Positions 1 through 64,000 of a stretch of 64,000 nucleotides of DNA are shown here, piece by piece. The notes below the pieces were generated by a model that saw nothing but the letters and a program-made list of their open reading frames with translations, did not search any database and was not told where the DNA came from. The stretch is from Lysobacterales bacterium (GTDB lineage Bacteria > Pseudomonadota > Gammaproteobacteria > Xanthomonadales > SZUA-5). The stretch's first letter is position 1; the number at the start of each line of letters is the position of its first letter. The translations under genes were made by a program, and so were the position numbers. The stretch lies in the NCBI GenBank assembly GCA_022844135.1, contig JALHMG010000003.1, forward strand, positions 1 through 64,000, in the 5' to 3' direction.

Positions 1-631
1 CAAAGAAAAAGCTTGACGATGCTATGGAGGAGGATGCGAAATTGAAGCAAGCCGCGTGAACCGGCGCGGTCTCACAAAAACCGGTTGGGCGGGTCCAAGG
101 GAATTGGGAGGCAAGACACATTGAATGGCGAAAGCTGGGTTAACGACACGCAGCAGAAGCGGCGCGGCGACGAACAACAACGGCGGAAGCCATTTCAATA
201 CCACACGGCCAAATGCTTTTACAATCTCGATACACATTTCGAGCGAGCGTGTTGCGGAACGTGTGGCTGGATTCGGAACGCGGAACGGCGAGTCAAATCG
301 GCTCATCGGATGTTGGGACTGACCCAATCTTGCTCCTTGTGCGACTTTAAGCTTGGCGATTCGCATGATTTCGTCGGTCAGCCCGCAGCAGAACGAGACG
401 CAAGGAGCGTTGTTTCGCCCTTTCAGGGCTCTTCCTTGAAAAACCGCCTAACCCAGGGCTTTCGCCCCGGGCTATCGCATCGCGCCCCGTTGGGGCGCCT
501 TGTTTCGCGGCCCGGGCGTCGCGGCTCGGGCGCATCCACTGATCACCTGTGCAAACTTAAAGTGTTGTTTTTGATTTGCAAGGGTGTCGCGTACAGCGGC
601 GCGGCTGTCGGCGGCGATCGTGTAGCCGTGG
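1..631. other. Intergenic region, no convincing gene
   Basis: Several overlapping frames are open here on both strands, but none has a recognisable domain, a good ribosome binding site or consistent codon use. One minus-strand frame (22-366) encodes a hydrophobic stretch but nothing identifiable. The right part contains the three-hairpin repeat at 417-498, described separately. The kinase gene ends at 632 on the minus strand, so this region is its 3' flank. Confidence 0.5.
417..498. repeat. Three consecutive GC-rich hairpins (REP-like)
   Basis: Three stem-loops follow each other. The first pairs 417-420 with 426-429 (GCCC/GGGC). The second pairs 452-459 with 464-471 (CCCAGGGC/GCCCCGGG, one mismatch, TTTC loop). 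The third pairs 482-488 with 492-498 (GCGCCCC/GGGGCGC, GTT loop). From memory, this alternation of clustered GC-rich hairpins resembles dispersed repeats seen in many environmental bacterial genomes; that link is not verified. No transposase or RAYT gene is nearby. Confidence 0.6.
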
Positions 632-3600
632 TCAATCGGTACCGGCAATCCCCAACACCAACGGCGCGCCGCGCAGGGCGCGCAGGCGTAACGTCGTGGT
701 GCCGGGAGGTTGGTCGAGCCGGACGTGATAGACGAAAAGTTGCGGGCTGCCGCCGCCGCGTTCGCGGGACTCGGCGGTGCGCACGATGAGGGCTACGTCC
801 GCGCGCGGCAGATGGGCGCGTTCGGGATCGTGGATTGCGCCGTCCCAGGAGGGCGGCACGGACACATCGCGGCTGGCGAGTGTACGACCTGCCGCATCCA
901 AAAAATCGGCGGCAAACGCGGGATCGCCGATCAGTTGATTGCCCAGGAAGAAGTGCACACGTCCACCCGTTGGTGCATCTACCTGCGCTTCGGCGGGAAA
1001 AACCGCCGCGCCGAGTGCAGTGCCCGCAGGCGCCAGCTGCAGAGCCGGGCCGAGATCGACGTCGACACCGCGCAGGCGCATGCGACCGCGCGGCCAACCT
1101 GCGCTATCGGTGATGCCGAGGCCGCGACTGCTGCCCTGAAATCGTTGCCCCGCGGCGACGTTGAATGGCACCGGCGGCTGGGTGATCGCGGCGACCGGGA
1201 GAGGCGGCGGCGGGCCCGAATCGCGCGCCGTGCGATCAGCAGCGACTGGACCGGCATCGCGTGAGGGCAATGCATCGTGCGCTTCGGCGCGCAACGCAAC
1301 AAGATCGCGGCGATCCGGCTGAAGTGAAATCTGGTGTCTGGTGCCGTAATGGCTCACAGCAATCAGTGCGTTATCTGCGAATGCCAGCTCGGCGATAACA
1401 TCGTTGCGCGCCAGCGGCAGCGCTTGCGGCGCCAGCAAAGGCGACAAGGTGTCTAGCGCATAGAGGTGGATGGCCGCCCGGGTGGCAAAGGCGGCCAGGC
1501 GGCCATCGGCGGAAACCGCTGCGGCTTCGTTCCAATCGCTGCCGAACTCGATCAGCTCAGAACGCGAATCGCCCTCGTACACGGCGACGCGCGCGCCTGT
1601 ACCCAGCCAGCGTTCCCCCAGTTCGAAGACGCGATCATGCGCGTTCGGCGTGGCGATCCGTCGCAGCAATTGGGGCGGCGTGCCCAAACGCCATTGCTCC
1701 AGAGTGCCTGGTTGCAAACGGCTGACGGCGGCCGTGGCGATCAACACACGGTCCCCGGTTATCGCCAGATCAGCAATACGCAGCGCCGTGTTTTCGATGA
1801 CCATCGCCCCGAGAGGTCGACCATCCATACCGAAAGCGAACAAGCGCGGACCTTGCCAAAATGCCCAGCGATCGGCGCCGAAACGAACGCCATCGACCAG
1901 GCCGCTGCTTGAGACGGGCTCGGATCGCCATTCGCCGTGAGTCAAGTCGAGGATGCGCCAGGTCATCGTCAACTCGCCCTCGTCTTCGATCCACGCGACC
2001 AGCGCCAGCTCTGACGTCGGATGGACAACCAGCGTTTGTGCGCTGCTCGGTAACTCCAGAGTACGTCGCTCGCCGCTGCGCTCGATGTAAAGCGCGCGGC
2101 CCGCCGCCATGAGGACAGCGCCGCCGGCGGAGCGCTCGATGCGATTCGGCGGCGCCGGCAGCGACCAGTCGCCGCTGGCGAGCGACACGACGTTGCCCGC
2201 AACGGGTAAGTCTGCGGCTGGTCGCTCGGTTTCGCCTGGGAGCCAGGGCGCAAGCGTCAGCTCTGGCTGCGGCAGCCGCGTGAGCAGAATATCGCCCTCG
2301 CTGCCGTAGCTGGCCAGCAAGCCGCTCGGCGCATGCAGCGCAACTGCGTTCATGCCGATGAGCGCGCCGCGATGACGCAGCATCGCCAGCGGTTCGGAGG
2401 GCTCATCGCCTTTCGCGGCGAATGGCCAGACCGCGACACGGCCGTCGTTGCCGATCAGCCACCCGCCCAACGGGTCGACAATGACCGAGTTCATCCGATC
2501 GCCGCCCGAGGCCAAGGCGCGCGTCAGCCAACGGCCGCTGCTGATCGACAGCAATCGCACGCTGCCGCGGCTGCCGCTGACGCCGAGCAGATCGTCGGCG
2601 AAGCCAAAGTCGTTGACGGCATCGTCGGCGCTCAGAAGCGTTGTCTTCTGCGTCCTGAGATCGACCAGGAGCACATCGCCCGCCGTTCCCCCAATGGCCA
2701 GCCAGGCGCCGTCGTTGCTCGGCAACCACGCACCAATTTCGCCGCCACTGGGTAGCTCGATGCGTGCCAACGTGGCGGCTGTTTCGGCGTCGATCAGGAC
2801 GACGCGCTTGAAGCCCTGCTCGGCGCAAGCCGCCAGACCGCGCGTCGTCAGATGGCAGTAGCGCGAAGCGACATCGAATTCGACACCATCCGGCGACCAG
2901 GGATCGACGCGCCAGCGCTGCCAGCCGCTCGCGGTTTTCAGTAATGCGTGACGACCGTCGGCGGCAAAGCTTTGCGCCAGCGCGGTCACGGGTGGTGTGG
3001 CGAGCGAGCCATCCGCCAGAGTGACGCGTTGCATCGCGCTGACATCCGGACGTGCGACGCCCGAGCTGCCACTGGAGTACAGCACGGCATACGCGCCATC
3101 GGGCGTGGCCTGCATGCGTCCAGCGAAGCTGTTGCCCCAGGCGGTGGGCGGAAACGGCGGCGTAATCCGCCAGCGCTGGGCGCCATCGAGCGCCAGCGCA
3201 GCCAGTTCGCCATTGCGCAAGCTGGCCAGCAGCAGCTGACCATCCTCGGCGATGGCGATTGAGCGCCCTTCGCCGCCGCCGTCGAGGCGAGCGATCTGCC
3301 TGGGGCTGCGCGCGAGCAGCGCGCCCAGACGCAAGCGGTCCAGTTCCGCATCGTTGCGGCTGCCGCTGCGCTCCGCGTCGGCGATGTTGGCCACAAGCGC
3401 AGGTACGGCCGCCAGCGCATCGCCGCGCGCCTGCGCCTCGATCGCACTTTGCCGGCGCGCATCGAACAGTGTCGCTTGCGCGGCCGCGCGGTGATTTTCC
3501 GCTTGTCGCCATAACGTCACTGATAGCGCAAGACCCGCGAACAGCGTGCATGCCAATCCACCCGTCAACAGCGCTGCTCGCGGCTCGCGGCGCGCCCATA

Positions 3601-4540
3601 GCATGACGCGCTCCGGCCAGCCGGGCCTGCGTACGCTGACCGGGCGACCATCGATATAGCGCTGCAAGTCGTCCGCCAACTCGCGCGCACTGGCGTAGCG
3701 TTCATTCGGTTTTTTGGCCAGACAATGGCGACAGATCGCATCCAGATCGGAGGGCACCGATGGATCGCGCATTCGCGGCGGATCGAGCGGATGATCGAGC
3801 AACCTGCGCAGCGTTTCCGCGTTGTTCTGCCCAACGAAAGGCGGCTCGCCGGTGAGCATCTCGAACAAGATCGCGCCCAGGCCCCAGACATCGGTGCGAA
3901 TCGACAAGCGTGCGTTGCGCCCGGCTTGCTCGGGCGCCATGTAGGCCGGCGTACCGGCCGCCATCACCCGGCCTTCGGCGGCCTCTGATATCCGATGGGC
4001 GAGGCCGAAGTCGCCCACCTGAGGCGCGCCGCGCTCGTCGATCAACACATTTCCCGGCTTGAGATCGAGGTGCAGAATGCCCACCTGATGCGCGTATTCG
4101 ACGGCCTCGGCGACCGTGCGCATCAGCCGCGCCACCTCGAGCATCGGGCGCTTCTCGCTTCGCAACCACTGCCCAAGCGTGGGGCCCCTCACCAGCCCCA
4201 TCGAGAAGAAGTGCAAGTTCTCATGCGTACCAATTTCGAACACCGGCACGATGTTCGGGTGCTGCAGCCGACCAGCGTGGCGCGCTTCGCTGCGAAAGCG
4301 TGCCAGCATGTCGTCGACCGCGAACGGATCGTAGGCCAGGATCTTCAGCGCCACCTCGCGATCGAGGCTGATCTGCCGTGCGCGATAAACCACGCCCATG
4401 CCGCCGCCGCCAATGCGTTCGAGCAATTCGTAATCCGCGAAGCGCCGATCGCGTGGATCGTCGAGGTCCAGATTCAGCGCGCGAAACGGCTGCTCCTCGC
4501 GATCGAGCGCTTGCGTCGAATCGGCCAGCCGACCGGTCAA
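632..4540 (-). CDS. Membrane Ser/Thr protein kinase with C-terminal beta-propeller
   Basis: Protein of 1302 aa. An N-terminal bacterial (Hanks-type) kinase domain spans about residues 37-300: glycine loop GGGGMG, VALK lysine 66, HLDLKPGN with catalytic Asp159, DFG 177-179 and GTPAYMAPEQ in the activation segment. The residue before the catalytic Asp is Leu, so this is a non-RD kinase. One transmembrane helix follows at about 325-345. About 800 residues of WD40/PQQ-like repeats (DG, WR and SADG motifs) come next, then a C-terminal region of unknown fold. It probably senses a ligand outside the membrane and phosphorylates cytoplasmic targets. Its ATG overlaps the stop of the upstream propeller gene (ATGA), so translation is probably coupled. 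Substrate unknown. Confidence 0.9.
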   Translation of the reverse strand: MTGRLADSTQALDREEQPFRALNLDLDDPRDRRFADYELLERIGGGGMGVVYRARQISLDREVALKILAYDPFAVDDMLARFRSEARHAGRLQHPNIVPVFEIGTHENLHFFSMGLVRGPTLGQWLRSEKRPMLEVARLMRTVAEAVEYAHQVGILHLDLKPGNVLIDERGAPQVGDFGLAHRISEAAEGRVMAAGTPAYMAPEQAGRNARLSIRTDVWGLGAILFEMLTGEPPFVGQNNAETLRRLLDHPLDPPRMRDPSVPSDLDAICRHCLAKKPNERYASARELADDLQRYIDGRPVSVRRPGWPERVMLWARREPRAALLTGGLACTLFAGLALSVTLWRQAENHRAAAQATLFDARRQSAIEAQARGDALAAVPALVANIADAERSGSRNDAELDRLRLGALLARSPRQIARLDGGGEGRSIAIAEDGQLLLASLRNGELAALALDGAQRWRITPPFPPTAWGNSFAGRMQATPDGAYAVLYSSGSSGVARPDVSAMQRVTLADGSLATPPVTALAQSFAADGRHALLKTASGWQRWRVDPWSPDGVEFDVASRYCHLTTRGLAACAEQGFKRVVLIDAETAATLARIELPSGGEIGAWLPSNDGAWLAIGGTAGDVLLVDLRTQKTTLLSADDAVNDFGFADDLLGVSGSRGSVRLLSISSGRWLTRALASGGDRMNSVIVDPLGGWLIGNDGRVAVWPFAAKGDEPSEPLAMLRHRGALIGMNAVALHAPSGLLASYGSEGDILLTRLPQPELTLAPWLPGETERPAADLPVAGNVVSLASGDWSLPAPPNRIERSAGGAVLMAAGRALYIERSGERRTLELPSSAQTLVVHPTSELALVAWIEDEGELTMTWRILDLTHGEWRSEPVSSSGLVDGVRFGADRWAFWQGPRLFAFGMDGRPLGAMVIENTALRIADLAITGDRVLIATAAVSRLQPGTLEQWRLGTPPQLLRRIATPNAHDRVFELGERWLGTGARVAVYEGDSRSELIEFGSDWNEAAAVSADGRLAAFATRAAIHLYALDTLSPLLAPQALPLARNDVIAELAFADNALIAVSHYGTRHQISLQPDRRDLVALRAEAHDALPSRDAGPVAADRTARDSGPPPPLPVAAITQPPVPFNVAAGQRFQGSSRGLGITDSAGWPRGRMRLRGVDVDLGPALQLAPAGTALGAAVFPAEAQVDAPTGGRVHFFLGNQLIGDPAFAADFLDAAGRTLASRDVSVPPSWDGAIHDPERAHLPRADVALIVRTAESRERGGGSPQLFVYHVRLDQPPGTTTLRLRALRGAPLVLGIAGTD

Positions 4541-5730
4541 GCGGCCGGCCCTTGGAACAGGTACACGTTGCTATCGTCGCTTCCTGCAGCAACGTAAGCC
4601 GCATTGGCGGCGATCGCGATCGGCCAGCACATCTCGCTGGTCGCGTAGGTCCACAATTGCAGATTGAACAGCGGTTGCCAGAGCGTGAAATCGCCGCTGC
4701 TGGAATGGCCATCGGCGGCACCCAGATAGGTGCCGGAGGCGTCCATCGACAAGCCATTCGGCGACTGCATTGTCGTGCTCTGCCAATACAGCGCGCCAGC
4801 GTTGTACTTATTGGCATACAAAGCAACCACACCACCGCCCGACGAGACGTTACCAGCCACGCCGATCATCGATCCGTCTGCGCTGCAGGTCACGCCATAA
4901 ATGGTTCTCGCGCCGCCTGGAATCGCCGCCGACCAAGCGGGCGCAGGGTCGCTCAGAAAATCGGCGATGCGCAACGCGTAAAGATTGCCATCGTTCGCGC
5001 CGACGTAAGCGTAGCTACCATCGCTGGCCAGCGCGCCAGCGTGCACGTACGCCGAGTTCGGCACTTGCCAGCTCTGCTGCTGGGTGATGACTCCACCCGA
5101 TTGCACGAAGACGATCACCTCGCCGTAGTAGCTGACAATCAGCCCTGTGCTACCCGCCGCATCGATCAGCGCGACCAGCACCTGATCGTCGGTATTGGTC
5201 AAGGGAATGGCCACCGGCGACGCAAACGATCCGCCGGGCGCGCGCACGAACAAATAGCCCTGATCGGCGCCTCCGACCAGCACCGTGCCGTTGGCGTTCA
5301 AGCGCACCATGTTGCCGCGCTTGGGTGGGTTGTACATCAAAAGTTCGCTTTGCGAAGCGATGTCGTACGCAGCGAAGAAACCATCGTAGGTGGGATCGCC
5401 TTTGTACCAGCCGCCGCTCGCGACCGTTTCGCCGTCGGCACTCAGGTCCACCCAATAAACGCCTTGCCAACCGTTGAAGGTTTTCGTCAACAACGCGTTG
5501 CCAGCGTTATCCCAAACATAGGTGCCGAACACACCGTATTGGCTTTGCTCCGCCGCCGCCGTGCTGCTGATCCGCCGCAGCGTTGCCAGCTCCGCCGTTT
5601 TTGCGCTGCTGCTGTAATCGTGGAAGAAGGTGCCGGCAGCGATCCGCGAACCGTCGGCCAATATCGCCACCGAGTTGATGAAGTAGCCAGCGTGTGGCGT
5701 TTTGGTCCAGAGCGTAGTTGGCGCAGTCAT
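4537..5730 (-). CDS. WD40/PQQ-like beta-propeller protein
   Basis: Protein of 397 aa made almost entirely of repeats with SADGETVASGG, NANGTVLVGG, ASDGSYAYVGANDGNLYALR and similar blades, as expected for a 7- or 8-bladed propeller of WD40 or quinoprotein type. No signal peptide is evident (N-terminus MTAPTTLWTKTPHAG), so it is probably cytoplasmic. An AGGAG Shine-Dalgarno lies 8 nt before the ATG. The last 4 nt overlap the kinase start, so this protein and the kinase-propeller protein are probably partners. Enzymatic activity cannot be inferred; a regulatory or scaffold role is a guess from context. Confidence 0.8.
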   Translation of the reverse strand: MTAPTTLWTKTPHAGYFINSVAILADGSRIAAGTFFHDYSSSAKTAELATLRRISSTAAAEQSQYGVFGTYVWDNAGNALLTKTFNGWQGVYWVDLSADGETVASGGWYKGDPTYDGFFAAYDIASQSELLMYNPPKRGNMVRLNANGTVLVGGADQGYLFVRAPGGSFASPVAIPLTNTDDQVLVALIDAAGSTGLIVSYYGEVIVFVQSGGVITQQQSWQVPNSAYVHAGALASDGSYAYVGANDGNLYALRIADFLSDPAPAWSAAIPGGARTIYGVTCSADGSMIGVAGNVSSGGGVVALYANKYNAGALYWQSTTMQSPNGLSMDASGTYLGAADGHSSSGDFTLWQPLFNLQLWTYATSEMCWPIAIAANAAYVAAGSDDSNVYLFQGPAA

Positions 5731-5797
5731 CGGTCGGGCTCCTGATGGGTTGAACAGTGCTAGTGGGTTGCCGATACGCAGATGGTCCGCAGCCGCG

Positions 5798-6613
5798 CTA
5801 CTCAGACTGTCGGAAGCGCTTCGCTTGCCGCCCGACCAGCTTCAGTGCCAGCGCCTCCGGCAGCAGCTTCGTCAGCGCCGCCACGAAACGATTGAAGCGG
5901 CCATTGACCAGGATCGCAGCGCCATTTTCGCTCGCCCCGTAAGCTTGCTCGGCAACCTCGTTCGCGGTCATCCACATAAAGCGCGGCATCGTCGAGACTT
6001 TGCTGCGCATGCCGTTAACGTCGTGGAACTCGCTGAAGGTGAACCCAGGGCACAGCGCCAACACATGCACGCCGCGGTGCTTCACCTCTTGCGACAGCGA
6101 CTGCGAAAAGCGGATCAGATAGCTCTTGGTCGCGCCGTACAGCGTGTGCCCGGCGGTGCTGGGGACTAAACCCGCCAGCGAGGCGACATTGATCACGCGC
6201 CCGAATCCGCGCTCGACCATGCCCGGCAACAAATGGTGCGTCAGTTCCGTCGGCGCCCACAACAGCACACGCAAGAAATCCGCATGCGTGCGCCAGTTGA
6301 CCGACTGGAACGTACCCGGTACGCCGTAGCCGGCGTTGTTGATCACGCCATCGACCAGGAGGCCGCGTTCGCGAAGTTCATCGACGATGCGGCTCGGCGC
6401 CAGCGGATCGGCAAGATCGCTGACGACGATGGCGCTAGCGGTACCATGCGCGGACTTAAGTTCGGCAGCGAGCGTTTCCAGCCGCTCGGCGCGCCGCGCG
6501 ATGAGCACCAGATCCCAGCCATTCTTGGCCCAGGTTCGCGCACAGGCCTCGCCGATACCTGCGGAGGCGCCAGTGATCAGCATGCGACGTTTGGACACGG
6601 CGATTCCGTTCAT
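5798..6613 (-). CDS. Short-chain dehydrogenase/reductase (SDR)
   Basis: Protein of 271 aa, the usual length for a classical SDR. The NAD(P)-binding motif TGASAGIG is at about residues 14-21, NNAG at about 91, the catalytic Ser in VINVASLAG, and YGATK supplies the Tyr/Lys pair. The C-terminal region (GFTFSEFHD, then AEQAYGA) resembles the DltE/YqjQ-like group that acts on keto or hydroxy groups of lipids or sugars, but the substrate cannot be named. It lies 67 nt upstream of the propeller gene on the same strand and may share its transcript. Confidence 0.9.
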   Translation of the reverse strand: MNGIAVSKRRMLITGASAGIGEACARTWAKNGWDLVLIARRAERLETLAAELKSAHGTASAIVVSDLADPLAPSRIVDELRERGLLVDGVINNAGYGVPGTFQSVNWRTHADFLRVLLWAPTELTHHLLPGMVERGFGRVINVASLAGLVPSTAGHTLYGATKSYLIRFSQSLSQEVKHRGVHVLALCPGFTFSEFHDVNGMRSKVSTMPRFMWMTANEVAEQAYGASENGAAILVNGRFNRFVAALTKLLPEALALKLVGRQAKRFRQSE

Positions 6614-6691
6614 CGAAGAGTCCGCGAAGTTTACGTTGCTCGGGTACAGATTGAGAGACGAATCCGGACTTACTGGCGTCAGGATTGCATT

Positions 6692-7276
6692 TCATTTCGA
6701 TCCCCAACTGACACCGAACAGAAAGTCGACGCGATTGCTGTCGACTGGGCCCACCGACGGCAGGTACTGCACCTGCATAGTGAGATCGAAGCGCTCGAAC
6801 GGATACTGTGTGCCGAAGGCCAAATAGGCACTATCGTCATCGGACGAGCGGCGCAGGACGTCGCGCAGAAACGTCGAAACGCCGCCGCCCAACTCCTCGA
6901 CGGTGATGACGCGAAAAGTATCGATCTCAACAACCCCGTTTGTATAGGCCCAACCGGCGCGCGCAAAGGGTTGCCAGCGCCCTTCCCACACAGGCTCGTA
7001 GCGCAAGCCAAGCGCCGCGTAACGCTCAATTCGATACGTCAGCTTGGAGTCCAATCCAAAGTCGTCGGGATCCACCGTCCTGGGCGAGGTGCGTGCATGG
7101 CCCACGGCAATTTCAACGCCGACCCGGGGATGCAACGGCCATGTCAGCGCAACCAGCGACGCGGCACCCGAGCCTGCGCTTTGTTCGGCGAAACCTAGGG
7201 CTGCGTCGAAGCGCATTCCCTCCGCATGCGCAGCGCTTGCGCCAGCCAATACGATTGCCAATATCGGTGTCTTCAT
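6692..7276 (-). CDS. Outer-membrane beta-barrel protein, small porin/OmpA-like
   Basis: Protein of 194 aa with a signal peptide (MKTPILAIVLAGASAAHA, cleavage after AHA). The mature part is made of alternating beta strands such as YAALGLRYEP, WQPFARAGWAY and RFDLTMQVQYLP, and ends in NRVDFLFGVSW, an aromatic C-terminal strand typical of 8-stranded barrels. A role in the outer membrane is well supported. The cargo or function is unknown. It sits 78 nt upstream of the SDR gene on the same strand. Confidence 0.8.
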   Translation of the reverse strand: MKTPILAIVLAGASAAHAEGMRFDAALGFAEQSAGSGAASLVALTWPLHPRVGVEIAVGHARTSPRTVDPDDFGLDSKLTYRIERYAALGLRYEPVWEGRWQPFARAGWAYTNGVVEIDTFRVITVEELGGGVSTFLRDVLRRSSDDDSAYLAFGTQYPFERFDLTMQVQYLPSVGPVDSNRVDFLFGVSWGSK

Positions 7277-7449
7277 TCTTGGTTACCCGGTCATACGCGC
7301 CGATCGCGCGCCCTGCAATGACTCGGAACCAAAGCGATAGTTCAATGCTAAATATCTGATGTATAAGGAAACTTCTTTGCATTTCTGAGGTCGCTGGACA
7401 AACGAATACTGCGGCCCCTACATGACGCGGAAGAACCCGGCAAAAGGGC

Positions 7450-8544
7450 CTACCCAACAAAACGACGAAGCTCAGTGCGCCGGATGAGCAACTCGTAGCT
7501 CAGGTAAGAAAGCAGCAGCGTCGCAAACACGGCGATGGCAAATTTGAGTGACCAATGCCATGACAAATCCATCAACAAGTACTGAGCAAGGAACAGCAGC
7601 GGCAGGTGCAATAGGTAAGTCCAATAGGATCCGCCGGCCAGATAGCGCATCACTCGCGACTGGGCATTCAACCACCGCCGCCCGGCGACCCAGCAGGCGA
7701 GCGTCATCAGCACACTGATATAGGCGCCGAGAATGGCCAGAGACCATGGCGCGCGAGGGTTGGACGGATCGATCGTTGCGTGCCGCAGGAGCGCAAACCA
7801 AAGCCCATAAAGAAGCACGCCGATCGATGCCAGCCAGATCGGCGAGAGCGCGTCGATCCATCCGCGGCGTCGATACACGGCAGTGCCGAAGGCGAAAAAA
7901 GAACCGAAGAAGGCGAACGCCCAGAACTGCGGCAAAAAGCTCTCGGGCGCCGGGTGCGGCGCGACGACGGATGCGAGCGCTGGCGACAGCAGCATGGGTG
8001 CTACGCAGATCCACCAGCGCGGTAACCGCTCCGGCAGTCGCCACACAGTCTCGGGCAGGAGCGAGCGCATCGCCCACAGCAAAACGTAGAACCACAACAG
8101 ATAGTACAAAAACCACAAATGGCTGGTACTGGGCGGCAGCTGCGGTGGATTGGCCTGCAACGAGAACTGCGCCACCCACTGCAGTACGGGCGATGGATGC
8201 TGCACGTTGGCTGCGGCCCACTGCGTGCTCCAGCTCAAGCTCATTACGATCGGCACCAGCAACACCGCGAAGGGGATCAAGATTCGCCGCGCACGATTTC
8301 GCATCAATCCCAACATGCCGCGCCGTTCGATGAGTTCTGCAGCAAAGTAGCCGGCGATCATGAAAAACAGCGGCATGCGAAACAGGTGCAAGAACCAGGC
8401 GAATATGTCGACGAGCTGCGATTGCGAGCGATCCGCCGGCGGCCAGTACGGATGGATCAATGGACTGTACGCCAACGCCGCGTGGAACAAGACGCCAGCC
8501 AGCATGGCTAGCGCGCGCAGGTTGTCGAGGTAATGGAGTCGCAT
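7450..8544 (-). CDS. Acyltransferase family 3 membrane protein
   Basis: Protein of 364 aa from the chosen start (MRLHYLDNLRALAMLAGVLFH), which matches the conserved N-terminus of acyltransferase-3/OpgC-type proteins. The longer frame adds 30 low-complexity residues encoded by repeat DNA. Ten or so hydrophobic helices follow, with RMPLFFMIAGYF and SHLWFLYYLLWFYVL typical of the family. Such proteins transfer acetyl, succinyl or other acyl groups to extracytoplasmic glycans or lipids. The N-terminal His-containing first helix (VLFHAALAYS) is the expected catalytic region. The acceptor is unknown. The gene is flanked by divergent and repeat DNA, so it is probably monocistronic. Confidence 0.88.
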   Translation of the reverse strand: MRLHYLDNLRALAMLAGVLFHAALAYSPLIHPYWPPADRSQSQLVDIFAWFLHLFRMPLFFMIAGYFAAELIERRGMLGLMRNRARRILIPFAVLLVPIVMSLSWSTQWAAANVQHPSPVLQWVAQFSLQANPPQLPPSTSHLWFLYYLLWFYVLLWAMRSLLPETVWRLPERLPRWWICVAPMLLSPALASVVAPHPAPESFLPQFWAFAFFGSFFAFGTAVYRRRGWIDALSPIWLASIGVLLYGLWFALLRHATIDPSNPRAPWSLAILGAYISVLMTLACWVAGRRWLNAQSRVMRYLAGGSYWTYLLHLPLLFLAQYLLMDLSWHWSLKFAIAVFATLLLSYLSYELLIRRTELRRFVG

Positions 8545-8568
8545 GGGTTTCGGTTGCAGTCGTTGAGC

Positions 8569-8702
8569 GGGGAACGGGGCACGGGGGACGTGGAACGGGG
8601 ACGGAGAGGGGAGTGAGGTATGGAAACGACACACTTGCGAGCGCTGATGACGATTCGCAGCTTGTCAGATGCCCGTGCCGCGTCCCGCGTGCCCCGTTCC
8701 CC
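8569..8702. repeat. Inverted G/C repeat (GGGGAACGG type)
   Basis: The stretch 8569-8583 (GGGGAACGGGGCACG) is perfectly inverted at 8688-8702, and further GGGGAC/GGAACGGGG units lie between. This simple palindromic repeat fills the space between the acyltransferase start and the ABC permease end. Repeats of this style are, from memory, common between genes in Xanthomonadaceae. It could act as a transcription barrier for the ABC operon. Confidence 0.65.
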
Positions 8703-8706
8703 GTTC

Positions 8707-9387
8707 TCAATAGAACGCCGTCTTCCGGCAATGCGCCCAGCCCGTCAGGCACAACAGAGCCACGCTCAAGACCAATTGCGCGGCCAGGATCGCGATGACC
8801 GGGGCGTTGAAGATGATGTCTGGCCCGCGCGCGATCGCGCTGATCGATTCGATCTGACCGAGACCCATGATGAAGGGGTTGATCATCACCATGCTGCTGA
8901 TCATCGCGAAGATGTTCCAGCCCTCCGATTCGACCGCCATCGCCACGCTCAGCGATACGCAGAACGCCGCCAGGATGTGACCGAACAGCAGCATCGAATA
9001 AACGACCAGACCATCGGGCAATGGCGTGAACAGAATCACCGCGATCGTCCCGACCGCCAGGACCAGGAAAGGCACGGCAAATGTGATCAGGTTGCCTGCG
9101 AGTTTCGACAGGTAAAAGTCCAAGGGCGAGATCGGCAGGCTCATTACAAACGCGAGCGTTTGGTCGCGTCGCTCATTGACCAACGACGTCGAGATCGAGA
9201 AACACGATGCGGCTACGAGCACGATGATGAGGAGCAACGAGCCCAGGTAAAATGCCCAGGGCTTGGCGAGGCCAAGCAAGCACAAGGCGAAGGCGCCGGC
9301 CAACACATGCGCGGCAAGTTGCTTTTGAAACAACAGCCAGTCTTTCGCAATCAAGCGCTTGATGACAGGAATATTGAGCGAATTCAT
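8707..9387 (-). CDS. ABC transporter permease
   Basis: Protein of 226 aa starting at MNSLNIPVIKRLIAKDWLLF. The ATG is the one overlapping the ATPase stop (ATGA, 9384-9387); longer starts would run inside the ATPase gene. Six hydrophobic segments fit a small ABC-2 type permease. The sequence NERRDQTLAFVMSLPISPLDF between helices 2 and 3 is the coupling region typical of ABC-2 exporters of the YtrF/NatB-like group. With the ATPase and GntR regulator it forms a three-gene operon. The substrate is unknown; such YtrA-linked exporters often respond to cell-wall stress or antibiotics. Confidence 0.88.
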   Translation of the reverse strand: MNSLNIPVIKRLIAKDWLLFQKQLAAHVLAGAFALCLLGLAKPWAFYLGSLLLIIVLVAASCFSISTSLVNERRDQTLAFVMSLPISPLDFYLSKLAGNLITFAVPFLVLAVGTIAVILFTPLPDGLVVYSMLLFGHILAAFCVSLSVAMAVESEGWNIFAMISSMVMINPFIMGLGQIESISAIARGPDIIFNAPVIAILAAQLVLSVALLCLTGWAHCRKTAFY

Positions 9388-10259
9388 GCGACGGCTCCAG
9401 CGCGAACGGTGGTCACGAAAATGTCTTCCAGGCGCATCGGATCGACGCTGTCGACGACGAGTCCTTGCGCGATCAGACGCTCGGGCATGTCTGCGGAATA
9501 GCCGCGCACCTTGATCTCCAGCACCGAACCGTTGCGCCGCGCCATGGCGATTTCCGGCCACTGCGGCGTGGCCGCGCCATGGCACACGATGCGACGCCAA
9601 TCGTCCAGAAAGCGTTCCTTGTCTTGCGATGCGATCAGACGTCCTCGATGCAGAAAGCTGATCGAATCGGCGAGTTGCTCAACATCGTGCGTGTTGTGCG
9701 ACGAGAACAGCACGCTTCGCGAATCGTCGCGCAATACATCGCTCAACACCTCAAGCACCTCGCTACGCGCGACCGGGTCCAGCCCGGTGGTCGGCTCATC
9801 GAGCAGCAACAGCCTCGGCCGGCGCGCGAAGCAGAGCAGCAGCAGCGCCTTGACTCGTTGACCGTGCGAAAAGCCGGCAATCGTTTGCTCGCTTTTGAGA
9901 TCGAAACGACGCAGCAAGTCGCGCGCATAGACTTCGTCCCAACCAGGATAAATCGATGCGATCAGATCCATGTGCCAGCGCAGTGTCTGGCTCTTGTAAA
10001 GGCGCATATCTTCGGACGCGAAACCGACATCCCGTTTCACCGCAACCTGATCGTCCGGCATGGACAAACCGAGCACCTGCACCGTGCCGCGATCGGCCCG
10101 GACGAGTCCCGTGAGAATGCGTAGCAAGGTGGTCTTGCCGGCGCCGTTGACGCCCACCAGACCCATGATTTGCCCATCCAGCAAATTCAGGGTCACGTCT
10201 TCGAGCGCGAACTGCGGGTAGCGCTTGTGAATGCCTGTCAGGGCGAACGCTGCCGTCAT
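9384..10259 (-). CDS. ABC transporter ATP-binding protein
   Basis: Protein of 291 aa with Walker A GVNGAGKTT at about residues 36-44, a Q-loop region (DVGFASED), signature FSHGQRVK, Walker B LLLLDEPTTGLD and the switch His in SSHNTHD. The C-terminal 80 residues form a small domain (RRNGSVLEIKVRGYSADMPERL) often seen in DrrA/CcmA-type exporter ATPases. Start and stop overlap the neighbours by 4 nt on both sides (ATGA), so all three proteins of the operon are translationally coupled. Confidence 0.95.
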   Translation of the reverse strand: MTAAFALTGIHKRYPQFALEDVTLNLLDGQIMGLVGVNGAGKTTLLRILTGLVRADRGTVQVLGLSMPDDQVAVKRDVGFASEDMRLYKSQTLRWHMDLIASIYPGWDEVYARDLLRRFDLKSEQTIAGFSHGQRVKALLLLCFARRPRLLLLDEPTTGLDPVARSEVLEVLSDVLRDDSRSVLFSSHNTHDVEQLADSISFLHRGRLIASQDKERFLDDWRRIVCHGAATPQWPEIAMARRNGSVLEIKVRGYSADMPERLIAQGLVVDSVDPMRLEDIFVTTVRAGAVA

Positions 10260-10642
10260 GATTTTCTGGTCTCCTCAGTGGCTGCATCGAGCAATTGTTG
10301 GATGTCTGCGCGCGTCAGCCCAAGCCGCGCGGCACACGCCAGGAACGATTCCAAATGGCGCCCCATCTCGGCGCGCAATAGCGCCCTGGGTAAGTCCTGC
10401 GTCGCCGCAACGAACGATCCCTTGCCGTGACGCGTGACGATCACGCCCGCATGTTCGAGTTCAAGGTAGGCGCGCTTGACCGTGATGACGCTGACCCTGC
10501 TCCCCGCTGCCAGCTCGCGGATCGATGGCAGCGGATGTCCTGCCGGCCAGTCGCCCGCCATCACTTTGGTCGAAATCTGATCGACGATCTGCCGATACAT
10601 CGGCCGACTGTCGCTGTCAGAAAGAAAGAGTTCCGCGCTCAC
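10256..10642 (-). CDS. GntR-family regulator, YtrA subfamily
   Basis: Protein of 128 aa using the GTG at 10640-10642 (MSAELFLSDSDSRPMYRQIVDQI), which matches the family N-terminus. The frame can extend 15 codons further, but those codons lie in the operator palindrome. A winged helix-turn-helix occupies residues 15-80 (LPSIRELAAGSRVSVITVKRAY), and a short C-terminal helix pair without an effector domain marks the YtrA subfamily. These proteins repress their own operon, usually genes for an ABC exporter, as found here. No Shine-Dalgarno precedes the GTG, so the message may be leaderless. The stop overlaps the ATPase start. Confidence 0.88.
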   Translation of the reverse strand: MSAELFLSDSDSRPMYRQIVDQISTKVMAGDWPAGHPLPSIRELAAGSRVSVITVKRAYLELEHAGVIVTRHGKGSFVAATQDLPRALLRAEMGRHLESFLACAARLGLTRADIQQLLDAATEETRKS

Positions 10643-10682
10643 TGTGCATACTGTACTTATCTCGTATGCACAGTATGCACAG
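10642..10682 (-). promoter_or_regulatory. Palindromic operator of the GntR-ABC operon
   Basis: A perfect 13-bp inverted repeat (CTGTGCATACTGT at 10642-10654, ACAGTATGCACAG at 10670-10682) is separated by 15 bp and ends on the proposed GTG start codon. The right arm is also part of a direct repeat of TATGCACAG (10665-10673 and 10674-10682). Its position and symmetry fit an autorepressor site for the downstream GntR protein. Binding is inferred, not shown. Confidence 0.75.
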
Positions 10683-10716
10683 CGCAATTTCGGCCGTCAA
10701 GCGCGGTTTACGGTTG

Positions 10717-10860
10717 GATTGCGAGGAGCATTGGTTCTTCAATTGCGACAACGAGCAACGACGAGATCGGCGCAAAGAACGAGCAAGCGCCGCGTAAGCG
10801 AAGAAATGACAGCGATCAGTTTGTCATCCGAACCGGATCGCAGGTTTGCGCGACGCTGGG
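10717..10860 (-). repeat. Degenerate palindromic element, copy B2
   Basis: This stretch aligns with the reverse complement of the 27337-27590 element. Shared blocks include ACGAGCAACGA, CGGCGCAAAGAACGAGC and a GCGAAGAAATGACAGCGA block that matches GCGAGGAAATGGCAGCGA. The apical hairpin here reads ATTG-GTTCTT-CAAT. The terminal repeats are not recognisable, so this is a decayed copy. It lies between the GntR operator and element A1. Confidence 0.65.
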
Positions 10861-10903
10861 CAGGAATCGAGTCGTTTCTTTGCAGTCGTAAGAAATGTTC
10901 GGG

Positions 10904-11068
10904 CTAGTGTGGTGTCCCAAAAATAACTGGAAGAAATGTCCGATGGATTTCGGCCCGAGGCAAGGCGCGAGAAGGAGTCATAGCAGCGCTATGGCGACGA
11001 CGAGCAACGTAGCATTCGGGTCGAAAGACGCGGACATAATTCCAGTTATTTTTGGGACACCACACTAG
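10904..11068. mobile_element. MITE-like palindromic element, copy A1
   Basis: A 165-bp unit bounded by perfect 29-bp inverted repeats (10904-10932 and 11040-11068). Inside, ATGTCCG/CGGACAT and TTTCGGCCCGA/TCGGGTCGAAA also pair, so the whole unit folds into one long hairpin. The tip is CATAGC-AGC-GCTATG, flanked by GGCGCGAGAAGGAG and GCGACGACGAGCAACG. The outermost CTAG on both sides may be a target duplication. It has no coding capacity. The right arm supplies the TAG stop of truB at 11065-11067. Confidence 0.85.
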
Positions 11069-11958
11069 GCGGCGACCGAAACAGCGATGCCACGAGTGGT
11101 TCGCAGCACACCGTCTCGTGCGGCGCCAATGGCGATCAATCGTTCGGCGTGGAATACCGCCAGGTTTTCGCCGACGATGTCCGTGGACACGAACTGACCC
11201 TGTCGCAATTTCGCGGCCGAGATCGTATCGACATCCAGTCGCTGCAGATGCCCGACGCCAGCTTCGATCGGCAGTAACAGCGCGTCGAGTCGCTCGATGG
11301 ATTCGTGCTCGATGGAATCGAGCGCTTGCATGGCCGGAGCGAGAAACGGCGTAGCCCAAGTGCGCCGCAGGCTGACGATATGTGCGCCGCAGCCGAGCGC
11401 TTGCCCCAGATCGTCGATCAGCGAGCGGATGTAGGTACCGGAGGAGACGTCGCAGTCGAGCGTGATCAGAGGAAGTTGCAGTGCGACGATATCGAAGCGC
11501 GACACGACGATCGCCCGAGCCGCACGCTCGACCGTTTCGCCGCGCCGAGCGAGTTCGTAGAGCGGTCTGCCATTGCGCTTCAGCGCCGAATACATCGGCG
11601 GCACTTGCATTTGCGGGCCGCGAAAGCGCACGAGTGCGCTGTCGATTTCCGCTACCGAAAGCGCCGGGACCGGGCGGGTCTCGACGACCTCACCTTCCGA
11701 GTCCAGGGTGTCGGTGCGTTGCCCCAGGCGCGCGGTAACCCGGTAACCCTTATCGCCGCCCAGCATCAGGCCGGCAAGCTTGGTCGCTTCGCCCAGGCAA
11801 ATCGGCAACAGGCCGCTGGCCAGCGGATCGAGGGCGCCGGTGTGCCCCGCTTTCTCAGCGCGAAAGGCGCGGCGCACGCGCTGCAGAGCCGCATTCGATG
11901 TGGGTCCGGAGGGTTTGTCCAGCAGCACAATACCGCTCACGTGCCGCGCGCCGCGCAT
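11065..11958 (-). CDS. truB: tRNA pseudouridine(55) synthase TruB
   Basis: Protein of 297 aa that converts U55 of the T-loop in tRNAs to pseudouridine. It begins with the family hallmark GIVLLDKPSGPTSN. The catalytic Asp is in GHTGALDPLASGLLPIC, the GGDKGYRVTARLGQRTDTLD block follows, and CDVSSGTYIRSLIDDLG lies near residue 180; a C-terminal PUA-like part (LRQGQFV) completes it. Its ATG overlaps the rbfA stop by one base (TGATG). The stop codon lies inside the terminal repeat of palindromic element A1, so the last residues may have been altered by the insertion. Confidence 0.97.
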   Translation of the reverse strand: MRGARHVSGIVLLDKPSGPTSNAALQRVRRAFRAEKAGHTGALDPLASGLLPICLGEATKLAGLMLGGDKGYRVTARLGQRTDTLDSEGEVVETRPVPALSVAEIDSALVRFRGPQMQVPPMYSALKRNGRPLYELARRGETVERAARAIVVSRFDIVALQLPLITLDCDVSSGTYIRSLIDDLGQALGCGAHIVSLRRTWATPFLAPAMQALDSIEHESIERLDALLLPIEAGVGHLQRLDVDTISAAKLRQGQFVSTDIVGENLAVFHAERLIAIGAARDGVLRTTRGIAVSVAA

Positions 11959-12308
11959 CAGCTCTTCAGCGAATCGCGCAGCAACTGATCGATACGATCG
12001 CCGCGGTCGACCGAGTCGTCGTAGTGGAATCGCAACTCCGGCATCGTGCGCAGCGACACCAGCTTGGCCAGGGTTTGCCGATAGCGCTTGGCTTCCTCTT
12101 TCAACAGCGCCAATGCCGGCTTCGCATCCTCGCTCCGCAGCGCGGTAACGAACACCTTGGCCACCGCCAGATCGCGGCTGACCTCAACATCGGACACACT
12201 GATTTCTGGCAGCAATCCGCCGCGCACATCCTCATGGACGAGCACCGCAACCTCGCGGCGCAACAGCGCAGCGATGCGATCGGTTCGAGCGAAGGTGGTG
12301 CGTGACAT
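11958..12308 (-). CDS. rbfA: 30S ribosome-binding factor A
   Basis: Protein of 116 aa, normal length. It binds the 30S subunit during late 16S rRNA maturation and cold adaptation. The KH-like fold is indicated by RIAALLRREVAVLVHEDVR, the central VSDVEVSRDLAVAKVFVTAL strands and the LRTMPELRFHYDDSVDRGDRIDQLL C-terminus, all typical of RbfA. It keeps its usual place before truB but is separated from infB by three extra genes and a 79-nt gap. Confidence 0.97.
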   Translation of the reverse strand: MSRTTFARTDRIAALLRREVAVLVHEDVRGGLLPEISVSDVEVSRDLAVAKVFVTALRSEDAKPALALLKEEAKRYRQTLAKLVSLRTMPELRFHYDDSVDRGDRIDQLLRDSLKS

Positions 12309-12387
12309 GATGGTTCCTGAGTGGTTCGACAGGCGCTTGCGGCGAGACGGTAGAGCGTCGGTGGCTTGGAGTCAATCGCAATGCGGC

Positions 12388-12669
12388 TCAGGTCAGCGCT
12401 TTCCAGAGCGTCGCAGCACCGATCAGCAAGAAGCCGACGCCTGCAATGATGTGCAGTGTTTTCGGAGTGATGACGTTGGACAGCAAGTGTCCGGCAAGCA
12501 CGCCGATGGCGCTGGTCAGAACCAGTGCCGCCGACGCGCCGAGAAATACCGTCCATTTGCTCGCCTGCTTGTCTGCGGCAAATAGCATCGTCGACAACTG
12601 CGTCTTGTCTCCGAGTTCGGCAATGAAGACCGTCAGGAAGACGGTCAGAAGTAGTTTGGGTTCGATCAT
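12388..12669 (-). CDS. GDT1/TMEM165 (UPF0016) family protein, single repeat
   Basis: Protein of 93 aa with three hydrophobic helices and the family signature ELGDKTQ at residues 18-24. UPF0016 proteins export Mn2+ or Ca2+. Most have two such repeats in about 190 aa; single-repeat bacterial forms exist, usually paired with a second copy, and no partner is visible here. The ATG overlaps the stop of the DUF4276 gene (ATGA at 12666-12669), and no Shine-Dalgarno is evident, so translation is probably coupled. It may act as a homodimer. Whether it works with the ATPase pair is unknown. Confidence 0.85.
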   Translation of the reverse strand: MIEPKLLLTVFLTVFIAELGDKTQLSTMLFAADKQASKWTVFLGASAALVLTSAIGVLAGHLLSNVITPKTLHIIAGVGFLLIGAATLWKALT

Positions 12670-13331
12670 TTTTGGTTGTCGCCGCGTGTCAAAAATTCGA
12701 GCCTTTCAATCCATTGATGAAAATGCGGGCATTTCACGCGCATCGCATCGACACCTATATGCGCAGCGGCGATAGGTCCCAGTCTCGGCTTTCCACTATG
12801 GTATGGCGGATGATGCCTGGTTAGTCGTTTCGAGGGCGCGCCATGCGGAGTGTCGTTGATCTCTTCTGGCGAAAGACCATCAACCTCGGCTTCAAGCTCG
12901 CTCCAAGGCGCGCATTGCATCGCTGCTGCTGATGCCGGCAAATCGGAGAACAGCAGGGCCTCGAACTCATGCAGTTGCAGATGCGGAAGAAATCTGTGAT
13001 CGGAAAAGTGATCAGCCAGCGCATCCTCGATCGATTTCGCTTTCGCGGCGCCAGCTAGTTGCGCATCGTTCCCAGGCCATTGCCTCGGCAGAGCATAAAG
13101 ATCAAACATAGTAGTGACGATAGAACGGCCCCGTGCGAGCTGATTACGAATCTCCCGCTCGACCCGAGGCCAACTTAGCGCGCCGCCTTTGGCTGCGCCG
13201 CCGCTTGGATTTACACCTGTTCGCACAGTGATCGGCCGTATTTCGAGACCAGCGGAACACAGATAAGGGCCGAGCACTTGCTGGACAAACTTAACTTCTG
13301 TGGATCCTTCGACAATGATCAGCACGATCAT
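12666..13331 (-). CDS. DUF4276 (TOPRIM-like) protein, partner of AAA ATPase
   Basis: Protein of 221 aa starting at MIVLIIVEGSTEVKFVQQVL, where the ATG overlaps the ATPase stop. The EGSTE motif near the N-terminus, the central TTMFDLYALPRQWPG acidic motif and FLPHLQLHEFEALLFSD are typical of DUF4276, a family related to TOPRIM/OLD nuclease domains. The EG...E and D-containing motifs would form the metal site. Families of this kind pair with AAA ATPases in anti-phage systems of the OLD, PARIS and AbiL type, so a nuclease or effector role is inferred. Activity is unproven. Confidence 0.82.
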   Translation of the reverse strand: MIVLIIVEGSTEVKFVQQVLGPYLCSAGLEIRPITVRTGVNPSGGAAKGGALSWPRVEREIRNQLARGRSIVTTMFDLYALPRQWPGNDAQLAGAAKAKSIEDALADHFSDHRFLPHLQLHEFEALLFSDLPASAAAMQCAPWSELEAEVDGLSPEEINDTPHGAPSKRLTRHHPPYHSGKPRLGPIAAAHIGVDAMRVKCPHFHQWIERLEFLTRGDNQK

Positions 13332-14476
13332 AGGGATGGGCCGGCCCCGAGCACACCGCGTTGCCACAACGAAGAGAGCGACTCGCCGGGCTCGCCTTCA
13401 TATGCCTCAAGCCATTGGCGAAGTTCGTCCTTAGCCAAACGCTTAAAATGGGAAGCGCCGCCACGTCGCTCCACGGTGAAAACATCATCGGCATCGAAGT
13501 AATCAAGCAAAGCCGGGGATTGGGTTGCTATAACCAACTGGCAATGCTCAGCAGCATTGACCAGGAGCGATCCCAGCACATCGATCGCATGCGGATGCAA
13601 CCCTAGTTCCGGCTCATCAAGCAGCAGCACCCTCGGCAGTCTATCCGGGGCTTGCAGTAACAGCGTAGCCAACGCCATGAAACGCAAGGTTCCGTCCGAA
13701 GCCTGGTGTGCATCGAATTCGTAGTCGCGACCACGCTCGAACCACTTGAGGCGAAGCATCGAGCCAGCAAATTCGAACTCGAATCGAGCAAAGCTCGGAT
13801 AGATAAGCCGAATGTGATCTTCGATGAATCGAAACCGCGCGGGCTCTTCATCACGTATCGCTGCCAGAACGGCGGCAAGATTCGATCCTTTTTGGTCTAA
13901 ATAGCGGCGTCTGCCCACTTCGGCACTTTGGCGCAAAGGACCAGAAAAGCTCGTGTCGTGGAACTGAAAACCACGGATGTTTTGCAGCAGTTCCTTGATG
14001 ACGCGTGGCGTCGGCGAAGCAGACGGCTCCATCAGTTTGGATTCGACATGACCACCGCCAAGCTCTTTCCACCGAGGCACCGTTGAACCCGTCGGCAAGA
14101 ACACGTATCTCTCTGATGCGAAGATAAATCGATCCCCAGCAATGGGGACCCACTCGGCCTCGTACTGATTGCGTCCTTTGCTCGTGAGGATATCGACACC
14201 AACAAAGGCCCGATTCGTATGCCTGGAGCCGAAATGCAGCCACCGCGACGCAAATCCCAAATCGGCAATAGCCATCTGAAATTCGCCCGGCGACAACAGC
14301 ATTCGATTCAGCAACCAAAGAACTCGGTACAAATTACTCTTGCCGGCGCCGTTAGCGCCGATCAACGCGGTCGGGCGCCCTGGCGTGAAGCTTAGATCGA
14401 CGTCTTCCAGCGACAGCAAGCCGCGAACTTGCAGCCGCGTCAGCGCAGTCGCTGCAGGCTGTTTGCCAGTACGCAT
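13328..14476 (-). CDS. AAA family ATPase (OLD/AbiL-like)
   Basis: Protein of 382 aa from the ATG at 14474-14476, which overlaps the infB stop (TGATG); a GTG directly before it is an alternative. Walker A is GANGAGKSN at about residue 41, a signature-like ASDGTLRFMALATLL follows, Walker B is VLLLDEPELGLHP, and the terminal switch is VIATQSPALLD. This SMC/RecF-like layout (AAA_21) is typical of toxin or defence ATPases that control a partner effector. The partner DUF4276 gene overlaps by 4 nt. By eye, base composition is lower in GC than flanking infB, which suggests acquisition. Confidence 0.88.
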   Translation of the reverse strand: MRTGKQPAATALTRLQVRGLLSLEDVDLSFTPGRPTALIGANGAGKSNLYRVLWLLNRMLLSPGEFQMAIADLGFASRWLHFGSRHTNRAFVGVDILTSKGRNQYEAEWVPIAGDRFIFASERYVFLPTGSTVPRWKELGGGHVESKLMEPSASPTPRVIKELLQNIRGFQFHDTSFSGPLRQSAEVGRRRYLDQKGSNLAAVLAAIRDEEPARFRFIEDHIRLIYPSFARFEFEFAGSMLRLKWFERGRDYEFDAHQASDGTLRFMALATLLLQAPDRLPRVLLLDEPELGLHPHAIDVLGSLLVNAAEHCQLVIATQSPALLDYFDADDVFTVERRGGASHFKRLAKDELRQWLEAYEGEPGESLSSLWQRGVLGAGPSL

Positions 14477-17079
14477 CACCCACCCAGCGTCCGCTGCACC
14501 TCAACGCGATCGAAACACTCGATTTGATCGCCCACTTTGACGTCGTTGTAGGCCTTCACTGCGATACCGCACTCGGTGCCCATGCGCACTTCGTCGACCA
14601 GGTCTTTGAAGCGGCGCAACGACTCCAGTTCGCCCTCGAACACGACCACGTTGTCGCGCAACACGCGGATCGGTTTGTTGCGCTTGACGACGCCCTCGAT
14701 GACCATACAACCGGCCACGGCGCCGAACTTGCTGGAGCGGAACACGTCGCGCACTTGCGCCAGGCCAATGATCTGCTCGCGCACCTCGGTCCCGAGCATG
14801 CCGGTCAGTGCCTTACGCACGTGATCGATGGCTTCGTAGATGATGCTGTAGTAGTTGATCTCGACCCCGCCATCTTGCAGCACTTTGCGCGCCTGCGCAT
14901 CGGCGCGGACGTTGAAACCAATGACGATAGCTTTGCTGGCCACCGCCAAGGTTGCGTCGGATTCGGTGATGCCACCGACGCCCGAAGCGATGACATTGAC
15001 CTTGATCTGATCGGTGGCGAGCTTCACCAACGATTCGCGGAGCGCTTCGGACGAACCCTGCACATCGGCCTTGATCAGCAGGTTGAGCGTCTGCACGTCG
15101 CCCTGGCCCATCTGCGCGAACAAGTCGTCGAGTTTGGTCGACTGTTTGGCCAATCGCACATCTCGGCTCTTCAACTCGCGTGCGGTTGCGGCATCGCGCG
15201 CCGCACGCTCATCGGCCACGACGACGAAGTCGTCGCCCGCATTCGGCGTTCCCTGCAAGCCGATGACGACGGCTGGAATCGATGGGCCGGCCTCGGCGAT
15301 CTGCCGCCCGGCCTCGTCGAACATCGCGCGCACACGGCCCCATTGCATACCAGCGAGCACGATATCGCCCTTGCGCAGCGTGCCAGCCTGAACCAGCACC
15401 GTTGCCACCGAACCGCGGCCCTTTTCGAGGGTCGATTCGACGACCGTGCCACGCGCCCTGCCCTTCTCCGGCGCACGCAGTTCGAGCACTTCCGACTGCA
15501 CCAGGATCGCATCAAGCAAGTTGTCGATGCCAAGTCCAGTCTTCGCCGATACCGGGATGAACTGCACATCGCCGCCGTACTCTTCCGGCACGACTTCTTG
15601 TTGCAGCAGGCCCTGCTTGACGCGCTCGGGATCGGCGTCGGCCTTGTCCATTTTGTTGACCGCAACAATGATCGGCACCTTCGCCGCCTTGGCGTGGTTG
15701 ATCGCTTCGATCGTCTGCGGCATGACGCCGTCGTCGGCCGCTACCACCAGAACCACAATGTCCGTGACTTTGGCGCCGCGCGCACGCATTTGCGTGAACG
15801 CTGCGTGGCCCGGCGTATCCAGGAAGGTGATCACGCCCTTCTTGGTATTCACGTGATACGCGCCGATGTGCTGCGTGATGCCGCCGGCTTCGCCGGAGGC
15901 TACGCGGGTACGGCGAATGTGATCGAGCAGCGAGGTCTTGCCGTGATCGACATGCCCCATCACCGTGACCACCGGTGGGCGCGTGATCGACTCGCCGGCA
16001 TTGGGGTCGATGCTGGTCAATTCGGTCTCGATATCGCGCTCGCCAGCGCGCTTGACGGAGTGGCCCAGCTCTTCGGTCACCAACACTGCCGTGTCATGAT
16101 CGATGGTCTGATTAATGGTGACCATCACGCCCATCTTCATCAGCGCTTTGATCACTTCGGGGGCCTTCACGGCCAGCTTCGCCGCCAATTCGGCAACGAC
16201 AATCGTTTCGCCCACTTCCACCTCGCGCACAACCGGCGCGGTGGGCCGGGAGAAACCATGATCGCGGCCACCGCCGCGCTGCTGCTCTTGGGCGCGCGGA
16301 CGCGGCTTTTTCTTGTTCGGGCGACGCGCGCCGTCGCTCAGGTGCAGTTGCCCACGATCGAAGCTCGGCTCGGCCTCTTCCACCACCGCCTCAGCGAATG
16401 CACGCACCGGCGCGCGCTTTCCTGCGACCGGCTTGTGGCCGCGCGGCTTCTCATCGGCCAACTCGCGCTTCTTGGGCTTTTCGACGACAACCGGCTTGGC
16501 CTTATCTTCTTCCGGCTTGCGCTTGGCTTCTTCTTCGGCAGCCCGCGCGATGGCCTCAGCGGCAAGCCGCTCAGCTTCTTCGCGCTCCTCGCGTTCGCGT
16601 TTGCGTTGCTCTTCCAGCTCGCGCTGTTTCTCTTCGTCGGCGATACGCCGGGCTTCGGCATCGCGACGAGCGATGTCTTCAGCGTCGCGCCGCAGTTGCG
16701 ATTCGGCCAACAGCTTCTGCGCATGCTCGCGCTCTGGATCGGCCTCAGATTGCTCGACGACCGAGCTGCGCTTGACGTAGGTCTTCTTCTGCCGAACTTC
16801 GACATTGACGGTCTTCCCGCCGCCGCGCGAACCTCCGGGCGTCAGCGTGATCTCACTCACGGTCTTGCGCTTGAGCGTGATTTGACTCGGCGATTTCAGA
16901 TCTTCTTTGGCTTTACCGTGCGACGCGCGCAGATGCTCCAGCAGCTTGACCTTTTCGGCCGCGCTGACTTCAGCCTGTACGCCGGAAACTCTGAGGCCGG
17001 CCTCCGCCAGTTGCTCCAGCAGCCGCTCCGGCGCGACGCCGAGCACGAGAGCCAATTTTTCTACGGTGATGCCGGCCAT
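14476..17079 (-). CDS. infB: Translation initiation factor IF-2
   Basis: Protein of 867 aa starting at [20 protein letters not shown] (IF2_N domain); an upstream in-frame Met is less likely. A charged Ala/Glu/Arg-rich linker spans about residues 90-280, followed by a second IF2_N-like segment. The GTPase domain has [18 protein letters not shown] and NKMDKADAD. Domains II-IV follow, ending [20 protein letters not shown]-2 positions initiator tRNA on the ribosome. The stop overlaps the start of the AAA ATPase gene, so ribosomes finishing infB can reinitiate there. Confidence 0.98.
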
Positions 17080-17136
17080 ACCTTCTCCGAATAATTCTGT
17101 TGCGACGCCTTGTCGCATTGACGCTCGATCAGCCTG

Positions 17137-17159
17137 CCTCTCCCTTGACGCGGGGGAGG
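17137..17159. repeat. Intergenic CTCCC/GGGGG palindrome
   Basis: In the 158-nt nusA-infB spacer, CCTCTCCC (17137-17144) pairs imperfectly with GGGGAGG (17153-17159) across TTGACGCG. The CCCTTGA.C...GGGGG pattern resembles the palindrome found within the DUF969 gene at 38318-38336, which suggests one dispersed family. There is no U-tract, so it is not a standard terminator. Confidence 0.45.
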
Positions 17160-17237
17160 ATGGCGCGACACCTCGCCCAAACCCTCAATCAGCGCAACGC
17201 CCGGGGCGATGATTCATCGCCATGGCGCTGCCGCACC

Positions 17238-18728
17238 TCATTCGTCTGCGAACATCGTCGCACGCGCCGCAATGATCAGCGCGCGGGCGCGGTCTTCGGT
17301 CATGCCCTCGAATTCCATCAGCTCGTCGGTCGCCAGGTCCGCGAGGTCTCCTCGCGAACGCACGCCGCCTGCCGCCAGCGCGAACGCCGTGGCATCGTCC
17401 ATTCCCTCGATCGACAGCAAGGAATCGTCCGGGCGATGCTCGTCCAACGCCTCTTCCTTCGCGATCAGTTCGGTGAGCAACGCATCGCGGGCGCGCGCCC
17501 GCAATTCCTCAACGAGGTCTTCATCGAACTCATCGACGTTAAGCAACTCGCCAGCAGGCACGTAGGCAACTTCTTCCACCGAGCTGAAACCTTCGCGCAC
17601 CAGAATCGCTGCGATCTCTGCATCGACCTGCAAACGCTCGGTAAAGAGCTCTACCGTCGCCGCCGACTCGGCCTCGCCCTTCGCCGACGCCTGCGCTTGC
17701 GTCATCACATTCAATTGCCAACCCGTCAATTTGCTCGCGAGGCGCACGTTCTGGCCGCCGCGACCGATGGCCTGGCTCAACTTGTCCTCAGCGACTGCCA
17801 AGTCCATCGAGTGCTTTTCTTCGTCGACGATGATCGACTGCACCTCGGCGGGCGCCATCGCATTGATGACGAACTGCGCCGGGTTGTCGTTCCACAATAC
17901 GATGTCGATACGCTCGCCGTTGAGCTCGTTGGAGACCGCTTTGACGCGCGAACCCTGCATACCGATACAGGCGCCGACCGGGTCGGTACGATGATCGTTT
18001 GCACGCACTGCGATTTTGGCGCGATCGCCCGGATCGCGCGCAGCGGCCATCACATTGACCACGCCCTGACCGACCTCAGGCACTTCGAGCTTGAACAACT
18101 CCATCATGAATTCGGGCGCGGTGCGCGATACGAACAGCTGCGGCCCGCGCGTTTCGGCCTTGACGTCGAACAGGTATCCGCGCACGCGATCGCCGGTTCG
18201 GAAGTTCTCTCGCGGCACCATGCGCTCGCGCAGGATAATCGCCTCGGCGTTGCCGCCAAGATCGAGATAGACATGGCCGCGCTCGACGCGCTTGACCACG
18301 CCAGTGACCAGCGTGCCGATGCGATCCTTGAATTGATCGACCACCTGCGCGCGCTCGGCCTCGCGGACGCGCTGCACGATGACCTGCTTGGCAGCTTGCG
18401 CCGCGATGCGGCCAAACTCGGCGTTCTCGATCTGCTCTTCGATGAATCCGCCGATCTCGATGTTCGGGTCGTCTTCGCGTGCCACCGTCAAAGCCGTCTG
18501 GCGCTCCGGAAACTCGAGCGGCGAGTCGTCCGCGATGACTTCCCAGCGGCGGAAAGTCTCGTAGTTACCGTTGCTACGATTGATGGTGACGCGGGTCAAG
18601 ATATCGCCGCCATGCTTGCGCTTCGCGGCCGACGCCAGCGCCGCTTCGAGGGCGTCGAAGATGACGGCACGGCTCACGCCCTTTTCGTTGGCGACCGCAT
18701 CGGCGACCAGCAGCATTTCCTTACTCAT
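17238..18728 (-). CDS. nusA: Transcription termination/antitermination factor NusA
   Basis: Protein of 496 aa, the full-length proteobacterial form. An N-terminal RNA-polymerase-binding domain precedes an S1 domain ([27 protein letters not shown]), then KH domains with [21 protein letters not shown] and [18 protein letters not shown], and two acidic C-terminal repeats ([11 protein letters not shown] and the [16 protein letters not shown] segment). NusA modulates pausing, termination and antitermination. The gene overlaps the end of rimP by 8 nt and lies 158 nt before infB, the conserved order. Confidence 0.98.
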
Positions 18729-19221
18729 CAGACTTTCCTTTAGCCTTTCCCGGCTTAGATGCCGTGTCGAACTGCGGCACTAGCCGCGCTTTGTCGATAT
18801 CGCTGTGGCGCAGCGTGACCTCATTACCCTCGACCGCCAGCGTCACGCTGCCCTCGTCGGCGGCGTTGAGCACACCTTGAAACTTGCGTCGATTATTGAT
18901 CGGCGCAATGGTTTGCACCCGCAATATCTGGCCCACAAAACGTTGAAACTGTGCGGGCGCGAAGATCGGCCGGTCGATGCCGGGCGAGGACACTTCCAGC
19001 GTGTAATTTCCGCTGATCGGATCGTTGACGTCCAGCAACGCTGAGATTTCTCGGCTCGCCGCTTCACAATCTTCCAGCGTGATGGGCCGGTCGGTGTGAT
19101 CGATGTAAATCCGCAGCAAACCCCGCGAGCGCGACAGCGCCAGCTCAAGACCCCACAACTCCAGCCCTAAAGAACGCACGGCCGGCGCCAGCAATGCTTG
19201 AAGTTGGTCCTTCTTGGCCAT
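18721..19221 (-). CDS. rimP: Ribosome maturation factor RimP
   Basis: Protein of 166 aa needed for 30S subunit assembly. Family motifs are the [10 protein letters not shown] segment near residue 19, [28 protein letters not shown] and [14 protein letters not shown], followed by an SH3-like C-terminal domain and a Lys/Ser-rich tail. It is the first gene of the rimP-nusA-infB operon and overlaps nusA by 8 nt. An intrinsic terminator lies about 40 nt upstream of the start, which may attenuate the operon. Confidence 0.97.
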
Positions 19222-19258
19222 GCGGTGTGTTTGTCTTCTTCAGAAAAAACTGCGGGCA

Positions 19259-19282
19259 ACAAAAAAGCCTCCGAAGAGGCTT
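19259..19282 (-). terminator. Intrinsic terminator in the rimP leader
   Basis: Read on the minus strand: AAGCCTC, a TTCG tetraloop, GAGGCTT (19265-19282), then a run of T. This is a canonical Rho-independent terminator located about 40 nt upstream of rimP and in its orientation. It either ends an upstream transcript or acts as an attenuator for the rimP-nusA-infB operon. Confidence 0.85.
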
Positions 19283-19398
19283 TCTGACGAAAACCAGTGG
19301 AACCGGGCTCGATGGGCTGAGGTCGGTTAACCACGCGACACCGCTAAGCATAGCCCCAGCGATCCGCATGAGCAAGTTCGACGCGTTCGCGAACCGAG

Positions 19399-19412
19399 TT
19401 GATTCAGGTCAA
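19399..19412 (+). promoter_or_regulatory. FNR/ANR-type binding site upstream of hemN
   Basis: The sequence TTGATTCAGGTCAA matches the FNR consensus TTGAT-N4-ATCAA at 9 of 10 positions. It precedes hemN, a gene classically activated by FNR-type regulators under low oxygen. The distance to the chosen start is about 150 bp, so the promoter or start may be nearer than assumed. Confidence 0.6.
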
Positions 19413-19561
19413 TGTACCGCCACCATCGTGCGCCTAGCGTTGGCTGGCGGCATAACCGCGACGATCGAGACGTGGACGAATCGCTTCGAGGGTTGAATTG
19501 CTGCCCAACCCTCGCGCACGACGAAGTTCGCCAAACCCAACCTGCGCAACTGGCATCCCTC

Positions 19562-20956
19562 ATGCTCCAACCACTCTTCGAAGCCGACATTTTGCGCCGT
19601 TACGACCATTCCGGCCCGCGCTATACGTCGTATCCAACCGCTCCTCAGTTCCACGACGGTTTTGGCGAGGCGGACTTGCGGGAACAAGCGCGTCGCAGCA
19701 ATGCGGATCTGATTCCACGCTCACTGTCCCTGTACGTGCACGTGCCGTTCTGCTTCAGTCCATGCTTTTATTGCGGCTGCAACCGCATCGTCACACGCGA
19801 TGCTGCGCGCGGCGCGTTGTATCTCGAACGCTTGCTGAGCGAAATCGAGCTGACGGCGCCGCTGTTCGATATCGATCGCGACGTAGTGCAACTGCATTTC
19901 GGCGGCGGCACGCCGAATTTTTTGTCGCCCCAGCAGTTGGCGCGCATCGTCGATCGGCTCGATGCTCGGTTTCATTTCTCCGGCGCCAAAGAACGCGATT
20001 TCTCGATCGAACTCGACCCGCGTTCGATCGCCTGCGACGATGTCGCCGCGCTCGTCGAACTGGGACTCAATCGCGCCAGCCTGGGCGTCCAGGACTTCGA
20101 TCCAGAGGTCCAGGCAGCGGTGAACCGCGTGCAGAGCGAGGCGCATACGCTGGCGCTGATCGAGGCATGCCGTCGCGCCGGTATGCGCTCGATAAACGTC
20201 GATCTGATTTATGGACTGCCCATGCAGACGCGCGCCGGCTTCGCCCGCACCCTGGCGAGCGTCATTTCCGCGAAACCCGATCGCATTGCGGTTTATGGTT
20301 ACGCGCATATGCCGAATTTGTTTCGCGCGCAAACCCAGATCGACGCAGACGATCTGCCGGGCGTCGATGAGAAACTGGGCTTGCTGCAACTGGCCATCGA
20401 CACGCTCACCGCCGCTGGCTATCAGTACATCGGCATGGACCACTTCGCGCTACCCGGCGATGAATTGTCGCTGGCGCAGGAGCGCGGCGCGCTGCATCGA
20501 AACTTCATGGGCTACACCACGCACGCCGAGTGCGATCTGGTGGGCCTGGGCGTTAGCGCCATCAGCCACATCGGCGACAGCTTCAGCCAGAGCCCGCGCG
20601 ATTTACCGTCGTGGGAATCGGCGATAGACGCCGGGCGCCTGCCAGTCTGGCGCGGCGTATCTCTCGGCGAAGACGATGTTCTGCGCGGCGCGGTGATCCA
20701 GTCGCTGATGTGTCATGGACAGATCGACATCGGCGCGATCGAGCACCGTTATGGAATCGATTTCTCAGCCTACTTCGCATCTGCGCTGGAGCAACTTAAG
20801 GCGTTGCAGGCCGATGGCCTCGCGACCGTTAGCAAAACGCACATCGTCGCGACACCGATCGGGCGGCTGCTGCTGCGGCGCATCGCGATGTGTTTCGATG
20901 CTTATCTCGATTCGACCACCCGCAAGCCAGTGCAGCAGTACTCGCGCGTCATTTGA
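19562..20956 (+). CDS. hemN: Oxygen-independent coproporphyrinogen III oxidase
   Basis: Protein of 464 aa, a radical-SAM enzyme that converts coproporphyrinogen III to protoporphyrinogen IX in haem synthesis without oxygen. The start MLQPLFEADILRRYDHSGPRYTSYPTA matches HemN N-termini. The SAM-cluster cysteines are at residues 64, 68 and 71 (CFSPCFYC). FGGGTPNFLSPQQL, the RASLGVQDFDPEVQAAVNR block and HFALPGDEL follow, with a HemN C-terminal domain. It lies between rimP and tRNA-fMet on the opposite strand to both. No clear Shine-Dalgarno is seen. An FNR-like site lies upstream. Confidence 0.95.
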   Translation: MLQPLFEADILRRYDHSGPRYTSYPTAPQFHDGFGEADLREQARRSNADLIPRSLSLYVHVPFCFSPCFYCGCNRIVTRDAARGALYLERLLSEIELTAPLFDIDRDVVQLHFGGGTPNFLSPQQLARIVDRLDARFHFSGAKERDFSIELDPRSIACDDVAALVELGLNRASLGVQDFDPEVQAAVNRVQSEAHTLALIEACRRAGMRSINVDLIYGLPMQTRAGFARTLASVISAKPDRIAVYGYAHMPNLFRAQTQIDADDLPGVDEKLGLLQLAIDTLTAAGYQYIGMDHFALPGDELSLAQERGALHRNFMGYTTHAECDLVGLGVSAISHIGDSFSQSPRDLPSWESAIDAGRLPVWRGVSLGEDDVLRGAVIQSLMCHGQIDIGAIEHRYGIDFSAYFASALEQLKALQADGLATVSKTHIVATPIGRLLLRRIAMCFDAYLDSTTRKPVQQYSRVI

Positions 20957-20971
20957 TTGCCGCGCAGGCGC

Positions 20972-21008
20972 AAAAAAAAAGCGGCGCGACTGTTGCCAGT
21001 CGCGCCGC
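20972..21008 (-). terminator. Strong intrinsic terminator after tRNA-fMet
   Basis: An 11-bp perfect stem (GCGGCGCGACT paired with AGTCGCGCCGC; 20981-20991 and 20998-21008) with a 6-nt loop is followed on the minus strand by nine T (complement of 20972-20980). It terminates the tRNA transcript and may also end hemN from the other side. Confidence 0.92.
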
Positions 21009-21019
21009 TCAATATTTGT

Positions 21020-21096
21020 TGGTAGCGGGGGCAGGATTTGAACCTGCGACCTTCGGGTTATGAGCCCGACGAGCTGCCTGACTGCTCCACCCCGCA
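21020..21096 (-). tRNA. Initiator tRNA-fMet (CAT)
   Basis: A 77-nt tRNA with encoded CCA (complement of 21020-21022). Initiator hallmarks are visible: no Watson-Crick pair at 1-72 (T opposite T) and three consecutive G:C pairs in the anticodon stem (GGG CTCATAA CCC). The T-loop reads GGTTCAAATCC. It is on the same strand as the rimP-nusA-infB operon, which initiator tRNA genes (metY) precede directly in enterobacteria, but here hemN lies between them. Confidence 0.97.
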
Positions 21097-21396
21097 CCGG
21101 TAAGCCCGCTACATTAGCGAACGCGAGTGGGCAACGCAAGCGAGAATGCTGAACGAATGGCATGGAAGCGTTCTATGCAGCCATCCGCGCATCAATGCGG
21201 GGCGAGGGCCGTGAGCCGAACATCGTTCTCCGAGCCGATCACATTGGAACACTGCCGGCGCTCCGACATCGAGAAAAACAAGCTTATCCCACGCCTCGAT
21301 AGAACACCGGCGACCGCGAAGTCGCAGCGACACCCCCCATCGTATTCACGAACGCGGGCCTATACTTTGGGCATCGCAAATCGAGAGTGGACCGAT
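21097..21396. other. Intergenic region between tRNA-fMet and gcdH
   Basis: This 300-bp spacer must hold the divergent promoters of the tRNA (minus) and the acyl-CoA dehydrogenase (plus). The gcdH frame stays open upstream of the chosen start, but those residues do not resemble the family. No repeat or further gene was recognised. Confidence 0.5.
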
Positions 21397-22584
21397 ATGG
21401 CCGACGGCACTAACAAACCTGCTGCGCTGGATCCCAGCGATCTTTACAACGTCCGATCCTTGCTCTCCGACGAAGAGCGCATGGTGCAGGACACTGTCGC
21501 GCGATTCACCGACGAGCGCGTGCTGCCGATCATCGGCGCTTGTTTCGACGAACACCGCTTCCCAGCGGAGTTGGTTCCCGAGATTGCCGAGCTGGGCCTG
21601 TTGGGATCGAGCTTGCCCGAGGAATATGGCTGCGCCGGCATGACCGGGGTGATGTATGGCCTGATTTGCCAGGAGCTGGAACGCGGCGATTCGGGCATCC
21701 GCAGCTTCGTTTCGGTGCAGTCGAGCTTGTGCATGTACCCGATCTTCGCTTTTGGCAGCGAGGAGCAGCGGCGCCATTACCTGCCACGTATGGCCAAGGG
21801 CGAGCTGATCGGCTGCTTTGGGCTCACCGAACCGCACGGCGGCTCCGATCCAGGCAACATGAAAACCCATGCCCGACGCGATGGCGGCGATTGGGTGATC
21901 AATGGCTCGAAGATGTGGATCACCAACGGCGGTATCGCTGGCGTCGCCATCGTCTGGGCGATGACCGAGGAAGGCATCCAGGGCTTCCTGATCGACCGCG
22001 GTACGGCGGGCTTCACCACCCAGGACATCGGGCGCAAGATGAGCTTGCGGGCCTCGATCACCAGCGCGCTGTTCTTCGATGATGTCCGCATTCCCGATAC
22101 CCAACGCTTGCCGAATGTGCGTGGCCTCAAAGGCCCGCTGTCGTGCTTGACGCAGGCGCGCTACGGCATCACCTGGGGGCCGATCGGCGCCGCGATCGCC
22201 TGTTACCGGGAGGCACTGGAATACGCCAAGTCGCGCATCATTTTCGGCAAACCGATCGCCGGCACCCAAGCCGTGCAAATGAAACTCGCCGACATGGCGC
22301 GACGCATCACAATGGCACAACTGTTGTCGCTCCAGTTGGGCCGGCTCAAGGACGCGGGCCAGATGCAACCCACCCAAGTCAGCCTGGCCAAGTGGAACAA
22401 CGTGCGCATGGCCATCGATATCGCCCGCGAAGCGCGCGACATCATGGGCGGCGCCGGCATCACGGTCGAGCACAGTCCGATCCGGCATGCGCTGAACCTC
22501 GAAAGCGTGATCACTTACGAGGGCACGGAAACCGTGCATCAGCTCGTCGTGGGTCGGGAGATTACCGGTATCAACGCGTTCTGA
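21397..22584 (+). CDS. gcdH: Glutaryl-CoA dehydrogenase-like acyl-CoA dehydrogenase
   Basis: Protein of 395 aa from MADGTNKPAALDPSDLYN. FAD-dependent acyl-CoA dehydrogenase fold: CFGLTEPHGGSDPGNM (flavin-binding), KMWITNGGIAGVAIVWA, RYGITWGPIGAAIACY and YEGTETVHQLVVGREITGINAF, where the Glu of YEGT is the catalytic base. The RYGI.WG.IGAA motif and the ITGINAF ending are typical of glutaryl-CoA dehydrogenase, which forms crotonyl-CoA in lysine and tryptophan degradation. Other acyl-CoA substrates remain possible. It is followed by a terminator and appears monocistronic. Confidence 0.9.
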   Translation: MADGTNKPAALDPSDLYNVRSLLSDEERMVQDTVARFTDERVLPIIGACFDEHRFPAELVPEIAELGLLGSSLPEEYGCAGMTGVMYGLICQELERGDSGIRSFVSVQSSLCMYPIFAFGSEEQRRHYLPRMAKGELIGCFGLTEPHGGSDPGNMKTHARRDGGDWVINGSKMWITNGGIAGVAIVWAMTEEGIQGFLIDRGTAGFTTQDIGRKMSLRASITSALFFDDVRIPDTQRLPNVRGLKGPLSCLTQARYGITWGPIGAAIACYREALEYAKSRIIFGKPIAGTQAVQMKLADMARRITMAQLLSLQLGRLKDAGQMQPTQVSLAKWNNVRMAIDIAREARDIMGGAGITVEHSPIRHALNLESVITYEGTETVHQLVVGREITGINAF

Positions 22585-22608
22585 ACGCTGGTCCGACAGA
22601 AACAAGAA

Positions 22609-22631
22609 AGCCCGCGAAAGCGGGCTTTTTT
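22609..22631. terminator. Bidirectional intrinsic terminator between gcdH and rpoH
   Basis: AGCCCGC (22609-22615), GAAA loop, GCGGGCT (22620-22626), followed by T on the plus strand and preceded by an A-rich run for the minus strand. It lies between two convergent genes and fits termination of both. Confidence 0.9.
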
Positions 22632-22658
22632 GTTTGTCGCCGGCGTCAAGCGCAAGCG

Positions 22659-23519
22659 TCAATCGCTGAACATCCCACGCATCTTCTTGAACGCCGCCGC
22701 TTCGATCTGGCGAATGCGCTCGGCCGACACGTTGTACTCTGCCGCCAGATCCTGCAGAGTGGCCTTGGGCTCGGCGAGCCAGCGGCGCGTGACGATGTCG
22801 CGGCTACGTTCGTCGAGCTTTTCCAGGCCGTCGGCGAGGATGTCGAGCTGACGATCGCTGGAGGTTTCGGTCTCCAGGCTCTCGTAGGGATTGGCGCTCT
22901 GATCGACCAGAAACGCGATCGGCGCGGGCTTGCTTTCGGTCTCGTCATCCGCCGGCGCATCGAAAGCCACGTCCTGACCCTGCAATCGCGCTTCCATCTC
23001 GCGCACAGTTTGCGGATCCACACCCAAGTCCTTGGCGACCGCCTGTACTTCCTGCGCGTTCATCCAGCCCAAACGTTTCTTCGCGCGGCGCAAGTTGAAG
23101 AACAGCTTGCGTTGCGCTTTCGTCGTTGCCACCTTGACGATGCGCCAGTTCTTCAAGATGAACTCGTGGATCTCGGCACGGATCCAGTGCACGGCAAACG
23201 ACACCAAACGCACGCCCATGTCCGGATCGAAGCGCTTGACGGCCTTCATCAGGCCGATATTGCCTTCCTGGATCAAATCGGAAATGCCCAGGCCGTAGCC
23301 CGCGTAGCCGCGCGCCACGTGCACCACAAAGCGCAGGTGCGACATCACCAATTGGCGTGCGGCATCGAGATCGGCATTTTCGCGGAAGCGCCGCGCCAGT
23401 TCTTGCTCGTCCTCAACCTCCAGCACCGGGATACGATTGACGGTGCCGATGTAAGCATCAAGACTGCCAACATTGCCCAGAATCGGCAAATTGTTGGCCA
23501 CCAAAGCCTGCGTGGTCAT
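22659..23519 (-). CDS. rpoH: RNA polymerase heat-shock sigma factor RpoH
   Basis: Protein of 286 aa. Region 2 has [19 protein letters not shown] and [19 protein letters not shown]. The RpoH box ([15 protein letters not shown]) distinguishes sigma-32 from other group members. Region 4 ends with [27 protein letters not shown]. It directs transcription of heat-shock chaperone and protease genes. A four-residue acidic stretch and [12 protein letters not shown] linker precede region 4. It is convergent with gcdH, and its promoter lies in the 23.5-23.6 kb spacer. Confidence 0.98.
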
Positions 23520-23915
23520 CGATAAATCCTCAAGATGGTAGGGCTTGCAGCCTGCGCTGCTCCCAGATGGCCCGATTTTAGCATGCCGATGTGAAAGCGG
23601 CGACGCGGAAAAAGTTCCGCACTCGCTGTCCGTCCTTCATACAGGCCATCGTGCGCCGATTTGGCGGCGCCGTCCAATGCATAGTGACGATGGACGCGAT
23701 AGGCGTCAGAAAAGTTCAGACGGCGCCTTTTTGTGGCAAGCAATGCTTGTTCGCAAGCGGATGGTTCAGCACGCGTGTCTGTGCGCCGTGTCTGGGCGCA
23801 CTCAAGGCGAAAAACCACCTCGCCTGCGAACGCTACACGGCTTTACGCCCACGCAAACTGGCCGATGGCATACTCGACGAGTCCCACGCAACGCCCGCCA
23901 CGGGTCTCGACGTCG
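23520..23915. other. Divergent rpoH / ECF sigma control region
   Basis: This 396-bp spacer holds the promoters of rpoH (minus) and the ECF sigma-kinase operon (plus). GGCGCCGTC (23666-23674) is perfectly inverted at 23719-23727 and followed by TTTTT, so a plus-strand structured or terminated leader is possible. Open frames here have no recognisable homology. Confidence 0.5.
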
Positions 23916-24479
23916 ATGACCGCGAGCAGTGCTCTTACCAACCAGTTGCAGGCTTGGCGCGATGGCGAAAGCAACGCGCGGGAACGTCTGTTCGAGCTGG
24001 CCTACGCGCAATTGCGAAGCATCGCCGCCGATCGATTGGCGGGAGCGGCCGGTCCGGCTTGCCTGTCGCCCACGGAACTGGTGCACGAGGCTGTCCTGCG
24101 CGTCCTCGGCCGCGAACCGGCGTGGCTCGATCGCGCGCACTTCTGCGCGTCGATGTCGCTCTATATGCGAGCGGTGCTGATCGACCATGCGCGGTCACGC
24201 AGTTCGGAGAAACGCGGCGGCGACATCATTCACCTGACCCTGTCGCATGCCGACTCGGGCGAGGAGTCGACGATCGTCGACCTGCTTGCGATCGATGCCG
24301 CGTTGACGGCGCTGGAAGCGCAGGATGCGCGCGCGGGGTCGGTGCTGCACCTCGCTTACTTCGCCGGGCTGGACCGCCACCAGATCGCCGCCGTGCTGGA
24401 CGTCTCGGTGCAGGTCGTCGACCGCGAGCTGCGCTTCGCGAAGAGCTGGCTGAACGCACGGTTGCAGACCCGCCTGTGA
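23916..24479 (+). CDS. ECF-type sigma factor (TIGR02999-like)
   Basis: Protein of 187 aa starting at MTASSALTNQLQAWRDGESNARERLFELAYAQL. The LSPTELVHEAVLRVLGREP and HFCASMSLYMRAVLIDHARSRSSEKRGG motifs are region-2 features of the ECF subgroup found beside Ser/Thr kinases in Acidobacteria and Xanthomonadales. Region 4 has LHLAYFAGLDRHQIAAVLDVSVQVVDRELRFAK. The gene overlaps the downstream kinase by 4 nt (GTGA), so the kinase probably controls or is controlled by this sigma factor. Target promoters are unknown. Confidence 0.92.
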   Translation: MTASSALTNQLQAWRDGESNARERLFELAYAQLRSIAADRLAGAAGPACLSPTELVHEAVLRVLGREPAWLDRAHFCASMSLYMRAVLIDHARSRSSEKRGGDIIHLTLSHADSGEESTIVDLLAIDAALTALEAQDARAGSVLHLAYFAGLDRHQIAAVLDVSVQVVDRELRFAKSWLNARLQTRL

Positions 24480-27220
24480 ACTCTCCTACCGAGAAACCGA
24501 AGTCGCCTTTGGTCCCTGATCTCGATAGAGCCCAGTACGCACGCGTCAAGCAGCGCTTCGCGGAATTGATGGAACTGCCGTCTGCGGCTCGATCGCAGGC
24601 ACTGGCGGCGATCGACGATGACCCGGCAGTTGTTGCCGAGCTGGAACGTCTGCTCGCGCACGCAACCGCAACGCTCGATTGCGAGCCTTTACACAGAGCC
24701 CTGAAGGGCGTGGTCGGCGCAGCGGGGCCTGGCGATACGCTCGGTGCCTGGACACTGGATGAAGAGATCGGCGCCGGCGGCATGGGCAAGGTGTTCCGCG
24801 CGCATCGCAGCGACGGGCATTTCCACCAGCAGTCGGCGATCAAACTCTTGGGTGGAGTGCCGAGCGCGGCGGCGCTGCGCTTCCTGGCCCGCGAGCGACA
24901 GATCCTGGCCAGCCTGACACACCCGAACATCGCACGTCTGCTGGATGGCGGCAGCACGCCGGGCGGTCAGCCCTATCTCGTGATGGAGTTTGTCGACGGG
25001 CTGCCTCTGGTGGCCTACTGCCGGGAACACACGCTGGCGACGCCCGCGCGCCTGCGTCTGCTGGCCGAGATTTGCGCCGCGGTCTCGTTCGCCCATCAGC
25101 AACTGGTTGTGCATTGCGACCTCAAGCCCGGCAACATCCTGGTGACGCGCGATGGACGACCGATGCTCCTCGATTTCGGCATCTCGCGCCTCGTCGGCGA
25201 TAGCGACGGGCGAACTCTCGACCGCGACGCTATCTCCTCCAAAGCCGCCTCGACCACGTCCACCGGTATCGGCTACACACCGCGTTACGCCAGCCCAGAG
25301 CAGAAGGCCGGACAGCGCGTCGGAACGGCCACAGACGTCTACAGCCTCGGCCTGGTGATGGCCGAACTGCTGGAAGTGCCCTGGCCGGACGGCGGCCAAC
25401 CCGACATCCGCGCCTTGCCGGACGAACTCGGTGCGATCATCCAGCTGGCAACCCGTCCGGACCCGGAGCAGCGTTATGCGAGCGCTGAACACCTGGCCGC
25501 CGACCTGCGCCGCTATCTGGCGCACGAGGCCGTGCAGGCCAAACCCGCGACGCCCACCTACCGGCTGCGAAAATGGTTGCGTCGTTACTGGTTACAGGCC
25601 GGCGCCGCCACCGCATTCCTGGCGCTGCTGACTGGCTTCTCCTGGCAGATGCGCCTGGAGCGAGATAGCGCACAGGCCGCCGAGCGCGCCGAACGCGCAG
25701 TCCGGGACTATATGGTCGCAGTCTTCCAGGGCGCCGACCCTGAACTGGCCGGGCGCCGCGATCTGCCCGTTTCGCAAATCCTGGATGCCGGCCGCGCGCG
25801 CCTCAAAGAGACCCTACAGGACCAGCCGGCAACACGCGCAGAGATGGCGACGATCCTCGGCAGCGTCTACCAGAACATCGGCAGGCGCCAGACTGCGGTG
25901 GAGCTGTTCGACGAGGCTATCAGGCTCGCCCGCCAGGAAAATCTTCCGGTGCTGCTGGCCGACGCTGTGCAGCGCAAGGCCTACTCGCTGTACGACATGG
26001 AGGATTTCGCGGCGGCGCTTCCGGTCGCCCGGGAAGCACTGGCGCTGCGTGCCAGCGAGGCACCCGGCAGTAGCGCCCACCTCGCCAGCTTGCGGCTGCT
26101 GGGCCTGGTCCTCAGCCTCAGCGGCGATGAGAAGCAGGCCGAGCCACCGCTGCGGGAGGCCCTGGCGCTGGCGAACCAGCACCACGGCGAGGCGTCGGTT
26201 GAGGCGGCGCTCGCCCAGCTGGCCTTCGCCCGGCACTGCGGCGCCTGGGGCGGACGCGCCAGCGAGGTGCTGAAACACGCCACGGCTGCGGGCGAGATCT
26301 TCGCGCGCGAACTCGGTGCCGACCACTTCCGCGTCGCCGATGCACTGGAAATTCGCATCCTCGGGCTGGCGCAGGACGGTCGCGCTGCTGAAGCCGTGGA
26401 CGACGCACAGCAACTGGTCGAGCGACGTAGGTCGATCTACGGTCAGGTCAGCAATCCGCACAGCTATGCGCTGCACGTGCTGGGCTCGGTCCTGCGGCGC
26501 GCGGGCAGGCACCTGGATGCGGTGCCGGCATTCGGCGCGAGCCTGGCGATCCACGAGGAACTGGAGGGCGGTGACTCCGAAGCGCTCAAGGTGCCACTGT
26601 GGGCACTTGCTCTGACGCTGGAGGAGGCTGGACACCACGCCGAGGCGCTCGCGCAATTCGAGCGCTACCTGCGCATCCAGCTGGCCCATCCGGAGAATGT
26701 GGCCGAGTCCATCCTGGAACTACGCCTGCGCATCGCCCGCAACCAGCACTGGGCCGGACAGGTGGCGGAAGCCGAGGGCGCGCTGCAGTCGATCGCCCGG
26801 GAGGCGGGCGCCGAGCCCTCCGCCGATGCCGAGATGCAGGTGGCGGCCCAGCTGGAACTGGCGGCCGTCGCTCGCGCACGTGGCGACTTCGACGCCGCGC
26901 TGCGCTGGCTCGAGGCCACCGGCGCGCAAGACGATCCGCAATGGCACGCCGAGCGCGGGCGACTGGCGCTCGCGCAGCGCGATCTGGCCCGCGCCGGGGA
27001 AGCGTTCGATCGGGCGATCGCGCTTGAATCGGCGCGCGACGGAGAGGACGCGCCCGCCGTCTGGTTGCTCAAGGTCGACAAAGCGCGCTGGCTGGCGGCC
27101 TCCGGCCAGCGCGCCGATGCAGCGAGTTTGGCTGCGGCGATCCGCCAGCGGCTTTCCCCGATGATCCATCCGCAAGGCCGCTGGGCCATGGAACTGGCGG
27201 CCATCGACGCCGGAGACTGA
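24476..27220 (+). CDS. Ser/Thr protein kinase with TPR sensor domain
   Basis: Protein of 914 aa from a GTG that overlaps the sigma-factor stop. Kinase domain about residues 93-350: glycine loop GAGGMGKV, AIKLL lysine 123, VVHCDLKPGNILV with catalytic Asp217, LLDFGISR, and GYTPRYASPEQ. The HRD Arg is replaced by Cys, so it is non-RD. One transmembrane helix is near residue 375, then about 500 residues of tetratricopeptide-like helical repeats rich in Ala, Leu, Arg and Glu. The ECF sigma/kinase pairing suggests phosphorylation-dependent control of the sigma factor. The stimulus is unknown. Confidence 0.92.
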   Translation: MNSPTEKPKSPLVPDLDRAQYARVKQRFAELMELPSAARSQALAAIDDDPAVVAELERLLAHATATLDCEPLHRALKGVVGAAGPGDTLGAWTLDEEIGAGGMGKVFRAHRSDGHFHQQSAIKLLGGVPSAAALRFLARERQILASLTHPNIARLLDGGSTPGGQPYLVMEFVDGLPLVAYCREHTLATPARLRLLAEICAAVSFAHQQLVVHCDLKPGNILVTRDGRPMLLDFGISRLVGDSDGRTLDRDAISSKAASTTSTGIGYTPRYASPEQKAGQRVGTATDVYSLGLVMAELLEVPWPDGGQPDIRALPDELGAIIQLATRPDPEQRYASAEHLAADLRRYLAHEAVQAKPATPTYRLRKWLRRYWLQAGAATAFLALLTGFSWQMRLERDSAQAAERAERAVRDYMVAVFQGADPELAGRRDLPVSQILDAGRARLKETLQDQPATRAEMATILGSVYQNIGRRQTAVELFDEAIRLARQENLPVLLADAVQRKAYSLYDMEDFAAALPVAREALALRASEAPGSSAHLASLRLLGLVLSLSGDEKQAEPPLREALALANQHHGEASVEAALAQLAFARHCGAWGGRASEVLKHATAAGEIFARELGADHFRVADALEIRILGLAQDGRAAEAVDDAQQLVERRRSIYGQVSNPHSYALHVLGSVLRRAGRHLDAVPAFGASLAIHEELEGGDSEALKVPLWALALTLEEAGHHAEALAQFERYLRIQLAHPENVAESILELRLRIARNQHWAGQVAEAEGALQSIAREAGAEPSADAEMQVAAQLELAAVARARGDFDAALRWLEATGAQDDPQWHAERGRLALAQRDLARAGEAFDRAIALESARDGEDAPAVWLLKVDKARWLAASGQRADAASLAAAIRQRLSPMIHPQGRWAMELAAIDAGD

Positions 27221-29797
<2,577 letters not shown>

Positions 29798-30105
29798 AGA
29801 GAAATGCTCTCGAGCAAATTGGTTGATGCGTCCGAGCCTTCATTTGCCAAATCGCTGGACTCGGAGAAATCGAGTGGAGGTCGGCCAACCCACGTGCCGC
29901 GCGCGGGAACTTCGAGTTCAATTCGAGGTTCAGCAAGCAACCACTTCTTGAGCGTGAGTGCGCGTTTCGCCTGAGGATTTGCTTTCGGTGAGTGGACGCC
30001 AGTCATCTCGGAGCGAGCCGGGTGATTCATTGTTGGTCATGATCACGCTTGCTCCCGAGCCGTGCAATCCCCAGAATCCGCGCCCTATTCTGCTCAGCCC
30101 CGACT
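29798..30105. other. Intergenic region between fadH and prfC
   Basis: A 308-bp spacer, less GC-rich in its middle. A minus-strand frame (29767-30030) could encode 87 aa, overlapping the end of fadH, with a composition unlike the neighbours and a stretch rich in Lys/Leu (ALTLKKWLLAEPRIELE). No Shine-Dalgarno or known family was recognised, so it is not called as a gene. The prfC promoter must lie at the right end. Confidence 0.4.
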
Positions 30106-31707
30106 ATGACCACCCACGTCGACGAAACACTGCGGCGGCGGACGTTTGCGATCATTTCGCATCCGGACGCCGGCAAGACCACGCTCACGGAAAAGCTGCT
30201 GCTGTTCGGCGGCGCGATTCAGATGGCGGGTTCCGTGAAATCGCGCAAGGCGTCGCGACATGCGACCTCGGACTGGATGGCGCTGGAGAAAGAACGCGGC
30301 ATTTCGGTGACGAGCTCGGTGATGCAGTTCCCGTACGCGGAGCGCATCGTCAATCTGCTCGACACGCCGGGCCACGCGGATTTTTCGGAAGACACCTATC
30401 GCGTGCTCACGGCGGTCGATTCGGCGCTGATGGTGATCGACTGCGCGAAGGGCGTCGAGGAGCGCACCATCAAGCTGATGGATGTGTGCCGCCTGCGCGA
30501 CACGCCGATCATGACCTTCATCAACAAACTCGACCGCGAGGGCCGCTCGCCCATCGAATTGCTGGACGAAGTCGAGAGCGTGCTGAAGATTCAATGCGCG
30601 CCGGTGACCTGGCCGATCGGTATGGGCTCGCGCCTCAAGGGCGTGTATCACCTGCTGCTCGATGAGGTCCACATCTTCGAATCGGGGCGGAATTTCTCGC
30701 GACAGGATTCAACGATCTTCCAAGGTTTGGACGCACCCGAATTAGCGACACGCATCGGCGCTGAGGCGCTCAAGGAATTGCGGGAAGAGTTGGAACTGGT
30801 GCAGGGCGCATCGCACCCATTCGATCTGGCCGCGTACTTGAGCGGCAAGCAGACGCCCGTGTTCTTCGGTTCGGGCATCAACAACTTCGGCGTGCAATTG
30901 CTGCTTGATTTCTTCGTCGAGCGCGCGCCGGCGCCGCGAACTCGCGCCACGGAGACGCGCGCGGTCGATCCCCTGGAGGAAAAGTTCAGTGGCTTCGTAT
31001 TCAAAATTCAAGCGAACATGGACCCGCAGCATCGCGATCGCGTTGCGTTCTTTCGCGTGTGCTCGGGGCGCTATTCGAGCGGCATGAAAGCCTGGCACGC
31101 GCGCGCCGGCAAAGAGTTCAAACTCGCCAATGCGCTCACCTTCATGGCCTCCGATCGGGAGATCGCTACCGAAGCCTATCCGGGCGATATCCTGGGTATC
31201 CACAATCACGGCACGATCTCGATCGGCGATACCTTCACCGAAGGCGAGTCGCTCAAATTCACCGGCATTCCCAACTTCGCACCAGAGTTGTTTCGCCGCG
31301 CGCGCCTGCGCGATCCATTGAAGCTCAAGCAATTGCAGAAAGGCTTGACACAGTTGTCTGAAGAAGGTGCCACGCAGTTCTTCAAACCCTTGCTCGGCAC
31401 CGATCTGATCTTGGGCGCGGTGGGAACCTTGCAATTCGATGTCGTGGCCTATCGCCTCAAAGACGAGTACGGCGTCGATTGCGTGTTCGAGAACGTGCAG
31501 ATCTACACCGCGCGCTGGATCGGCGGCGACGATGAAAAGTCGATCGAGGACATGGAAGCCAAAGCCATGCAGAACATGGCCCGCGATGCTGCCGGCGCGC
31601 TCGTGTATCTGGCGCCGACGCGCGTCAACCTGCAGCTGACGCAGGAACGCTACCCGAAGCTGCGCTTTGCTGCGACCAAGGAACATGCGCAGCCGGTGGA
31701 GATGTAA
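30106..31707 (+). CDS. prfC: Peptide chain release factor 3
   Basis: Protein of 533 aa, normal RF3 length. It is a GTPase that recycles RF1/RF2 after peptide release. From [30 protein letters not shown], the motifs are P-loop [38 protein letters not shown] (switch region), [14 protein letters not shown] and NKLDREGR. Domains II and III follow, with [16 protein letters not shown]. The frame extends 19 codons upstream, but the chosen ATG matches family starts. It appears monocistronic. Confidence 0.97.
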
Positions 31708-31740
31708 GGTTTTGGTGCAGCCGGAAAAGCAAGCAGTAGT

Positions 31741-31851
31741 TCACACGAAGGCACGAAGAAACGAAGGCGTCTCGTCACCGAGCGCGATGAATCTCGGTCC
31801 TACTGGAGCCATGCAACAGACGTAACTCTTCGTGTCTTCGTGTCTTCGTGT
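31741..31851. repeat. CTTCGTGT tandem repeat with inverted partner
   Basis: Three perfect tandem copies of CTTCGTGT occupy 31828-31851. A roughly complementary CACACGAAGG/CACGAAG series lies at 31743-31768, so the two arms could form a hairpin in the space between prfC and the YqiB-like gene, which converge. Simple repeats of this style are, from memory, frequent in environmental bacterial genomes. Confidence 0.65.
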
Positions 31852-31874
31852 GAGACAGCTTTCTGTCCCTGCTC

Positions 31875-32426
31875 TTAGGCCCTGACCGACCGCGGCCGCT
31901 TCGCCGCACGTCGGCGCGTTGGCTCTTCAAGATCGTCTTCCGAACCTGGCGCGATGATGTATTCGGGATTCCACTCGGGCACTGGCCCTTCGAGGATCCA
32001 CGCGCCGCCATCGTAGCCTTGGCCGATCAGATGCTCGAGCCACTTGCTGGCGAAATTATTCATGTGGCGCCGATACTGGGCGATGATCTTCGCTGGCGTT
32101 TCCGGCGCAAACAGACGCCGACGGTGCGCATCGAAACGGCAGTGCGTAACCTCCGCCTGGCGCCCATCGTGATACACGCGCCAGTACGACTCCGGATCTT
32201 CCGCCGGTGTCGATTCCTTGAAGCGCAAGCTCAGTCGCAACAGCGTGGTGTACGGCTGCTGTTCGAACACGTCGAGCACCAGATCAGCGCGATCCGGAAT
32301 TGCCTTGACGTATCGCCCTGGCGGCAAGGTCCGCGTGGGGAGCAGCTGATTCAGGCGCGCGTAATTCTCGGCATACAAGCCGAGAAGCCAGTCGAGCGGA
32401 TTGGGCAAGAGAGAACGCGCGTGCAT
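31875..32426 (-). CDS. DUF1249 (YqiB-like) protein
   Basis: Protein of 183 aa from MHARSLLPNPLDWLLGLYAENYARLNQLLP; the frame is open further upstream but those residues do not fit the family. The body (GRYVKAIPDRADLVLDVFEQQPYTTLLRLSL, then YWRVYHDGRQAEVTHC and NNFASKWLEHLIGQGY) matches DUF1249, whose E. coli member YqiB has no established function. The C-terminus carries an Arg/Lys-rich tail. In enterobacteria yqiB sits with nudF and cpdA; here it stands alone, convergent to prfC. Confidence 0.85.
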   Translation of the reverse strand: MHARSLLPNPLDWLLGLYAENYARLNQLLPTRTLPPGRYVKAIPDRADLVLDVFEQQPYTTLLRLSLRFKESTPAEDPESYWRVYHDGRQAEVTHCRFDAHRRRLFAPETPAKIIAQYRRHMNNFASKWLEHLIGQGYDGGAWILEGPVPEWNPEYIIAPGSEDDLEEPTRRRAAKRPRSVRA

Positions 32427-32640
32427 GGAATCGACCTTCGCTATCCACCATCCGCACTCAGCGGCGAATGGTCCCGGTTCGAGCCGGGGCTCCACATCAT
32501 GGCAACGTGGCGGCGGATTTCAAGGGCATCAGGCTGAACGGGCCCAATCCCGGATCGGCGAGCTACGGCCAAATTGTCTGGCGATCAGCGATTTTCGAAG
32601 CCTTTAACGGAATTTATACGAACGGCGAGCATATGAAATT

Positions 32641-32871
32641 TCAGCGGCAGTTTCGCGACTTGTTCCAGACCCACCGCCCGGCCGGCATGCAGAGCAACCA
32701 GAACGCCAGCCCGCAAAACGTCCGCAAGCGCGAAGGCGGGGGACCAAACGGGTCGCTATCGTCGGAAAGCTTAACCTCGACCGGATCGATCAATGCATGC
32801 AAGTAAATCGGCGTAGCTAACAATCCAACAGCGAAAAGTAACGCGCCAACCAGCATCCCTAACAGACGCAC
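32641..32871 (-). CDS. Small membrane protein downstream of glmS
   Basis: Predicted protein of 76 aa beginning at a GTG that overlaps the last base of the glmS stop (TAGTG). Two hydrophobic segments (LLGMLVGALLFAVGLLATPIYL and GLAFWLLCMPAGRWVW) flank a polar loop with DDSDPFGPPPSRLRTF. No known family is recognised. The overlap with glmS and the plausible transmembrane layout are the only support. An internal ATG (residue 6) is an alternative start. Confidence 0.5.
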   Translation of the reverse strand: MRLLGMLVGALLFAVGLLATPIYLHALIDPVEVKLSDDSDPFGPPPSRLRTFCGLAFWLLCMPAGRWVWNKSRNCR

Positions 32872-34703
32872 TACTCCACCGTCACGCTCTTGGCCAAATT
32901 GCGCGGCTGATCGACATCGGTGCCTTTGAGCACTGCCACGTGGTAAGCCAGCAGTTGCATCGGCACGGTGTACAACATGGGCGCGATGAAACTGCCAACG
33001 CTCGGCATCGCGATGACGTGCTGGCGATCATTGGCCATGCTCGCTGCAACATCTTCGTCGGCGAGCACAAACATCTCGCCGCCGCGGGCGCGCACTTCCT
33101 GGATGTTGCTCTTGAGCTTCTCCAACAGCTCATCGTTCGGCGCCACGGCAATCACCGGCATATGCTCATCGACGAGCGCCAGCGGGCCGTGCTTCAGCTC
33201 GCCGGCGGGATAGGCTTCGGCGTGAATGTAGCTGATCTCTTTGAGCTTCAACGCGCCTTCGAGCGCGATCGGATACTGCACGCCGCGGCCCAGGAACAGC
33301 GCGTGCTGCTTGTCGCCGAAGCGCTCGGCGATAGCCTGAATCTTGCCGTCGAGGGCAAGGGCTAGGCGCAGCGCGTTCGGCAATCGCAGCAACTCGCTTA
33401 CGCATTGCCGGTAGCGAGTGTCCTCCATGCCTTTGGCACGCGCGATTTCGAGCGCCAGCAGCGCCAGCGCCACCAACTGCGTCAAGAACGCTTTGGTCGA
33501 CGCCACACCAATCTCGGGACCCGCACGCGTCATCAGCACCAGTTCGCTGGCGCGCACCAGCGAGCTTTCGGGGACATTGCAAATGGCCAGGCGCGCCAGA
33601 TACGGGCGCTGCGCGGCGTGTTGCAAAGCAGCCAGCGTGTCGGAGGTTTCGCCCGACTGCGATACCGTGACCAGCAACGAACGCTCGATCACCGCCGGTT
33701 GTCGGTAGCGATACTCGCTGGCAATCTCGGCGAAGCACGGAATGCCGGCCATCGCTTCGATCCAATAGCGCGCCACTTGCGCGGCGTGATTGCTCGACCC
33801 GCAAGCGACAATCTGCACTGCTTGCAGCGCCTGGAACTGCTCGCGTGCGCCCGGACCGAAAATTTCGGTGAGGATGCGGCCGTTGGCGATGCGGCCTTCG
33901 AGGGTGTCGGCCACCGCCTGCGGCTGCTCGTGGATTTCCTTCAGCATGTAATGCCGATATTGACCGCGCTCGACCGCATCTGGCCGCAGTTGCGCGGTTT
34001 TCACATCGCGCACAACCACCGCCCCACTCGCGTCATAAACGACCGCCGCTCGAGGTGTGAGATGCACCAGATCGCCATCGTGCAAATAGATGAACTGGCG
34101 CGTCTCGTTGAGCAGCGCATAGACATCGCTCGCCAGGTACTGGACGCCCTCGCCCAAACCGACCACCAACGGCGAGCCACGGCGCGCGCCGATCACTTCG
34201 TCGGGCGTGTCGCGGTCGACGACCGCGATTGCGTACGCGCCCTCGAGTTGCGCCACCGTGCTCTGCACGGCTTGCAGCAACGTTTGGCCAGCACCTCGTT
34301 TCTGATGGATCAGATGAGCTATTACTTCGGTATCGGTTTCCGAGGAAAACGTGTAACCAGCTGCGAGCAATCCGGGCCGTAGGTGCTCGTGGTTTTCGAT
34401 GATCCCGTTATGCACCACGGAGATCTGCTCGCCGCTGGTCATCGGATGCGCATTGCGCTCGCTCGGCACACCGTGCGTCGCCCAGCGCGTATGCGCAATT
34501 CCGGTCCGCGAGGTCACCGGCTCAGCATCGTACAAATCCTGCAGCGCCTTCACCTTTCCGGCGGCGCGAAAGCGCCTCAACTCCGAGCCCACCTGCAGCG
34601 CCAATCCGGCTGAGTCGTAGCCACGATACTCGAGCGCCTTCAGGCCCTGAATCAGCGCCGGCACGGCATTGGCGTGCCCGGCAATTCCCACGATTCCACA
34701 CAT
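32871..34703 (-). CDS. glmS: Glutamine-fructose-6-phosphate aminotransferase
   Basis: Protein of 610 aa that makes glucosamine-6-phosphate for peptidoglycan and LPS. The N-terminal glutaminase domain starts MCGIVGIAGH with catalytic Cys2; TRWATHGVPSERNAHP and HNGIIENHEHLR are typical. Two SIS isomerase domains contain CGSSNHAAQVARYWIE, VSQSGETSDTLAAL and ELKHGPLALVDEHMP, and the protein ends PRNLAKSVTVE. No glmS ribozyme is expected in this group and none was seen. A small membrane protein gene follows with overlapping stop/start. Confidence 0.98.
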   Translation of the reverse strand: MCGIVGIAGHANAVPALIQGLKALEYRGYDSAGLALQVGSELRRFRAAGKVKALQDLYDAEPVTSRTGIAHTRWATHGVPSERNAHPMTSGEQISVVHNGIIENHEHLRPGLLAAGYTFSSETDTEVIAHLIHQKRGAGQTLLQAVQSTVAQLEGAYAIAVVDRDTPDEVIGARRGSPLVVGLGEGVQYLASDVYALLNETRQFIYLHDGDLVHLTPRAAVVYDASGAVVVRDVKTAQLRPDAVERGQYRHYMLKEIHEQPQAVADTLEGRIANGRILTEIFGPGAREQFQALQAVQIVACGSSNHAAQVARYWIEAMAGIPCFAEIASEYRYRQPAVIERSLLVTVSQSGETSDTLAALQHAAQRPYLARLAICNVPESSLVRASELVLMTRAGPEIGVASTKAFLTQLVALALLALEIARAKGMEDTRYRQCVSELLRLPNALRLALALDGKIQAIAERFGDKQHALFLGRGVQYPIALEGALKLKEISYIHAEAYPAGELKHGPLALVDEHMPVIAVAPNDELLEKLKSNIQEVRARGGEMFVLADEDVAASMANDRQHVIAMPSVGSFIAPMLYTVPMQLLAYHVAVLKGTDVDQPRNLAKSVTVE

Positions 34704-34858
34704 GCGGTTGATCTCTGTCCCGATCGATTGGGCGCGAGTCTACGCGTTCGAGGCCAGCGGCCCTGTTCTAGTTCTAGCGCAACGCTGACGAGCAGGTACG
34801 AAACGATGACGTTTTCCCAATTACTATTCGCACCACACAGCCTTCGAGATCGACCGCC

Positions 34859-35968
34859 ATGCGACCCGCCCTGCTCGCTTTGCTCGCCAGCGTTTCCGCA
34901 ACCGCCTCTGCAGACGACTTTCCCGTCAGCGTCGACACCGCCGATCACAAGGTGGTTGTCGAGCAGGTACTGACAGGACTCAGTATTCCTTGGGGCATTG
35001 CATTTCTGCCCGATGGCAAAGCATTGGTTACAGAGCGTCCGGGCTCCGTGTCCCTGGTCGATCTTGCTGCCGGCACGCGCGTGGAGCTGAAGGGCGTACC
35101 GGGCGTGGCGGCCGAAAATCAAGGCGGCATGCTCGATGTGCAGATCGCACCGAGTTACGCCACCGACGGCTGGGTGTATCTGTGCTACAGCATCAAAGGT
35201 ATGCAGGGCCTGACGACGCGAATCTCGCGACACAAGCTGGTCGGCAGCGAACTCACCGACAAGCAGGTGCTGTTCACCGCCGAGCCGTTCATGAAGACCG
35301 TGCATCACTTCGGCTGCCGACTGCAATTCGATGGCAAGGGGCATGTGTTCTTCGGCATCGGCGATCGCCAGGAGCGCCACATGGCGCAAAAGCTCACCAG
35401 CGATAACGGCAAGATGCACCGCATCAACGAAGATGGAACGATCCCGGCGGACAACCCGTTCAAGAATGCCGACGGCAAGCCCACGTCGATCTGGAGTTAT
35501 GGACACCGCAATCCGCAGGGCGTGGCATTTCAGCCGGGCACCGGAGAGTTGTTCGTCACCGAACACGGACCGCGTGGCGGCGATGAAGTGAACATCATCC
35601 GGCGCGGTGAGAATTTCGGCTGGCCAGTAATCACCTACGGGCGCGAGTACCACGGGCCGTCCATCGGCGAAGGCACGCACAAAGATGGCATGTTGCAACC
35701 GGCCTTCCAGTGGACCCCGTCCATCGGCCCCTCGGGCCTGGTGTTTTACTCGGGCCCGGCCTTTCCGAAATGGAACGGAAACCTGTTGGCGGGCGGCATG
35801 GCGTTGACGTATGTGTCGCGACTGACCGTGGATGGCGATCAGGTTGAAGAAGTCGAGAAACTCTTCGAAGGCCGCGGCTGGCGCATCCGCGATGTCGAAC
35901 AAGGTCCCGATGGCAACGTGTACTTGCTGACGGATAACGGCTGGCTACTGCGCGTTCGTCCCGAGTGA
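34859..35968 (+). CDS. Periplasmic PQQ-dependent sugar dehydrogenase
   Basis: Protein of 369 aa with a signal peptide (MRPALLALLASVSATASA). The six-bladed propeller of the soluble aldose/glucose dehydrogenase family is shown by GLSIPWGIAFLPDGKALVTER, QGGMLDVQIAPSY, YGHRNPQGVAFQPGTGELFVTEHGPRGGDE, and NFGWPVITYGREY, with the catalytic His in the first blades. Related proteins such as E. coli YliI oxidise aldose sugars with PQQ. No PQQ synthesis genes are in this window. Divergent from glmS, 155 bp apart. Confidence 0.92.
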   Translation: MRPALLALLASVSATASADDFPVSVDTADHKVVVEQVLTGLSIPWGIAFLPDGKALVTERPGSVSLVDLAAGTRVELKGVPGVAAENQGGMLDVQIAPSYATDGWVYLCYSIKGMQGLTTRISRHKLVGSELTDKQVLFTAEPFMKTVHHFGCRLQFDGKGHVFFGIGDRQERHMAQKLTSDNGKMHRINEDGTIPADNPFKNADGKPTSIWSYGHRNPQGVAFQPGTGELFVTEHGPRGGDEVNIIRRGENFGWPVITYGREYHGPSIGEGTHKDGMLQPAFQWTPSIGPSGLVFYSGPAFPKWNGNLLAGGMALTYVSRLTVDGDQVEEVEKLFEGRGWRIRDVEQGPDGNVYLLTDNGWLLRVRPE

Positions 35969-35978
35969 ATGTCTCCGG

Positions 35979-36014
35979 AACCGTCGACTTGAATGAAACC
36001 GTCGACTTGAATGA
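35979..36014. repeat. Two tandem 18-bp repeats
   Basis: The unit AACCGTCGACTTGAATGA occurs twice in direct succession (35979-35996 and 35997-36014), directly after the sugar dehydrogenase stop. A hairpin (AACGCCG at 36015-36021 with CGGCGTT at 36031-36037) follows and may separate the two convergent genes. Confidence 0.85.
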
Positions 36015-36044
36015 AACGCCGAGTACACCCCGGCGTTCCAGGAG

Positions 36045-36824
36045 CTAAAGCCGCGGCAGAGCGTAGTCGACGATCAACGGCGCGTGGTCGGAAAACTTCT
36101 GGTCGCGGAACACGTTGGCCACCTGCGCTGCGCCGCGCAGGTTCGGCGTGGCGATCTGATAATCGATGCGCCATCCGACATCATTCGCGTACGCGTTGCC
36201 GCGGTTGCTCCACCAAGTGTATTCCGCCACGCCGGGTTTCAATTCGCGGTGCGTATCGACCCAACCCGATTGATCGAGGAGGCGGTCCATCCAGGCGCGC
36301 TCGTCCGGCAGAAAGCCCGAGTTTTTCTGATTGCTGCGCCAATTCTTAAGATCGATCGGCTTGTGCGCGATGTTGTAGTCGCCGCAGATGATGAAGCGCC
36401 GACCGCTGCTTGCCAGCCCTTCAAGATAAGGCTCCAGATAAGCCATCACTTCAAACTTGTGCGCCTGACGATCGGAGCCCGACGAGCCGGATGGCAAGTA
36501 CAGCGAGACGATCGACAAATCGCCGAAATCGGCCTGCAGCCAGCGCCCCTCGGCGTCGAAACGCCGCGCGCCGATGCCGCTGACAAAACGGTCGGGTCGC
36601 TGGCGCAAGTACAGCGCCACGCCGCTGTAGCCACGCGTCTCCTCGGCATCGCGGAAGTAACCAACGTAACCTTCGATACCGAAATCCTCGGCGGCGCGTT
36701 CGGGCGCTTGCAGGCGCGTTTCCTGCAGCGCAATCGCATCGGCATCTTGGGTGGCAAGCCATTGCAAAACGCCTTTGCGCGTTGCCGATCGAAGGCCGTT
36801 AAGGTTCAAGGTGATGATGCGCAT
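36045..36824 (-). CDS. xthA: Exodeoxyribonuclease III
   Basis: Protein of 259 aa from MRIITLNLNGLRSATRKGVLQWL; the longer frame continues upstream through repeat DNA. AP-endonuclease/exonuclease motifs are LQETRLQ (metal-binding Glu), YSGVALYLRQRP, SLYLPSGSSGSDRQAHK, CGDYNIAHKPIDL, WWSNRGNAYANDVGWRIDY and DQKFSDHAPLIVDY with the catalytic Asp-His. It repairs abasic sites and removes 3' blocks. It converges with the sugar dehydrogenase. Confidence 0.95.
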   Translation of the reverse strand: MRIITLNLNGLRSATRKGVLQWLATQDADAIALQETRLQAPERAAEDFGIEGYVGYFRDAEETRGYSGVALYLRQRPDRFVSGIGARRFDAEGRWLQADFGDLSIVSLYLPSGSSGSDRQAHKFEVMAYLEPYLEGLASSGRRFIICGDYNIAHKPIDLKNWRSNQKNSGFLPDERAWMDRLLDQSGWVDTHRELKPGVAEYTWWSNRGNAYANDVGWRIDYQIATPNLRGAAQVANVFRDQKFSDHAPLIVDYALPRL

Positions 36825-36920
36825 GGTGGACTTACGCAAAGAAGAGGTCGCAAGGCTACCGCGACTCGCGAGTCGTTCTACAGCGTGATGCTGCTTTCTC
36901 TCCAAACACCATTGACTTGC

Positions 36921-37021
36921 GTCTTCCCCGCGAAAGCCGGGATCAGTGACTCGCTGGTGCTCTGCACCCAGTGTAAGTCCAACCGAAGACGAACGGCACT
37001 GGATTCCCGCTAACGCGGGAA
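36921..37021. repeat. Pair of TTCCCGC/GCGGGAA palindromes
   Basis: TTCCCGC (37004-37010), TAAC, GCGGGAA (37015-37021) is a perfect hairpin. A similar, less perfect one (CCCCGCGAAAGCCGGG) lies around 36926-36941. A related sequence, TTCCCGC-CTTC-GCGG-AA, occurs at 48736-48752. They look like one REP-like family in intergenic DNA. Confidence 0.6.
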
Positions 37022-37090
37022 CAACGAGCGTATGGTGCTTGAAGGGATAACGCACGAGCATCGCGCCATGGCGCGACCCACATTAGACTC

Positions 37091-37807
37091 ATGGCTATGC
37101 ATATCGACCTCAATGCGGACCTGGGCGAAATGGGCGCGGAATCGCCCGACGACGCGCTGCTCGCGCTGGTGTCCTCGTGCAACATTGCCTGTGGTGGGCA
37201 CGCCGGCGACGATGGCTCGATGCGGCAGGTTGTGCGCATGGCAGTTGAGCACGGTGTTGCAATGGGTGCACACCCGAGCTTGCCGGATCGGATCGGCTTT
37301 GGGCGGCGCGATATTGCGCTGGACGCGGCGACGTTGCGCGCAAGCCTGCGCGCACAGATCGGCGATCTGATCGCGATTTGTGCCAGCGAAGGTGCAACGC
37401 TGACGCACGTCAAACCGCATGGCGCGCTGTATCACCAGATGGCGCGCGACGATGCCATCGCACAGATGATCGCAACGGTCATCCTGGAACTCGACTCGCG
37501 GCTGACCTTGTTCGGCCCCACCTGGGGCGATTGGGCCAAGGTCGCGAAAGACCATGGCCTGCGCACGCGGATCGAAGGCTTCGCCGATCGCCGCTATCGG
37601 GACGACGGAACGCTCGTTTCGCGCAGCGAACCGGATGCACTGTTGCACGGTAGCGCAGCCGTAGAACAAGGCGTTCGCCTGGCGCGCGGTGGCCCGCCGC
37701 AAATCGATACGCTGTGCGTGCACGGCGATGGCAGCGATGCCGTTGCGCTCACCCAGGAGCTGCGTGCGGCTCTGATCGCAAACGGTATCGAGATACGTCG
37801 ATGCTGA
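37091..37807 (+). CDS. pxpA: 5-oxoprolinase subunit A (LamB/YcsF family)
   Basis: Protein of 238 aa. MHIDLNADLGE is the family start, followed by SSCNIACGGHAGD, GAHPSLPDRIGFGRR and VKPHGALYHQM, with Asp and His residues expected at the active site. PxpA works with PxpB and PxpC to hydrolyse 5-oxoproline (pyroglutamate) to glutamate using ATP. PxpB and PxpC are not in this window; instead the gene is followed by DUF969, DUF979 and pcp, all with overlapping ends, so the operon appears to handle pyroglutamyl peptides. Two closely spaced ATGs (37091, 37097) are possible starts. Confidence 0.94.
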   Translation: MAMHIDLNADLGEMGAESPDDALLALVSSCNIACGGHAGDDGSMRQVVRMAVEHGVAMGAHPSLPDRIGFGRRDIALDAATLRASLRAQIGDLIAICASEGATLTHVKPHGALYHQMARDDAIAQMIATVILELDSRLTLFGPTWGDWAKVAKDHGLRTRIEGFADRRYRDDGTLVSRSEPDALLHGSAAVEQGVRLARGGPPQIDTLCVHGDGSDAVALTQELRAALIANGIEIRRC

Positions 37808-38631
37808 CGCTGGCGCTCCTGCCGCTGGCGGTGGTCGTGCTCGGCTTCGCCGCGCGCCAACATCCCGCTCGTGTGGTGCTGCTGGCGATGCTCACGGCAG
37901 GTCTGGTTGCCCTACCCTCGGTATCGGCATTTCTCGAGCTGGTTGGAACCCAATTTCTCAAAGCCCGATACCTGCTGGTGTTGATGTTCGCGCTGCCCGT
38001 CATCGCCATTCTCGAACGCCACGGATTGCGGGCGCTGGCGGCGCAACTGGTGCGCGGCTGGAAAGGCGTGCGTACCGGGCGCCTGCTGCTCGCGTATCTC
38101 GCATTGCGTCAAGGCAGTGCGGCATTGGGATTGACGAGCCTCGGCGGCCACGCACAAATGGTGCGGCCGTTGGTAGCGCCGATGGCGGAGGCAGCGGATG
38201 GCGACAAACATGGCGAGCCCCCATCGACTGGTGCGCAGTCGCTTTCCGGCCCGGCGGCACAGGCGCCGGTAGTTCGGATCGGCACACGCCTTTCGGCGTA
38301 TGAGCGCCGATCCTCACCCCCCTTGACTCAAGGGGGCAACAACAGCCAAAGCCTGCTTGGAGAAAATTTGACTCAACTGGCAAGAAACGGCTCCGACAGG
38401 AACTCTAGCGAAGAGGTACGCGCTCTCGCGGCAGCAACGGATAACGTTGGCCTGTTCTTTGGCGAGGATTTATTCCTTGCCTTCGGTGCCGTGCTCTTGA
38501 TGCAGGCGTTCTTTGCCGAGCGCGGCATCGAGTTGACGCCGCTGTCGATTGCGCTTTGGGGTATTCCCACGGCGATTCTGGCTTTCGTCATTCACGGTGC
38601 GCGGCTGTTGTGGCGCGATCGCAGGCGATGA
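37801..38631 (+). CDS. DUF969 membrane protein with internal insertion
   Basis: Protein of 276 aa; family members are about 230 aa. It starts at the ATG overlapping pxpA by 7 nt (MLTLALLPLAVVVLGFAARQ). Hydrophobic helices and LAYLALRQGSAALGLTSLGGHAQMVRPLVAPMAEAA, then ALAAATDNVGLFFGEDLFLAFGAVLL, are conserved blocks. Between them, residues about 134-205 form a polar, low-complexity stretch, encoded partly by palindromic DNA (38276-38336), which is longer than expected. DUF969 and DUF979 are thought to form a transporter, probably for pyroglutamate or its peptides. The stop overlaps the DUF979 start. Confidence 0.85.
   Translation: MLTLALLPLAVVVLGFAARQHPARVVLLAMLTAGLVALPSVSAFLELVGTQFLKARYLLVLMFALPVIAILERHGLRALAAQLVRGWKGVRTGRLLLAYLALRQGSAALGLTSLGGHAQMVRPLVAPMAEAADGDKHGEPPSTGAQSLSGPAAQAPVVRIGTRLSAYERRSSPPLTQGGNNSQSLLGENLTQLARNGSDRNSSEEVRALAAATDNVGLFFGEDLFLAFGAVLLMQAFFAERGIELTPLSIALWGIPTAILAFVIHGARLLWRDRRR
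38276..38336 (+). repeat. Palindromes within the DUF969 gene
   Basis: GGATCGGC (38276-38283) pairs with GCCGATCC (38306-38313), enclosing ACGCC-TTTC-GGCGT (38286-38299). Directly after, CCCCCTTGA (38318-38326), C, TCAAGGGGG (38328-38336) forms a second stem. Such symmetry is unusual inside a membrane protein gene and coincides with the extra protein segment, which suggests an in-frame inserted repeat. Confidence 0.7.
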
Positions 38632-39551
38632 GCGCGCTGACACCCATCTACTGGCTGCTCGGTGCGTACTTCGCACGCATCGCGTGGCGGGCATGGCACG
38701 GCGCAGCGCCGCGGCCACGCACACGCACCGCGTTCTATGCAACGCTCAGCGTGTTGTTCGCGTTCGGCGACTGGATGCCCGCGCAACTCGCTGGCGCATT
38801 GGTGCTGCTGGTGGCCGCCATCGCCGGTTTCGGCTTGCCCGAGTCGACGTCGAGCCAATCGGCGCAAGCGGCAGATCGCGGTCGCAGCCAGTTGCTGTGG
38901 CCGATTCTGCTGATCCCGGCACTGACGGTAGCTCTCACGCTCTTGATTCCCAAACTGGCGTTGAGTTGGCTGAGTGGCGCCAACGTTGCCGTGGTCGCTC
39001 TCGTCGTGGCCTGCGGCACAGCGCTGCCGTTGGCGCTGGCGATCACCCGCGAGCGGGCCATGCACGCCATCGATGCCGGCGGCGATTTGTTTGAAGCGAT
39101 CGGATGGGCCGCCATGTTGCCGCTGCTACTGGCCGTGTTGGGATCCGTCTTTGCCGCAGCGGGCGTTGGCGATGCGCTCGCGACGCTACTCGGTGCATGG
39201 CTGCCGCTCGACGTGCGTTGGGTCGCGGTGATTGCCTATGGACTGGGCATGGCGCTGCTGACGATGCTTATGGGAAATGCCTTCGCGGCGTTCCCGGTGA
39301 TTGCGGGCGGCATCGGGCTGCCGTTTCTGGTAAACGTTCACGGCGCCGATCCCGCACCACTCGCGGCCATCGGCATGCTGTCGGGTTACTGCGGCACTCT
39401 GCTGACGCCGATGGCGGCCAACTTCAACCTCGTCCCCGTCGCGCTGCTCGACCTGAAGGACCGCTATGCCGTGATTCGCGCGCAAGTCCCCACGGCGTTG
39501 CCGCTGCTGGCGGGCAACCTCATTCTGATCGGCGTACTTTGCTTCCGATGA
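38628..39551 (+). CDS. DUF979 membrane protein
   Basis: Protein of 307 aa, nearly all hydrophobic (about 9-10 helices), starting MSALTPIYWLLGAYF at an ATG overlapping the DUF969 stop (ATGA). Family blocks are FEAIGWAAMLPLLLAVLGSVFAAAGVGDAL, GMALLTMLMGNAFAAFPVIAGGIGLPFLV and LSGYCGTLLTPMAANFNLVPVALLDLKD. DUF979 occurs with DUF969, pxpA and pcp in many bacteria. A two-component permease for 5-oxoproline or related compounds is the best inference; it has not been shown by anything here. Confidence 0.88.
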   Translation: MSALTPIYWLLGAYFARIAWRAWHGAAPRPRTRTAFYATLSVLFAFGDWMPAQLAGALVLLVAAIAGFGLPESTSSQSAQAADRGRSQLLWPILLIPALTVALTLLIPKLALSWLSGANVAVVALVVACGTALPLALAITRERAMHAIDAGGDLFEAIGWAAMLPLLLAVLGSVFAAAGVGDALATLLGAWLPLDVRWVAVIAYGLGMALLTMLMGNAFAAFPVIAGGIGLPFLVNVHGADPAPLAAIGMLSGYCGTLLTPMAANFNLVPVALLDLKDRYAVIRAQVPTALPLLAGNLILIGVLCFR

Positions 39552-40138
39552 CTACCGTCCTGTTGAGCGGTTTCGAAGCTTTTGATGGCGATGCGCGCAA
39601 TCCTTCCGCCGAAATCGCCATACAGCTTGATGGCGAACGCATCGCCAGCCGGCGCGTGGTCGGCATCGTTTTGCCCGTCGAATTTGGTCGCGCGGCGCGG
39701 CAATTGTTACGCAGCATCGAGCATGAACGACCAGACATCGTCATAGCCACCGGCATCGCCGCTTCGCGAGGAGCGATCACACCCGAACGCTTCGCGCTGA
39801 ATTTCGTCGATGCACGAATCGCCGACAACGCCGGCCGCACACCGCGCGCACGATCGATCATCCGCAGCGCGCCGCTGGCGCTGCCGAGCACGCTACGAAT
39901 AAGCCGCATGCTCGATGCGCTAGGCGCTGCCAAACTGCCCGCAGAGGCCTCGCTATCGGCCGGCAGCTATGTGTGCAATGAGGTGTACTTCCGTCTGCAG
40001 CACGCGCTGTCAGGGAGCGAGATTCGCTCAGGTTTCGTGCATTTGCCGCACGCGCGAGAAATGGCACCAGGCAATACGAGTGCATGGCCATTTCAGGCTT
40101 TGCTCACGGCCGTCCGCGAAGTGCTTGCAGTCGCGTAA
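39548..40138 (+). CDS. pcp: Pyroglutamyl-peptidase I
   Basis: Protein of 196 aa that removes N-terminal pyroglutamate from peptides. MTTVLLSGFEAFDG and NPSAEIA open the family (usually GFEPFGG), ITPERFALNFVDARIADN carries the catalytic Glu region, SAGSYVCNEVYFRLQHAL carries the nucleophilic Cys, and SGFVHLPHA the His. The catalytic triad therefore appears intact. It starts inside the DUF979 stop (ATGA). With pxpA it would convert imported pyroglutamyl peptides to glutamate. Confidence 0.93.
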   Translation: MTTVLLSGFEAFDGDARNPSAEIAIQLDGERIASRRVVGIVLPVEFGRAARQLLRSIEHERPDIVIATGIAASRGAITPERFALNFVDARIADNAGRTPRARSIIRSAPLALPSTLRISRMLDALGAAKLPAEASLSAGSYVCNEVYFRLQHALSGSEIRSGFVHLPHAREMAPGNTSAWPFQALLTAVREVLAVA

Positions 40139-40439
40139 CCGTCCTTCGTGGGAAGGATGAGTGTTGCAGAGACTGCGAAGCAACAACGGCACGTCACGAT
40201 AGGATGGACCGGAGTCGTCAGCGAATCGCGCAGCGAAAACCACGTTTTCGCTCCGCGGGCGAGCCCTGCTTGAAAACCGGGTCAAAGTTTCCGCAGGAAA
40301 CTTTGGCACGAAGAGGTAACCGGGTCAAAGTTTCCGCAGGAAACTTTGGCACGAAGAGGTAACCGGGTCAAAGTTTCCGCAGGAAACTTTGGCACGCGCG
40401 CGGTAGTCTTCGCGCCCACCGCTTCGGAGGAGTGCATCG
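40139..40439. other. Intergenic region before cbs
   Basis: This 301-bp region between pcp and cbs has no gene. Its left half contains short hairpins (GCGAAAACCACGTTTTCGC), and its right half holds three tandem 43-bp hairpin repeats (listed separately). A Shine-Dalgarno (GGAGGAG) precedes the cbs ATG by 7 nt. Confidence 0.7.
40275..40391 (+). repeat. Three tandem 43-bp hairpin repeats
   Basis: Units begin at 40275, 40318 and 40361, exactly 43 bp apart; the third is incomplete at its right end. Each contains a perfect 10-bp stem CAAAGTTTCC-GCA-GGAAACTTTG (40283-40305, 40326-40348, 40369-40391), followed in the first two by GCACGAAGAGGT. Identity between units appears complete, so the array is recent. 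It lies 50 bp before the cbs start and would form three RNA hairpins in the leader. Confidence 0.95.
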
Positions 40440-41810
40440 ATGGCCGTGTTCAACAACGTGCTCGAACTGATCGGCAATACGCCGATCGTGCGCTGCCAGC
40501 GCCTCGACACCGGCGTCTGCCAGTTGTTCTTCAAGATGGAATCGATGAATCCGGGCGGCTCGATCAAGGACCGCATCGGGTTATCGATGATCGAGGATGC
40601 CGAGCGCCATGGACGCCTGAAGCCCGGCGGCACCATCGTCGAGGGCACTGCCGGCAACACCGGTCTGGCGCTGGCACTGGTTGCGCAGCAGAAAGGCTAC
40701 CGCTTGATCCTGGTGGTACCGGACAAGATGAGTCGCGAGAAGATTTTCAATCTCAAGGCGATGGGCGCAGAAGTGGTACTGACGCGCTCGGATGTCACCA
40801 AGGGCCATCCCGACTACTACCAGGATCTGGCCAAGCGCATTGCTGCAGAAACACCGGGCGCGTTGTACATCAATCAGTTCGGTAACAACAGCAATCCCTA
40901 CGCGCACGAGTTCGGCACCGGCCCGGAAATCTGGCAGCAAATGGGCCACGAAATGGATGCGATGGTGTTCGGCGTTGGCTCGGGCGGCACGCTGACCGGC
41001 CTGTCGCGATTCTTCAAGCGCGCAGCACCGCACGTCGATTTGGTGCTCGCCGATCCGGTGGGCTCGGTACTAACGAGATACGTTAACGAAAAGACGCTCG
41101 ACACCACCGGCGGCAGTTGGACGGTGGAAGGCATCGGCGGCGATTACCTGACCGCCATCAGCGAATTCGACCACGTAAAGAAGGCGTACGCGATCAGCGA
41201 TCGCGAGAGCTTCGAGGTCGCACGCGAGCTGCTGAAGCTCGAGGGCATCCTGGGCGGCAGTTCGACCGGCACCGTGATCGCCGCCGCGCTGCGCTACTGC
41301 CGCGAGCAAACCACGCCGAAAAAGGTGGTGGCCTTTGTCTGCGACACCGGCAACAAGTACTTGTCGAAAATGTTCAACGACTATTGGATGCGCGATAACG
41401 GCTACATCACGCGCCAGTCCACCGGCGATTTGCGTGATCTGATCAATCGCCCGTACTCGGAGCGCGACACGATCGTTGTGCGCCCGGCCGAAACGCTGAC
41501 GGTGGCGTACCAGCGCATGAAACTGTACGACGTCTCGCAACTGCCGGTGATGGACGGCGACCAAATCGTCGGCATCCTCGACGAGTCCGACGTGCTGATG
41601 AAAGTGATCGACAATCCCACCGCCTTTCAGGCGCCGGTTAGCGACGCGATGATCACCAAGCTTGATCAGGTGCAGGTTTCCACACCGGTCAACGCGCTGC
41701 TGCCGATGTTCGACCGCGGCCATGTGGCAATCGTGATGGATGGCGAGCGTTTTATAGGACTGATCACGCGCATGGATGTGCTGAATTACTTGCGGCGCAG
41801 GGCGCAATGA
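40440..41810 (+). CDS. cbs: Cystathionine beta-synthase / PLP cysteine synthase with CBS domains
   Basis: Protein of 456 aa. The fold-type II PLP domain has MNPGGSIKDRIG with PLP-binding Lys43, the GTAGNTGLALAL substrate loop, and GVGSGGTLTGLSRF phosphate loop. Two CBS repeats (DTIVVRPAETLTVAYQRMKLYDVSQLPVMD and VSTPVNALLPMFDRGHVAIVM) span about residues 340-456. It replaces the hydroxyl or an activated group on serine with a thiol: homocysteine gives cystathionine; sulfide or O-succinylserine could give cysteine. It is translationally coupled to the rimB-like gene (ATGA) and close to metB and metX. Confidence 0.95.
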   Translation: MAVFNNVLELIGNTPIVRCQRLDTGVCQLFFKMESMNPGGSIKDRIGLSMIEDAERHGRLKPGGTIVEGTAGNTGLALALVAQQKGYRLILVVPDKMSREKIFNLKAMGAEVVLTRSDVTKGHPDYYQDLAKRIAAETPGALYINQFGNNSNPYAHEFGTGPEIWQQMGHEMDAMVFGVGSGGTLTGLSRFFKRAAPHVDLVLADPVGSVLTRYVNEKTLDTTGGSWTVEGIGGDYLTAISEFDHVKKAYAISDRESFEVARELLKLEGILGGSSTGTVIAAALRYCREQTTPKKVVAFVCDTGNKYLSKMFNDYWMRDNGYITRQSTGDLRDLINRPYSERDTIVVRPAETLTVAYQRMKLYDVSQLPVMDGDQIVGILDESDVLMKVIDNPTAFQAPVSDAMITKLDQVQVSTPVNALLPMFDRGHVAIVMDGERFIGLITRMDVLNYLRRRAQ

Positions 41811-42244
41811 TGCGCACCATCGGCTGGCGCGAGTGGTTGGCGCTGCCGCAGTTCGGTGTGCGCGCGATCAAAGCCAAGATCGATAGCGGCGCGCGGTCCT
41901 CAGCTTTGCACGTCGTTTGGCAGCAGCGCGAGACACAGGGCGGCGCGCCGTGGGTGCGCTTTGCGGTTGAGTCCGATGGCCTCGGCTCGGCGAGCGTCGA
42001 GTCCGCCGGCGAGATTGTCGACGAGCGCGATGTCACCGACTCGGGTGGCCACACCACGCGTCGTCCGTTCGTTCGCACCCTGGTTCGAGTGGGTGAGGAC
42101 GAGTGGCCGATTGAAATCAATCTCTGCGATCGTCGTCATATGCGCTTCCCGATGCTGCTGGGGCGCACAGCGATGATGGGGCGATTGCTGGTCGATCCAG
42201 CGCTGTCGTTTACTTTGGGTGGCGCAGAGGAGTCGGACTCATGA
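41807..42244 (+). CDS. RimK-associated retropepsin-like protein (DUF785)
   Basis: Protein of 145 aa. The [14 protein letters not shown] motif resembles an aspartic-protease DSG-type active site, RRPFVRTLV follows, and [19 protein letters not shown] is typical of the family formerly called ATP-dependent zinc protease and found beside rimK. In Pseudomonas, the equivalent (RimB) acts on glutamylated ribosomal protein S6. It overlaps cbs and rimK by 4 nt each, so all three are co-translated. MetMet start; either may be used. Confidence 0.88.
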
Positions 42245-43137
42245 AAATTGCCGTCCTGTCGCGCTCGCGCCGTATTTACTCCACCAAGCGCCTCGTCGAG
42301 GCCGCGATTGCGCGCGGCCACGTGGTGCGCGTCATCGATCCGTTGCGCTGCTACATGCGTATCAGCCCAGGGCTTGCGGAAATCCATTTCCGCGGGCGCG
42401 TGGTCGAAGGTTACGACGCAGTGATTCCGCGCATCGGCGCGTCGATTACCTTCTACGGCACGGCGGTGGTGCGGCAGTTCGAATCGATGGGCGTGTACAC
42501 GCCGAACACCTCCGACGCCATTTTGCGTGCGCGCGACAAACTACGCGCGATGCAACTACTGTCGCAGCAAGGCATTGGCATGCCGACGACCGTGTGCGCC
42601 GATTCGCCCGACGATTCGGAAGACTTGATCAAGATGCTTGGCGAACCGCCGCACGTGCTGAAACTGGTGCAGGGCACACAGGGACAAGGCGTGGTGCTGG
42701 CGGAAACGCACTCGGCATCGCTGAGCCTGGCCGAAGCCTTTCGCGGCGTGCGCGAACACTTCCTGATGCAGGAGTTCATTCGCGAAGCCAAGGGCGCCGA
42801 TCTGCGCGCGTTCGTGGTCGGCAATCGCGTCGTCGCCGCGATGATGCGCCAGGCACGCGAAGGCGAATTCCGCAGCAACTTGCATCGCGGCGGGCATGCG
42901 TTGCGCGTCAAGCTCACCAAAGAAGAGCGCGAGACCGCGATCGCTGCCTCGCAGACCATGGGGCTGGGCGTGTCGGGCGTCGATCTATTGCGCTCCGATC
43001 GCGGCCCGCTGGTGCTCGAAGTCAACGCCTCACCGGGGCTCGAAGGCATCGAGGCGGCATCGGGCATTGATGTGTCGGGGTTGATCATTGAGCACATCGA
43101 GAAGGCCGTGGCCAGGCGTGAGGCGCGCAGGCAGTAG
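42241..43137 (+). CDS. rimK: Ribosomal protein S6 glutamate ligase RimK
   Basis: Protein of 298 aa, ATP-grasp ligase that adds glutamate residues to the C-terminus of ribosomal protein S6. [22 protein letters not shown] is the expected start. [44 protein letters not shown] (ATP-binding), [20 protein letters not shown] and [22 protein letters not shown] (metal-binding) follow. It ends the cbs operon. A hairpin at 43156-43172 (GCGGACC-CAT-GGTCCGC) follows, without a U-tract. Confidence 0.96.
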
Positions 43138-43236
43138 CGTTCGTCCTTAAGACACGCGGACCCATGGTCCGCATGCTGCGGAATGCGAATCTACTGGATG
43201 CGGTCCGCGTACCAGACAGCCGCCGATGGGGCGAGG

Positions 43237-44421
43237 TTAAGCCGCCCGCCGCAACCCTGGGCGCGACGCAGCCGCACGATCCAAGGCCTGCTTCAAATCG
43301 TGCGCCAGATCGCGCACGTCCTCGATGCCCACGCTCAGTCGCAGCAACTGATCGGAAATGCCGGCCACGCGTCGCGCCTCGGGCGTCATCGACGCGTGCG
43401 TCATCGTGGCTGGATGTGCGATCAGGCTCTCGACGCCGCCCAGCGACTCGGCCAGCGAGAAGTGCTTCAGGCCATCCAGCAAGGCACGCACAGCGGGCTC
43501 GCCGCTCGTCACCTCAAAGCTGATCATCGCACCGAATCCGGACTGCTGACGTGTCGCGAGGGCGTATTGCGGATGGTCGATCAACCCTGGGAAATACACC
43601 TTGTCGACCGCGGGATGCTCGGCCAGCAGCTCGGCGAGGATTTGCGCGTTCTCGCCGTGCACGCGCAGGCGCGCCGACAGCGTGCGCAAACCGCGCAGCG
43701 TCAAATAGCTATCGAAGGGCGCGCCCGCGAGGCCCATGCAGTTGTTCCACCACTTGAGCGGTTCCAGATGCTTTGGGTCTGCGGCGACGATTGCGCCACC
43801 CACCACATCGCTGTGCCCGTTCAAATACTTGGTCGTCGAGTGCAGCACCAGATCGGCGCCCAATCGCAGCGGCTGTTGCCACACCGGCGATAGGAAGGTG
43901 TTGTCGACCAGTACGATCGCGCCACTCGCCTTGGCCTGTGCCGTCAGCGCGGCGATATCGACAACGCGCAGCAACGGATTGCTCGGTGTTTCGATCCAGA
44001 AGAGATCGGCGCCCTGCGCCAGCGCCGCCGCGACCGCCACGGAATCGTTCTGATCCACCAGCGACAGCCGAAAGCGACCACGCGCTGCAAGCGTGTCGAA
44101 CAGGCGCCAGGTGCCGCCGTAACAATCATGCGGCGCGATCAGGTGACCGCCCTCGGGCACCAGTTGCAGCGCCAGCGTGATCGCCGCCATGCCGGTGGCC
44201 GTGACCACCGCGCCGCAACCGCCTTCCAGCTCTGCCAAAGCTTCGGCAAGCGTATCGCGTGTTGGGTTGCCAGAGCGCGTGTAGTCGTAGGCGCGGGGCT
44301 GAGCGAATCCGGCGAAAGAAAAATTGCTCGACAACACCAGCGGCGGCACGATGGCGCCATGACCGCGGTCACTGTCGATGCCGGCGCGAACGGCTTTGGT
44401 TGTGGTCGAAATCGTGCTCAT
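43237..44421 (-). CDS. metB: Cystathionine gamma-synthase/lyase
   Basis: Protein of 394 aa, Cys/Met metabolism PLP family. YDYTRSGNPTRDTLAEALAELEGG, TATGMAAITLAL, ETPSNPLLRVVDI, DNTFLSPVWQQPL and the PLP Lys in LHSTTKYLNGHSD are visible. SLGGVESLIAHPATMTHAS supports gamma-synthase/gamma-lyase. It would form cystathionine from O-acylhomoserine and cysteine, or cleave cystathionine to cysteine; the sequence alone does not decide. Tandem MetJ-like boxes lie 34 nt upstream. It converges with rimK. Confidence 0.9.
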   Translation of the reverse strand: MSTISTTTKAVRAGIDSDRGHGAIVPPLVLSSNFSFAGFAQPRAYDYTRSGNPTRDTLAEALAELEGGCGAVVTATGMAAITLALQLVPEGGHLIAPHDCYGGTWRLFDTLAARGRFRLSLVDQNDSVAVAAALAQGADLFWIETPSNPLLRVVDIAALTAQAKASGAIVLVDNTFLSPVWQQPLRLGADLVLHSTTKYLNGHSDVVGGAIVAADPKHLEPLKWWNNCMGLAGAPFDSYLTLRGLRTLSARLRVHGENAQILAELLAEHPAVDKVYFPGLIDHPQYALATRQQSGFGAMISFEVTSGEPAVRALLDGLKHFSLAESLGGVESLIAHPATMTHASMTPEARRVAGISDQLLRLSVGIEDVRDLAHDLKQALDRAAASRPGLRRAA

Positions 44422-44454
44422 GTAGCCCCCGCTGGTTGACGATTTCGGAATGCT

Positions 44455-44486
44455 ACACGTCTAGTAGTGTAGACGTCTAGACGTCC
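44455..44486 (-). promoter_or_regulatory. Tandem MetJ-type operator before metB
   Basis: Four adjacent 8-bp units: ACACGTCT (44455), AGTAGTGT (44463), AGACGTCT (44471), AGACGTCC (44479). The third equals the enterobacterial met-box consensus AGACGTCT, and the fourth differs at one base; the first differs at one, the second at several. MetJ binds such tandem boxes cooperatively. The position, 34 bp before metB, fits repression of metB. No metJ gene is in the window. Confidence 0.72.
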
Positions 44487-44517
44487 TTATTTGACTAGTG
44501 AGAGATGAGCGTTACGG

Positions 44518-45201
44518 TCAATGATCAATAGCCAACTGAAGAGCGGGAGTAAACGTCGAAACCGCAACCCGCCACAGCGCATGTCCTGACGCCCAGTACT
44601 TGCGCTCGAAGGGACTGACCGGCTCATCGACCATCAATGGCTCTACGGACGAGGGCACACCGAGCAGGCGCAAGGCAAACGCGAATTCCTCGGCATAGAT
44701 GGACCAATTGGTGCGCAACTCAATGCGCCGCGCGGTGGCGATGAGCGCGGGGAACACCGGGTGCGCGTGCCAGCGACGCATCAAGTGTTGCGCCTTCGGC
44801 CACGGATTGGGGTACCAAAGATAGAGATCGTCGACCATCGCGCCGCTTTCTGCCAACACACGCCACACGCCGGCGCAATCGGCGCGCAGCAGGAGCGCGT
44901 TCGACGCCGATCGATCTGCCGTTTTCGCCAACCGGTGCGCCGACTGATCGACACCCAACACCGCTGTTCCCGGTTGCCGCCGCGCCAGCGCCAGCGCGCT
45001 CTCGCCGGTGCCGCAGCCGGCGTCGAAGGCGGTGCGCGAGAAGCCCTTTGCGAATCCCAGCCACCGTTCAAGCGCAGCACGATCGCGCGATTGAATGGGC
45101 GTGCGATCAACCGATGCTTGATGCTTCGCGACGATCTCGGCGAGCCGCTGGTGGATACCGGATTGCGAGCTATCGACGTTGCGCGAGTTGCCTGAGTTCA
45201 C
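44518..45201 (-). CDS. TrmB-like tRNA (guanine-N7) methyltransferase
   Basis: Protein of 227 aa from a GTG start (MNSGNSRNVDSSQSGIHQRL); the frame continues far upstream only because it is antisense to metX. SAM-binding motif AFDAGCGTGESALALARRQP and acidic ends VLGVDQSAHRL, then DLYLWYPNPWPKAQHLMRRW, a TrmB signature. The C-terminus (NWSIYAEEFAFALRLLG, FERKYWASGHALWRV) fits the family. It is shorter and more diverged than canonical TrmB, so another substrate is possible. Divergent from metX with about 31 bp between the starts. Confidence 0.82.
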   Translation of the reverse strand: MNSGNSRNVDSSQSGIHQRLAEIVAKHQASVDRTPIQSRDRAALERWLGFAKGFSRTAFDAGCGTGESALALARRQPGTAVLGVDQSAHRLAKTADRSASNALLLRADCAGVWRVLAESGAMVDDLYLWYPNPWPKAQHLMRRWHAHPVFPALIATARRIELRTNWSIYAEEFAFALRLLGVPSSVEPLMVDEPVSPFERKYWASGHALWRVAVSTFTPALQLAIDH

Positions 45202-45232
45202 GTTCGTCGACACACGGCTATGATGTAGGCGA

Positions 45233-46366
45233 TTGAAGCAAAGCCAATCTGCCTTGTCGACTGCGCTGCCCGCCACACAAATCCATGCCCTGCCCTCGCC
45301 GTTGCGTCTTAAGCGCGGCGGCGAGCTGCGCGACGCTGTGATCGCCTTCGAAACCTGGGGCACGCTCAACGCCGCGCGCAGCAATGCAATTCTCATCGTC
45401 ACCGGAATGTCGCCCAGCGCGCATGCGGCGAGCAATGCGCTGGATCCGTCCCCCGGCTGGTGGGAGCCGATGATCGGCGCCGGACGCGCGCTCGATACGC
45501 ACCGCGACTTCGTCATCTGCGTCAATTCGCTTGGCAGTTGCAAGGGCTCAACCGGCGCCGCCTCGCCCCATCCGGACGATGGCGAACCGTATCGACTGCG
45601 TTTTCCGGCGCTCAGCATTGAAGACGTCGCCGACGGTGCAGCCGCCGTAGCGCGAGCGCTCGGAATCGCGCGACTGAAGCTGGTGATTGGACCAAGCATG
45701 GGCGGCATGACCGCCTTGGCGATGGCACATCGCCATCCGGAACTGGTGCCGAACATCGCGCTGATGTCGTGCGCTGCGCGCTCGTCGCCCTTCGCCATTG
45801 CGCTGCGTTCTCTGCAGCGGCAAATCGTGCGCGCCGATCCGCACTGGGACGCCGGCAATTACTCGGCGGCGATAGACGTCGCCTCAGGCATGGGCCTGGC
45901 GCGCAAGCTGGGCGTGGCCACGTATCGCTCTCCGCAGGAATGGCGCGAGCGTTTTGGGCGCGAGCGACTTCAGACAAACACCCGCACCATCGACGACGAT
46001 CCCTTTGCCAGCGAGTTCGCGATCGAGTCGTACCTCGATTCGCACGCCAGACGCTGGGCTGGCGGCTTCGATCCCAATTGTTATCTGTACTTGTCGCGCG
46101 CGATGGATTGGTTCGATCTGGCCGAGTACGGCGGCAGCGTGACGGCGGCATGCCGCCAGATGCGCATCGACCACGCGTTGGTGATCGGCGTAACCACCGA
46201 CATTCTGTTTCCTGTCGAACAGCAAGAAGAGATCGCCGAATCCCTGCGCGCTGCGGGTGCCCACGTCGACTACCAGCCGCTGCCGTCGATCCAGGGGCAC
46301 GACGCATTCCTGGTCGACATTCCTCGCTTCGCACCCGTGATGCAGCGTTTTCTGGCGCGGCTTTGA
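45233..46366 (+). CDS. metX: MetX-family O-acyltransferase (homoserine or serine O-succinyltransferase)
   Basis: Protein of 377 aa from a TTG; no ATG or GTG is suitably placed. The alpha/beta hydrolase acyltransferase fold has VCVNSLGSCKGSTGAA-like oxyanion sequence, nucleophile Ser155 in IGPSMGGMTALAM, the Asp in GVTTDILFPVEQQ and the His in IQGHDAFLVD. MetX enzymes acylate homoserine for methionine. A Xanthomonadales subgroup is reported to make O-succinylserine for cysteine, and cbs nearby would suit that. Substrate assignment is left open. Confidence 0.9.
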   Translation: MKQSQSALSTALPATQIHALPSPLRLKRGGELRDAVIAFETWGTLNAARSNAILIVTGMSPSAHAASNALDPSPGWWEPMIGAGRALDTHRDFVICVNSLGSCKGSTGAASPHPDDGEPYRLRFPALSIEDVADGAAAVARALGIARLKLVIGPSMGGMTALAMAHRHPELVPNIALMSCAARSSPFAIALRSLQRQIVRADPHWDAGNYSAAIDVASGMGLARKLGVATYRSPQEWRERFGRERLQTNTRTIDDDPFASEFAIESYLDSHARRWAGGFDPNCYLYLSRAMDWFDLAEYGGSVTAACRQMRIDHALVIGVTTDILFPVEQQEEIAESLRAAGAHVDYQPLPSIQGHDAFLVDIPRFAPVMQRFLARL

Positions 46367-46433
46367 GGCGATCTCAGCGTCGCGCTCTGGTGCGACGCCT
46401 CTCCCCACACTCGGTGCAAGCGAACTGCGGCTT

Positions 46434-46469
46434 GCTATGGCGCGAAAACGAACCGCGTCGCGCCATAGC
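46434..46469. other. Long hairpin between metX and tolC
   Basis: GCTATGGCGCGA (46434-46445) is perfectly complementary to TCGCGCCATAGC (46458-46469) with a 12-nt loop. It lies between two convergent genes and may separate their transcripts, but lacks a U-tract on either side. Confidence 0.6.
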
Positions 46470-46482
46470 GCAGCCCACAACG

Positions 46483-47853
46483 CTACTTGAGCAGCGCGTT
46501 CACCCGCTGCAAATCCGCAGCCGCCACCGTGCCGGCCGCACGCTTCAAGCGCAGCGTGTTCACCAGATAGTCGTGACGGGCTCGCGCATAGTCGCGCTGT
46601 GCCTGGAACAAGAGCTGCTGGCTGACGAGCACATCGACGATGGTGCGTGTGCCGACTTCGAAGCCGGCCTGCGTGGCATCCAGCGCGCTCTGGGCCGAAA
46701 CTTGCGCCTGGCGCCGCGCTTCCACCTCGCTGATGCCAGCGATCACCGAGCGATAGGCGCTGCGCGTCTGGCGCACGATCGCGCGCTTCTCTTGCTCGTA
46801 CGAATCGGCGGCCGCGTCGCGGTTGAAGGTCTCCTGGCGAACCCGCGACTGCGTGGCGAGACCTTCGAAGATCGGAACATTCAGCGTAAACACAAACCCC
46901 CGATCGCGAAAACTCGAATCGCCGGGAGATTCAAGACCATTGGTCGTGCTTGAGCCCCACCTGTCGCCGCTCGTCCAACTGTACTGCACACCGAGAGTGG
47001 GGTAGTGCGCGGCGTTTGCGGTCTCGATGGCGCGCTCTGCCTGTTCCAATTCGAACCGCCGGATCGCCAGCGAGGCGCTTTCAGCCTCGGCCGTGCTGAC
47101 CCAATCTTCCATTCGATCTGGATCGGGCCGATCAAGCGCGATGTTCTCGACCAGCGGGTCGACCGAATCGATCGGGCGACCGGTCAGTTCCGTGAGCGCC
47201 TCGTAAGCATCATCCAGTTGGTTCTGCGCCAGGATCGCTGCCGCACGCGCGCCATCGAATCGGGCTTGCGCTTCGTGCACGTCGGTGATTGCCGAGAGAC
47301 CAACCTCGAAGCGCTGCTCTGCCTGTTCCAGCTGACGCTTGACGGCCTTCTCTTCGGCCTGAGCAGCGTCGAGGTTGGTGCTCGCCGTGAGCGCGGCAAA
47401 GTATGCCTCGGCGACACGAATGACCAGACCGTCGACAGCAGCGTCGTAGCTGGCAGTGGCGCGTGCCGCGCCAGCTCGGGCGCCGCGCAGGCGCGTGTAG
47501 TCGCTGTGGTCGTAGATGCTTTGCGACAGACTCAACGAGTAGTTGCGGGTCGTCGATTCGCCAGACGAATCGGAGCGACCGAATACGACGGTATCGTCCG
47601 GCTGACGAAAGAAGCCGTTGCTCGAACTTGCATCGCTGGAATCGTTCAATGTCGCGCGTCCGGAGATGTTGGGCAGCAACGCCGCCCGCGCCTGCACGAT
47701 GCCCTCGCCGGCAGCCATCATGTTGGCTTCGGCAGCAGCCAACTGCGGATCGCTGGCGCGCGCCATTTCGTAGATCTCGATAAGGTCGGCGGCTGAAACG
47801 GGCGTGGCGGCTATCGTTCCCAGAATGGCGAGGCTGAGGTATTGGCGACGCAT
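46483..47853 (-). CDS. tolC: TolC-family outer-membrane efflux protein
   Basis: Protein of 456 aa with a signal peptide (MRRQYLSLAILGTIAATPVSA). Two OEP repeats are visible: LIEIYEMARASDPQLAAAEANM, LSLSQSIYDHSDYTRLR (first strand region), AEEKAVKRQLEQAEQRFEVGLSAITDVHEAQA, and in the second half FTLNVPIFEGLATQSRVRQ and AQSALDATQAGFEVGTRTIVDVLVSQQLLFQAQ. The trimeric channel serves type I secretion and RND/MFS efflux. The pcm-like gene immediately upstream is the usual neighbour in this group. Confidence 0.95.
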   Translation of the reverse strand: MRRQYLSLAILGTIAATPVSAADLIEIYEMARASDPQLAAAEANMMAAGEGIVQARAALLPNISGRATLNDSSDASSSNGFFRQPDDTVVFGRSDSSGESTTRNYSLSLSQSIYDHSDYTRLRGARAGAARATASYDAAVDGLVIRVAEAYFAALTASTNLDAAQAEEKAVKRQLEQAEQRFEVGLSAITDVHEAQARFDGARAAAILAQNQLDDAYEALTELTGRPIDSVDPLVENIALDRPDPDRMEDWVSTAEAESASLAIRRFELEQAERAIETANAAHYPTLGVQYSWTSGDRWGSSTTNGLESPGDSSFRDRGFVFTLNVPIFEGLATQSRVRQETFNRDAAADSYEQEKRAIVRQTRSAYRSVIAGISEVEARRQAQVSAQSALDATQAGFEVGTRTIVDVLVSQQLLFQAQRDYARARHDYLVNTLRLKRAAGTVAAADLQRVNALLK

Positions 47854-47868
47854 GAAAACTCCTTAGGC

Positions 47869-48531
47869 TTAAAGCGTGAACGTCGGCGCAGGTTCGGCGC
47901 CGCGCAGATAGTAAAGATCAGTTTCGAACAAGCTGCGGCGCTGCACCGCTTCGCTGGACTGGCGCTCGATCAGCGCGGCTTCCATCGCTGGCGACATGCC
48001 GCTGACGACAAACATCCGGCCACCAGGCTTCAGCCACGCGAGCCAGGCGTCCGGCACATGATGCACAGCGCCAGTGACCGCAATCGCGTCGAAGGATTGC
48101 GCGGGGCGAAAGTCGAAAACATTGGCATGATGAATTTGGGCGTTGCGAATGCCCGCCGCGTTCAGTCGCGAGCGTGCGCGCTCGGCAAGATCGGCGTGCA
48201 ACTCCACGCCCTGTACCTGGCGCGCCAGTCTCGCCAGACAGGCAGAAATGAAGCCCGAGCCGACGCCGATTTCCAACACCTCGGAATCGCCATCGAGATC
48301 GAGCGCTTGCAGTAAGCGCCCCTCCACGACGGGCTTGAGCATGTATTCATCGTGGTCGAGCGGAATGGCAAGATCGGTGAACGCCAGTTTTCGGTACCGC
48401 GGCGGCACGAAATCCTCGCGCTTCACCTCGCCCAATACATCAAGGACACGCGTATCGAGCACGTCCCACGGGCGCACCTGTTGTTCCACCATATTGAAGC
48501 GCGCACGCTCGAAATTCAGCGATCCAGCCAT
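47869..48531 (-). CDS. pcm: Protein-L-isoaspartate O-methyltransferase-like protein
   Basis: Protein of 220 aa. ARFNMVEQQVRPWDVLD, EDFVPPRYRKLAFTDLAIPL, MLKPVVEGRLLQALDLDGDSEVLEIGVGSGFISACLARLA (SAM-binding) and DAIAVTGAVHHVPDAWLAWLKPGGRMFVV match the PCMT family, which repairs isoaspartyl residues. The region preceding the SAM motif is shorter than in canonical Pcm (MLKP replaces the usual TISQP), a feature of the variants encoded beside tolC. True isoaspartate activity is therefore uncertain. Confidence 0.85.
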   Translation of the reverse strand: MAGSLNFERARFNMVEQQVRPWDVLDTRVLDVLGEVKREDFVPPRYRKLAFTDLAIPLDHDEYMLKPVVEGRLLQALDLDGDSEVLEIGVGSGFISACLARLARQVQGVELHADLAERARSRLNAAGIRNAQIHHANVFDFRPAQSFDAIAVTGAVHHVPDAWLAWLKPGGRMFVVSGMSPAMEAALIERQSSEAVQRRSLFETDLYYLRGAEPAPTFTL

Positions 48532-48803
48532 GACCTAAGTTCCAAAGAGCAGAAAGCGCCAAGAATGCGGCGAGCAACCCTGAAAGCTCAAGGGGAGAAT
48601 GGGTTTGCGAGCCGGCAGGCGGGTAGTGCCGGAAGTATGGTTTTTTATATTCTCGCGGGATCGATTCGGTTGCACCTCGTTACGCGAAGTTCTTTGTTGC
48701 CTGCCGCAGAGCTCAGCCAGCGCCAAGGCACAGCATTCCCGCCTTCGCGGAACTGACAAGGCTCATTTGGTTCACCCACCGCAAGAACCCGGAATCGGGC
48801 CAC
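48532..48803. other. Intergenic region between pcm and proA
   Basis: This 272-bp spacer contains a REP-like hairpin (TTCCCGC-CTTC-GCGG at about 48736-48750, related to 37004-37021). The remaining frames are not convincing. The pcm-tolC promoter must lie at its left end. Confidence 0.55.
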
Positions 48804-50063
48804 TTAAGCTCGCGCGTGATAAGCCCCCTCGACCACCCACTTGTAGCTGGTCAACTCGCGCAATCCCATGGGGCCGCGAGCGTGCAGGCGTTGAGTACTC
48901 ACGGCGACCTCAGCGCCCAGACCCATCTCGCTGCCATCAGTGAAGCGCGTGCTGGCATTCCAGTAGACGGCGGCCGAATCGACCTGCGCCAAAAATGCGT
49001 TCGCGAGATCGGGATCGGCAGTGAGAATGCCGTCGGAGTGACCCGTCGAGTGCGCTTCGATGTGGGCGATGGCGGCTTGCAGCGAATCGACCACGGCGAT
49101 ACCCAAGGTTAGCGACAGCCATTCCGTGTCGAAATCCTCGCTACCGGCAGGCTGCACGTCTGCGCCGCCCACATCGGCCCAGGGCAGTGCGTCCGGGTCG
49201 CAGCGAAAGCGCACGCCATCCTGCATCAATCGACCGACGATCGCCGGCACCCAACGCGCGGCCACCTCGCGCTGCACAAGAACGGTGTCGAGCGCGTTGC
49301 ACACGGTCGGGCGCTGCACCTTTGCATTCTGGATGACCTTGAGCCCGGCTTCCAGATCGGCATCCGCGGCGATGTACAGGTGGCAAATACCGATGCCACC
49401 AGTGATCACCGGGATGCGGCTCTCGCGGCGACAGTATGCGTGCAAACCAGCGCCGCCTCGCGGAATGATCAGGTCGACGGATTCGTCGCATCGAAGCAGC
49501 GCCAGCGTGTCGTCGCGATCTGTGGAGTCGATCAGAGCGACCGCTGCGACCGGCAATCCGGCAGCCGCCAATGCCGAGCAAATGACCGAAGCAAACGCGC
49601 GATTGCTGTGTTGCGCCTCCTTGCCGCCGCGCATCACCGCCGTGTTGCCGGACTTGATCGCCAAAGCGGCGATATCGATCGCCACATTCGGGCGCGACTC
49701 GAAGATAACGCCGAGCACGCCCAAGGGCACGCGACGCTTGTGCAGGCGAAGCCCATCGCTGCGCTCGAAGGCGTCGAAGCGCTCGGACAACGGATCGGGC
49801 ATCGCCGCCACCGCAAGCACATCGCGCGCGATGGCTTGCAATCGCACCGGCGTGAGCGTCAGTCGATCGACCATGGCTGTGGCCAGTCCATCGTCGACAC
49901 CTCGCGCAACATCGATGGCGTTAGCGGCGAGGATGGCTGGGCGCTGCGCTTCCAACTCAGCGGCCATCGCCAGCAGAAATCCGTTGCGCTGCTCGCCACT
50001 GGACGTACGCAGCGCCCTGAACGCGGTGCGCGCTGCCGCCGCCTGATCCCTAACCTGACTCAT
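48804..50063 (-). CDS. proA: Gamma-glutamyl phosphate reductase
   Basis: Protein of 419 aa starting MSQVRDQAAAARTAFRALR; the ATG overlaps the proB stop (ATGA). It reduces glutamate-5-phosphate to the semialdehyde in proline synthesis. PLGVLGVIFESRPNVAIDIAALAIKSGNTAVMRGGKEA (cofactor region), the nucleophilic Cys in VQRPTVCNALDTVLV, DTEWLSLTLGIAVVDSL and NASTRFTDGSEMGLGAEVAVSTQRLHARGPMGLREL are family landmarks. The longer open frame upstream is antisense-free but lies within proB and is not coding. Confidence 0.97.
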   Translation of the reverse strand: MSQVRDQAAAARTAFRALRTSSGEQRNGFLLAMAAELEAQRPAILAANAIDVARGVDDGLATAMVDRLTLTPVRLQAIARDVLAVAAMPDPLSERFDAFERSDGLRLHKRRVPLGVLGVIFESRPNVAIDIAALAIKSGNTAVMRGGKEAQHSNRAFASVICSALAAAGLPVAAVALIDSTDRDDTLALLRCDESVDLIIPRGGAGLHAYCRRESRIPVITGGIGICHLYIAADADLEAGLKVIQNAKVQRPTVCNALDTVLVQREVAARWVPAIVGRLMQDGVRFRCDPDALPWADVGGADVQPAGSEDFDTEWLSLTLGIAVVDSLQAAIAHIEAHSTGHSDGILTADPDLANAFLAQVDSAAVYWNASTRFTDGSEMGLGAEVAVSTQRLHARGPMGLRELTSYKWVVEGAYHARA

Positions 50064-51151
50064 AGCAGCACCAGATCGTCGCGGTGGATGAATTCGGCGC
50101 CATAGTCGTAACCCAGCGTTTTCTCGATGTCGCCAGAGCGCCGACCGGCAATACGGCGCAGATCGTCGGCATCGTAATTGGCCAGTCCGCGCGCTATCGG
50201 ACGACCATCGTCGGACAACACATCCACAGTGTCGCCGCGTCCGAACTCGCCGTGCACCTTTGCGACGCCAACCGTGAGCAGGCTTTTGCCGGCCGCGAGC
50301 GCTGCAACCGCGCCGGCATCGATGGCCGCGCCAACGCCGGTGCGCAATCCGCCCAGGATGTAGCGCTTGCGCGCGTCGGTCGGCGGCGCCAAGGGACTGA
50401 ACCGCGTAGCGCGACCGTCTCCCTCGATCAGCCTCGGGATGAGCGCCGGATCGGCGCCGTTGGCGATCACAACTTCGGTGCCGGCGCGGCGTGCGATGTC
50501 GGCGGCGCGCAGCTTTGTCAACATGCCGCCCGTGCCGAGCGCTCCGCCCTTGCCGCCAGCGTTCTTCCATACGGCCTCGGGAATCTCGCCGGCATCGATC
50601 TTCGGCAGCAGGCGTGCGTCGCCGAAGCTGCGCGGATCCTTGTCGAACAAGCCGTCCTGATCGGTCATCAACAGCAGCATGTGCGCATCGATGAGTCCGG
50701 CGACCAGCGCCGACAACTGATCGTTATCGCCAACGCGAATCTCCTCGGTCGCCACGGTGTCGTTCTCGTTCACGACCGGCAAAACACGATGCCGGAACAG
50801 CGCCTCGAAGGTATGCCGCGCATTCAAGTAGCTGCGGCGACGCTCAAGATCGGTCCGCGTCAGCAGCACTTGCGCGACGCGCAGCTGGTAGTGCCCGAAC
50901 AACTCGGCATACAGCGCCATCAGGTGCGGCTGGCCGATCGCGGCGAGCATCTGCTTGGCTGCCACGGTATGCGGATCGACGGTGCCGAGCACGCGGCGCC
51001 CTGCGGCAACCGCGCCAGAGCTGACCAAAACCAGATCGTGGCCGGCCGCCATCAACGCCGACAGCGTCTTTGCGTAATCGATCAGGCGCGGCGCATGAAG
51101 AGCGCCATCGTGCGTGACCGTGGATGAGCCAAGTTTGATAACGATGCGCAT
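50060..51151 (-). CDS. proB: Glutamate 5-kinase
   Basis: Protein of 363 aa from MRIVIKLGSSTVTHDGALH. The amino-acid kinase domain has VLVSSGAVAAGRRVLG, VLLTRTDLERRRSYLNARHTFEALF, PVVNENDTVATEEIRVGDNDQLSALVAGL, and GTGGMLTKLRAADIARRAGTEVVIANG; a C-terminal PUA domain starts near ALAAGKSLLTVGVAKVHGEF. It phosphorylates glutamate as the first step of proline synthesis and is normally feedback inhibited by proline. It overlaps proA. Confidence 0.97.
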   Translation of the reverse strand: MRIVIKLGSSTVTHDGALHAPRLIDYAKTLSALMAAGHDLVLVSSGAVAAGRRVLGTVDPHTVAAKQMLAAIGQPHLMALYAELFGHYQLRVAQVLLTRTDLERRRSYLNARHTFEALFRHRVLPVVNENDTVATEEIRVGDNDQLSALVAGLIDAHMLLLMTDQDGLFDKDPRSFGDARLLPKIDAGEIPEAVWKNAGGKGGALGTGGMLTKLRAADIARRAGTEVVIANGADPALIPRLIEGDGRATRFSPLAPPTDARKRYILGGLRTGVGAAIDAGAVAALAAGKSLLTVGVAKVHGEFGRGDTVDVLSDDGRPIARGLANYDADDLRRIAGRRSGDIEKTLGYDYGAEFIHRDDLVLL

Positions 51152-51322
51152 CGGACCGCTGCGTGCGGGAAAGCCCCGAAAGCTAGGCGATCGGGCTAGA
51201 GGACGCAAAACCTCTGCCCGCAATTCGCCCGTCAGGATCTTGGAACGGCCGATTGTCGCCCTTGCAGCGCCGCTTGGGTGTCGTCTGCTCCGTTGCTGCG
51301 ATTCAACCTGAGGCGAAGCGCC

Positions 51323-52240
51323 GTGAAAGCAGTGATGCGAGTTCTTTGTGCGGTTCCGCTGGCGTATGTGCTGGTGTATCTCGGAAATTTGCCCTTCCTG
51401 AGCGCGGCGCGCGTGGACCATTTCGATGCCGTCGCGCATCGCGGTGTTCATCAGAACTACGCCCGCAACAACCTCACCAACGAGACCTGCACGGCGACGC
51501 GGATTTTTCCGCCCACGCACGAATACATCGAGAACACGCTGCCTTCCATGCGAGCCGCTTTCGCCGCGGGCGCTGCGCGCATCGAGATCGATGTCCATCG
51601 CACCGTCGACGACGAGCTGGCGGTGTTCCACGACTGGACACTGGAGTGCCGCACCGAACACCGCGGCGAAACGCGCGATCAAACACTGGCCTTGCTGCAA
51701 TCGCTGGACGTGGGCTACGGCTACACGGCCGACGGCGCCACATTTCCGCTGCGTGGAAAAGGCGTAGGCGCGATGCCCAGTTTGCGTGAGGTGCTCTCGG
51801 CCTTTCCCAATGGCCATTTCGTGATCGATCAAAAGGATCGCGATGCGAAGACAACGGCGCGGATTTCGGCACAGCTGAACGCACTGAACGCGGTCGAGCG
51901 CGCTTGTCTGTACGCCATTCCCGATCGAGGTCGTCAGTTCCGCGACGAGAACACCAACGCGTGCATCTTTGCCCATCGGCAGGAAATCAAGGCTTGCCTG
52001 ATCGACTATCTCAAGGTGGGATGGCTCGGTGCGATACCGGCAAGTTGCCGCAACCGCCGGCTGGTCGTGCCCTCGGGCGGCCTTTCGCGCTTGCTCTGGG
52101 GGTGGCCCGGCACCTTCGTCGAGCGAATGCGCGCAAACGGCACACGCGTCTATGTCAATACAGCCGACGCCAGCGACACCGAACATTGGCGCGCCAGCGG
52201 CTTCGACGGCCTGTGGACCGATCGCATCGAAGTGCGTTGA
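51323..52240 (+). CDS. Membrane-anchored glycerophosphodiester phosphodiesterase
   Basis: Protein of 305 aa from the GTG at 51323 (MKAVMRVLCAVPLAYVLVYLGN), which has a GAGG sequence upstream; GTG 51278 and ATG 51335 are alternatives. An N-terminal hydrophobic helix anchors or exports it. GDPD motifs: AHRGVHQNYARNN, ENTLPSMRAAFAAGAARIEIDVHRTVDDELAVFHDW. These provide the HRG, E-N-T and E-D-H metal ligands. A long insertion (residues about 40-65) separates the HRG from ENT. It would hydrolyse glycerophosphodiesters. Divergent from proB. Confidence 0.85.
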   Translation: MKAVMRVLCAVPLAYVLVYLGNLPFLSAARVDHFDAVAHRGVHQNYARNNLTNETCTATRIFPPTHEYIENTLPSMRAAFAAGAARIEIDVHRTVDDELAVFHDWTLECRTEHRGETRDQTLALLQSLDVGYGYTADGATFPLRGKGVGAMPSLREVLSAFPNGHFVIDQKDRDAKTTARISAQLNALNAVERACLYAIPDRGRQFRDENTNACIFAHRQEIKACLIDYLKVGWLGAIPASCRNRRLVVPSGGLSRLLWGWPGTFVERMRANGTRVYVNTADASDTEHWRASGFDGLWTDRIEVR

Positions 52241-52243
52241 GGA

Positions 52244-52957
52244 CTATTCGTTGACTTGAACTTCCGGGACGTCCTTGGGGCCGGCATAGAAATACGTGTA
52301 GCGCTCGTCGATACGCATCTCACTTTGCTTGCCGCTGGCATCGGTGTACAACAAGAACTGCTCGCGCCGGGTCGGCAGTTTGGATGTGGTGCTGATCCAA
52401 AGGCGCGCGTGGCCAGCTTTCTTGCCGGCAATCATCAAATCGAACTGGATGCTGATTTCGCCGCTGTGGTAGCCCTGCCCCACGGCCGCATCGCGCGGCA
52501 TCACGTTGGCCACGCTGATCCAATCGCGCACGCCGCCATCGGAACGTTCAGGAGGATTGAGCTGGCTCAAGTTGATCAGCGGCTGGCCAAAACCGGCACG
52601 CATCAAGGTAATCAATAACGCTTCGCGGAGCGCGGCCGGCTGCTTTCCCTCGCGCTTCTCGTCGTTGAGCTTCAGCTCCAAGGTTTTGCCGTTGCCCGCA
52701 AAATCGAGCACCGCACGCTGACTGCCGATCGCACCTCGAAAGCGGCCTTCGACGGAACCATCCGGTGGCAGCTTAACCCGCCCATCCATGCGCCGAACGT
52801 AGGGCTCCTGGATATCGACATGCACATAGAACTCGATGTCTTCGGCGGCCAGCAGATTGCGCTCCACGGTTTCGAAAATCTTTCGTGCGCCCGGGTTCTC
52901 AGCGCTTTGAGCGCCACCGGTGAGCAGCAACGCGAACAGGATCGCAAGCAAGCGCAT
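52244..52957 (-). CDS. Secreted LolA-like/outer-membrane lipoprotein-sorting-like protein
   Basis: Protein of 237 aa with a signal peptide (MRLLAILFALLLTGGAQS). The mature part has beta-rich segments such as EDIEFYVHVDIQEPYVRRMDGRVKLPP, QRAVLDFAGNGKTLELKLNDEK and GEISIQFDLMIAGKKAGHARLWISTTSKLPTRREQFLLY, which resemble the half-barrel fold of LolA-like periplasmic proteins. No specific function can be given. It ends 3 bp from the GDPD gene (convergent) and follows the sulfurtransferase directly. Confidence 0.6.
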   Translation of the reverse strand: MRLLAILFALLLTGGAQSAENPGARKIFETVERNLLAAEDIEFYVHVDIQEPYVRRMDGRVKLPPDGSVEGRFRGAIGSQRAVLDFAGNGKTLELKLNDEKREGKQPAALREALLITLMRAGFGQPLINLSQLNPPERSDGGVRDWISVANVMPRDAAVGQGYHSGEISIQFDLMIAGKKAGHARLWISTTSKLPTRREQFLLYTDASGKQSEMRIDERYTYFYAGPKDVPEVQVNE

Positions 52958-52958
52958 C

Positions 52959-53798
52959 TTATTCTCCAGTGGCGATGGGGCGCCCAGGGTCGGTGATCCA
53001 GCCGCTCCAGGAATCGGCGAACAAGCGCGAGCCCTTCAGCCCGGCAAGTTCCATAGCCAGCAGATTGTGGCAGGCGGTCACGCCTGAACCGCACATATGC
53101 GCGACCTGCGCGGCGGATTGGCCGATCAAGGGCCGAAAGCGTGCTTCCAACTCATCGATAGACTTGAACTGGCCATCACGCAAGTTGTCGGTAAATGGCG
53201 CATTGATCGCGCCCGGCACATGGCCGGCAACCGGATCGATCGGCTCGATCTCGCCACGAAAACGCGGTGCGCCGCGCGCGTCGATCAACACACCGCCCTT
53301 TTGCAAAGCCGGTATGTCGGCTGCCGCTATCCATGCATCCCGATCCAGCGATGCGCGCAAATGCGTGGATGCAGAATTCGGCACGTCGGTCGACAGCCCA
53401 TGACCCGCCGCCTGCCAGGCTTTGAGCCCACCATCGAGCACTCGAACGCGCAATTGTGTGGACTTCGAGAACAGCCACCACGCGCGTGCCGCGTACATGC
53501 CCTCGGCGGCATCGTAGCAGACCAGTTCCGATTCGCTGTCGGCGCCGATGCGCCCGAGCACTGCGCTCAATTGCGCATCAGTCGGCAGCGGATGGCGGCC
53601 GCGCGTTGCGACCAGACTTAAGTCCGACAGGTCCTGCTCAAGATCGACAAAATGCGCACCGGGAATGTGGCCGATTGCGTACGCGCGACGTCCCGCACCG
53701 CTGTCGGACAACTCGAATCGGCAATCGAGAATGCGAATTCGCGCTTCGTGCAGACGCGCGTGCAATTCGTCAACGGAAATCAGCGGCGTTGAGTCCAT
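52959..53798 (-). CDS. sseA: Thiosulfate/3-mercaptopyruvate sulfurtransferase
   Basis: Protein of 279 aa with two rhodanese domains. The N-terminal domain has ILDCRFELSDSGAGRRAYAIGHIPGAHFVDLEQDLS; the C-terminal active-site loop is HMCGSGVTACHNLLAM, and CGSGVT favours 3-mercaptopyruvate over thiosulfate. It transfers sulfur from mercaptopyruvate to thiols or cyanide. The start lies 29 nt inside the end of the NUDIX gene, and the lipoprotein-like gene follows after 1 nt, suggesting a shared transcript. Confidence 0.92.
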   Translation of the reverse strand: MDSTPLISVDELHARLHEARIRILDCRFELSDSGAGRRAYAIGHIPGAHFVDLEQDLSDLSLVATRGRHPLPTDAQLSAVLGRIGADSESELVCYDAAEGMYAARAWWLFSKSTQLRVRVLDGGLKAWQAAGHGLSTDVPNSASTHLRASLDRDAWIAAADIPALQKGGVLIDARGAPRFRGEIEPIDPVAGHVPGAINAPFTDNLRDGQFKSIDELEARFRPLIGQSAAQVAHMCGSGVTACHNLLAMELAGLKGSRLFADSWSGWITDPGRPIATGE

Positions 53799-54420
53799 GG
53801 CGCTCGAAGCGGTCGATGAGGTTGACCAGCATGCCAGCGGTTGCGCCCCAGATGCGATAGTGGCGATAAGGGATCACGTAATAGCCGCGCATGCGGCCCA
53901 TGAACATGCGCTCCTCGCGCACCACATTAGCGCGATCGAGCACATGCGCCAGTGGCACCTCAAAAACCTCATCGACTTCGCTCGGATCGTGAGCATAGGA
54001 AACGCCGGGATCGATAATCGCCAGCACCGGCGTAACGTTGAAAGCGCTGATCGTCGCATAGCGATCGAGCAGGCCGACGGGCGCAATCGATGTCGCTTCG
54101 ATACCGGTCTCTTCAACTGTCTCGCGCATCGCCGCTGCGACGGCATCGACATCGCTGTCTTCGACGCGACCGCCCGGGAAGCTGATCTGTCCAGCATGGT
54201 GCGTCAGCGCCTCGGTGCGGCGTGTGAGCAGCAATTGCCAACCATGAGGACGCGGCACCAGGCCGACGAGTACACCGGCATTGCGAAACGCCCTGCCGGC
54301 AGGGAGCAACCCGTCCAGCTCATCGAGATTCAGCGGCACGCCGTCGGGTGCGTCGAGCGGCAACAACGCCGCGCGCGCGGCGTCGATGGGATGACGCGAC
54401 AACCAATCAAGCACACGCAA
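53770..54420 (-). CDS. NUDIX CoA pyrophosphatase (NudL-like)
   Basis: Protein of 216 aa. LLTRRTEALTHHAGQISFPGG is the UPF0035 signature of CoA-cleaving NUDIX enzymes, and the NUDIX box follows as GGRVEDSDVDAVAAAMRETVEETGI. It would hydrolyse coenzyme A to phosphopantetheine and 3',5'-ADP. The gene overlaps DUF1289 by 14 nt at its start and sseA by 29 nt at its end. The C-terminal IWGATAGMLVNLIDRF is also typical. Confidence 0.93.
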   Translation of the reverse strand: MRVLDWLSRHPIDAARAALLPLDAPDGVPLNLDELDGLLPAGRAFRNAGVLVGLVPRPHGWQLLLTRRTEALTHHAGQISFPGGRVEDSDVDAVAAAMRETVEETGIEATSIAPVGLLDRYATISAFNVTPVLAIIDPGVSYAHDPSEVDEVFEVPLAHVLDRANVVREERMFMGRMRGYYVIPYRHYRIWGATAGMLVNLIDRFERHGLNAADFR

Positions 54421-54601
54421 CTCGCTTCGGTAATTCTTCGCTCATGATGCGCGCACGCTCGCTGTTGTCGAGCCGACTCCAGATAGTGATCTCGTGGCTC
54501 GTGCGGCGACAGCCGAGGCACAAGCCGTCCTTGTCCATGGTGCACACGCCAATACACGGCGTCAGCGGCGGATCTGGGTTGGTGAGACGTATGTTTAGCA
54601 T
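54407..54601 (-). CDS. DUF1289 family protein
   Basis: Protein of 64 aa with the family core PCIGVCTMDKDGLCLGCRRT followed by EITIWSRLDNSERARIM. Four cysteines (two CxxxC/CxxC-like pairs) suggest metal or iron-sulfur binding. Length is typical. The gene is the first of a DUF1289-NUDIX-sseA-lipoprotein series with overlapping ends. Function unknown. Confidence 0.9.
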   Translation of the reverse strand: MLNIRLTNPDPPLTPCIGVCTMDKDGLCLGCRRTSHEITIWSRLDNSERARIMSEELPKRVACA

Positions 54602-54855
54602 CCGGCAAAGTTATCAGGTCCGATGCGAAGGCGCAGCCCGCAAGGTGTTGCGACAGACAGGCTTCGTCCGGTTTCGGATCTCAACGCTGGAATCGGGAAC
54701 GCGAAGGCGACCAGACAACGCGCTATCGGCGCAGGGAGCGCAGGCTTGTCGTGGACAAAAACGGGTCAGCAAACATCAGACCTCGGCCTGGGTTTACTTT
54801 TTGCGATTTAGTTTTTACCGTTCGCACCGAAGCCAACACGGGATAACCGCGCTGC
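54602..54855. other. Divergent intergenic region
   Basis: This 254-bp spacer lies between DUF1289 (minus) and the 140-aa hypothetical (plus) and should contain both promoters. The short open frames present do not look coding. No repeats were noticed. Confidence 0.45.
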
Positions 54856-55278
54856 ATGATGTCGATGGCCACCAGAATCCTTAGCGACTACGGCAAGCTG
54901 CTGGGCAGCATCGAACCCGGCTGCTGTGCTTTGCCGCTGTCTTTTTTGCCGCACTCGAAAAATGCGATTCGCGAAGCGACCCTCAAGGTGTTGAAGCGAC
55001 TGCAACCAGAGGACGCCGCGCTGCGCGATGCGCTGATTCGCGGCTATATCTTTCTTGCCCAATTTGTTGATGACGACGAAGCCATGGCGGTCTCGCAAGG
55101 ACAGGCGCAGCTCGATTCGATGGCGCTCGCCGCTGGCGAGGAACCAGATTCGCCCGAAGCCTTGGCCGCATTGCGCGTGATCAATCGCATCAAGCTTGAT
55201 ATGGAAACGTCCTTGGCCGAGGCTTGCGATGTCGCGCGGATCGTCAATCCCGGCGTTGTCGGCGCGCTGAACACCTGA
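54856..55278 (+). CDS. Hypothetical protein, helical
   Basis: Predicted protein of 140 aa starting MMSMATRILSDYGKLLGSIEPGCCALPLSFLPHSK; ATGs at 54856, 54859 and 54865 are all possible. The sequence is mainly alpha-helical with an N-terminal Cys-Cys pair, and has no signal peptide or transmembrane segment. Codon use resembles the neighbours, and no overlapping frame is better, which supports coding. No family was recognised. The alpha/beta hydrolase gene follows after 80 nt. Confidence 0.65.
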   Translation: MMSMATRILSDYGKLLGSIEPGCCALPLSFLPHSKNAIREATLKVLKRLQPEDAALRDALIRGYIFLAQFVDDDEAMAVSQGQAQLDSMALAAGEEPDSPEALAALRVINRIKLDMETSLAEACDVARIVNPGVVGALNT

Positions 55279-55358
55279 GCGTGGCTGCGCATGGATTTAG
55301 TCGATCTTCATCGATGCTCACGCAAATTGTGTGCGTCGATAAAGAAGGGGGCGACACG

Positions 55359-56177
55359 ATGGGTCGAATGCTTGCGGTCAACGGTACCGAGCTTTTCGTC
55401 AGCGAATCCGGTGCCGGACCGCAGACGGTGGTCTTCGCGCATGGACTGCTCATGGATCACCACATGTTCGCCGCGCAGCGCGCCGTGCTCGATCCTGGTT
55501 TTCGCACCATCGCCTACGACCATCGCGGGCAGGGCCAGTCGTCGCCCGACGGCCCGTTCGATATGGATACGCTGACCGAAGACGCGGCAGCACTTATTCG
55601 CCAGTTGGGCGCACCTTGCCACTTTGTCGGCATGTCCATGGGCGGGTTCGTCGGTTTGCGCCTCGCGGCGCGCTACCCGGAGCTGGTTTCCAGCTTGACA
55701 CTGATCGACTCCTCGGCCGAGGCCGAGCCTTTCGTCAAGCGACTGCGCTATCGTGCGATGCAGCTTGTCGCACGCCTGTTTGGGCCCGCTCCTCTTGTAG
55801 GTCAAATTCTGCCGCTGATGTTCGGTCCGACGTTCTTGCGCTCGACGGAACACATCGAGTCGCGCGAACGCTGGCGGCACCACATCCAATCCCTGCCGCG
55901 GCGCATTGCCGGGCCAGTGGGCGGTGTCATTGGCCGCAGCAGCGTCGCTGCCGAGTTGTCGGCAATACGCGCGCCGACGTTGATCTTTGTTGGCGCCGAC
56001 GACCAAACCACCACGTCAGACGACGCGCAACGCATGGCAAGCGCGATTGAAGGCGCGAAGCTGGTGGTCGTTCCGAACAGTGGACACAGTTCCAACCTGG
56101 AGGCGCCAGCGCTGGTGAATCGGGAGATGCTGACTTTCCTGTCGGGGCGCTTGAAGACAACGGCAGCCGCTGCCTGA
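55359..56177 (+). CDS. Alpha/beta hydrolase
   Basis: Protein of 272 aa from MGRMLAVNGTELFVSESGAG, with a strong GAAGGGGG-type Shine-Dalgarno 8 nt upstream. FAHGLLMDHHMF (oxyanion), YDHRGQGQSS, nucleophile Ser in FVGMSMGGFVGL, Asp in FVGADDQTTTSD and His in PNSGHSSNLEAP form the expected triad. It resembles 3-oxoadipate enol-lactonase/esterase-type hydrolases; the substrate cannot be named. Monocistronic in appearance. Confidence 0.92.
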   Translation: MGRMLAVNGTELFVSESGAGPQTVVFAHGLLMDHHMFAAQRAVLDPGFRTIAYDHRGQGQSSPDGPFDMDTLTEDAAALIRQLGAPCHFVGMSMGGFVGLRLAARYPELVSSLTLIDSSAEAEPFVKRLRYRAMQLVARLFGPAPLVGQILPLMFGPTFLRSTEHIESRERWRHHIQSLPRRIAGPVGGVIGRSSVAAELSAIRAPTLIFVGADDQTTTSDDAQRMASAIEGAKLVVVPNSGHSSNLEAPALVNREMLTFLSGRLKTTAAAA

Positions 56178-56272
56178 TTGCACTGCATCTGAATCCGCCG
56201 ACGCACCGGACGGCGTCATGGCGCGGCTATGGCGGCCGCAAGGACGATCGACCGAACGCCCGGTGGCTGCGG

Positions 56273-56349
56273 CGAGGAGCCAAAAGCAACGCTGCATTCG
56301 TGTCGAAGGACGCGGACATGATTCCAGTTATTTCTGGAACACCACACCA
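56273..56349 (+). mobile_element. Remnant of palindromic element, copy A2
   Basis: The right half of element A1 is recognisable here: AGCAACG, GCATTCG.GTCGAA.GACGCGGACAT and the terminal arm at 56322-56349, which matches the A1 right arm at 25 of 28 positions. The left arm is absent or unrecognisable. It ends one base before the stop of the DUF4124-like gene. Confidence 0.75.
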
Positions 56350-56350
56350 A

Positions 56351-56848
56351 TCAGCGTGCGGCACACGCTGGCGCACTGGGGTCAAGCAGCGCCAGCCGCA
56401 CGGCACTCGCCAGCGCCAACCCTTCCTGGCGCAGCGTCTGGTATCGAGCGATGCAGGCTTGTGGGCAACAACTTCCGCCTGATGGTCCGCAGCGCGGAAG
56501 CGCTGCGACGCACGCGTCCATCGTCGCCGCATCGCCGCTGGCGCAGCCCAAAAATCGCTCCGAGCAAACCGCCAGGCGAGCTTCGGTCACTGTGACCGCA
56601 TCGCGCGGTTGTGTCGATCCCGACGGTGTTGGCGCCACAGGCGGGGTGCGTTCGCGTTGCTCTGCCAACCAGCGCTGCAGTTCGCGCTGCGCTATAGCAG
56701 GGTCGCCATCAGTCTTGATGCCCTTCGAGGCGCCGCCGGGACACGGCTTATCCTGAAACACAATTCGGCCTCCATCGGCAGCACAACGATGGATTTCACC
56801 GCTGCCGCCGAGCGCGACGGCCATCGCCAGGAGGGCAATAGACGTCAC
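56351..56848 (-). CDS. Secreted DUF4124-like cysteine-rich protein
   Basis: Protein of 165 aa with an N-terminal hydrophobic signal-like segment (MTSIALLAMAVALGGSG) and then IHRCAADGGRIVFQDKPCPGG, which resembles DUF4124, a short periplasmic domain common in this group. The C-terminal half is Cys-rich (CSERFLGCAS, CVAALPRCGPSGGSCCPQACIARY), suggesting disulfides. Function unknown. The start overlaps the end of the sterol desaturase-like gene (ATGA), and element A2 abuts the stop. Confidence 0.78.
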   Translation of the reverse strand: MTSIALLAMAVALGGSGEIHRCAADGGRIVFQDKPCPGGASKGIKTDGDPAIAQRELQRWLAEQRERTPPVAPTPSGSTQPRDAVTVTEARLAVCSERFLGCASGDAATMDACVAALPRCGPSGGSCCPQACIARYQTLRQEGLALASAVRLALLDPSAPACAAR

Positions 56849-57687
56849 TGGGCACGCCGGAACGGAAACGTGAGTTGACCGGTGAAACTGACAGGCATCG
56901 CTTCGCTGATTCCAATGTCGGAAGGCGGTCGACGATCACGCGGCCACAGGAAGGTGCCAAACAGTTGATCCCAGAGCATCAGATTTTCGCCATAGTTGCG
57001 ATTGCCCTCCGAGAGCACCCGTGAATGATGCCACCGATGCAGTTCGGGCGTGTTGAACAGGTAGTTCAACCAGCCAAAACGCATCGCGACGTTGCAGTGC
57101 GTCAGCATGCCTGCGAATGCTGTGATCGCCGACAACCAGGTGAGGCATTCGCCTGGGGCTCCCAGCATCCAGAGCAGGGGCGCGCTGAATGCGATGCTCG
57201 TCAGCGCATTGCCGATGTGGAAACGACCGGTGTTCCAGAACCAAAGCCGCGTAACGCTGTGGTGCACTGCATGCAGACGCCAGATGGGCGCCCATTCGTG
57301 CGACAGACGATGCGCCCAGTAAAGACCAAACTCGGCGATGACCAACGTCAACAGCACCTGCGCCCACATCGGCCAGTCGGTTGGCCACCAGGACGTCGCA
57401 GGCGAATGGCCGGCCGCGCCGATGACCGCACTACTGAAGACCCAAAGTTGCACGCCACCCTTGCTCATCAGCGTGTGCAGCAAGTCAGGCCACATTTGCC
57501 CATCGTCGAGCAGCCACGCCCGCTCGAACGGATACACGCGTTCCAGCGCAAACAACGACAGCGCCAGAAACGCGTAACTCAAATTGAACCCCAGCAGTTC
57601 ATGCCCGGCAGCGATGCCAAGCGCGGTGCCAGTGCAGCACAGCACCATCAGGGTTGGCCATAGCAGATAGGCGATCAATGTCTTCAT
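56845..57687 (-). CDS. Sterol desaturase/fatty acid hydroxylase family protein
   Basis: Protein of 280 aa with several hydrophobic helices and the three di-iron histidine motifs HRLSHE, HAVHHS and HRWHH. NTPELHRWHHSR near residue 218 is typical of the bacterial branch. Such membrane enzymes hydroxylate or desaturate fatty acids, sterols or other lipids; the substrate is unknown. It overlaps the DUF4124-like gene by 4 nt. Confidence 0.92.
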   Translation of the reverse strand: MKTLIAYLLWPTLMVLCCTGTALGIAAGHELLGFNLSYAFLALSLFALERVYPFERAWLLDDGQMWPDLLHTLMSKGGVQLWVFSSAVIGAAGHSPATSWWPTDWPMWAQVLLTLVIAEFGLYWAHRLSHEWAPIWRLHAVHHSVTRLWFWNTGRFHIGNALTSIAFSAPLLWMLGAPGECLTWLSAITAFAGMLTHCNVAMRFGWLNYLFNTPELHRWHHSRVLSEGNRNYGENLMLWDQLFGTFLWPRDRRPPSDIGISEAMPVSFTGQLTFPFRRAQ

Positions 57688-57721
57688 ACGGCAAGCATTG
57701 CTGCCGCCGATGACGATTTGA

Positions 57722-58876
57722 TTACTCGAAGCCGTAGCGCAACAAGACTGCCGGCACGTGCATCACGATGCAGTGGATCGCGCCCGCCAGACCGATGATG
57801 TTGCTGCAATCGATGGGAACGATGGCGCGAGTTGGAAACGCTTGCTGGAATACGCTGAGGGCGTTCTGATTCTGGGTGGTGTAGCCATTGAACTGGCAGG
57901 TCAGAACGGTGCTGTTCAACACTACCGCGTTGGTATAGGTGTAGTGCACACCGCCGACACTGAAGCCGCCGATGCGCAGTACAGTTTTGCCGCTGTTGAT
58001 CAGTTGCGTCGCCACGGCCTCGGTGACTTGCCGCGGCGTTGTGTAGACGCCGCCAATCGCAGGGTACTCGTTGATGATGACGCGATTCCCATCCGCCGGC
58101 AGCATCCACATATCGATGTGCTGCGTCGAATCGAAGCTCACCGGCATCGGATCGGTCACCGTGAGATTGAGGCCCTGGTAAGCAAGATAGGCGTCTCGCA
58201 CCGATTGTGTCGTGGCGCCTGGATTCTCATTGACGATGAGGGATGTCATGTAGGCGCTGCCATCTTCGAAAAGATGGAAGTTGCCGCCGCCGTGACTGAG
58301 GGGCAAATCGTATTTGGTTTCGCCGAGCAGCGTTGCGAACACGCCCGGGACGAGATCGTCGTTAGGGCGCGGGCGGTTGTACACATGGTCCACAATCGCG
58401 CGGCGCCCATTGTCGTCGATAAAGCGCGGGCCATAATCGCGAATCCACACCGAATCACTATTCGCGATGACAAACTGCACCTGGCTCAGGTTGGCGCCAG
58501 CGTTGGTCAGGGTGCTTTGGGCCGACGCCTGCAGGCCTGCCGACACCACGACATAGAGCTTGAAGTTGGCCTCGCCCGTGGTGATTGCCACGGCCATCGC
58601 CGACAAAATCGCATTCTGTTGGCCCCAGCGAATCATCAATCCCGCATTACGCTCATATTCGGCGGGCGTATCGATGGTGCCTCCCGGCGGCGCCAGCGGC
58701 GCACGCGACAGATCGCGAGCGCGCCAGATGCTCTGTTCGAACGGCGTCATGCCGCGCGGTAGCGTCGGCTCATCGTCGCGAATCGTGGCGAGGAATGCCG
58801 GATCGGCCAATCGTACGGAGGCAACGGCAACATCTGCCAAGCCAACCAGAAGCATGGCAATAACGGCACCACGCAT
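57722..58876 (-). CDS. Secreted agmatine/peptidyl-arginine deiminase family protein
   Basis: Protein of 384 aa with a signal peptide (MRGAVIAMLLVGLADVAVA). The guanidino-group-modifying fold shows SDSVWIRDYGPRF (substrate Asp), SHGGGNFHLFEDG (Glu/Gly region), STQHIDMWMLPADGN (catalytic His-Asp) and a late GAIHCIVMHVPAV with the nucleophilic Cys followed by His. Cytoplasmic agmatine deiminases lack signal peptides, so this protein more resembles the secreted PPAD-like group. A role in extracellular arginine or agmatine conversion is inferred. An N-terminal extension of about 80 residues precedes the core. Confidence 0.88.
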   Translation of the reverse strand: MRGAVIAMLLVGLADVAVASVRLADPAFLATIRDDEPTLPRGMTPFEQSIWRARDLSRAPLAPPGGTIDTPAEYERNAGLMIRWGQQNAILSAMAVAITTGEANFKLYVVVSAGLQASAQSTLTNAGANLSQVQFVIANSDSVWIRDYGPRFIDDNGRRAIVDHVYNRPRPNDDLVPGVFATLLGETKYDLPLSHGGGNFHLFEDGSAYMTSLIVNENPGATTQSVRDAYLAYQGLNLTVTDPMPVSFDSTQHIDMWMLPADGNRVIINEYPAIGGVYTTPRQVTEAVATQLINSGKTVLRIGGFSVGGVHYTYTNAVVLNSTVLTCQFNGYTTQNQNALSVFQQAFPTRAIVPIDCSNIIGLAGAIHCIVMHVPAVLLRYGFE

Positions 58877-58892
58877 AGAGCCTCCGCAACGA

Positions 58893-58922
58893 AAAAAGGC
58901 TCGCCCGAGTGGGCAAGCCTTT
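58893..58922 (-). terminator. Intrinsic terminator after tRNA-Asn
   Basis: Read on the minus strand, AAGGCT.GCCC pairs with GGGC.AGCCTT around a 4-nt loop (58897-58922), followed by six T. It ends the tRNA-Asn transcript just before the deiminase gene. Confidence 0.85.
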
Positions 58923-58929
58923 CAGAATC

Positions 58930-59004
<75 letters not shown>

Positions 59005-59131
59005 ACGGTGAGCCCGAAATAATGCGTGGATTTTTCTGGGCATGTCAAGCACTGCGAGCACGTTGCTCTGGAATGGGCTTTCACGGCTCCTGTTCCCGGC
59101 GCGAAATTTCATGGCGCCGTAGAATCTCACC

Positions 59132-59929
59132 ATGACCGACCCGCGCGCGCTCGCACTCGAATGCATATCGGAATGCATGCCGAGCCTGAAATGCTCGAAA
59201 ACGATGTTGGCCGAGGCCCATATCGGCTCTTCGGACTTGTTGATCGGAACACATGAACCGATCGCGATCCCCATCCCAGGGCGCCCCGCCCGGCCCGAAC
59301 TGGTGGCTCCTCGCGAGCTAAAACATCGCAAACTGACGACAGTGCATGGCCGGGTCGCGCTGGTCCACGCAGTGGCGCATATCGAGTTCAATGCGATCAA
59401 TCTTGCCTGGGATGCGGTGTATCGGTTTCCAGGCATGCCGGACGCCTTTTATCGCGACTGGGCGAGCGTTGCGGCAGACGAAGCTCGACATTTTTCGATG
59501 TTGCATGATCGACTGACCGATCTTGGCTTTGCCTACGGCGACTTCCCGGCGCACAATGGACTTTGGCAAATGGCAGTGGATACTGCGCACGATCTGGTCG
59601 CGCGCATGGCGTTGGTGCCGCGGGTACTCGAAGCGCGAGGGCTGGACGTGACACCGGGCATGATCGAACGCTTGCTGGCAGCCGGGGACGACGACACAGT
59701 GGCGCTTCTGCGCATCATCCTGGCTGAAGAAGTGCGCCACGTTGCGATCGGATCGCGTTGGTTCAAGTACGTTTGCGAACAGCAAGATCTCGAACCCAGA
59801 TCGACGTTCCGCGCAATGCTGGAGCGCTACGGCATGGATCGTGTACGCGGTCCCTTCAATTTCCCGGCCCGGATGGCCGCAGGTTTCGATGCGGAGGAGA
59901 TGGCAATGTTGGAGTCCCTGGGTGCTTAA
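59132..59929 (+). CDS. DUF455 ferritin-like protein
   Basis: Protein of 265 aa. DUF455 resembles di-iron ferritin-like proteins: HAVAHIEFNAINLAWDAVYRF, AADEARHFSMLHDRL, and LAEEVRHVAIGSRWFKYVC carry Glu-His motifs (EXXH-type) expected to bind two metals. PARPELVAPRELKHRKL is a typical family N-terminal part. Function is unknown; MiaE-like hydroxylases share the fold. The stop overlaps the esterase start by 8 nt. Confidence 0.9.
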   Translation: MTDPRALALECISECMPSLKCSKTMLAEAHIGSSDLLIGTHEPIAIPIPGRPARPELVAPRELKHRKLTTVHGRVALVHAVAHIEFNAINLAWDAVYRFPGMPDAFYRDWASVAADEARHFSMLHDRLTDLGFAYGDFPAHNGLWQMAVDTAHDLVARMALVPRVLEARGLDVTPGMIERLLAAGDDDTVALLRIILAEEVRHVAIGSRWFKYVCEQQDLEPRSTFRAMLERYGMDRVRGPFNFPARMAAGFDAEEMAMLESLGA

Positions 59930-60941
59930 GGGCCTGATCGCCGCACTGGGCATCGCCTTCGGTGCAACCGCCACCGCAGGCGAGCTGCTGAAAAACCAGG
60001 TGTTCGACCGCTATTCGCCTTTGGTCGCGTCCGATGAATTTTCGCGCCGCGTATTTACGCCGACGACGCACGATCGGTTGCAGCGTTTTCAAACGCATCT
60101 GGGCCGGAAAGCGATCGAACATACCGTCGATCTGGCCAATGAGCGCTTCGAGGTTTATGTGCCCTCCCGCAAACCTGAAGCGGGTTACGGCCTTCTCGTC
60201 TACATCTCGCCCGAGGACAACGTCTCCATCACCCGGCACTGGAAACGCGCGCTCGACCGGAGCGGAGTGATTTATGTATCGGCGCGGCGCAGCGGCAACA
60301 CCCATAACGTCTACGAGCGGCGCATACCGCTGGCGTTGCACGCATACGAAAACATTCGAGCCCGCTATGCGATCGATCCCAACCGCGTGGTCATCAGCGG
60401 CTACTCGGGAGGCTCCCGGACTGCCATCCGCACTGCCGCTGCGTACACGGATGTGTTCACTGGCGCTTTACTGATCGGAGGGGCAAAGGTCATGGGGGAG
60501 GAGGATTTTGCGCCACCGCCCTTGGCGCTGATGACACGCATGCAACGCGAGATGCGCATCGTGTACTCAACCGGCAGCCATGACATGCCCAACCGCCGAC
60601 TGGACGGCCGTAGCATCGAAGCGCTCAAAAAGCGCTGCGTCGCTGGCGTATTCAAGATTTTCGATCGCAAAGTCGGTCATGAACTGCCGGATGAGAGAAC
60701 CTTGGTTCGCGCGATGGCGCGACTGGACGCGCCCCTGGATGAGCGCAGCTTGGCGTCGCAGAATGAATGCATGAAAAATCTGCAGCCACAAATCGAAAGC
60801 GACATTGCTGCTGCCGAAGCGGCGTGGGCCGATGGCAATCGTGCCCTCGCTGGTGAGCGTCTGGGCAATGCCGATCTTGCCTGGGGTGGATTTGCCACCG
60901 AGCGTTTGGTCAGGCTCGCCAGAATTCTCGCGCCGAACTGA
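59922..60941 (+). CDS. Secreted alpha/beta hydrolase (esterase)
   Basis: Protein of 339 aa beginning at a GTG within the end of the DUF455 gene. MLKGLIAALGIAFGATATAG is a signal peptide. FEVYVPSRKPEAGYGLLVYISP begins the hydrolase fold, and the nucleophile is in VVISGYSGGSRTAIRTA. The order resembles PHB-depolymerase/feruloyl-esterase-like proteins with a lid. The C-terminal 70 residues are Ala-rich helices of unknown role. Substrate unknown. Confidence 0.8.
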   Translation: MLKGLIAALGIAFGATATAGELLKNQVFDRYSPLVASDEFSRRVFTPTTHDRLQRFQTHLGRKAIEHTVDLANERFEVYVPSRKPEAGYGLLVYISPEDNVSITRHWKRALDRSGVIYVSARRSGNTHNVYERRIPLALHAYENIRARYAIDPNRVVISGYSGGSRTAIRTAAAYTDVFTGALLIGGAKVMGEEDFAPPPLALMTRMQREMRIVYSTGSHDMPNRRLDGRSIEALKKRCVAGVFKIFDRKVGHELPDERTLVRAMARLDAPLDERSLASQNECMKNLQPQIESDIAAAEAAWADGNRALAGERLGNADLAWGGFATERLVRLARILAPN

Positions 60942-61017
60942 GCCCTTCGCGTACAGCCATTCCGCTCAGGTCCGTCTGGTTGACGCGTCGATCTGCCGTT
61001 TCGACAAGAACGACGGA

Positions 61018-61491
61018 TCAAGACCCGCGATGGTAGGGATGATTACCGAGCTGACTCACGGCTCGAAACAGCTGCTCGGCCAACACGATGCGCACCAAAG
61101 CGTGCGGCAAAGTCAGCGGGCCTAAGCTCCACTTCTGATGCGCGGCCATCAGGCATTGTGGAGCCAGGCCGTCGGGACCGCCGATCAGAAAGCACAGGTC
61201 GCGGCCGTCCATCATCCAGGCGGCGATATGCTTGGCCAAAGCCTCGCTCGACCACATTTCGCCACGCCCGTCGAGTGCAATTACGCGGTGCTGCCTGGGA
61301 ATCGCAGCGAACATCCGCTGACCCTCATCGAGTACGGCACGTTTCGTGTCCAGAGACTTGCCGCGCGGTCCGAGCGGCAATTCGGTCAAGGTCAGCGGCA
61401 GTTTGCGTTCGAGGCGCTTAGCGTAGTCATCAAAGCCTTGCTTGACCCAGGTCGGCGCGCGCTCAGCGATCGACAGGATCAGCGCGCGCAT
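61018..61491 (-). CDS. rlmH: 23S rRNA (pseudouridine1915-N3)-methyltransferase
   Basis: Protein of 157 aa from MRALILSIAERAPTWVKQGFDDYAKRL, matching RlmH N-termini. The SPOUT trefoil knot has VIALDGRGEMWSSEALAKHI and FLIGGPDGLAPQC, and LGPLTLPHALVRIVLAEQLFRAVSQLGNHPYHRG is the conserved end. It methylates pseudouridine 1915 in the 70S ribosome. rsfS lies 4 nt upstream, the usual order. Confidence 0.97.
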   Translation of the reverse strand: MRALILSIAERAPTWVKQGFDDYAKRLERKLPLTLTELPLGPRGKSLDTKRAVLDEGQRMFAAIPRQHRVIALDGRGEMWSSEALAKHIAAWMMDGRDLCFLIGGPDGLAPQCLMAAHQKWSLGPLTLPHALVRIVLAEQLFRAVSQLGNHPYHRGS

Positions 61492-61495
61492 AGCC

Positions 61496-62041
61496 TCACA
61501 CTGCCATCGCAGAGGCGCGCGATTCCTCAACGATGCCCCACATACGTTCGAGTTGATAGAACTCGCGCATACGCGGCAGCATCACGTGAATAACGGTGTC
61601 GCCTAAATCAACCAGGATCCATTCTGCGTCCTTTTCGCCTTCCATTCCTAGCGGCGGGTAGCCAAGCTTCTTCGCTGTGACCACCACTTCGTCGCCCATG
61701 GATTTGACGTGGCGCGTTGAGGTGCCGCTGGCGATCACGATGAAATCGCACACACTGGTCTTACCGCGCACATCGATGACCTTCAGGTCGTTCGCCTTCA
61801 TCGAGTCGAGGCGCGCAATGACCGCTTCGCGGACCACCTCATCGATGGATTTCTGAGGCGGCGACTTCGCCGCGATGCGCTTGGGCGCTTTGGCAGGCTT
61901 GGTTGCGGCGACCGCTTTGGTGGCCTTGGTGGCGGATCGCGTTGCGGTCGTACTCTTGGCCTTCGCAGCCGATTTCTCTTTGGACGACTTGACCGTCGAC
62001 GCCTTCGCGGAAGGTTTTCGCGGGGTTTTCTCGGTAGTCAA
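61496..62041 (-). CDS. rsfS: Ribosome silencing factor RsfS with basic N-terminal extension
   Basis: Protein of 181 aa from a TTG (62039-62041) preceded by AGGAGA at 9 nt spacing; an earlier TTG at 62071 would add 10 residues. The RsfS/Iojap core (VVREAVIARLDSMKANDLKVIDVRGKTSVCDFIVIASGTSTRHVKSM and REFYQLERMWG) is complete. It prevents subunit joining when nutrients are scarce. An N-terminal 70-residue tail rich in Lys, Ala, Thr and Ser resembles histone H1-like sequences and is not typical of RsfS. Confidence 0.92.
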   Translation of the reverse strand: MTTEKTPRKPSAKASTVKSSKEKSAAKAKSTTATRSATKATKAVAATKPAKAPKRIAAKSPPQKSIDEVVREAVIARLDSMKANDLKVIDVRGKTSVCDFIVIASGTSTRHVKSMGDEVVVTAKKLGYPPLGMEGEKDAEWILVDLGDTVIHVMLPRMREFYQLERMWGIVEESRASAMAV

Positions 62042-62071
62042 AAGCGGTTTTCTCCTGGGTAGGTCCAGCAA

Positions 62072-62713
62072 TTATAGGCGCCGATACCAGCCGCGCTCAT
62101 CGATCATTCGACATACAGGTTCAGGAACGAGATGTGCGATCGATCGTCCGGCGGCTAAACGCTCCCGTATCAGGCTGGAGGAAATCGGCAATAACGGAAT
62201 TTGCAGTCGCAGAATGAGGCCATGGCTTTGCGTCCGCAGATCGAGAGGAGCAGAAGTGGCGCGATGCGCAAGCTCAAGCTCCAGCCGTGGATCGATCAGG
62301 GCGTGCGCGTCTGGGCGCGTCAACACCACCAGATGGGCCAGCTCAAATAATGTTCGCCAGCGATGCCAGCTCGCCAACCCAGCAAAGGCATCGGCTCCGA
62401 CGATCCAGATCAAAGGCGTACCGTTGCCGACTTCGTCGCGGACCGATTGCAGCGTATCGACCGTATACGATGGCCCCGGCCGGCTAAGTTCGCGACGATC
62501 GCACCGCAGTACTCGCTGGCCCCATATTGCCGCATCGATCATCTCCGCGCGATCGGACGCCGAAACTCCAGGTATCGCGCGATGCGCGGGCAGCGCGCAA
62601 GGCACAAACCGCAATTCGTCCAAAACGAGCGCTTCGGCGCTTTCGATGGCAGCACGCAAGTGACCAATATGTGGCGGGTCGAAGGTGCCGCCGAGTAGCG
62701 CTAGACCAGGCAT
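62072..62713 (-). CDS. nadD: Nicotinate-nucleotide adenylyltransferase
   Basis: Protein of 213 aa starting MPGLALLGGTFDPPHIGHLRAA, with the nucleotidyltransferase HXGH motif (HIGH). LPAHRAIPGVSASDRAEMIDAAI, PSYTVDTLQSVRDEVG, LIWIVGADAFAGLASWHRW and ISSSLIRERLAAG follow. It makes deamido-NAD. The start codon lies at the edge of the palindromic element B3, which therefore forms its 5' leader; the frame stays open a few codons into it. Confidence 0.96.
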   Translation of the reverse strand: MPGLALLGGTFDPPHIGHLRAAIESAEALVLDELRFVPCALPAHRAIPGVSASDRAEMIDAAIWGQRVLRCDRRELSRPGPSYTVDTLQSVRDEVGNGTPLIWIVGADAFAGLASWHRWRTLFELAHLVVLTRPDAHALIDPRLELELAHRATSAPLDLRTQSHGLILRLQIPLLPISSSLIRERLAAGRSIAHLVPEPVCRMIDERGWYRRL

Positions 62714-62870
62714 TTCATGAGGTCGCAACGAATTGGCATAACTTGGTATCGATGGCGCTGGAAACATTGTGTCGCCCGGTGACGCTGACGAACCAGGGAG
62801 ACCATTGCACTTTCTCGCGCCTCAAGTCCGTCGCAAGCATCCCCGTTCCCTCAGCAAACATCCGGGCGAG
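62705..62870 (-). repeat. Degenerate palindromic element, copy B3
   Basis: This stretch matches the ends of element B1: ATTTCATGAGGTCGC at the left and CGTTCCCTCA..AAA.AT.CGGG at the right. On the minus strand GAGGCGCGAG and a CAATGG block are shared with the B1 core. It is shorter (about 165 bp) and more diverged. It separates nadD from holA, two genes normally close or overlapping, and contributes the nadD leader. Confidence 0.65.
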
Positions 62871-62875
62871 CGCAT

Positions 62876-63880
62876 TCACGCAGCGAAGCGCTCAACAAGC
62901 TTCGGCGATGTCGCCCGAAGCAACCATCTTTCCAGCAGCACCCATGGGTCGCCCGCCTCGCGCCCCTTAGACGCCGCGTCCACCACACGCGCCTCGCGGA
63001 ATAGCCGCGCCCAAGGGCGATCAAGGGCACGCTGATAGAGCGCGGCGCGCGAGCCGAAAACCCCGCGCGTGGGCCAGAAGCTCGACAAGTTACCGCGCTG
63101 CTCGGACGCCAGCATCAGCGTCTGCATTTGTGCAATCGGATACCACAGAAAGCTGGCGGGCTCCTCGCCTTCGCCTCTCAAAGCACGCAAGATGTGCCGC
63201 ACGCGCTCTGGGTCGCCGCGTAGCACCGCGTCCCAGAGCGCCTGAACATCGTAGCGGGCGTGATCGGCGACAAGGTCGACCAGAGTAACCGCATCGATGA
63301 CCTGACCCGGCGCAAGTAATGCCAACTTCGCTAACTCCTGATCTGCGGCCAGCAAGTTACCTTCGGCGCGCGCGTTCAACTCTTCAAATGCGTCGCTCGT
63401 CAGTTGCACCTGATGTCTGGCTGCGCGGGTTCGAAGCCAGGGTACAAAGTCTTCCCGACTCATCGTGGACACTGGCACGACGACGCCGCTGGTGTCGATG
63501 GCCTGAACCCAATCCTGCCGCTCCAGCGACTTGTTCCATTCCGGCAGGGTCACCAGCAGCACATCCAATCCCGGATCGCGTGCGAACTCGGCGATAGACT
63601 CGGCTGCGCCCTGCGTGATTTTCAGAGAAGGGAAACGCACTTCGATGAGGCGAGTCTGCGCGAACAAGCCCAGCGAGCGCACGTCGACGCGCCAAGCATC
63701 CCAATCGAACCCGCTGGCCACATCGAATACCAAACGATCCGTTGCGCCCGAATCGCGAGCGACGGATCTCAGCAAGTCGCAAGCTTCCAACGCAATCAGC
63801 GGCTCATTGCCGGCGATCAGGTAGCAGGATTTGAGCCCGGATCGAAGGTGCTTGCCAAGTTGATCGGGACTAACGCGCAT
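62876..63880 (-). CDS. holA: DNA polymerase III subunit delta
   Basis: Protein of 334 aa. MRVSPDQLGKHLRSGLKSCYLIAGNEPLIALEACDLLR is a typical HolA start; RLIEVRFPSLKITQGAAESIAEFA, FVPWLRTRAARHQVQLTSDAFEELNARAEGNLLAADQELAKLALL, and VADHARYDVQALWDAVLRGDPERVRHILRALRGEGEEPASFLWYPIAQMQTL match the clamp-loader delta domains. It opens the sliding clamp. The ATG overlaps the upstream gene's stop (TGATG). Confidence 0.95.
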   Translation of the reverse strand: MRVSPDQLGKHLRSGLKSCYLIAGNEPLIALEACDLLRSVARDSGATDRLVFDVASGFDWDAWRVDVRSLGLFAQTRLIEVRFPSLKITQGAAESIAEFARDPGLDVLLVTLPEWNKSLERQDWVQAIDTSGVVVPVSTMSREDFVPWLRTRAARHQVQLTSDAFEELNARAEGNLLAADQELAKLALLAPGQVIDAVTLVDLVADHARYDVQALWDAVLRGDPERVRHILRALRGEGEEPASFLWYPIAQMQTLMLASEQRGNLSSFWPTRGVFGSRAALYQRALDRPWARLFREARVVDAASKGREAGDPWVLLERWLLRATSPKLVERFAA

Positions 63881-63999
63881 CAGGCCGCAGCGAGCGATTG
63901 ACTGATCAGCAACTCAATTTGCCCAAGGTCAGGTATGACAGCCTGATCATCGCGAACCATGACGTTCATCAATACACCTGGGCGTGTCGGCATCGAGTC
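63880..63999 (-). CDS. C-terminal end of a gene upstream of holA (partial)
   Basis: An open frame runs in from beyond the window edge and stops with TGA overlapping the holA start by one base after 39 visible codons, ending LLISQSLAAA. In related bacteria lptE precedes holA, but the visible residues are too few and do not allow a firm match, so the product is left unnamed. Confidence 0.5.
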   Translation of the reverse strand, partial: DSMPTRPGVLMNVMVRDDQAVIPDLGQIELLISQSLAAA

Positions 64000-64000
64000 G

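Follow-up and report, generated by a model that had tools for sequence, protein, structure and literature searches.

The DUF969 membrane-protein gene in the window (the whole 64-kb stretch of DNA analysed here) contains extra DNA that we regard, with high confidence, as a copy of the hairpin-rich, non-autonomous mobile repeat E1, which was inserted in frame and left the protein working. The protein would have kept working because the reading frame stayed open and the loop in which the copy lies tolerates changes in length. The gene, its two neighbors and the parts of the E1 copy are located as follows:

37091 to 37807, plus strand: LamB/YcsF (PxpA-like) gene, upstream, overlapping the start of the DUF969 gene (Pfam PF03746)
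37801 to 38631, plus strand: DUF969 membrane-protein gene with the insertion, 276 amino acids (Pfam PF06149 in two stretches; open reading frame and codon map)
38216 to 38408, plus strand: E1 repeat copy, 193 nucleotides, corresponding to consensus positions 64-253 (nhmmer E 1.8e-46; blastn 86% identity over 38218-38408)
38251 to 38269, plus strand: GC-rich hairpin in the middle module of E1, not perfect in this copy (single-strand DNA fold)
38276 to 38313, plus strand: first palindrome, GGATCGGC...GCCGATCC (fold; the E1 consensus has a hairpin there too)
38318 to 38336, plus strand: second palindrome, CCCCCTTGACTCAAGGGGG (fold; the E1 consensus has a hairpin there too)
38405 to 38408, plus strand: CTAG, the intact right terminus of E1, spanning codons TCT and AGC of the gene (right-end alignment; codon map)
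38628 to 39551, plus strand: DUF979 gene, downstream, whose ATG overlaps the DUF969 stop (Pfam PF06166)

The extra DNA was recognized by comparison with a sister-species genome of the same genus (G001), which is the source of the DUF969 ortholog and of most E1 copies. The Pfam DUF969 model matches the window protein in two stretches and the sister-species protein in one. Between the conserved blocks PMAEAA and EVRAL there are 72 residues in the window protein and seven in the ortholog, a surplus of 65 amino acids or 195 nucleotides, and the DNA at the loop measures 217 nucleotides in the window and 22 in the sister species. The long loop was present in none of the 23 other DUF969 proteins kept in an alignment with relatives (28 rows, four of which repeat another row). 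The preliminary description had proposed that an extra stretch of about 50 residues in this protein is a palindromic repeat placed in frame. The extra loop and its nature stand, since the relatives do not have the loop and the repeat recurs in the genus, but its size had been set too low. The reading as an insertion compares one gene in one assembly with other species, and it points to a gain in the lineage of the window rather than a loss in the sister species. Upstream of these genes, on the minus strand (36045-37061), an open reading frame that resembles exonuclease III by eye has an N-terminal extension (VVPALAGIQ...DPGFRGEDA) resembling a dispersed repeat read as protein, which we take to be a common Proteobacterial repeat motif.

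The match at 38216-38408 is more than chance because the segment belongs to a dispersed repeat (nhmmer E 1.8e-46), and at E<10 the E1 profile has no other match anywhere in the window. As a single strand it folds more stably than all 200 dinucleotide shuffles (z -3.19), and the fold contains both stems, 38276-38313 and 38318-38336, at the coordinates originally given for the palindromes. A further stem, CCCTTGACGCGGGGG at 17142 between nusA and infB, had been thought to be a recurrence of the same element. It is short, it does not match the E1 profile, and it was discarded as an E1 copy. The first 63 nucleotides of the consensus are absent from the window copy, and with this left end missing the target site and any duplication there are unreadable. 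Relative to consensus 64-253 the copy has a net gain of three nucleotides (indels of +4, -1, +1 and -1 as aligned). Over 188 aligned columns it carries 11 changes present in under 2% of the other copies, here called private, and 16 that it shares with a minority of them. No Rfam family matched E1 at the gathering cut-off, either in the window or in the three other loci searched (L011, L132 and L008). Elsewhere in the window, positions 452-497 of the plus strand match the Rfam family Acido-Lenti-1 RNA with 42.2 bits against a cut-off of 37.

The E1 consensus, built from 15 copies, is 253 nucleotides long, starts with CTAGCGAGGCTTCGCCTCAGACC and ends with GTCAAGGACTCTAG. It has CTAG at each end and several hairpins, one of them next to the left end. 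In the window's own genome a 121-nucleotide probe from the loop found two weak matches and, besides the copy it came from, one good one; in the sister species it found at least 40 matches (40 of 154 candidates scored). With the full consensus there were at least 17 matches in the own genome (40 of 51 candidates scored), two of them good, including the window copy, and 15 weaker, whereas the sister species had at least 54 among the matches listed (40 of 249 candidates scored). Counts of the termini with up to three mismatches gave 182 left ends and 107 right ends in the sister species versus four of each in the own genome, and a reversed-pattern control gave none. The own genome's matches other than the two well-preserved copies are either fragments or short forms that have decayed. 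When 200 genomes of the order were searched, E1 was found in two, both of this genus (E up to 1e-8; at most three candidates scored per genome), and a search of plasmids and phages gave no match. Weak matches of 31-42 nucleotides in three other genomes of the family were taken as chance or as the shared GC-rich hairpin. Judged from these sequence searches, E1 appears restricted to this genus within what was searched. The literature searched contained no report of the E1 repeat, of an insertion in DUF969 or of such an event in this lineage.

The forms and termini of E1 were analyzed in a set of 150 copies or fragments, the window's included, from loci picked from the matches rather than at random. 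Both ends are present in 93 copies, of which 49 measure 220-256 nucleotides and 44 measure 109-185. The short form, mostly 168-185 nucleotides, mainly lacks consensus 87-160. No two-ended copy longer than 256 nucleotides was found in this sample, where pieces were joined only across gaps of less than 120 nucleotides. The left tetranucleotide is CTAG in 52 of the two-ended copies and CTAA in 16, the right one is CTAG in 56 and CTAA in eight, and both are CTAG in 39. Tandem copies have one CTAG in common. Beyond CTAG there is no terminal inverted repeat (shuffle P 0.997). The stretch of the sister genome syntenic with the window offered no clean empty site; an E1 copy there is at the border of a segment without homology.

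E1 has repeats of other kinds for neighbors. A second family, E2, is bounded by CTAG on both sides and has a terminal inverted repeat of 25 bp (TGTGGTGTCCC...), and a copy near position 210400 of contig C1 of the own genome (L003) measures 237 nucleotides including its CTAGs. E2 and E1 have a GC-rich middle hairpin in common, and at four loci of the sister species (L018, L136, L137 and L154) E2 adjoins E1 across one shared CTAG. By its sequence, E2 looks like a non-autonomous derivative of the IS630/Tc1-mariner type. A third hairpin repeat at CTAG sites (CAGGCTGTTGAGAAACAGCCTG... and GCGAACCATGGATGGTTCGC, with variants) was observed beside E1 or E2 at sister-species loci L009, L037, L132, L133 and L137.

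The most likely way for E1 to have moved is in trans, by a transposase targeting CTAG-like sites. A search covering two transposase families and the sampled E1 copies found no transposase with E1 ends. One candidate source of mobility is an enzyme of the IS630/Tc1-mariner kind preferring TA within CTAG, a serious possibility that falls somewhat short of probable. IS630 itself reportedly has this preference, as Tenzen and Ohtsubo are said to have described in 1991. The predominance of CTAG at both ends of E1 (52 and 56 of 93) agrees with such an enzyme, as does the presence in the same genomes of E2, with its 25-bp inverted repeat and CTAG, sharing CTAG with neighboring E1 copies. The lack of a terminal inverted repeat in E1 speaks against it. 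The sole DDE_3 match in the two genomes also gives it no help: it is the 3' end of an IS630-type transposase that the contig edge truncates (bases 1-240 of contig C53 of the own genome, L194). Its position is as would be expected if it belonged to a multi-copy insertion sequence, and as a partner candidate it was set aside, since neither E1 nor E2 ends were seen next to it. Enzymes of this group duplicate TA (PMC2170065), and duplication of TA alone leaves the pairs of CTAA with CTAA unexplained.

A rather unlikely alternative is a mode of movement like that of IS200/IS605 or REP elements, in which E1 would be cut at a tetranucleotide as a single-stranded hairpin, with no DDE transposase involved. 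E1 has the features that such a mechanism would lead one to look for, namely no terminal inverted repeat, a hairpin beside the left end and a favored tetranucleotide at both ends. However, none of 16 loci with Y1 (RAYT/IS200) transposases, taken from eight of nine genomes of the family with about 1.5 kb on each side (less at contig ends), contained an E1 match, and the Y1 transposase was rejected as a partner. The agreement of the two ends is a further difficulty. Left and right tetranucleotides are the same in 45 of 93 copies (permutation P 0.0002) and CTAA is paired with CTAA five times (P 0.003), which suggests duplication of the target. This argument is weakened by the other tetranucleotides, as CTGG, TTAG and CCAG show no excess of left/right pairing (P 0.37, 1 and 1) and 11 of the 16 copies with CTAA on the left carry a different tetranucleotide on the right. 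In addition, the counts of agreement include tandem copies, and shared age could also add to them.

The structure predicted for the host protein by AlphaFold2 from 24 sequences (mean pLDDT 75.9, pTM 0.60) has helices flanking the loop. The pLDDT values fall under 50 at residues 143-174 and 176-179, so the E1-coded loop is predicted to be disordered. The positive-inside rule was applied to its orientation and, together with the basic C-terminus, would place the loop in the cytoplasm. Judging by the PxpA-type neighbor, the DUF969-DUF979 pair may take up 5-oxoproline. The loop probably does nothing useful. It is improbable that the insert has been put to use, either as a regulatory segment of the transporter or through mRNA hairpins that tune translation of the overlapping DUF979 gene. 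If true, this would explain why the copy inside the gene is one of the two well-preserved copies in its genome.

Selection on the host protein was assessed from the regions on both sides of the loop, where the ratio of dN to dS against the sister species (Nei-Gojobori) is low. The 132 codons upstream gave dN 0.024 and dS 1.16 (ratio 0.02), and the 72 codons downstream gave dN 0.016 and dS 1.39 (ratio 0.011). Both lineages together show nine amino-acid-changing substitutions in the flanks, when about 25.7 would be expected had these been unconstrained since the insertion (P 1.4e-4); for the downstream flank alone the figures are 2.5 and 9.4 (P 0.017). The expected numbers derive from the rate of 11 private changes per 188 columns of the insert, and the test is rough, as "private" depends on the copies sampled and the age of the insertion is not fixed. 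At that level of precision it argues that the protein has been under selection with the loop in place. The gene, which has no stop or frameshift, looks still functional. Absence of a stop would mean little taken singly: the frame stayed open in 47% of simulated copies with 27 random substitutions, and the open frame alone is weak evidence for this reason. The same figure, and the length and predicted disorder of the added loop, are what one could invoke in favor of a pseudogene in the making, in which the insert destroyed or impaired the protein and the frame is open by luck. Considering the dN/dS ratios on both flanks, the deficit of amino-acid-changing substitutions and the intact frame, we consider this highly improbable.

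The other E1 copies were then compared with the window copy for reading frame and position. Frame 3 of the consensus has no stop over the 253 nucleotides and is the frame used in the DUF969 gene, and the consensus length minus one CTAG is 249, a multiple of three. The 45 full-length copies, which include one from the own genome, are distributed 18, 15 and 12 over the three frame classes of length. The frame used in the DUF969 gene is open in ten of them and another frame in 13. Of 36 long copies over consensus 61-252, 15 keep the register, and in seven of these the frame is also open.

With respect to position, no copy in the sister species was clearly inside a recognizable gene among those covered, mostly by inspection (at least about 100 of the 182 left ends). 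The preliminary suggestion to look for the palindrome inside other genes gave no clear case among the copies inspected in that genome. Besides that of the window, open frames spanning E1 were found at 22 loci of the sister species (29 rows); 19 of these loci were judged on sequence, and L013, L037 and L164 on codon-position GC alone. Most of the spanning frames look like a wrong frame or lie upstream of a start codon. L013 and L014 are ambiguous, with short flanks of some coding character. At L025 (about 1197-1715, minus strand) a 56-codon frame whose GC is of the coding type continues into two E1 copies, and E1 could here encode the C-terminal tail of a gene product. In the frames at L005 and L036, the Pfam domain is wholly downstream of E1. 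A translated search of the sister genome (150 of 354 candidates scored) added, among the matches listed, six regions with large open frames, in which E1 falls within the first 84 residues in eight of nine frames and makes up the last 11 residues in the ninth. For the sample inspected, a consistent reading is that E1 is a mainly intergenic repeat and that the window copy is a rare survivor inside a gene. Directly upstream of start codons, E1 copies were also noticed at L190, L192 and L156 of the sister species, for instance before a LysR-type regulator and an LptA-like gene (both named by eye), where they may affect expression.

It is scarcely credible that E1 is embedded in proteins as a selfish element in the manner of the palindromic elements of Rickettsia, selected to be translatable and spread mainly by way of genes. 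In favor of this, one frame of the consensus is open, the length minus CTAG is 249, and the window copy is read in that frame. Against it, the three frame classes are populated 18/15/12, the frame in use is open in ten of 45 copies and another in 13, 15 of 36 long copies are in register (seven of these also open), and the spanning frames inspected in the sister species look like a wrong frame or lie before a start codon, apart from a few short ambiguous ones. Coding selection of that type was discarded on the frame statistics and the position of the other copies. The likeness to Rickettsia drawn in the preliminary description holds for the in-frame outcome. Membership in such a family is not supported, as the copies inspected in the sister species are mainly intergenic and the frame is open in ten of 45.

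E1 can be placed among known small repeats by description. The Rickettsia palindromic elements are described as palindromic repeats of about 150 bp that lie in frame inside conserved proteins (PMC10969869, PMC3733652). The window copy, and it alone, is like them in being in frame inside an otherwise conserved protein. E1 differs, by the same descriptions, in being mainly intergenic as inspected, with a frame that drifts among copies, and it is instead confined, as searched, to one Lysobacterales genus. The ERIC and RU elements of enterobacteria, intergenic mobile repeats whose open frames also occur in annotated genes including one for a putative inner membrane protein (Delihas 2007, PMC2759123), are 103-168 bp long, whereas E1 has a 253-nucleotide consensus, CTAG ends and a different host lineage. 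QMITE1 and QMITE2 of Coxiella are reported with dozens of copies per genome and some in frame in the middle of open reading frames (PMC5896051). E1 resembles them in its many copies and, in the window copy, in lying in frame within an open reading frame, but they have terminal inverted repeats and direct repeats of other kinds, and E1 lacks a terminal inverted repeat and ends in CTAG. REP sequences with GTAG/CGTC tags (PMC3733652) are tetranucleotide-tagged palindromes that also occur inside genes, like E1; they measure 20-40 bp, while two-ended E1 copies measure 109-256 nucleotides and have several hairpins and CTAG in place of the GTAG/CGTC tag. The association of REP with Y1 (RAYT) transposases was not seen for E1 (none of 16 loci). 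E1 is similar to a MITE, being short, multi-copy, dispersed and without a transposase of its own, but it does not have the terminal inverted repeats of a MITE, and nothing is common to its two ends beyond CTAG. The same absence separates it from a non-autonomous IS630/Tc1-mariner element, which its neighbor E2, with terminal inverted repeats, resembles.

The evidence above suggests the following course for the insertion of E1 into the DUF969 gene. Most likely after the species split, an E1 copy would have entered the gene in the lineage of the window, probably at a CTAG-type site, in a part coding for a variable loop. The copy would have arrived in, or been trimmed to, the only reading frame of E1 without a stop in the consensus, and 63 nucleotides would have been lost at its left end. 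The protein would keep working with a disordered loop about 60-65 residues longer than that of the sister species.

In-frame insertion of small mobile repeats is already known in other bacteria, and E1 is a further case. In-frame fusions of MITE open reading frames are called "not unusual" in a review (PMC10969869). What the DUF969 gene adds is a clear example, with the uninterrupted sister ortholog at hand, of a mobile repeat taken up into a conserved membrane protein, apparently still functional. The case extends in-frame repeat insertion to a further lineage, where one species has E1 in abundance and its sister has hardly any left.
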